A stretch of DNA of 26,391 nucleotides from a virus. Shown here in pieces: positions 1 to 26,391 of this stretch. A model generated the notes under the pieces. It saw only the letters and a program-made list of their open reading frames with translations. It was not told the origin of the DNA and did no database searches. Position 1 is the first letter of the stretch; every line of letters begins with the position of its first letter. The DNA is taken from positions 1 to 26,391 of the IMG/VR virus record IMGVR_UViG_3300006622_000154; one strand, written 5' to 3'. Both the position numbers and the translations under genes were made by a program.

Positions 1-29
1 ATTTCTGTAGCAATTGGTTTAGTCCACAT
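1..29 (-). CDS. Partial PqqA-like small peptide (N-terminus only)
   Basis: On the minus strand an ATG at 29-27 opens a frame running off the left edge. The visible residues are MWTKPIATE followed by Ile or Met. An AAGGA Shine-Dalgarno lies nine bases upstream of the ATG. PqqA, the roughly 23-residue precursor of the redox cofactor PQQ, typically begins M-W-T-K-P-x-x-T-D/E-hydrophobic and continues to a conserved Glu and Tyr that are cross-linked. Only the beginning can be tested here; the Glu/Tyr pair would lie outside the window. It is transcribed away from the plus-strand island. I infer PqqA-like from nine residues plus a good ribosome binding site, so chance resemblance is possible. Confidence 0.4.
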
Positions 30-41
30 AATTTATGTTCC

Positions 42-70
42 TTGTTAGTTGATAGAGACTGAATTATAAT
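42..70 (+). promoter_or_regulatory. Sigma70-type promoter for the plus-strand island
   Basis: TTGTTA at 42-47 (four of six matches to TTGACA) is followed after exactly 17 bases by a perfect TATAAT at 65-70. Transcription would start near 77, giving a leader of about 60 bases before the gene at 136. The -10 lies in a small palindrome (ATTATAAT), so TATAAT also reads on the minus strand at 68-63, but no good -35 is present in that direction. Recognition by host RNA polymerase fits early expression of the island; this is inferred from the motif alone. Confidence 0.6.
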
Positions 71-135
71 TTGAAAATTAAATTTTAAGTAGAAAACAAT
101 GTATGAGTTTTATCTAATGAAATTATGGAGAAATT

Positions 136-432
136 ATGGAAGATAATATAAATCCAGATCACTACAAAAGAGGTGGCATTGAAACTATAGAATACCAACA
201 AGCCAAAATGAGCAAGGAAGAATTTTATGGTTATCTGAAAGGTAATGCACTCAAGTACATTAGTAGGGAAGGATTAAAATCAGAAAAGCTAACTGACAAG
301 ATAGATGATTGCAAAAAAGCAATATGGTATCTTGAACAAATGATTAAAGTTCATCAGACAGAATTAAAAGTTTTAGAAGTTAAAGCTAAAGAGAACGAAT
401 GGATAGATGATCCTTTAGTAGATGAAGATTAA
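136..432 (+). CDS. DUF3310 family protein
   Basis: This 98-residue protein has the pattern of the small phage family DUF3310: N-P-x-H-Y-K near residue 7, GGIETIEY at 13-20, then LKGNALKYISREG near 34-46 and KAIWYLEQMI near 61-70. Proteins of this family are common in phage early or replication regions and are sometimes labelled SaV-like or nucleotide-kinase-like; no biochemical role is firmly established. GGAG stands five bases before the ATG. It is the first gene of the plus-strand island, behind the promoter at 42-70. The end of the gene overlaps the ATG of the next at 422. The family call is firm; the function is unknown. Confidence 0.8.
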   Translation: MEDNINPDHYKRGGIETIEYQQAKMSKEEFYGYLKGNALKYISREGLKSEKLTDKIDDCKKAIWYLEQMIKVHQTELKVLEVKAKENEWIDDPLVDED

Positions 433-574
433 TTTAAACAAGCCACATCCATGTCATGTATGTAAAGAAGAAGGAAAATTTTTTTACAAAAAGTGGTGGT
501 GTGGTCATGACAAATATTTAAAAGGAGTTTGTAAGAATGAAAGGAAAAGAAACGCTAAAGAAAAACAAAGATGA
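422..574 (+). CDS. Cys-rich mini-protein, probable zinc knuckle
   Basis: A 50-residue frame starts with an ATG that overlaps the end of the DUF3310 gene. It carries C11-H-V-C14, then C27-G-H29 and C37, with two adjacent Trp at 25-26 and a very basic C-terminus rich in Lys and Arg. The spacing of Cys and His suits binding of one zinc ion, and the basic tail suits nucleic-acid binding. I recall similar small Cys-x-x-Cys proteins from marine phages, but no family name. Overlap on both sides (its last 38 bases overlap the next gene) supports a real coupled gene. Confidence 0.6.
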   Translation: MKINLNKPHPCHVCKEEGKFFYKKWWCGHDKYLKGVCKNERKRNAKEKQR

Positions 575-692
575 ATGGAAGGAACATAAGTTCATTTGGG
601 AAGGGTATAACTATTTTTTAATGAGCAAGAAAAATGAATTTCATATTGTTCATGAACAAACAGGCAGGATCGTAACAAAGGGGAAATTATGA
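537..692 (+). CDS. 51-residue hypothetical protein
   Basis: An ATG at 537 is preceded by AGGAG with suitable spacing. The frame runs to a TGA that overlaps the ATG of the winged-helix gene in an ATGA arrangement at 689-692. The product is strongly basic (many Lys) with aromatic residues in the middle (FIWEGYNYFL) and a short TGRIVTKGKL tail. It has no motif I recognise. The good ribosome binding site and the precise stop/start overlap are the main evidence that it is translated; it could be a nucleic-acid-binding accessory peptide, but nothing shows that directly. Confidence 0.5.
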   Translation: MKGKETLKKNKDEWKEHKFIWEGYNYFLMSKKNEFHIVHEQTGRIVTKGKL

Positions 693-1111
693 AATACGAA
701 AAACTAGAAAATCAAACTAACCTTCATTGGTATGAATTAGATGATGGTACAAGGTTACAAAGATATCAGCTATCGGATATGATTTTAGATTTATTTGATA
801 ATGGTAAAGAGCTAACTAATCCTGAAGTATCAAAATCTATAGGATTAAATGAACTAACTACAGCTCATATAATTAGAAGTTTATGCATCAAAGATTTATT
901 AGTTAGAAGAAAAACACAAAGGAATACTGTATATTCAAAAAAGATTGATTGTGCTTTAGCTTCAATGTTCTACCCAAAATCTATGATAGATAACTTTAAA
1001 ATAAAAGATGTTAAATCTCACAAAATGGATCAAGGAAAGAATATATCTTACCCTCAATCTGTGCATCATGAGTATGGTTGTGTGAATACTATCTACGAAG
1101 GTGGTGAATGA
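689..1111 (+). CDS. Winged-helix-like DNA-binding protein
   Basis: This 140-residue protein shows, at about residues 28-80, a helix (MILDLFDNGKELT), a second helix-turn-helix unit (NPEVSKSIGLNELTTAHIIR), and a short strand-turn-strand region (LLVRRKTQRNTVYSKK). This order is typical of a winged helix, as in MarR-like or replication-initiator folds. The C-terminal 60 residues are not recognised. The start overlaps the previous stop (ATGA) and the end overlaps the next start the same way, so it is embedded in a coupled operon. A role as transcription regulator of the phage is plausible from fold and company; the fold is inferred from the pattern only. Confidence 0.5.
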   Translation: MKYEKLENQTNLHWYELDDGTRLQRYQLSDMILDLFDNGKELTNPEVSKSIGLNELTTAHIIRSLCIKDLLVRRKTQRNTVYSKKIDCALASMFYPKSMIDNFKIKDVKSHKMDQGKNISYPQSVHHEYGCVNTIYEGGE

Positions 1112-1434
1112 GAATAACTAGACTTATGTCTATCCTAGAAGATTGGTCTAGGTGGATGAAGGTTGATAAACATAATTTAGGTTATCCTAGTGGTACAAGT
1201 TATTTTTCATCTGGCGGTGAATCTACTTCAGAAGTTTTTGAGGATATGGTTTCTGCAACCGATATGGAAAATATTAAAGTTGTTGATGCTGTTATTGATG
1301 GTCTTGAGAAAAATCAAAAGTCTGCAATTTACTACAGGTTTTTAGGCGGTAAGAAGCCAATGTTTTATGAAAAAAATTTAGATATGGCTATGGATAATCT
1401 TTTAACTATCACTGGCAAAAGAATTTATGCCTAA
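1108..1434 (+). CDS. Antiterminator Q-like protein
   Basis: The 108-residue product begins MRITRLMSILEDWSRWMKVD and continues with a GYPSGTSYFSSGG segment. A helical part follows, containing VVDAVIDGLEKNQKSAIYYRF and a C-terminal helix with LDMAMDNLLTI. A W-x-R-W start, a G-Y-P-S-x-S/T turn, then V-D-x-A-I/V-x-x-L-x-x-x-x-x-x-A-I-x-x-x-Y is the pattern I associate with small phage antitermination (Q-like) proteins that allow late transcription. The ATG lies in an ATGA overlap with the preceding stop, after GGTGG. If correct, it would control late genes such as the minus-strand structural block. The resemblance is from memory; a sigma-region-4-like helical protein is the alternative. Confidence 0.5.
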   Translation: MRITRLMSILEDWSRWMKVDKHNLGYPSGTSYFSSGGESTSEVFEDMVSATDMENIKVVDAVIDGLEKNQKSAIYYRFLGGKKPMFYEKNLDMAMDNLLTITGKRIYA

Positions 1435-1900
1435 TCTTATTTTATACATTAGTAGCGATCAGTTACAAAAAGCTAAAGATGAACAGATAAAATTTGATAG
1501 ACAAAAGACTCACAACAAGTTTAAGTGCAAAACAAATTACATTGGGTATTTAGGTGAGCTTGTATTTAATGAATATTTAAAAACAACTCCGCACCAGTTT
1601 GAATGGATATGCTACACAAAGAAAGCATGGGATAGTCCTGACTTTATTATCAATGGTAAAAGTGTTGATCTAAAAACTACCTTTAGTGATTCTATGTGGA
1701 TTCAAGATGAAAAGTTTGACACTTATGTATATGCACAAATAAGTGAAGATGAAACAGAAATGGAAATTAAAGGTTGGTTATCTAAAGATGACATAACCAG
1801 TATGAAACAAAAAAAATTGTGTGAGTTGGTAAAAAGAGATAACAGGATAGACTATGTCTTTAATCAATCTTTAATGAAAGCATTTATGCCTAGTTATTAG
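1427..1900 (+). CDS. PD-(D/E)XK nuclease superfamily protein
   Basis: In this 157-residue protein the nuclease core reads G-E44-L-V-F-N-E-Y-L, then P71-D72-F-I-I-N-G-K, then D81-L-K83-T-T. This is the E ... PD ... DxK arrangement of PD-(D/E)XK nucleases, with metal ligands E44, D72 and D81 and catalytic K83. The size matches small phage members of the fold. Its start overlaps the Q-like gene by eight bases; its 3' end overlaps the converging late operon by 11 bases (1890-1900). It could process phage DNA, act in recombination or degrade host DNA; the sequence does not tell which. The nuclease assignment is fairly firm, the role is not. Confidence 0.7.
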   Translation: MPNLILYISSDQLQKAKDEQIKFDRQKTHNKFKCKTNYIGYLGELVFNEYLKTTPHQFEWICYTKKAWDSPDFIINGKSVDLKTTFSDSMWIQDEKFDTYVYAQISEDETEMEIKGWLSKDDITSMKQKKLCELVKRDNRIDYVFNQSLMKAFMPSY

Positions 1901-3929
1901 TAGCTCTTATAATGCCATTTTTAAGTTTAGCATCTGGGAATACCTGTCTAACTAAATCTAAATAGTCAGCAGCTTTTTTGTTTTGCTGAAATCCTTTTGA
2001 TGTAGCTTTACCTATACCATCACCTTTACCCTGATAAACACTAATAAATACTTCGCCATCTTTTTTAACTGCATCTTTAGCTTGTTTTAATACTTTGAGC
2101 TGGTTAGCTTCTTCTTCAATAACATTAAGTACATTGTTGATTGTAGCAGTGTCAGCATTACCGCCAGAGACTGCATTTACAACATTATCGTTGTGAGCTT
2201 TAGTTCTGTTAAATGGATCATAGACTAAATTAGTTGCATCAGATTTTTGTAACAACTCATCAGCGTTATTAAATCTACCACCACCTATATCAATATTGAC
2301 ACTACCTTTTTTAAATACACCTTCTTTATTTAGCTGTGTAAATGCAGCAGGAAGTTTGGCACTATTTATAGATGTGTCTGCGGATGAAATTGCTTGTACA
2401 GGTTCATCCCATACAGAGCTAGTATTTTTCTGTAGTAACCCACCTGAAACTGTAGGGTTGCTTGTGGTTGGGTTTGAGAAAGTTTCTAATAAACCTTGCT
2501 GTCTTAATTTTTCTTGTTTAACTCTTTGTTCAAATTTTGGCATAACACTATCTAGCCATTCTTGATCAAACTTTTGTGTTGGATATCCTCTTTCTACAGC
2601 ATAAGCATCACCACTTGTAGGTTTGCCTAAATTTCTTCTATTTTTGTAAAATTCAGGAAATAGTTCAGAGTGTGGCATTTGCACTTGCATTTCACCAACT
2701 TGCGTACCACCAATATGAGTATTGTAAGTTGGATGTGGCATATTTGGATTTGTAATAATCATATTGTCAGGATCTATTTTTCCAACTCTATATGCTGACA
2801 TCATGTTAGGTGTATTAATTAAATTTGGATCTGTGATTGCTTTTTTAATTGGTGCTATTTCAGGAAATCCCATATTTTGAAATTTAGCTTGGCTACCTAT
2901 TTCGTTAAATTGAGTTCGTAATGCACCACCCCCATCTGCTGATAATTGTGCTCTTGCTTGAGGATGATTGATACCTAACCATTCAGGTCTAACTTTTCTT
3001 AATGCATCATCAAACTCTTTAATTGATTTTTTAGGTAAATCAATAGATTTAATTTCTTGTAAAAATCCATCGGTTAACATTGTATTAAATCTTAAAGAGT
3101 CATGACCTGCTGTTGTGTATATGGTTGCAGGATTGTATCCTTCGTCTAATAAACCTTTTGCTTTGTTGGTTATTGTTGTAACTTGACCTTTGTTTGATGC
3201 CCAAATGTTGTCATTTATATCACCAAACCTAGCACCGCCATGTAAAGGCACTCCGTTTATTAACGGAACTCCATCTATTTCAGTTAAAGTTCCTACATTA
3301 GACCTATCGCCTTTTGTAGTTACACCTGCTAATTTTTGATTATATAAATCTTCAGGTGTTATTATCTTTGGTGTTTTTGTATTTTCAAATGGAACAATAA
3401 CCGAAGTCATATCATCAATAGGTCTTAATTTTGTAGTATCTACAGTTATAGATTTTCCACTGGCTAAACTTGGAGTTGTTAATGGATGTATAAGTCCTTG
3501 CTTAACCGCATCCTTTCTTGTCATTTTGTTTTTTACATTAGATATTACTTTTTTAGTTTTTTTAATAACTGGCTTTGCAACTTTACCTATGGCTTTGGAT
3601 GGATCAGCAGCACTTAACAACATTCCACCAGTACCTAAAGCTACATCACTATAGTTATTTTTTGCTGCACCTCTACCTGCCATTCTTCCCATGTCTTCTG
3701 TAAATGGCAATCCAAGTAAATCCATTACACCAAAGTTACCCTTGCTACCTGCAATAGATTTTGCAGCAGGGGTAGATACATACTTGTCTAAAAATCCGTA
3801 AACATTTTCTTGAAGTGACATATTTCTTGCAGTTCTTGGCTCAAATGCATGATCTAAATATGGCTTTCTGTTTAATGCCTGTTCTAATTCAGACTGCATA
3901 GCAATTTTTTCTATCTCGTCTAATGTCAT
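1890..3929 (-). CDS. Large phage protein with C-terminal class I methyltransferase-like domain
   Basis: This is a 679-residue, probably multidomain protein. Residues 1-140 have a Gly/Ala segment (about 95-115) and a Lys-rich stretch. Residues 170-465 carry a long conserved-looking region (TPEDLYNQKLAG near 191, HGGARFGD 230-237, IWASNKG 242-248, IYTTAGHDS 270-278, HPTYNTHIGG 399-408, ELFPEFYKNRR 422-432). I recall this region from large polyvalent and virion proteins of phages. Residues 540-675 look like an S-adenosylmethionine-dependent methyltransferase: DIGGG at 547-551 (motif I), an acidic end of the second strand at YDPFNR 570-575, NNVLNVI 598-604, and KKDGEVFISVYQG 622-634. It is the last gene of the late block. 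Its ATG overlaps the previous stop (ATGA). The target of methylation is unknown and activity is not proven. Confidence 0.65.
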   Translation of the reverse strand: MTLDEIEKIAMQSELEQALNRKPYLDHAFEPRTARNMSLQENVYGFLDKYVSTPAAKSIAGSKGNFGVMDLLGLPFTEDMGRMAGRGAAKNNYSDVALGTGGMLLSAADPSKAIGKVAKPVIKKTKKVISNVKNKMTRKDAVKQGLIHPLTTPSLASGKSITVDTTKLRPIDDMTSVIVPFENTKTPKIITPEDLYNQKLAGVTTKGDRSNVGTLTEIDGVPLINGVPLHGGARFGDINDNIWASNKGQVTTITNKAKGLLDEGYNPATIYTTAGHDSLRFNTMLTDGFLQEIKSIDLPKKSIKEFDDALRKVRPEWLGINHPQARAQLSADGGGALRTQFNEIGSQAKFQNMGFPEIAPIKKAITDPNLINTPNMMSAYRVGKIDPDNMIITNPNMPHPTYNTHIGGTQVGEMQVQMPHSELFPEFYKNRRNLGKPTSGDAYAVERGYPTQKFDQEWLDSVMPKFEQRVKQEKLRQQGLLETFSNPTTSNPTVSGGLLQKNTSSVWDEPVQAISSADTSINSAKLPAAFTQLNKEGVFKKGSVNIDIGGGRFNNADELLQKSDATNLVYDPFNRTKAHNDNVVNAVSGGNADTATINNVLNVIEEEANQLKVLKQAKDAVKKDGEVFISVYQGKGDGIGKATSKGFQQNKKAADYLDLVRQVFPDAKLKNGIIRATNN

Positions 3930-4174
3930 TTTTTATTCCAAATAAATGTTAACCAATATTTCAATTTCTTAACCCTTTCTTGTTGATGTGGTTTGTCTAT
4001 TTTTTTTAAAAATTTTTGCCTAAATGCTAATGTTTTTTTAGATAAATTTAATGCTTCACAATAGACCATATAATCCTTGCTGTAGTTATCTGTTTCTGTG
4101 CCGTCAGGAAGTGTTATAAGCTTCGTGGTGCGACTTTTATTTGTTTCTGGTGTAAAGAGGTCTATACTAGTCAT
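3926..4174 (-). CDS. 82-residue hypothetical protein
   Basis: A TTG codon at 4177 precedes the ATG at 4174, and I take the ATG as start; no clear Shine-Dalgarno is seen. The start overlaps the end of the preceding small gene and the stop overlaps the start of the 679-residue gene (ATGA), so coupled translation is likely. The product has a short N-terminal part (MTSIDLFTPETNKSRTTKL), a turn, and then a basic helical half rich in Lys ending in KKLKYWLTFIWNKK. No family is recognised. The basic, aromatic end might bind nucleic acid or a partner protein; this is only a guess. Confidence 0.6.
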   Translation of the reverse strand: MTSIDLFTPETNKSRTTKLITLPDGTETDNYSKDYMVYCEALNLSKKTLAFRQKFLKKIDKPHQQERVKKLKYWLTFIWNKK

Positions 4175-4328
4175 CAAGGTCTTGTATGTTCATGTGAATA
4201 CTGTCTACAATTAATTCTACAGAGCTACCATCTGATAGATGTAATATTAACTCGGACTCACCTTGCACTATATCAACAGCATCTATAGTCTTATCTTGCA
4301 TATGCAATGCTATTGTGTGTACATCCAT
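4167..4328 (-). CDS. 53-residue hypothetical protein
   Basis: The open frame extends upstream to 4499, but that part lies inside the exonuclease gene. The internal ATG at 4328 is preceded by AGGA with eight bases of spacing and falls just after the exonuclease stop, so I choose it. The product (MDVHTIALHMQDKTIDAVDI...) is acidic and looks like alternating strands with a final DIQDLDD-like acidic tail. It has no recognised family. It lies between the exonuclease and a further small gene, all closely packed. Confidence 0.6.
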   Translation of the reverse strand: MDVHTIALHMQDKTIDAVDIVQGESELILHLSDGSSVELIVDSIHMNIQDLDD

Positions 4329-4339
4329 TTCAATTTTCC

Positions 4340-5080
4340 TTATATGGGTAAAGCCGAGTCTGATTTTATCTTTTCTATGGGGGTCTTCCCCTTTGACCAC
4401 TTCCCACAGTCTTGGCATTGAAATCTTTGATACTTGTTCGTCAGAGATAATATGACTCCTCTTTTTTGTAAATGATAACTTCCACAATTTGGGCAACAAG
4501 CTTCTTTAGTTTCTTGATTGTGATTTGGATGTACTCTTATCCATCCCTGTAATTTCTTATAAACTTCTTCAGTTAATTTTACATCATTAATATTGTATCT
4601 TTTCATCAACTTCCATGCTTTAGGATTTTTTGCCATACACTCAATCCATAACGGCATACCCTCATGAGAAGTTTTCATACCTATCCCAAGTAGCTGTGCC
4701 ACATAATCTAATTTATTACTAGCAAATCTAAACTTACCTCTTGCTGTTGTAAGTAGATCAATGTCTTTATATGGACTTGGCGGTGGTAATTTATGTATTA
4801 AAAATTCTTTGTTCAGCGTTGGCATATCAAACTTTTTACCATTATAAGTTATCACTGCATCAGCTTCATTCACTAACTCATGTATTTCTTTAATCATTTT
4901 TTTTGGAGTAGCATCATAAATACTAGAGAAAAAAGTTTTCTTTTTATCTAGCCACTTTGCTGCCCAACATAAAACTGTAGATGATTCTATAAGTTGATTT
5001 ATGCTAATGTTTTGCTGAAACAACCCCCAATGAAAACCTGTATGTGGACTTGTCTCTATATCTAATATAAGTATTTTCAT
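4340..5080 (-). CDS. DEDDy-type 3'-5' exonuclease with C-terminal zinc ribbon
   Basis: A GTG at 5095 could start the frame, but the ATG at 5080 has CAGG upstream and opens directly with MKILILDIETSP, the usual first strand, so I choose it (246 residues). Exonuclease residues are D7 and E9 (DIET), D85 (ITYNGKKFDMP), and Y162-x3-D166 (YNIND), the DEDDy arrangement of RNase H-like 3'-5' exonucleases, closest to YprB/RNase_H_2-type single-domain proteins. A zinc ribbon follows: C196-x2-C199 and C222-x2-C225. This would bind DNA or RNA and trim 3' ends. It is unusual among virion genes, but could act in DNA processing late in infection. Its ATG overlaps the stop of the upstream membrane peptide. 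Confidence 0.75.
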   Translation of the reverse strand: MKILILDIETSPHTGFHWGLFQQNISINQLIESSTVLCWAAKWLDKKKTFFSSIYDATPKKMIKEIHELVNEADAVITYNGKKFDMPTLNKEFLIHKLPPPSPYKDIDLLTTARGKFRFASNKLDYVAQLLGIGMKTSHEGMPLWIECMAKNPKAWKLMKRYNINDVKLTEEVYKKLQGWIRVHPNHNQETKEACCPNCGSYHLQKRGVILSLTNKYQRFQCQDCGKWSKGKTPIEKIKSDSALPI

Positions 5081-5199
5081 ATAAAAAACCTGCACAACAA
5101 AATAAAATAAAAAACAATCAAAGCAAAAGCTATCATTAAAAGTATAACTGTTGTTTTCACAAGTCTTTTAAATTTATTTGTTTCAATAAACCCAAGCAT
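5077..5199 (-). CDS. 40-residue single-span membrane peptide
   Basis: An ATG at 5199 opens a frame (MLGFIETNKFKRLVK...) with a basic N-terminal part followed by a continuous hydrophobic run at residues 16-36 (TTVILLMIAFALIVFYFILLC). It ends in a TGA that overlaps the ATG of the exonuclease. A GTG further in at 5157 would also keep the membrane segment. No strong Shine-Dalgarno is visible. The start overlaps the end of the other tiny membrane gene. The positive-inside arrangement (K and R before the span) suits an inner-membrane peptide with C-terminus outside. It might belong to a lysis cassette (holin-like), but no endolysin is adjacent. Confidence 0.45.
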   Translation of the reverse strand: MLGFIETNKFKRLVKTTVILLMIAFALIVFYFILLCRFFI

Positions 5200-5296
5200 A
5201 TAGTACACAAGCTATTATAGGTGTAATAGGTAATGCAAGAAATATAGCTATTGCTATAGCCATGCGTTTCATAAATAATTTATTTATGTCTTTCAT
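5183..5296 (-). CDS. 37-residue single-span membrane peptide
   Basis: An ATG at 5296 starts MKDINKLFMKRMAIAIAIFL, a short basic head followed by a hydrophobic span at about residues 13-36 that ends in AWVY. It begins just after the stop of the 690-residue internal protein and its end overlaps the next membrane peptide by 17 bases. A clear Shine-Dalgarno is missing; coupling to the upstream gene is likely. Two overlapping tiny membrane genes in a block otherwise without gaps are hard to explain as chance. Holin, spanin-like or injection-related roles are possible, none shown. Confidence 0.45.
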   Translation of the reverse strand: MKDINKLFMKRMAIAIAIFLALPITPIIACVLYAWVY

Positions 5297-5302
5297 AATA
5301 TT

Positions 5303-7375
5303 TTATATTTGCAATGCTGTTTCTGATATGTTTGGTAAACTTAAAGTTCCTACACCAGCAGTACCTTGTTTAATCATGTCAAACATTTTAGTTTTAGCAA
5401 GTTCTTGATCATATTGTTTTAAAACATTCTGGATTATTATTCTTTGTCTTTGAGGGTCAGCAAGTAACAAGTCTTTTTTTAATTCCTCTGCTACTTCTTT
5501 ACTCATACCAACACCTTCTTTAAGTTTCTTAATCACAGAAAAAATAATACCTCTCTTATCTGAACTATCACTAAATTCACTTAACGCATCTTCAACTTGC
5601 CTTCTGGCTGTTGGTGAACCACCTAAAATTTCACCTTGTGCTCTCTTTCTTTTTATTTGCATCTTTATCATTTTTTCAAAATCAGTAAATTCTTTTTCTG
5701 TCTTAAAAAACATTTTTAATGCAGCTCTAGTTCTTGGAGTGCCGAAGGTAACTCTTATTACATCCTGACCTTTGTTAATTTTATCGTACATTTCATTTAA
5801 CACACCAGACTTAAATGAAGATTTTTGAGATTCATTCATAGACTGAACTTTTCTTGCTAAATCTGCTGTATCGCTACGATAGAATTTTTTACCTTCATTA
5901 AAAGCAGTTTTTATATCCATAGCTTCGGAAAAGTTATCATTGGCTTGTTTATAAATTGGATTATTGTTTCTTGTAATGCCATCAAATAATTTTTTAGATT
6001 GAATTACTTCTCTACCTTGTGGATTTACTTTACCAGTTATATCTGTATTTTTTTCAATGATGTCATCTAAACCCATTTTAATTTTATGCAAATATTGTGT
6101 AGGTATTTTTTTCATTTTTCTTAACTGATCCCATGTAGGGTTTGTTTCGCCAGTTAAAGATAAATTTTTCATTTTATTAACATAGGATTCCCATGCTTCT
6201 TTTATTAAAGGTTGATCAAAAATATCTATATTATTTAATCTAAAACTACCTCTGTCTATGTTTACTTTATATGCTTCTGGATATAATTTTTTAGCTTCCT
6301 GATATTGTTTTTGATTTATTTTAAATATGTAATCAGAATCAACTTTATCTCCTTCAACACCCATAGCTTTGTTTAGTCTCTTTTGTGCATTTTCAGAAAA
6401 GACTTGCCTTGATTCGTCAATTGTTTCTTGTATTGCTTCAGATGATTCTGACTGTATAGTTGCTGCTTGTCTGCCTAACTTTGTTGTGCTCTTTTGCAAT
6501 TCAGCAATTTGTATATCATTTAATCCTAATCTTCTAGCTTCATCTAACTGTCTTTGCACTTCAATAGGGGTAATGTTTTGATCTGCTAAATTGTTAGCAA
6601 TTCTTTGTATTGCTTCTGTTTGTGCGTTTGGTTTTGTAAAACCAAGATTTTTCATTAAATTATTTATACCACTAAAACCTGCTTTAATACCTTGTCCACC
6701 ACCAATAAGTAAAGGCGGCACTATAGCACCCCCAAGTCCATACATAGCCATGCTACCACCTAGACTTGAGTCTCTGTTAGGGTCATATGCTCCTGCTCCT
6801 GCAAAAGCTCCGCCAGTGCCACCTATACCCATAAGTTTCATAACTCTTTTTGCAATGCTTGTGTCTTTGTTTGCTTGTAACCATTTACCAACTTTAGGAA
6901 ATTTTGTTATTGTAGCTCCAGTCAAAAATCCAGATGCTATGCCTGTTAAAATAGCTTCAACTGGTTTGTCTGCTCTATATGCTCCTTGCTGTTGCCTTAA
7001 CTCTTGAACATAAGTATCGTAATCTGCTTTACCAATTGCAGACATAACTTTAGCTTCAATTTCATCACCAAACTCAAAAGTTGCTGTAGACCCTACATTT
7101 CTAACAAGTTCTTTTACTGGATCATACCCAAGACCTACCTCTGGAGTATCACCTTGTTTTGTTCCACGAAATTGTTTTTTTAATAATCTGCCTTCATTTT
7201 CTTGTGAGTTGTATCCACCACTATTTAACAACTGCTCATTTTCTACAGTTGGCGATGTAAATAACTTTTGCCTTTCTTTAGCAACTCTTTGTTTTATTTC
7301 ATCACTATTTGGATCAACATTGTCAGGAACATTTCTTATTGTAATTCCATCTTTTGTTTGAATGTCATATGGCAT
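5303..7375 (-). CDS. Internal virion (DNA-ejection) protein, 690 residues
   Basis: The N-terminus (MPYDIQTKDGITIRNVPDNV) followed by a helix with DEIKQRVAKERQK is a start I associate with large internal proteins of podoviruses. Residues 95-150 contain TFEFGDEIEAK ... YVQELRQQQGAYR, and Gly/Ala-rich hydrophobic stretches follow at 141-156 and 181-240, which could insert into membranes. The rest is long, helical and Lys/Glu/Gln-rich. This matches ejection proteins that leave the capsid before DNA and help form a channel through the envelope. No lysozyme or transglycosylase catalytic motif is visible, unlike T7 gp16. AGGA stands ahead of the ATG. It is the last of four probable ejection genes. 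Confidence 0.65.
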   Translation of the reverse strand: MPYDIQTKDGITIRNVPDNVDPNSDEIKQRVAKERQKLFTSPTVENEQLLNSGGYNSQENEGRLLKKQFRGTKQGDTPEVGLGYDPVKELVRNVGSTATFEFGDEIEAKVMSAIGKADYDTYVQELRQQQGAYRADKPVEAILTGIASGFLTGATITKFPKVGKWLQANKDTSIAKRVMKLMGIGGTGGAFAGAGAYDPNRDSSLGGSMAMYGLGGAIVPPLLIGGGQGIKAGFSGINNLMKNLGFTKPNAQTEAIQRIANNLADQNITPIEVQRQLDEARRLGLNDIQIAELQKSTTKLGRQAATIQSESSEAIQETIDESRQVFSENAQKRLNKAMGVEGDKVDSDYIFKINQKQYQEAKKLYPEAYKVNIDRGSFRLNNIDIFDQPLIKEAWESYVNKMKNLSLTGETNPTWDQLRKMKKIPTQYLHKIKMGLDDIIEKNTDITGKVNPQGREVIQSKKLFDGITRNNNPIYKQANDNFSEAMDIKTAFNEGKKFYRSDTADLARKVQSMNESQKSSFKSGVLNEMYDKINKGQDVIRVTFGTPRTRAALKMFFKTEKEFTDFEKMIKMQIKRKRAQGEILGGSPTARRQVEDALSEFSDSSDKRGIIFSVIKKLKEGVGMSKEVAEELKKDLLLADPQRQRIIIQNVLKQYDQELAKTKMFDMIKQGTAGVGTLSLPNISETALQI

Positions 7376-7389
7376 ATTTATTTCCTATA

Positions 7390-8529
7390 TTAATAATCAA
7401 CAACAACAGTTTTATTAGGTGATCTAACTCTATACGAATCTAAAATAGATAAGTCTTGTGGTTTGTTTCTTTCATTTCTTGACTCTGCTGCATATACAGT
7501 GCTAATTTGATTATTGTAGTTTTCAATAATATATTCTTCATCAGCTATAGCCAATTCAATAACCCTGATTAATTCAGCAGGTGTCATATTATCGTAGTTA
7601 GCACCAGCCGCTTTTCTTAACAATTCTTGCTCTTTATCTGATGGCATACCTTTAAGTTTTGAACCTGCATCTAATTGCCTATTAGCCATTGCCTGTACAA
7701 TTTCTTTTGTGTTTGCTAATTTTTCATCTACAGTATCACCACCTACTCCAAAGAACGATGCTATTCTTCCAGCATTTGTTTTTAAGTCAGTTTGTAATCC
7801 CATAAATGTTTTATCATTTTCAATAGCTTGTTTGTATCTTTGATACTTTGTAATATTTCTAGGAGCATTATCTGCTATTGGTTTTAATTCAGAAATTCTT
7901 TTGTAACCTAATTTTATTAACTCTGAAGTAGTTGGAGCTATAGGGTTTGTAATTTGTAAAGCTTTTTGAACTGCTTTTAATTGTGCTTCGTCTGCGGCAG
8001 TAAATTGTACATTTGGATCAGTTTCAGACTGATTTTTCTTTGTAAGTAATTGAGAATAAAGTTGTGCATTATTTAATTGCGGTTTTGGTTTGTTTAAAAT
8101 TTCAAATACTTTTTCTGGTTTAGAGAAAACAGCAGCTCTTAATATAGGATTACTTTTAACTCTAGGGTCATTTAATAATTCTTGCTTTAAGGTTTCTGCT
8201 TGTTGTTGGTTTTCTAATTTTAATTTATCTTCAGCAATCTGTGTATTCATTGCATACCCTTGAGGTATATTTGTAAATGGTGTTTGTGCTGCTTTGTTTG
8301 CATTTAAAAATGCTCTAGCAATGTAAGGTGTAGCATCTCCTGCATCTAAATTTTTAGGTTGTGCAAGGTAACTTGCTAAACCAGTAACAAGACCTGTGCC
8401 AATAGATTGTTTATTAGCTCTATCAACATCTGCCTGTGAAATAAGTTTATTGTCTAACAAACTTTTTACTTGTGCATTAGGTGCAGCACCAAATATATTC
8501 ATGTTTCCAAAATAATCAAATAAATTCAT
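7390..8529 (-). CDS. Probable internal virion / ejection protein, 379 residues
   Basis: The protein starts MNLFDYFGNMNIFGAAPNAQ, has a mildly hydrophobic segment around residues 45-58 (GTGLVTGLASYLAQ), and is otherwise helical with many Gln, Asn and Lys. Near residues 285-310 it has RQLDAGSKLKGMPSDKEQELL, a motif type I recall from phage ejection proteins. AAGGA precedes the ATG at good spacing. It sits between two Gly-rich virion genes, in the usual place for proteins ejected with the genome. No enzymatic motif is seen. The function is inferred mainly from position and composition. Confidence 0.5.
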   Translation of the reverse strand: MNLFDYFGNMNIFGAAPNAQVKSLLDNKLISQADVDRANKQSIGTGLVTGLASYLAQPKNLDAGDATPYIARAFLNANKAAQTPFTNIPQGYAMNTQIAEDKLKLENQQQAETLKQELLNDPRVKSNPILRAAVFSKPEKVFEILNKPKPQLNNAQLYSQLLTKKNQSETDPNVQFTAADEAQLKAVQKALQITNPIAPTTSELIKLGYKRISELKPIADNAPRNITKYQRYKQAIENDKTFMGLQTDLKTNAGRIASFFGVGGDTVDEKLANTKEIVQAMANRQLDAGSKLKGMPSDKEQELLRKAAGANYDNMTPAELIRVIELAIADEEYIIENYNNQISTVYAAESRNERNKPQDLSILDSYRVRSPNKTVVVDY

Positions 8530-8538
8530 TTTTTTTCC

Positions 8539-9333
8539 TTATGCCCTTGATATATAATTTCCGCCTATGCCTTGATAACCTTGTGGCATATTTCCTCTAG
8601 CAATATTTGCTTGTTGTATTTCTAATCTTTTTCTTTGTTCTGGTGTTAATGCGTTTATTCCCATACCCATTGCCATTTCATTCATAACTGCGTTTGATGG
8701 TGCATAATCAGATACTTTAAAGTTATCTAGCAATCCGTATTCATATCCACCACCACCTTCGTTTGTTCCTGCTATTGGTGTAAAGTCAGGTCTGTAGTTT
8801 AATTGTTCTGGAGTTAAAGTAGGATCATATCCACCACCAGTTCTAGGTAAAGGATTTGCTGACTCTAGTCCAACAGGAGTGTTAGCACCTATTGAGTTCA
8901 TTCCGCTTACATCTAATCCTAAATCTGAATTTTCCATCATACTTAAATCACCTGTATAAACATCTGTTGGCGATATTTGATTATTGTAAGCAGAATCCAT
9001 AAGTAAGTTAGGTGTATTTTCTGGAGTTACAACGCTACCAATTTGTGGCACTCCGACTGATGCAAATGTAGGAGTTGCTCCTAATAAACCTTGTCCTGCT
9101 GCTGTATTCATTCCACCTTGACCTAACGATGTACCTGCACTTACACCTGTTGCTGCTGTATTAGCTGCAACATTACCACCTAAATCAAATCCAAATCCAG
9201 AGCCAAATCCTTCTGCACCACCAAACATACCACCACTTACACCACCAACTGCTGCACCTGTTAATGGGTCTTTACCTGTTGCTAAAGCAGTTAATGCACC
9301 TACTCCCATCCCTGCTAATACTGGAGCTCCCAT
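8539..9333 (-). CDS. Gly-rich probable internal virion protein, 264 residues
   Basis: Residues 1-60 are a Gly/Ala-rich, glycine-zipper-like hydrophobic region (MGAPVLAGMGVGALTALATG, then GGVSGGMFGGAEGFGSGFGF) that could enter a membrane. The remainder is low in charge and rich in Gly, Asn, Pro and Thr, ending in GGNYISRA. The ATG shares one base with the stop of the gene before it (TAATG), after a run of G that may serve as ribosome binding site. Composition and place among ejection proteins support a virion-internal role. No named family is recognised. Confidence 0.5.
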   Translation of the reverse strand: MGAPVLAGMGVGALTALATGKDPLTGAAVGGVSGGMFGGAEGFGSGFGFDLGGNVAANTAATGVSAGTSLGQGGMNTAAGQGLLGATPTFASVGVPQIGSVVTPENTPNLLMDSAYNNQISPTDVYTGDLSMMENSDLGLDVSGMNSIGANTPVGLESANPLPRTGGGYDPTLTPEQLNYRPDFTPIAGTNEGGGGYEYGLLDNFKVSDYAPSNAVMNEMAMGMGINALTPEQRKRLEIQQANIARGNMPQGYQGIGGNYISRA

Positions 9334-10238
9334 TATTTACCCCCACCTGATGAAGTTGTTGTTGTGTTTACAGGAGCTGGTGCACCATATGCGGCTGATA
9401 AGTAAGATTGTAATTTGTTATAAGGTTTATTTTCACCAAACTCAAATCTTGCAATATCTGCATTTAATTTATCTTTAGCGTACTGCTCTTGTGTCTGACC
9501 TACTCTAGCTAATTGATTAATGTCTTGATAGTCTGCTGCTGCCATTTGTGGTGCTTGTGCAATAGCTTGATCTTGTCTAGCTCTTTCTGCACCATAATTG
9601 CTGTATGCTAATTCTGATGCTCTATTAGTTAAAGCATTTGCTAGATTCTCTGATGCTTGTGATTCCATCTCACCCATAGCACCTGAACCATATCTACCAG
9701 AAGCTGCTGTTCTGCTACCAATATCTCTAATAGCTTTATTAAATTCATTTACAGCAGGTTGTGCGGCACTTGCCATCATTTGTGAGAAGTATGGATTAGT
9801 AGCTGCTAGTCTATCTCCTCTTATAGTGCTTAACTGCTGTTGTTGAGCTGCTGGTACTAGTGGACTGCCACCCAAAGCTCTATCACTAGCCATTCTTAAA
9901 GCATCTTCTGTTGTTTGTGATGCTGGAACATAAGTTGCATCAGGGTAATATTCTGGTGAATCAGCTTCGTATAAATTTTGAGCTTCATCTAAACCATATG
10001 TGATATAAGGTAAGATTGCAGGATCAATATTTTGTGTTGTAGTTTGAGAGCCACCACCACCACCTTTATATTGTATTAAACCTGTATTTGGATTGATACT
10101 ACCTTCACCACCACACGCTTTAAGTAGTTTATCTTCCCATTCATTAATGTGTGCTAAATGGATATCTCCATCAATACCTTTTTTAGCTACATCTTTTAAT
10201 AGCTTTTTAAGTAGCCACACTTTAAGTTTTAATATCAT
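9333..10238 (-). CDS. Probable internal virion protein, 301 residues
   Basis: After a basic helical start, a GGGGGSQTTTQNIDPAILPY segment (about residues 60-80) leads into a long Ala/Gln-rich helical region with NPYFSQMMASAAQPAVNEFN, RTAASGRYGSGAMGEM and QLARVGQTQEQ. It ends in a Thr/Ser/Gly tail. This pattern (QTTTQ-x-x-DP, NPY/NPYF, SGRYGSG) is shared by internal virion proteins of many marine and P22-like podoviruses, where it is encoded just before the ejection proteins. The start overlaps the previous stop (ATGA) and the stop overlaps the next start by one base. A structural or ejected role is likely. Confidence 0.6.
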   Translation of the reverse strand: MILKLKVWLLKKLLKDVAKKGIDGDIHLAHINEWEDKLLKACGGEGSINPNTGLIQYKGGGGGSQTTTQNIDPAILPYITYGLDEAQNLYEADSPEYYPDATYVPASQTTEDALRMASDRALGGSPLVPAAQQQQLSTIRGDRLAATNPYFSQMMASAAQPAVNEFNKAIRDIGSRTAASGRYGSGAMGEMESQASENLANALTNRASELAYSNYGAERARQDQAIAQAPQMAAADYQDINQLARVGQTQEQYAKDKLNADIARFEFGENKPYNKLQSYLSAAYGAPAPVNTTTTSSGGGK

Positions 10239-10642
10239 TCTAGTTTCAACTCCATCAATGTATATTTCTTTTCATAACCATATAGCTTGTTCCATAATCT
10301 AGCTATACTCTCAAATTTAGTAGAACCCTGTATTGCAGTTCCACCATTTTGTTTGACCCAAGTTTTAAATTGTTCAAACCCTGCTTTTGTATTTTTACCA
10401 CCTATATAAGTTATATAAGCAACTCTGTCATTAGGGTAATTTACCCACTGTACAGTGAGTGCTACATAACACTTATCTTCTTTCATTAGTAAAAGTAATT
10501 GTTGCTGACCTTGTGTTAGCAGTAATTTTAATTGACCACTAACAAACTCTCCGTTACCTTTGTCTAATGCTTTTTGTAATAAAGGTTCTGCAAGATACCA
10601 ATATCTTTGTACCTGATTCGTAGGCACTACATAGAGTTTCAT
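10235..10642 (-). CDS. Conserved small virion-region protein, possibly GNAT-fold
   Basis: The 135-residue product begins MKLYVVPTNQVQRYWYLAEP, then a helix with LLQKALDKGNGEFVSGQLKLLL. Strands follow (LLLLMKEDKCYVALTVQWV, RVAYITYIGG) and then a helix pair around KAGFEQFKTWVKQNGG and FESIARLWNKLYGYEKK. Alternation of strands and helices, and the ending with an aromatic strand, resemble a degenerate N-acetyltransferase (GNAT) fold. T7 gp13 and similar small phage proteins near ejection genes have this appearance. No clear acetyl-CoA loop (R/Q-x-x-G-x-G/A) is present, so catalytic activity is doubtful. It lies directly before the ejection-protein set. Confidence 0.4.
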   Translation of the reverse strand: MKLYVVPTNQVQRYWYLAEPLLQKALDKGNGEFVSGQLKLLLTQGQQQLLLLMKEDKCYVALTVQWVNYPNDRVAYITYIGGKNTKAGFEQFKTWVKQNGGTAIQGSTKFESIARLWNKLYGYEKKYTLMELKLE

Positions 10643-10647
10643 AGAAT

Positions 10648-10962
10648 TTATCCAACAATGATATAATCCAATTCTACATCACTATGACCATGATTTCTAT
10701 GACCTATTACAAAACTTCCTTTGGCTTTAGTTTTAATATAAATGTGGTCTGTTTCTTCTGCTGCATTTTCACTTCTAGGTGAGAATAAGATAACAGAATC
10801 AAAACCTGCTCTTTCGTTATTAACTGTAGTTTCTGTTCCAGATGTATTTAATACAATAGTGCCACTATTATTAGTTTTACCATTCATAGCATTGTTCACT
10901 ACTTCAGATACTAATCTAGCATCACCACCTTGATACGGAAGTGTACGATACATTCTAGGCAT
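10648..10962 (-). CDS. Conserved small tail/virion protein, 104 residues
   Basis: The protein starts MPRMYRTLPYQGGDARLVSE, with VVNNAMNGKTNNSGTIVLN next, then SVILFSPRSENAAEE and a final strand VELDYIIVG. I know this pattern from small proteins encoded next to tail genes in many marine phages; it looks all-beta after the N-terminal helix, and might be a fibre or tail-decorating trimer. Its ATG shares one base with the stop of the gp10-like gene, which ties it to tail assembly. No biochemical function is known to me. Confidence 0.55.
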   Translation of the reverse strand: MPRMYRTLPYQGGDARLVSEVVNNAMNGKTNNSGTIVLNTSGTETTVNNERAGFDSVILFSPRSENAAEETDHIYIKTKAKGSFVIGHRNHGHSDVELDYIIVG

Positions 10963-12398
10963 TATCTATTACCTTGTGGTTTTACATCTACATCTACTGC
11001 CATAGCTGTAGTCCAGTTGCCTGTAGGTTGCACATTAAATCTATGATACCTACCTGCACTTCTTAAACTACATCTACCTTCTGATGATGCAGGAACAAAT
11101 GCACTAAATCCAATAGTGTCATCTAATTCTCTGCGACTAGCTACTGCTACTTGTGCTGTGCCATTATCTATTTGTGGTCTTGCTAATGTTGCTACAGAGT
11201 TATAACCAACTTCTATGTCTGTAGTAATAAGTTGTGGTGTTAGTGAATCGCCTGTAAATATAACTACTTTATCTTCTCTAGTTCCAGCAAATAGAAACTT
11301 GCCACCAACCCATAGTCTTGAATCTAATGATGCAGGAATGGTATCTAGGTTTGTGTAACCTAGTGATGATTCTAAACTTTCTAATGTTTCACCTAGTGAA
11401 GCAATTGTTCCTACTACATCTGAAGTTGTAGTTGCTCTTGACCATTTTTGTAATTGCCAATTGTACATAATAATACTTCTACCACCATCTACATCTGCAT
11501 AGTTCCATACCACTAAATTTTTAACAGGATCTACAGCAGCACTAATAGTATTTATTTTTACTAGATCAGCGTGTTGAAAAAACCATCTATCTATTTTTTC
11601 TAATCCTATGTTTACAACACTTTGACCATTTGTAGAGTACCAACCATCATCAGATAAAAAGAAGCTAGTGTTACCATACCTAACAACAGAGTTGCCTTCT
11701 AAACATCCTAAACCATTTGATATTGTGTCAAATTGAAAGAATAAAGGTGAACCAACATAGGAAGCTCTGACCACAGCTTTTTCAAGGAACACCATACCAA
11801 ACTCACCGCCTGTAATGGCTTGAATATTTCCACCATCAGGAATTATTTGAAAGTCACTTTGGCTTGTAGATCCAGAAGTCCAATCTGTTTCATCATTAAT
11901 ATCTGACCATTGCACTTTGTCAGGTTCATCACCATTTAATAAATTACCTGCAAAAACAAAATCACGAACTACAGCAATGTCTTTGGCAATAGGTGCAGTT
12001 GCTGCTACATCATCAAAAGCTGTAGATACACCAACAGTCCAATACTGTATCTTTTGCGAACCATTACTTGCTAATACAGTTCTACCAAATTGCTCAAATC
12101 TCCATACACCATTACCGCCATACCCACCTGATTTTGATACATCATCTAAATCTAATGTGGTGTTATCTAGTTTAAAAAGTTTTGATGAGCTTCCTGCAAA
12201 TACTTCTACTTGATCATTCCACTTTGCTACAAAGATACTATTTAAATCTTCACTAGCAGAGTTAGAAAAATCTACGGCACTAGGAAATGGTGCATAACCT
12301 ACTGCAATAGGATATACATTTTTAGCATCATTTAAACTACCTGCATTTGCTGGTTGGTCTGGTAGCCAATCTGTAAATTGTAATCTTTTAGTTGCCAT
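10962..12398 (-). CDS. P22 gp10-like tail accessory (DNA stabilisation / nozzle) protein
   Basis: The 478-residue product starts MATKRLQFTDWLPDQPANAG, continues DAKNVYPIAVGYAPFPS and then shows repeated beta-blade units: GSSSKLFKLD, WRFEQFGRTVLASNGSQKIQYW, RDFVFAGNL ... KVQWSDINDETDW, MVFLEKAVVRASYVG, FFLSDDGWYSTNG, IIMYNWQLQKWSRA. This repeated W/Y and N/D pattern fits the propeller of tail accessory factors of the P22 gp10 type, which close the portal-adaptor channel and hold DNA in the head. I expect it to bind the adaptor encoded at 18001. Length is close to that family. Family assignment by pattern is fairly good. Confidence 0.6.
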   Translation of the reverse strand: MATKRLQFTDWLPDQPANAGSLNDAKNVYPIAVGYAPFPSAVDFSNSASEDLNSIFVAKWNDQVEVFAGSSSKLFKLDNTTLDLDDVSKSGGYGGNGVWRFEQFGRTVLASNGSQKIQYWTVGVSTAFDDVAATAPIAKDIAVVRDFVFAGNLLNGDEPDKVQWSDINDETDWTSGSTSQSDFQIIPDGGNIQAITGGEFGMVFLEKAVVRASYVGSPLFFQFDTISNGLGCLEGNSVVRYGNTSFFLSDDGWYSTNGQSVVNIGLEKIDRWFFQHADLVKINTISAAVDPVKNLVVWNYADVDGGRSIIMYNWQLQKWSRATTTSDVVGTIASLGETLESLESSLGYTNLDTIPASLDSRLWVGGKFLFAGTREDKVVIFTGDSLTPQLITTDIEVGYNSVATLARPQIDNGTAQVAVASRRELDDTIGFSAFVPASSEGRCSLRSAGRYHRFNVQPTGNWTTAMAVDVDVKPQGNR

Positions 12399-12399
12399 A

Positions 12400-13197
12400 T
12401 TATGATTTCATTATGTACGCTAATGCGTAGTATTCAGGATTATTTTTTCCTGTTACTGATTCACCTGCATTATTTATACTTACCGAACCTGTATGGTTAT
12501 GGTTTAGTGCAAAAGATGCCTTACTTGACCCAGAGCCACCCTCACCTTCCCATCCTTCTCCATATCCTACAGAATTACCTTGATTGACTGTTGTAACTGA
12601 CCCACTCCTAGCTCTCATGAGTGTGCTGTTATAACTAGAGCCACCTCTGTTAATTAAGGTCAGTGTGCCATCTAACCCTGTTTTAGTATTAATAGTTAAT
12701 GAACCTGTGTGTGTATGTTCAGGAATAACTGCATCAGCAGAACCACCTGTATCGTCAGGATTGTAAGTATCTCCTGCACCCATAACAAATTTATTTCTTA
12801 AATCAGGAGTTGAGTTATCTCCATCACACAATACCCAACCGCTAGGAATACTAGCAACACTTCCAGACCACATAATAATACCGCCTGTAGGAAAACCACT
12901 ACCCCAAGTTGGAGTCGCAGATGTACCGCTAGAAATTAAAACATCACCTGCTGAACCTGTAGACCCATCTAGCTCTAAAGAACCTGTAATGTTAAATGTT
13001 CCTGAAGATGTAACTGTGCCAGAGCTAGACCATCCATCACCACTAGAACCATCTTGCCAATCTTTAACTTGTGCCATTAGTTCACGAATAGCATTGTTAA
13101 TGGTACTAGGTGGGCAACCCTCATTTATGTTAATTGAGTTAATGTCGGTATTGTTAGCTGCAACACTATCCCATTGTGATACTTTAGTCTTTGCCAT
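12400..13197 (-). CDS. Tail fibre protein with C-terminal collar domain (paralogue A)
   Basis: Residues 1-50 form a conserved attachment-type head with NINEGCPPSTINNAIRELMA. A Ser/Thr/Gly beta-rich shaft lies at 51-100. Residues 102-265 form a phage tail-collar domain: GGIIMWSGS, IPSGWVLCDG (118-126), TPDLRNKFVMGAG, and paired His motifs HTHTGS and NHNHTGS, ending YYALAYIMKS. In T4 gp12-type fibres such paired His residues bind metal ions along the trimer axis. AAGGA precedes the ATG. It is a close paralogue of the collar domain in the fibre at 14838-16517, suggesting duplication. The likely role is receptor binding or fibre tip. Confidence 0.75.
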   Translation of the reverse strand: MAKTKVSQWDSVAANNTDINSININEGCPPSTINNAIRELMAQVKDWQDGSSGDGWSSSGTVTSSGTFNITGSLELDGSTGSAGDVLISSGTSATPTWGSGFPTGGIIMWSGSVASIPSGWVLCDGDNSTPDLRNKFVMGAGDTYNPDDTGGSADAVIPEHTHTGSLTINTKTGLDGTLTLINRGGSSYNSTLMRARSGSVTTVNQGNSVGYGEGWEGEGGSGSSKASFALNHNHTGSVSINNAGESVTGKNNPEYYALAYIMKS

Positions 13198-13200
13198 AAT

Positions 13201-13674
13201 TTATCCTTGTCGTTTCCATTTGTTAGTTCCTACTGTTGAGTCTGTCCATACATCACTACTTGCTGATACTTCATTCCATGTATTTTCTTCTACAGGTACA
13301 TCTGTCCATTCTTCACCAAGTATTGTGCCTTTTGATTTTAATATAGCTTTAGCATATATAGATCCATTAGCGTGTCTTATTACTGTGCTAATAGAGTTAA
13401 GTGTTGCTGTTCCTGTAATAGTGGCTTTTCCTGCATCAATAACACCACCAATAGCAGATAATGTAGCAACCCCATTAATAGATGCACTTGATAGTTTTAC
13501 TATTGCACCATTTGCTGTAACAAAAGCACTACCTACTATATCAGCAGATGATGATTTAACTCTTACTCCATTAGCTGTTAAGGTTGCTACGCCATTTATA
13601 GATGCAGCACCTGTCTTTGTAACAGAACCTAGAGATGAATAAGGACTCTGTGAAAAGGTAAGTATGCCATACAC
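13201..13674 (-). CDS. Fibre protein with five 20-residue beta repeats
   Basis: Residues 24-103 are four exact-length repeats of 20 residues, beginning ASINGVATL, ADIVGSAFV, ASINGVATL and ATITGTATL; a fifth, partly decayed unit begins GSIYAKAIL at 104. The unit (A-x-I-x-G-x-A-x-L-x-A-x-G-x-x-V) has alternating inward hydrophobics and suits a beta-helix or triple beta-spiral shaft. A Trp-containing tail follows (EEWTDVPVEENTWNEVS, then VWTD, NKWKRQG). It lies between two fibre genes. I infer a fibre shaft or adaptor; no catalytic feature is present. Confidence 0.55.
   Translation of the reverse strand: MYGILTFSQSPYSSLGSVTKTGAASINGVATLTANGVRVKSSSADIVGSAFVTANGAIVKLSSASINGVATLSAIGGVIDAGKATITGTATLNSISTVIRHANGSIYAKAILKSKGTILGEEWTDVPVEENTWNEVSASSDVWTDSTVGTNKWKRQG
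13321..13605 (-). repeat. Coding tandem repeat, 60-base unit
   Basis: Five in-frame units of 60 bases encode the 20-residue beta repeats of the protein at 13201-13674. Units one and three are the most alike at protein level (both begin ASINGVATL); unit five is the most diverged. The period is exact, so unit number could change by recombination without frameshift. Confidence 0.6.
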
Positions 13675-13677
13675 TAT

Positions 13678-14838
13678 TTATAACTCCGAATCTGCTGTAA
13701 AATGAAATTGGTAAAATTTTGTTCCTGTAACAGACATATCCACTCCTCTTATGCCATTAGCACTTCCTCTAATTGTGCAAGTTACTTCTGTAGATGATAT
13801 GTCAATACTTGATGAACCTTCAACACCTTTACCACTCGTTCCAGCTTTACTGTATGCAGTTAAAGTTGGGGTAGCCCTCATACTAACTGGAAACAGCATA
13901 CTAGAACCATGTGAAGTACGAGTATCTGTATCATAATTTCTACCTGCGAAAGTCCCTATCCATGTATTTGAACCAACAGCTACACCTTGATTATAAGATT
14001 TTGTAAAGTACCTCTGACACCTAGCTAATTCCATATCGTATGGTCTGTGTTCAAATGGTGTAGCTACTGTTCCAACTTCTAATTGAACGCCTGTTAAATA
14101 TAATTCGTTTGATGTATTATCTGCAAGATTAACTTGGTTAGATGTAGCTAAACCATAACTACCTGACCATGTATCTGCTGTTATGTGTCTGTTAGTTCCT
14201 GCACCAAAAGCAAACATTACCCATAGACCAGTTCCATTATCATTATTTATAACTCCACTAGCATCACCATCAAAAGTTAAGGTTTTCTTTTCCCAAGTAT
14301 TAGAAGCAGAGATAGTATATTCAACAGGGTAAGAAGCATAACCATTATCTTCTTGAGAAAGAGTTACACAATATGTACCTGTTTTATTTGATTTAACCCA
14401 AAAAGATATAGTTAAACTTTTAGCTTCTGATGTTCCATAACTTAATTGTTGTAAGTTATATCCTTCTATTTTTTGTGCAAGTCTAACTTGGTCTGATACA
14501 CCAAGAGAAGCATTAGCTGTTGTACAATCTACTTTTAATGAATCAGCAAAACCTTTACCACTAGGAACATCTGTTGATTGAGAAACTGTAAATTGAGATG
14601 AACTAGCAGGTGTAAAAGTAAATCTATCTAAAGTATATGAAGTAGCATTAGCAAATGAAGTTCCTCTCTGTGCAATCTGCATATCACCATTAATAATAAG
14701 GTTTCTGCCTACAAGAGAATTTTGTGTTACTAATGTTCCTGTTTCAGCAGGTAATGTTAGTGTATTTGTTCCTGCTACTGCTGGAGCATCTATTGTTATC
14801 TCACCAGAAGTATCACCTTTTAATTTTATACTTGACAT
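13678..14838 (-). CDS. Tail fibre / receptor-binding protein, 386 residues
   Basis: The N-terminus (MSSIKLKGDTSGEITIDAPA then GTNTLTLPAETGTLVTQ) is a short repeat-like attachment module common to marine phage fibres. RNLIINGDMQIAQRGTSF at about 45-62 opens a jelly-roll, carbohydrate-binding-like region (to about 260) with ISFWVKSNKTGTYCVTL and LTGVQLEVGTVATPFEHR. A block with RCQRYFTKSY and a final beta domain (about 290-386) follow. The order resembles fibres in uncultured marine phages. It probably recognises surface polysaccharide of the host. The ATG shares one base with the stop of the upstream fibre (TAATG). The C-terminal part is the one expected to vary between relatives. Confidence 0.7.
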   Translation of the reverse strand: MSSIKLKGDTSGEITIDAPAVAGTNTLTLPAETGTLVTQNSLVGRNLIINGDMQIAQRGTSFANATSYTLDRFTFTPASSSQFTVSQSTDVPSGKGFADSLKVDCTTANASLGVSDQVRLAQKIEGYNLQQLSYGTSEAKSLTISFWVKSNKTGTYCVTLSQEDNGYASYPVEYTISASNTWEKKTLTFDGDASGVINNDNGTGLWVMFAFGAGTNRHITADTWSGSYGLATSNQVNLADNTSNELYLTGVQLEVGTVATPFEHRPYDMELARCQRYFTKSYNQGVAVGSNTWIGTFAGRNYDTDTRTSHGSSMLFPVSMRATPTLTAYSKAGTSGKGVEGSSSIDISSTEVTCTIRGSANGIRGVDMSVTGTKFYQFHFTADSEL

Positions 14839-16517
14839 TATTTAACTCTCTTTTCTAGTTCATCTAATCTTGCTGATAGTTTCTCAATGAGTTTATCCTT
14901 TATAGCTAACTTCTTGTCCACTTCTTCTGTGTTGTAAAAAGAAGCGTTGGTTCTTTCTATTGCACCTGTTGCTGGAATATAGTTCAACATATTGGTACTG
15001 TTACTATTAGTATTTACTGTAGTTAGTTTAACTACCCCACCAGCTGTTATCCCCAAACCTGTGTTTGGTGCAAGGTCACCTCTTCTTAACCATAAATCAC
15101 AAGAGTCAGTTCCGTTATAACCTACAATGTTAATATTATTATCTTCTTGAGAGTTAATATAAACACCACTGTCAGTGTTAGGACTTACATAAACTAAGTC
15201 ATTACCTGATTGTGTCCATGCTAAAGGTTGACCATTAAATAATATACTTCCATCAGTGCCAATAGTCAGTGAATTTTGACCAGATGTTTCATTTCTAATT
15301 ACAAAAGCATTATTTTGGTCAGGTCTAATTTGCATAGAATACTTTTGGTCAGCATTGTCTACTTGATAAGTTGCATATTGCCCAGAGTTTGCTTTAGCAA
15401 TTACAGTTGTATCGCCTGTGCTTGAGTATGTAGCTTTATTGCCATCTTCTTCTGTCCATATAGAGTCACCACCTGTACCACCACTACCACCACTACCACT
15501 ATCTTCAACCATCTTAATAATGTAATATATAGCATAATATGGGGGTAAGTTTTTGTCCTTTCCACTATCACCACTATTACTAACACTTCCTGAATGATTG
15601 TGGTTTACATTAATATTAGCTCTTGATGAACCTGAACCACTCTCACCTCTATAACCCTCACCATAGCTTCCAGAGTTACTTCTGTTTGTGTGTGTAAACT
15701 TACCGCCTGATGAATTAGCTAGAATAGGTGTAGCAAATGAAGACCCACCCCTATTTTTAAAGTCCCACCATCCACTTAATCCTGATGAGTTATTAATAGT
15801 TACTGAATGACTGTGAGACACAACAACTGCATCTGCACTACCACCTGTAGCATCTAAATTATATGTAGAACCAGCACCTACTACAAACTTATCTCGTAAG
15901 TCTGGAGTGTCATTTGTTCCATCACATATCTGCCAACCTTCAGGAATAGTAGGATCTGACCACATAATAATAGAACCTTTAGGTAAACTACCTGAACCAC
16001 CAACTGAAGCTACTTCTAATCTAGCTGTTACATCATCATCTTGTGCTAATGTTCCACTACAGTCACCTCTATCTACAATAATCTCAAAATAAGCTCCAGA
16101 ATCAGAGAATGATTGAATTATATAGCTACCTGAACCATTAGCTGATTCTAGGTTAATAATATCACCATTAGCTATTTGACTTAAATCTCTTTCAGTGCCA
16201 TCTGCATCAGTTGTGCTTATATATATTGTTGTTACTTCGTCATAGTTATTTGTAAATGACATAATATTAACAAGATATAAGTTACCAGCTTCAGGGTCTC
16301 TAGCTACACTGTTAGGGTAGTTAACTTTATAATTACCTACAATAGCACCACTACTAGCTTCTAGTAAATTATTTATTTCTTCCTTGTCATAAAACTTATT
16401 ATCAGTTTCTTCTTTTGTATAAGCATCTACAGAACCACCACCAGAGCCAAAAGCTGCTGTAGTTTGTTCTGTCCCATCAGGATAGATAATTCCTTTATCT
16501 GTGACTTTAGTTGTCAT
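14838..16517 (-). CDS. Tail fibre protein with internal collar domain and C-terminal coiled coil (paralogue B)
   Basis: Residues 1-55 contain DGTEQTTAAFGSGGG and a heptad-like YTKEETDNKFYDKEEINNLL. Residues 56-175 form a beta domain. A collar domain lies at 178-336 (GSIIMWS, IPEGWQICDG, TPDLRDKFVVGAG, HSHS and NHNHSGS, YYAIYYIIKM), parallel to the one encoded at 12400-13197. A Gly/Ser linker follows at 337-352, then a beta region at 353-520 and a C-terminal coiled coil (DKKLAIKDKLIEKLSARLDE...). The coiled coil resembles the chaperone-like trimerising ends of fibres, but lacks a recognisable S74 peptidase motif. AGGT precedes the ATG. It is the largest fibre gene here and the likely main shaft. 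Confidence 0.75.
   Translation of the reverse strand: MTTKVTDKGIIYPDGTEQTTAAFGSGGGSVDAYTKEETDNKFYDKEEINNLLEASSGAIVGNYKVNYPNSVARDPEAGNLYLVNIMSFTNNYDEVTTIYISTTDADGTERDLSQIANGDIINLESANGSGSYIIQSFSDSGAYFEIIVDRGDCSGTLAQDDDVTARLEVASVGGSGSLPKGSIIMWSDPTIPEGWQICDGTNDTPDLRDKFVVGAGSTYNLDATGGSADAVVVSHSHSVTINNSSGLSGWWDFKNRGGSSFATPILANSSGGKFTHTNRSNSGSYGEGYRGESGSGSSRANINVNHNHSGSVSNSGDSGKDKNLPPYYAIYYIIKMVEDSGSGGSGGTGGDSIWTEEDGNKATYSSTGDTTVIAKANSGQYATYQVDNADQKYSMQIRPDQNNAFVIRNETSGQNSLTIGTDGSILFNGQPLAWTQSGNDLVYVSPNTDSGVYINSQEDNNINIVGYNGTDSCDLWLRRGDLAPNTGLGITAGGVVKLTTVNTNSNSTNMLNYIPATGAIERTNASFYNTEEVDKKLAIKDKLIEKLSARLDELEKRVK
15466..15503 (-). repeat. Low-complexity Gly/Ser linker repeat
   Basis: A short run of imperfect GGT/AGT-type codons (seen on the plus strand as repeated ACCACC and ACTACC) encodes the flexible SGSGGSGGTGG linker after the collar domain of the 559-residue fibre. 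It separates the collar domain from the following beta region and may mark a module boundary. Confidence 0.5.
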
Positions 16518-16528
16518 TATTTATTTAC

Positions 16529-17113
16529 CTATATTATTAATTTGTGTCCACTAAAGAATGAATAACTATTAGCATTTATAATACCGCCAGAGTTGTCAAT
16601 AGCATCTAAATAACCATACACTTCTATATAATCTCCAACTGCTAAATCTAAAACTGCTGTTAGCTGCAGTGAATCTGTCCTTATATAACCATCTGCATAA
16701 TATGGGTATAGTTGTTTTATTGTTGAACCATTTTTAAATAGTTTTAATTGTGTTCTACCAAGATTACCTGTTCCTTCTGAATCAAATCTTGCAGTTGCAT
16801 TAAACACATACTTTCCTGCTTTTCCAGAGGGGACAGTAAATCTATTAGTTGATGTATCAAAAGTATTATCAGTATCAAATTCTTCTGTATCATAATCAAT
16901 TTTTGTAACAGTAGAATCACTCAAGGATTGGTTTGTCCCAACTTTAACAGAAAATGCTGGTGTGTTAGATATAAGCTGACCACTTGCATCTGTTAGTCCA
17001 CTAGATGTTACTTTAGCTTTAGTTGTTCCTGCTGATTGTAGTTCTAACTCACCAGAAGTATCTGAAGTTAGTTTTAATCCTTCACTTGTATCTGCATTTA
17101 TTGTTGTAGCCAT
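16529..17113 (-). CDS. Tail fibre protein with C1q-like domain
   Basis: The frame is open back to 17128, but the ATG at 17113 shares one base with the stop of the gene before it and gives the expected MATTINADTSEGLKLTS head, so I choose it (194 residues). A beta-rich head has GELELQSAGTTKAKVTSSG. The C-terminal 140 residues have a C1q/TNF-like pattern: FSVKVGTNQSLSDSTVTKID, then F-D-T-S-T-N-R-F-T-V-P, GKYVFNATARF, LKLFKNGS and a final strand YSFFSGHKLII. C1q-like domains form trimers and serve as adhesin tips in phage fibres. It is likely a minor fibre or fibre tip. Confidence 0.7.
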   Translation of the reverse strand: MATTINADTSEGLKLTSDTSGELELQSAGTTKAKVTSSGLTDASGQLISNTPAFSVKVGTNQSLSDSTVTKIDYDTEEFDTDNTFDTSTNRFTVPSGKAGKYVFNATARFDSEGTGNLGRTQLKLFKNGSTIKQLYPYYADGYIRTDSLQLTAVLDLAVGDYIEVYGYLDAIDNSGGIINANSYSFFSGHKLII

Positions 17114-17595
17114 TATACTATCACCCATCTACCAGAAGCAGGAACTGTTACTGTGACACCTGTATCTAAACTGACAGGTGAAGCTGATATAGCATTGTAA
17201 CCTGTTGGTAAGGTATAGCTAGTTCCTACTACTTGATTGTTTACAAAAATACCATTAGTTGCACCCATCTGTGGTGCTATGCCTGTGTTATCACTATCTT
17301 GAACTACAGCTTTTTCAGCAGGATAAGTACAGAACACTTCACTTGTGCCAGACAAAGTGATCTTGCTACCACTATTACTAGATTCTAGTATAGTGTCTCT
17401 GGATAGTGTTGAAGCTGTGTAAGTTCCTAGACCTACTTCATAATCATCACCACTTGTAATAGCATAGTAAGTTGTATTGCCATTACCTATAGCAGCAAAA
17501 GATTGAAACCCATCATCAGCACCTGCTAATGTAACTGTGCCTGTGCCTGTAGTAGTTGTAGTTTCCTTTACTCTATCTTTTACAATCAGAGCCAT
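17113..17595 (-). CDS. Conserved tail protein, fibre N-terminal module type
   Basis: This 160-residue protein begins MALIVKDRVKETTTTTGTGT, continues with VTLAGADDGFQSFAAIGNGN and then TYYAITSGDDYEVGLGTYT, STLSRDTILESSNSGSKI and VFCTYPAEKAV. This is a widespread phage module that usually forms the N-terminal part of fibres or stands alone near them. It probably forms a beta structure at the tail end to which fibres attach. AAGGA stands before the ATG. The stop overlaps the next start. The C-terminal 50 residues are less conserved and end in SGRWVIV. Confidence 0.65.
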   Translation of the reverse strand: MALIVKDRVKETTTTTGTGTVTLAGADDGFQSFAAIGNGNTTYYAITSGDDYEVGLGTYTASTLSRDTILESSNSGSKITLSGTSEVFCTYPAEKAVVQDSDNTGIAPQMGATNGIFVNNQVVGTSYTLPTGYNAISASPVSLDTGVTVTVPASGRWVIV

Positions 17596-17604
17596 ATTTT
17601 ATCC

Positions 17605-17994
17605 TTAATCTAATTCTACAGTTAAGTCACCAGAAGATATTTTAAATATATCTCCAGAATCAATTGTTTTAGATACATCTAATGCAGTATGATAAATCAT
17701 ATTGCCTGTACCTGTAGCTGATTCGTGTAAGCCAATGTAAGCAACAGTTCCCCATAAACCTGTTGCAGTTGGAAAGGTTATGTCTGCATCATTAGCAGTA
17801 TCTCCTGTTGTAGCTAAAGCAAAAGAACCTTGAGTTCTAGCATAAGAGCCACCAGAAACCTCTGTGCCTGTTTCAGCATCTGTTGGATCTGAAGTCCATA
17901 GAGATACATAAGGGTCATTTACCCCTGCGTATGCAGTACCACTTAATGTTAAATTAAGCAGTTTGTTTTTTAAATAATTTGCCATGTCGGTCAT
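17605..17994 (-). CDS. Conserved small tail protein, 129 residues
   Basis: GAGGT stands eight bases before the ATG at 17994, so the MTDMANYLKN start is preferred to the internal ATG. The pattern YLKNKLLNLTLSGTAY, then PYVSLWTSDPTDAETGTEVS, GGSYARTQGSF, ITFPTATGLWGTVAYIGLHE and SGDLTVELD matches a small, widespread phage tail-protein family, an all-beta protein usually found close to fibre genes. It lies directly after the adaptor gene. Likely a tail component; its exact place in the virion is not known to me. Confidence 0.6.
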   Translation of the reverse strand: MTDMANYLKNKLLNLTLSGTAYAGVNDPYVSLWTSDPTDAETGTEVSGGSYARTQGSFALATTGDTANDADITFPTATGLWGTVAYIGLHESATGTGNMIYHTALDVSKTIDSGDIFKISSGDLTVELD

Positions 17995-18000
17995 GATTGT

Positions 18001-18624
18001 TTACCTCGTTGAGTTAGTGATAGTTAATGGTTGAGCTGGGTATTCAGATTCATCATCACTCTTGCGTAAAGCCATCATACCTCTGTCATACATACTTGCC
18101 CATGTATTTAATCTTTCATCATTCATTAAGAATGGCTCTGCTTCACCTAGTGCTGCGTATAACAATAAATCAGGCGTATTAGCTAACCACAAGTTAGATG
18201 CGTTAGTATCGCTTAAATATTCTGGTTGGTGAAAGTAAACCATTTGTAATGTATATTCACCATCAGGAATTGGAGCAAATTGAAACTCTGCACCTAATAG
18301 TGTATATCGGTTAGGCAATCCAGATATAGATGTTTGAGCGTTTCTGAAGAAATTACTTGTAGATAAAAATTTGATTGTTTGTGGTGGGTTGCCTTGTATA
18401 TGTAAATCTTTCATAGATACAAAATCAGAAGGCAAAGATACTGTTGCATCTCCTGCTGTAGTTTCAGCCGTAGCAACTTTAATTAAAGGTCTTATTCGTA
18501 AGTCCCTTAACAGTCTATCTTCTGCCAATCTAATGAACTCTGGAATCTCTGATGTTAAATCAGTACGAGCCAAGTAACTAGCAATAGTTGCCTGTAATGT
18601 AGTGTAGTCTGTAAAGAACGACAT
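18001..18624 (-). CDS. Head-tail adaptor protein (SU10-type)
   Basis: The 207-residue protein starts MSFFTDYTTLQATIASYLAR and continues EIPEFIRLAEDRLLRDLRIR. Strands with ATVSLPSDFVSMKDLHI and LPNRYTLLGAEFQFAPIPDG follow, then YTLQMVYFHQPEYLSDTNASN, NTPDLLLYAALGEAEPFL and a closing helix with WASMYDRGMMALR. This helix-beta-helix plan is that of podovirus head-tail adaptors of the SU10 type, which bind the portal's lower ring and receive the tail. AGGA precedes the ATG, which directly follows the stop of the HNH gene. Together with the capsid type it supports SU10-like head architecture. Confidence 0.75.
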   Translation of the reverse strand: MSFFTDYTTLQATIASYLARTDLTSEIPEFIRLAEDRLLRDLRIRPLIKVATAETTAGDATVSLPSDFVSMKDLHIQGNPPQTIKFLSTSNFFRNAQTSISGLPNRYTLLGAEFQFAPIPDGEYTLQMVYFHQPEYLSDTNASNLWLANTPDLLLYAALGEAEPFLMNDERLNTWASMYDRGMMALRKSDDESEYPAQPLTITNSTR

Positions 18625-19005
18625 TTATATTTTTCCTATATTTTTGTTAACATAAAACATTCTTGAGGTCATGTAAGCACCACAAGGTGTTCCAAAATAA
18701 CCAAGATACTGTGACTTTCCATTCATACTTCTTTGAGATACATAAGGTCTTGCTTTACGACCTTTCTTTATACAAAAACCCTTTCTAGCACAATCCATCT
18801 TTTCTTTATTTTGCTTTTGAGTTACTAACGCTAGGTTTTCTAACCTATTGTCATCTTTTTTACCATTAATATGATGTATTTGCATTCCTTTAGGAATATC
18901 CCCATTAGCTTGAGTCCAAACATATCTGTGTTCTCGCCACAATTTCCATTTGCCATCTTGTTTTACATTCATCATAATATAGCCATCTGTACCTATGTAT
19001 GCCAT
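18625..19005 (-). CDS. HNH endonuclease with AP2-like C-terminal domain
   Basis: Residues 24-62 form an HNH_3-type core: REHRYVWTQANGDIPKG, then H44-H45-I-N47-G and D-N53-R-L-E-N57-L. The C-terminal part (about 85-118) with KARPYVSQRSMNGKSQYLGY then FGTPCGAY resembles an AP2-like DNA-binding domain, a known companion of HNH homing endonucleases. Such enzymes nick or cut a DNA site and spread themselves between phage genomes. The gene fits with no spare base between the small conserved gene (TAA then ATG) and the adaptor gene. It is likely a free-standing mobile gene in the late operon rather than a virion component. The core residues appear intact. Confidence 0.8.
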   Translation of the reverse strand: MAYIGTDGYIMMNVKQDGKWKLWREHRYVWTQANGDIPKGMQIHHINGKKDDNRLENLALVTQKQNKEKMDCARKGFCIKKGRKARPYVSQRSMNGKSQYLGYFGTPCGAYMTSRMFYVNKNIGKI

Positions 19006-19281
19006 TTAGATTCTGCCCTGTTTTGTTCTAAAAAATCTATTGTCTGGGTCGTTTAACCATGCAAAGAATTTCTTCTGGTCTAGTACATGAAAACCTCTCA
19101 TGATTCCCTGCTTGTTTAGATCATCAACAACAGTCAAAGGTATAGATGCTATCTTATTATCAAAGACATCATTACCCCATTTTGTTGAGCTGTTATTGTA
19201 TTCTTGTTTATTCTTTTCAATGATGTCAGTAACATCTTGGTTTGTTTCTACTACTCCATCATGCTTAATAAATTTTCTCAT
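19006..19281 (-). CDS. Conserved 91-residue protein between capsid and adaptor genes
   Basis: It begins MRKFIKHDGVVETNQDVTDI, then IEKNKQEYNN, IASIPLTVVDDLNKQGIM and ends LNDPDNRFFRTKQGRI. I recall the combination of an M-R-K-F start, ASIP-hydrophobic middle and N-D-P-x-x-R-F-x-R-T ending from small genes between the capsid and adaptor genes of T7-like and other podoviruses. The function is not known; the place suggests a role in head completion. GAG lies before the ATG. A hairpin at 19302-19321 separates it from the capsid gene. Confidence 0.65.
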   Translation of the reverse strand: MRKFIKHDGVVETNQDVTDIIEKNKQEYNNSSTKWGNDVFDNKIASIPLTVVDDLNKQGIMRGFHVLDQKKFFAWLNDPDNRFFRTKQGRI

Positions 19282-19301
19282 ATTATTCTCAATAGTAATA
19301 C

Positions 19302-19321
19302 TGCCCTCATTTACGAGGGCA
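19302..19321 (-). terminator. Hairpin after the capsid gene, possible attenuator/terminator
   Basis: A perfect seven-base stem (TGCCCTC / GAGGGCA) with a six-base loop lies in one of the few true gaps of the late block (19282-19340), just downstream of the capsid stop. After the stem the minus-strand transcript continues GUAUUACUAUU, which is not a good U-tract. It may therefore be a weak terminator, an attenuator that favours the capsid over downstream genes, or a stabilising 3' end after processing. Confidence 0.45.
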
Positions 19322-19340
19322 ATATCATGTTTAACCTAAA

Positions 19341-20297
19341 TTAAACTGCCAAGTCAGCAACGATACCATGTGCTTTCTCGTTAGACACTTGTAAAGTGTA
19401 CTCATTTAACATCTGATGTTTTTCACTGTCACCAGTTTTAGCTAATAGGTTTGACTCAAATGGTCGCAGTGTTGCAATAGCTGCCATTGTTGGGTCAAGC
19501 ACTAATGCTTGTTCTGCTGGAGTGTCATCAGCAGTCATAAATCTGTCAGGTACAACAGATAAAGTACCGAAGTCTGATAAGTAAACATCAGCAGCACCAA
19601 TGATTGTAGTTGCTGCATTTTTTGGAGCTTCATAACGCTGTGCTGCAATACCTGCAAAAGTAGATACTACTTGCTTTTGTGTAGGTGGAACAACCAACAT
19701 GGTTGGAGTACCGCCATTTTCAAATACAGACTTAACACACTCTTTAAGTTTGTCTTCTGTAAATGCAGAAGCAGAAGCACCTTCTGTACGAGTGTTGTTA
19801 CCATCCGCAGTTGTTGGTGCAACACCATCAGTCATTGTTACGAAGTTTGATTTTAACCATGTTTGGATAGAGCCAAGAAGTCTTGCAGAACCTGCTGCAC
19901 CTGCATCTTGAGCTACATTACCAAGAATAGTTTTTTCCATGTCTCGTTTTAGTTCTTGTCCTGCTTTAGCTAGTTGGTAAGCTGTTTCTGTCTTACGACC
20001 TGCTTTATCAACTGCATCAAGAGTACCTGATACATGAATTGTTTTACCTTGAATTTGTGTTCTGTTACCTACACGAGTTGTAGGAGTATCAGAAGCACCT
20101 GAAGCATCAGCACCCTCAAGTAAGCCATCTGCACTAGCTGCTGCTAGGTCATCAGTTTGCCATTCATGGTAAGTTGCTGTTGCTTTTGTTTTACCAATAG
20201 ATGAAACTACTGGTGTTTCTGTTGGTGCAATATTGAAGATAGTATCGCTTAAATCTTCTCTTTGACCAATCGCTGTATAAGTTCTAAATTCTGCCAT
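19341..20297 (-). CDS. Major capsid protein (SU10 major head / DUF5309 type)
   Basis: The 318-residue protein begins MAEFRTYTAIGQREDLSDTI, followed by NIAPTETPVVSSIGK, ATYHEWQTDDLA, NRTQIQGKTIHVSGTLDAVD and QELKRDMEKTILGN. This is the signature of the SU10 major-head family (DUF5309), a HK97-fold capsid protein. The middle (PTMLVVPPTQKQVVSTFAG) and the C-terminal part (LRPFESNLLAKTGDSEKHQM and EYTLQVSNEKAHG) agree with it. AAGGA stands ahead of the ATG. It follows the scaffold gene and is itself followed by a hairpin, consistent with high, separately tuned expression. No sign of fusion or internal insertion. Confidence 0.85.
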   Translation of the reverse strand: MAEFRTYTAIGQREDLSDTIFNIAPTETPVVSSIGKTKATATYHEWQTDDLAAASADGLLEGADASGASDTPTTRVGNRTQIQGKTIHVSGTLDAVDKAGRKTETAYQLAKAGQELKRDMEKTILGNVAQDAGAAGSARLLGSIQTWLKSNFVTMTDGVAPTTADGNNTRTEGASASAFTEDKLKECVKSVFENGGTPTMLVVPPTQKQVVSTFAGIAAQRYEAPKNAATTIIGAADVYLSDFGTLSVVPDRFMTADDTPAEQALVLDPTMAAIATLRPFESNLLAKTGDSEKHQMLNEYTLQVSNEKAHGIVADLAV

Positions 20298-20306
20298 TGT
20301 TTTTCC

Positions 20307-21311
20307 TTAAATAAAGTTTTCAAAAATGGCTGCTGCATCTCTAGCTGAACCAGATTGCTTTAGCCGTTTCATTTGTTTTTTCTGTATATCGGTTACAGTC
20401 TGCTTTACTTTAGCACCACCTTTTACAGTCTTCGGTGCTTTTGCGACTTTCTTTTTAACACCAGCTTTACCTGACATTAATTTGTCGTATTGTGCCGCTT
20501 TATGTAATACCAATACATGGCGGTGATCATAGACTTGAGATAATTCTTCGTCTGTGAATCCTGCCTTTTTGCCATAGCTACGAATGTCATTACGGACTTG
20601 TTCGCCTTTAGCTTTGTCTGAAAACTCTGGTAAGGATACTGCTAGTTTTTGTGCTTCTTCTTGTACAAACTGTTCTAATTGAGCTGCTCTTTCCGATTGT
20701 TGCTGTAGTGCAAGTCGTTGTTTTTCAGCTTGTATAGTTTGTAACTGTTCTTTCTTTTCGGTCATCTCTGCGACCTTAACTGAATATCCTATCGGGTCGT
20801 TCTCTTTCATTGCAGACAGATCTTCTGGAGTGTCATTGTTACTCAATAGAAATTGTTCTACTGCCTGTAATTTTGATGAATAATCATCTCTAACTTTTCT
20901 AGCTTCAATAATAGCTTTAGCTTCCTGCTCAATGACTTTACGCTGTTCGGCTACTTCTTGAGTCTTTTTAGTATAATCAGAGCCGAGTTGATAAGATTTC
21001 TTTAGCTCATCAAGGGTAACTTCTTTTTCTTCACCTGCTGCTTTTATGGTGAAAGTTTGTTCTTCCTCAACTACTTCAGGTTCTTCAACTTCGGATTCTT
21101 CTTCAACTTCTTCTTCGGCTTCATATTCAACCTCTGGTTCAGTTTCAGTTTCCTCTACTTCTTCAACTACTTCGGTTTGTTCTTCTACAACTTCTGGTTG
21201 CTCTGTGGAGTCCTCTGGTGCAGATAACATACCTTCAATTTGTGAAGCTGCATCTGTTACTGTTAGATTTCCACTTTCCGTTGTATCGGAAGTCATGGTT
21301 TCATCAATCAT
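20307..21311 (-). CDS. Scaffolding protein
   Basis: This 334-residue protein has an extremely acidic, Glu/Val/Thr-rich head (residues 33-85), a DELKKSYQLGSDYTKKTQEV segment near 105-125, long Gln/Glu/Lys helices (120-225) and a basic C-terminus (280-334) with KKKVAKAPKTVKGG and KKQMKRLKQSGSARD. An acidic, coiled-coil-rich protein with a basic capsid-binding tail directly before the capsid gene is the usual profile of a phage scaffold. AAGGA precedes the ATG at good spacing. The low-complexity acidic stretch creates a long Ser-rich open frame on the other strand that I do not consider a gene. Confidence 0.75.
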   Translation of the reverse strand: MIDETMTSDTTESGNLTVTDAASQIEGMLSAPEDSTEQPEVVEEQTEVVEEVEETETEPEVEYEAEEEVEEESEVEEPEVVEEEQTFTIKAAGEEKEVTLDELKKSYQLGSDYTKKTQEVAEQRKVIEQEAKAIIEARKVRDDYSSKLQAVEQFLLSNNDTPEDLSAMKENDPIGYSVKVAEMTEKKEQLQTIQAEKQRLALQQQSERAAQLEQFVQEEAQKLAVSLPEFSDKAKGEQVRNDIRSYGKKAGFTDEELSQVYDHRHVLVLHKAAQYDKLMSGKAGVKKKVAKAPKTVKGGAKVKQTVTDIQKKQMKRLKQSGSARDAAAIFENFI

Positions 21312-21362
21312 TTTTATTTCCTTATGCCATCTCGGTGTGGCTTTCCCATACAGACTAAATGT

Positions 21363-21593
21363 CTATATTATTTTCCATGCCTTGTCTTTGATATCATCGT
21401 CTTTTGCGATAGATTCAAAACGAGCCATGAGTTCGTTTATAACTTTTATTCTCATGTAAGCTGCTTCTCTTACTTCTTTTTCGTCATCATCAGAATTAAC
21501 AATCATATCCATTAATTCTTTTTTCATTGCTTCTACTTCGTCTAGTAGTTCCTGACTTTGAAGTAAGTTTCTAAATGCTTCTGATTTTGTCAT
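21363..21593 (-). CDS. Small helical protein between portal-side and scaffold genes
   Basis: The 76-residue product is highly charged and predicted by eye to form two long helices (SEAFRNLLQSQELLDEVEAM and REAAYMRIKVINELMARFES) separated by NSDDDEKE. AAGGA lies seven bases before the ATG, which overlaps the stop of the upstream gene. It could be an assembly chaperone or a minor head protein; the place is often occupied by such small helical proteins in marine podoviruses. Downstream, 21312-21362 is a true gap containing only the scaffold ribosome binding site and a weak stem. Confidence 0.6.
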   Translation of the reverse strand: MTKSEAFRNLLQSQELLDEVEAMKKELMDMIVNSDDDEKEVREAAYMRIKVINELMARFESIAKDDDIKDKAWKII

Positions 21594-22693
21594 TACCTTA
21601 TCCTTTGTAAAAATCTAGGGTCTTCTGCTGATGTAAGATCATTAGACATTAATAATCCACCAAGTCCAAGACCTGCCATCCCTCTAACTGCTATTTCCGC
21701 CATAACAGATGGGTCAGCTAATAAACTACCTACACCATTTACAACACCAGCACCTGTGTCTCCATATGCTTGTGCTTGTTGTTGATTAACATTACCTATA
21801 CTGTCCATTAATCCTTTAAACATACTTGGTTTAGGTTTATATTCTAGGTCTAGCTCATCAGCCATAAGGTCTGTTGATAGTATAGAACCAGCTCCACCAA
21901 TACCAGCATATTTAGGATTAAAGTGAGCTAATGGACTTCTAAATAACTCTGGCTTAAATGTTACAGTTGTTGTAGCTCTATTACCAACATAACTTTCTGG
22001 CTCTTTCATGTTAGTGCCAGTGTAACCCCTTTTCTTTATATTCATTTGTGTCATGAAATCTTCCATAACATTATGCTGACCTTTTTGTATTCTTTCTAGG
22101 TCTAATGGATTTACTTCACCAGTTGGAAAATGATTATCATACATCTTTGTCCATGTAGACTTATCAGGTCTTGGTGTCATTAAATCTTTAACATGGTCTG
22201 GGTTATTATAGTCAAAGTGTTTAGATTTATTAACAACCAATGGAAATGTATATCTACTATCTAACGGACTTACTTGTGCTGTCATTTCAGAAATAAATGG
22301 CTCATCAGAAGTATAAGTACCTTTGTTGTAATAAGTCCTTAAAGCACTATCATCAAATCCAATTAGATTTCCGTTAGCATCAAAATCACTATCTTTTAAA
22401 TCATCTAATGTTAAATACCTATCTCTATCAGACTTACCTGCTTTTTTCATTGCTTGATCTAAACCAGAAAAGTTTTTTTGCTTATCAAAGTTTATAAATC
22501 CATCAGCTTCAATACCTAACTTACCATCAAGGTCAGTTGTATGATATTCAATGTTATCTAAATCAAACCCCATAGCTCTAGCTCTATCTTGAGCAGTATT
22601 ATTAGCTGGTAAACCTAAACGCTTAACCGCTTCTAGTTGAGCTTCTTTATCTTTTTTTAACCATTCTTTTAAATATGTAAAATAACTAGCCAT
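21593..22693 (-). CDS. Putative ADP-ribosyltransferase-like virion-region protein
   Basis: This 366-residue protein overlaps the portal gene by eight bases. Residues 34-55 read AQDRARAMGFDLDNIEYHTT. YLTLDDLKDSDFD (93-105) and YTFPLVVNKSKHFDYNNP (148-165) follow, then a block ending TVTFKPELFRSPLAHFNPK (243-261). The series A-x-x-x-G-F-D ... Y-H-x-T ... Y-L-T/F-T-D ... P-V-V/L ... V-x-F-x-P-x-x-x-R-S-x-x-A-x-F-(D/N)-P is the layout I know from ADP-ribosyltransferase-like domains in phage polyvalent and MuF-linked proteins. The acidic residue often seen just before the V-x-F strand is Thr here, so activity is uncertain. A hydrophobic run at 330-349 (MAEIAVRGMAGLGLGGLLM) could contact membranes. 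An unrelated minor head protein is the alternative. Confidence 0.45.
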   Translation of the reverse strand: MASYFTYLKEWLKKDKEAQLEAVKRLGLPANNTAQDRARAMGFDLDNIEYHTTDLDGKLGIEADGFINFDKQKNFSGLDQAMKKAGKSDRDRYLTLDDLKDSDFDANGNLIGFDDSALRTYYNKGTYTSDEPFISEMTAQVSPLDSRYTFPLVVNKSKHFDYNNPDHVKDLMTPRPDKSTWTKMYDNHFPTGEVNPLDLERIQKGQHNVMEDFMTQMNIKKRGYTGTNMKEPESYVGNRATTTVTFKPELFRSPLAHFNPKYAGIGGAGSILSTDLMADELDLEYKPKPSMFKGLMDSIGNVNQQQAQAYGDTGAGVVNGVGSLLADPSVMAEIAVRGMAGLGLGGLLMSNDLTSAEDPRFLQRIR

Positions 22694-24869
22694 TAGGGGA
22701 TGCCAAGTTTTGTATTTTTTCTAAAGAGTTAATAATCTCTTTTGTTTTATCTACATCAGTTTTTTCTTTATCGTTCTGTGCTTTTTGTGCTAATTGCATT
22801 TCTTTTAATGCCATCTCTTTTTCAAACTGCATTTGTTTCTGTTGTAGCTCTAACATTTCTTTTTGTACTTTTAATTCTAACTCTTGTTTTTCTATTTCAA
22901 GTTTAGCCATATCTGATTGCATCTTCATCTCTGCTTTTTCTTTTTCTACTTGTGCAAGAATTTTAGCTGATTCAGTATTTGGATCTGCTTGTTGATTTTG
23001 TGCTTGTTGTTGGGCAAGTTGTTGTGATTGCTGTTCTGTTAAGTCTTTGATAAATCCAGACTCATCTTTAAATCCTGCCATGTTTACAAATTTAGCAAGT
23101 GTGTCTCTATACTGTTTAAGACTTACTAGAGGATTGTTTAATCCATATTGTGTTAGCATCTGCTCTTGTTTATCCAAGATCATTTGCATTACACCTAGCT
23201 GTTCTGTTTTGCTACCAGTTCCTAGTCCAACATTAACTGTAACATTGTATTGTGTGTCCCACTCTCTAGGATTCATAGGAACAAATTTGTTATTGATCTT
23301 AATGATTCTTTCTTTGTCTTGGTACTTACATAATAGATGCAAGATGCCTTTCATAAGAGAACTAACCCCTGTGTCTGCAAAGATACGAGCTATCAGTTCT
23401 AGTTTACCACCTGCTGCATTACTCATTGCACTGACTGCTGTAGCTGTTACATTCTGTAAGATATTAGGATCTAACCCTTGTGATGTTTCAGTCACTCCGC
23501 TTCGTTTAGCTTGTATAGAATCTAGGTATTCAAGCATAGGGAATGATTGACCTGCACTAGATTGCACTGCTAATGGTACTAATGCATTTGGGTTTTTAAT
23601 ACGAACTACACCACCTGCTGTTGATGTAAGTAAGTCATCCAAGTTAACCTGACCTTCTACTGCACCAACTCTGTAGTTATTTGTTAGGTATAGATTGTCT
23701 AGCATCTGTCTTGTGATAGTAGACTTAATTAGTTGTAGGTCTACAGCTCTATCTGCTAGTGACTGACCAAAGAACTTGTGTGGTATTGGGAAAGGGCAAA
23801 CGCTATGGAAGGGAACATAATCACATTCTTCAGAAGATAATATTTGATTACTTGCATAACAAACTCTATGTAGCTCTGCTATGCCATCCTTATCCATATC
23901 AGTCTTTACATAACACTCGTAATACTCAACCACTTCCATTGACTCATCACTAGAATCATTAGTATTAAAAGGTTGCTCACCTGCACCATATCTCGCTACT
24001 CTTTCTGGAGTTGTGTCTAATGTATCACCTGTCGCTAAAGAGTAAACTACATCTTTATCATAACCCATTGTAATAAGTTGTGATCTTGTCACTAACTTTC
24101 TTTGTGCTACAAAGTCAGCATCTTCTATAGTTACTGCTCTCTTGTCTATTAAAAATTCTTCTGGAGCTACATTTTCTATTTTAATTTTAGAATAGTTTTT
24201 TGTTCGCTTACATTTAATGTTGTAATAGATATTGATGATCGGTGGAGTTTCCATCATTACTGGCATACCCATTTCATCTATTAATGGCTGTCCCATTTGA
24301 TCTACTGCTGGTTGTGGATCTTGTTCTATAACTTCTTCTACTTCTTCCTGCTCAACGATTTCAACTTCCTCGTCTTGCATGATCATAGTCAGTTCATCTT
24401 CTGTTAGATTCTGATACTTCTCTATGCTAATGTCTTTATTATCATCCCAATATGCTTTAACAACTCCAACCTTTTGACACAATGCATCCCAGAACCAAGA
24501 GTTCATTATTTCAAAGCCATTGTTATCTTTATAGAATACATGGTTAGCCATTATTGTTGCTTGTTCTGCCATTTCTGCATCGCCTTCGTTTACTGGCTCA
24601 AACACTACAGCATTATTACTTTGAGTAAAAACTTTTAAGATGCTTGGGAGTGCTCCATCAACTACCTCTGCCACTTCACCAGTGACTATCTGGCTACGAC
24701 CTTCTACCTCATTGCCATAAGGTTCTCTCATATAGTATTCAAGAGCTGTCTGTCTCTCTTTCATTGTTTCAGTTTCAATAAATCCTAAACTGTCATCAAT
24801 ATGAGACTCAACGATATTAAGAATTTCTCTATCGTCTTCTGAATTTGTTCTTTTGTTTTCGTATGCCAT
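22686..24869 (-). CDS. Portal protein (P22-type)
   Basis: The 727-residue protein starts at an ATG that directly follows the terminase stop, with GGAT upstream. Early helices (ALEYYMREPYGNEVEGRSQI and TGEVAEVVDGALPSILKVF) and the core (DRAVDLQLIKSTITRQMLDN, AKRSGVTETSQGLDPN, TATAVSAMSNAAGGKLELIA) match P22-type portals, the 12-fold ring through which DNA passes. An acidic insertion at 166-185 is followed by an imperfect repeat (DQMGQPL / DEMGMPV, 190-204). Residues about 610-720 form a very long Gln/Glu/Lys helix, as expected of a long C-terminal barrel like that of P22. It sits next to TerL as usual. Confidence 0.85.
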   Translation of the reverse strand: MAYENKRTNSEDDREILNIVESHIDDSLGFIETETMKERQTALEYYMREPYGNEVEGRSQIVTGEVAEVVDGALPSILKVFTQSNNAVVFEPVNEGDAEMAEQATIMANHVFYKDNNGFEIMNSWFWDALCQKVGVVKAYWDDNKDISIEKYQNLTEDELTMIMQDEEVEIVEQEEVEEVIEQDPQPAVDQMGQPLIDEMGMPVMMETPPIINIYYNIKCKRTKNYSKIKIENVAPEEFLIDKRAVTIEDADFVAQRKLVTRSQLITMGYDKDVVYSLATGDTLDTTPERVARYGAGEQPFNTNDSSDESMEVVEYYECYVKTDMDKDGIAELHRVCYASNQILSSEECDYVPFHSVCPFPIPHKFFGQSLADRAVDLQLIKSTITRQMLDNLYLTNNYRVGAVEGQVNLDDLLTSTAGGVVRIKNPNALVPLAVQSSAGQSFPMLEYLDSIQAKRSGVTETSQGLDPNILQNVTATAVSAMSNAAGGKLELIARIFADTGVSSLMKGILHLLCKYQDKERIIKINNKFVPMNPREWDTQYNVTVNVGLGTGSKTEQLGVMQMILDKQEQMLTQYGLNNPLVSLKQYRDTLAKFVNMAGFKDESGFIKDLTEQQSQQLAQQQAQNQQADPNTESAKILAQVEKEKAEMKMQSDMAKLEIEKQELELKVQKEMLELQQKQMQFEKEMALKEMQLAQKAQNDKEKTDVDKTKEIINSLEKIQNLASPNG

Positions 24870-26129
24870 TTATACTATCCATTGGTTGTTTTGTTTTAAT
24901 GGTTCATCCCAAGACGAATCATCGTTATTCATGCTATCTACAACTGCACAAGTGTATCTCCATGCATCTGCACCATGACTGTATTCATCATGTAAAGGTG
25001 CTTGTGGCTCTTGTGTTGTTTGATTAATACTTCTTCTATAATTCTTTAAACACTCTATTAATCTTTTTGTTTTATCCTGATCAAAGTAAGCTCTATCAAA
25101 TGTCATCCTTGCTAACTTGATCCCAGTCTCTATATTTGCTTTTGGTATTACTTCTGTATTCCATCCGAGTCGCTGCATAATTTCTTCAGCGGAAGTTCCG
25201 TACTTAAAGTCTTTATTCCTAGCATCATGTGGCAGATACATCGTACCCCAATTATGACCTAGCTGCTTCAGTTGATCAGAATAACTATCTAAAGTTCTAT
25301 GATCATCTTCAATATAATCTATGATCCTTATCTCGGATAAATTTCTTTGGCACAAGATAATAGACATTGAATCATTCCACCCTAGATCCATAACTATATG
25401 AGTCTTTAGTAATGCATCTGGATGTACATTAGTGATCCTTCCAGACTCTTGTGCTGCTCTTATTTCATTATGATAGATAGCACCATCCGCAGCAGCTTTA
25501 GTATCACCTTCCCATATGTTTGCATAGTCTTCTGGGTTGTTAATGCTACAGCGTTCTCTCTCTAGCTCTAGCACCTTTGGGAAAAAAGGATTGTCTGTAT
25601 AGTTAACCTTTTCTACCCTAGCGTTACTTGGTTTATTAATAATAAATCTTTTATAGGTGTCATCTGTATCCATGTAAGGATTAAATGTTACCCAGATCTC
25701 ACTGTTAGGTTTCCTGATCGTAGGTATTAAAATGTCCCATGATCGTTTACTAATGTTTTGTGCTTCCTCACACCAGACAATATCAACACCCTCAAAAGAC
25801 TTAATACTTTCTACAGTGTTTGTTGCAAGTCCTGCAAAGTTAAATTCAGTGCCATTCTTACCTCGTATAGCGTTCTCTACGACCTCGTAGAACTCTCCCA
25901 GACCTAATGCTTGTATCTGGTCTTTAAGCAGCGTGTGAACTGATTGCTTAATAGACTTCTGGACTTCCCTTGTGCATAAAACTCTTAATGGCTTTTCAGC
26001 TCCCATCATTAGTAAAGCTCTTGCATAGCTCCAAGACTTACCAGAACCTCTCCCACCATATGCTACCTTATATCGGTGTGGTTCAAATAAATACTTTAGT
26101 TTACTTGGAAACTTCTGGGTCTGTTGCAT
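24870..26129 (-). CDS. terL: Terminase large subunit
   Basis: This 419-residue packaging motor has an ATPase domain with Walker A GGRGSGKS at 25-32, Walker B VDIVWCEEA at 115-123 and the coupling motif TFNP at 148-151. The nuclease domain has D248 (VMDLGWND), HDARNKDF near 301-308 and D381 in HDEYSHGADAWRY. It is of the Terminase_3 / PBSX-like type and of normal length. It cuts concatemeric DNA and drives it into the procapsid through the portal encoded next. The ATG lies 29 bases inside the upstream terminase small-subunit frame, with no strong ribosome binding site, so coupling is likely. Confidence 0.9.
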   Translation of the reverse strand: MQQTQKFPSKLKYLFEPHRYKVAYGGRGSGKSWSYARALLMMGAEKPLRVLCTREVQKSIKQSVHTLLKDQIQALGLGEFYEVVENAIRGKNGTEFNFAGLATNTVESIKSFEGVDIVWCEEAQNISKRSWDILIPTIRKPNSEIWVTFNPYMDTDDTYKRFIINKPSNARVEKVNYTDNPFFPKVLELERERCSINNPEDYANIWEGDTKAAADGAIYHNEIRAAQESGRITNVHPDALLKTHIVMDLGWNDSMSIILCQRNLSEIRIIDYIEDDHRTLDSYSDQLKQLGHNWGTMYLPHDARNKDFKYGTSAEEIMQRLGWNTEVIPKANIETGIKLARMTFDRAYFDQDKTKRLIECLKNYRRSINQTTQEPQAPLHDEYSHGADAWRYTCAVVDSMNNDDSSWDEPLKQNNQWIV

Positions 26130-26391
26130 CTACAAATTCAATCTTTAAGTTAGATTGTAATGATCCATCGCTGCTAATGATATCTGTTTGGCTTTGAACC
26201 TTACCTTCTGCTCTGTCCATGACCTCTCGGATCGCAGCAACATCTCCCTCTTTAGCTTTAGTAAGTAAAGCCATAATAACTTTGTTAGCTTCCTCACCAT
26301 CTTCTTGCATAAGTCTGCGTTTAAGTGTGTCATTTAATACTCTGGACTTTCTAGCACCATTCTTATTACCTTTGTTAACAATGGCTGCTTT
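26101..26391 (-). CDS. Terminase small subunit, partial (5' end missing)
   Basis: The frame is open from the right edge to a TAA at 26103-26101 and overlaps TerL by 29 bases. The visible 96 residues read KAAIVNKGNKNGARKSRVLN, a basic start, then RRLMQEDGEEANKVIMALLT, KAKEGDVAAIREVMDRAEGK and a C-terminal tail. The G-N-x-N-G-A-R-K start and the ALL-x-K-A-x-x-G-D-x-x-A-I-x-x-x-x-D-R-x-E-G-K motif are typical of small phage terminase subunits (and DUF5681-like proteins) that bind the packaging site. An internal ATG at 26310 could be used, but the conserved part starts upstream, so the real start is outside the window. Confidence 0.7.
   Translation of the reverse strand, partial: KAAIVNKGNKNGARKSRVLNDTLKRRLMQEDGEEANKVIMALLTKAKEGDVAAIREVMDRAEGKVQSQTDIISSDGSLQSNLKIEFVDATDPEVSK

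Follow-up and report, generated by a model that had tools for sequence, protein, structure and literature searches.

The window analysed here, the whole 26,391-nucleotide stretch of IMG/VR record IMGVR_UViG_3300006622_000154, belongs to a small tailed virus of aquatic bacteria. Among its head genes lies a gene whose product we read, with reasonable though not high confidence, as a divergent effector of the phage polyvalent kind: a protein with an ADP-ribosyltransferase (ART) fold that is probably packaged in the virion, ejected, and active in NAD-dependent modification of the host, and whose central domain is a replaceable cassette held between constant caps. We infer the ART fold, NAD chemistry, packaging, and target of this protein. 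What the sequences show is the gene and its slot, which is empty in one relative, a central domain homologous to ART cassettes, exchange of that domain among related phages, and purifying selection.

The effector gene has an ATG start and runs from 22693 down to 21593. An earlier note on this DNA had placed it between the portal and scaffold genes and overlapping the former. The first 8 bp of the reading frame do overlap the portal gene at its 3' end, and the position is right, although the scaffold gene does not adjoin it because a 76-aa ORF (21363-21593) intervenes, the start of which is overlapped by the stop codon region of the effector. Wherever the flanks are present in the IMG/VR loci, the order of this slot is portal, effector or effectors, 76-aa ORF, scaffold, capsid, and then the next genes. 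The features of the protein and its surroundings are collected in Table 1.

Table 1. Coordinates in the window of the effector gene, the parts and predicted active-site positions of its product, and the neighbouring head genes.
Feature	Position	Strand	Basis or remark
Effector gene	21593..22693	(-)	366 aa
Constant N-terminal cap, residues 1-43, helix plus NNTAQDRARAMGF	22565..22693	(-)	about 90% shared with close phages carrying other middles
Variable ART-like middle, residues 44-250, the swapped cassette	21944..22564	(-)	alignment
Constant C-terminal cap, FRSPLAHFNPK...LMADELDLEYK, residues 251-287	21833..21943	(-)	alignment
Conserved glycine-rich, mildly hydrophobic tail, residues 288-366	21593..21832	(-)	alignment
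His51 of YHTT, predicted strand-1 NAD-site histidine	22541..22543	(-)	invariant in 20/20 aligned cassettes
Tyr93 of RYLT, probable strand-2 position	22415..22417	(-)	alignment
Glu231 of NMKE, end of strand 4	22001..22003	(-)	best conserved acid of the slot family, 14/20
Thr241-Thr242, where many ART-PolyVal proteins carry the strand-5 Asp/Glu	21968..21973	(-)	alignment
Portal gene, SU10 type; upstream border of slot	22686..24869	(-)	Pfam SU10_portal, E 1.4e-216
76-aa ORF; downstream border of slot	21363..21593	(-)	locus comparison
Head scaffolding protein	20307..21311	(-)	PHROG scaffolding, E 3e-58
Major capsid protein, SU10-type	19341..20297	(-)	Pfam

The gene is optional. The phage Venkman, whose isolation host was an OM43 methylotroph, resembles the window closely in its head proteins (79% identity for the portal, 82% for the scaffold, and 81% for the capsid protein) and carries no effector; its portal gene directly overlaps the homologue of the 76-aa ORF. 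DNA similarity between the two stops 14 bases before the effector ATG and restarts at the ATG of the next gene. The effector is also missing from the related phage records ctXG6705 and HTVC106P, and its absence from the closest isolate means that it is not essential. A role for the 76-aa ORF as a dedicated immunity partner was rejected, as this ORF is present also where the effector is absent. From kinship with Venkman, and by kinship only, the host of the window phage is likely to be a Methylophilales relative. Among the head and tail genes of the window stands a separate gene for an HNH endonuclease (18625-19005, minus strand) that is missing at this place in Venkman, and a similar endonuclease in L005 is located before the portal gene. 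The terminase large subunit of the window (24870-26129, minus strand) is 34% identical to its counterparts in L016 and Venkman despite portal identities of 79 to 81% (loci compared, L016 and L029), so that the terminase, too, seems to have been exchanged between phages; it is 92% identical to the counterpart in L014.

Scans of IMG/VR gave 19 distinct loci with homologues in the same slot, the window's own record counted among them. Two of the sister cassettes exceed the curated cut-off of 31.2 bits for ART-PolyVal (PF18760), those of L008 (36.9 bits) and L040 (32.2 bits), while L004 (27.8), L006 (27.7), and L016 (25.2) score below it. Cassettes can also be multiplied: L003 and L007 each have two consecutive ART cassettes, with a tail of the type of residues 288-366 confined to the last of the array, L008 holds two ART units within one reading frame, and L024 has two separate units. 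Other domains share the slot. A PBECR5 nuclease-like protein precedes the ART cassette in L009 (4404-5966, E 1.4e-14), and an LPD23 protein follows it in L006 (6996-8084, E 7.9e-7). Both are families of phage polyvalent proteins, and their presence indicates that the slot is a general effector site, as judged from these predicted domains. L002 carries the window-type ART as part of a fused protein of 1828 aa. Effectors of this slot are found among virion genes and in association with further polyvalent domains, namely PBECR5, LPD23, and those of the L002 fusion. The last 200 residues of that fusion, a methyltransferase, share 60% identity with the C-terminal 200 residues, a PF13489 methyltransferase, of a 679-aa protein encoded elsewhere in the window (1890-3929, minus strand); parts of one polyvalent protein would thus appear to be split into separate genes in the window.

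The window-type middle turned up in just four IMG/VR records, the window's among them and the other three being L002, L003, and L015, and none was found in the bacterial genome contigs searched. The L015 copy (4941-5859) is split over several frames, through either an assembly error or decay into a pseudogene. Four further loci (L063, L068, L070, and L073, in ORFs near 3500) have an NNTAxDRA cap and an RSRFAAFDP cap around a middle that lacks an ART profile match, which may be either a very divergent ART or another domain set between the same caps.

Comparison of close relatives shows that the middle moves independently of its surroundings. Against L019, the portal is 88% identical, the scaffold 92%, the N-terminal cap 91%, and the C-terminal cap 95%, yet the middle cannot be aligned; in the DNA, 86% similarity extends up to codon 44 and resumes at 91% from codon 242. 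The pattern is reversed against L002, where the portal is only 54% identical and the middle 83%, and where DNA similarity in the effector gene is confined to codons 43-279. Synonymous divergence between the window and L002 is 0.22 for the middle and saturated for the portal, and the corresponding values for the pair of L019 and L025 are 0.24 and 2.47. These opposite patterns, together with the synonymous divergences, show that the middle is exchanged horizontally and that the exchange ends inside the caps. The middles have dN/dS values of 0.13-0.49, and the window protein has values of 0.39-0.47 against two homologues, both in the range of purifying selection; such selection on the middles argues that the proteins are in use. 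A small recent exchange was seen within the tail as well: L019 (1770-2684) and L020 (70-984) come from phages that are 98.9% identical over 3.7 kb, and their effector tails differ over a short stretch, KPKPSMFKGLMETIGNV in one and KPKVSAWDSLMNTIGGV in the other.

These observations bear on the simplest alternative, that the product is a common head protein, structural or for assembly, and resembles ARTs by accident. Its position, its constant caps and tail, and the lack of a direct ART match for the window protein would all fit such a role. However, the gene is precisely absent from Venkman, a complete isolated phage, the middle is exchanged while the head proteins are not, and the middles of the sisters are ARTs. 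We regard this alternative as very improbable.

Searches with the window protein alone gave no match in Pfam (E up to 1), PHROGs, PDB sequences, or 50,697 phage records, and a search of PDB sequences with the family profile returned chance matches only. Having neither a profile match nor the strand-5 acid, the protein is not a member of PF18760 by a strict sequence test; it is a divergent relative and most likely works as a member does. The earlier note had also suggested a link to MuF toxins, which was not borne out, as Pfam finds no MuF domain and the protein has zero Pfam or PHROG matches of any kind. Its reading of the motifs fared better. The order that it gave holds (YHTT at 50-53, YLT at 93-95, VVNK from 153, TTTVTFKP from 241, and FRSPLAHF from 251), and the pattern goes beyond chance, for the relatives align with it column by column in that order; most of their middles begin with YYHGT or similar, as in ART-PolyVal. 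In pairwise scores, the central domain stands 4.8-8.1 z units above shuffles for 6 of 11 sister cassettes. The hydrophobic run that was reported near the C-terminus is present but mild: the best 19-residue Kyte-Doolittle mean, at residues 330-348, is 1.44, and a transmembrane segment is not supported, since this maximum falls below the usual value of 1.6 for a transmembrane helix.

The case for an ART fold passes through the sisters. A profile of the window-type middle, freed of its caps, aligns with sister middles in hhalign at E 7.9e-10 over 86 columns and 3.3e-10 over 70 columns, against E 0.22 for the control comparison with scaffold proteins, all being E-values of single comparisons. The match spans the second half of the middle; assignment of strands 1 and 2 relies on the caps and the multiple alignment. 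By this profile evidence the window middle is homologous to the sister cassettes. The sister in L016, whose phage has a portal 81% identical to that of the window, gave a predicted model with the ART strand order (pLDDT 71.6, most of the core near 85-95). In BFVD, the best match to this model has an E of 7.9e-13, and the matches include proteins named ART-PolyVal. No single match in the PDB is strong (best Foldseek E 0.023, Z up to 7.5), yet nearly all are ART-superfamily folds, including AcrIF11, RES/MbcT toxins, NatT, diphtheria toxin, exotoxin A, tankyrases, ParT, and part of an ejection protein from a cyanophage. The sister cassettes are thus ARTs, and since the window middle is homologous to them, we infer that it too has the ART fold. 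The ART-like character proposed earlier is accordingly supported by same-slot sisters that match PF18760, one of which folds as an ART, but not by the protein's own AlphaFold model, which was built from 17 sequences, has a pLDDT of only 42, and found no match in a fold search.

The predicted active site is conserved in part. His51 corresponds to the strand-1 histidine of ART-PolyVal, for which the published active-site pattern is H-Y-D (PMC5512222). In the alignment, Tyr93 falls on the strand-2 tyrosine of L016, although the alignment there is uncertain and many sisters have Ser, Phe, or Trp instead; on the better alignment, RYLT is preferred as strand 2 over the later YTSDEPF. The site differs from the R-S-E arrangement of the T4 Alt family, in that the strand-1 residue is His and not Arg. 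At strand 5, the window protein has Thr241 and Thr242 in place of Asp. The earlier note was correct that Thr replaces the usual acid and proposed that the protein may be inactive or divergent. The acid is absent, but most sisters also lack it, and an acidic residue at this position is found in few slot cassettes (L007, L009, and L040). Its absence is therefore a trait of the slot family and not the mark of one dead copy, and we read the alignment as pointing to a family whose active site is shifted or relaxed, which is not proof of inactivity. Glu231 might substitute for the strand-5 acid.

Alternatively, the protein could be a pseudoenzyme or non-transferase with an ART fold, which might bind NAD or some protein partner, or do no more than hydrolyse NAD, with no transfer of ADP-ribose. 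The threonines at the acid position, the lack of Asp or Glu in most slot cassettes, and the variable strand-2 residue agree with this, as does the presence of RES-type toxins, which are NAD-degrading, among the best fold matches of the L016 sister. The invariance of His51 and the retention of Glu231 in most cassettes (Table 1) speak against it, and AcrIF11 demonstrates that active ARTs are possible with poorly conserved identity of active-site residues (PMC12421852). We consider the loss of transferase activity unlikely.

For an active effector, we propose the following course. The protein would be made late, together with the head proteins, and would probably enter the capsid and be ejected with the DNA. 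Its NAD-binding ART domain may then modify a host macromolecule, or consume NAD, in favour of the phage. Recombination inside the caps would exchange the ART cassette among related phages, as in polymorphic toxins, and presumably serves to alter the host target or to follow its changes; that middles are exchanged suggests variation from host to host in the target or in a counter-measure of the host. For polyvalent and MuF proteins whose genes lie among head genes, packaging and injection are presumed, on the pattern of T4 Alt (PMC5512222, PMC9503650), and phage ARTs placed among head genes have been read as packaged (PMC9503650). By analogy, the slot position and the occurrence of PBECR5 and LPD23 in the slot of relatives are consistent with a virion-carried effector as the most likely reading. 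The late position in the head operon fits equally well an ART that is made late and acts unpackaged inside the infected cell, in superinfection exclusion, assembly control, or counter-defence at the portal or terminase, and protection of the packaging machinery has been offered as an alternative (PMC9503650). The same polyvalent neighbours and the L002 fusion point instead to delivered effectors, and action from within the infected cell seems to us improbable, to much the same degree as the loss of transferase activity. More broadly, we would suggest, as a possibility held with less than even confidence, that the slot is a polymorphic locus for virion-delivered effectors in phages of streamlined aquatic bacteria, in which capped ARTs and other effectors recombine, sometimes in tandem, and in which the strand-4 Glu replaces the strand-5 acid.

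Phage ARTs encoded beside head genes are an established kind, presumed to be injected, and their targets are mostly unknown. Close phages that differ in one exchangeable ART, together with Venkman, which lacks the gene and has a cultured OM43 host, form a natural experiment on the effect of the cassette on host range or counter-defence. The precise limits of the caps additionally provide a handle for finding divergent effector domains that profile searches miss, such as that of the window. ART effectors near head genes have been described (PMC9503650), while a limited literature search found no published description of the slot or of ART swapping between constant caps, which is weak evidence of novelty.

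Among the closest known systems is ART-PolyVal (PF18760), which comprises ART domains found in polyvalent proteins of phages (Iyer et al. 2017, PMC5512222). Its model is matched by the sisters, and shared features are the strand-1 His, the probable strand-2 Tyr, the neighbourhood of head genes, and fusion to a large protein in L002. In contrast, the window protein is unmatched by the model, has Thr for the strand-5 Asp and a small insertion after strand 1, and stands alone, its swapped ART middle set between constant caps. Two further systems came from fold comparison. AcrIF11, an ART anti-CRISPR (PDB 6kyf), is the best VIA-align match to the L016 model (Z 7.5 over 124 residues), but identity is about 7% and the data do not suggest anti-CRISPR activity. 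A stretch of the cyanophage A4 pre-ejectosome protein (PDB 9k3a_B), a virion ejection protein, aligns to the same model at Z 6.6 over 135 residues, which at Z < 8 is only suggestive; this is a very large internal virion protein, and a profile search of PDB sequences found no sequence match to it. With T4 Alt, a packaged and injected ART, the window protein would share the proposed delivery with phage DNA, but Alt belongs to the R-S-E clade (PMC5512222) and no sequence relation between the two was found. The MuF-linked polymorphic toxins of temperate phages (PMC5576092) likewise combine a constant part with an exchangeable toxin domain among head genes, whereas the window protein has no MuF domain, no immunity gene was seen, its caps flank both sides of the variable domain, and the examined part of the genome gave no sign of lysogeny genes. 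Exchange of the middle while both ends of the effector stay constant resembles the swapping of warheads by bacterial toxins.
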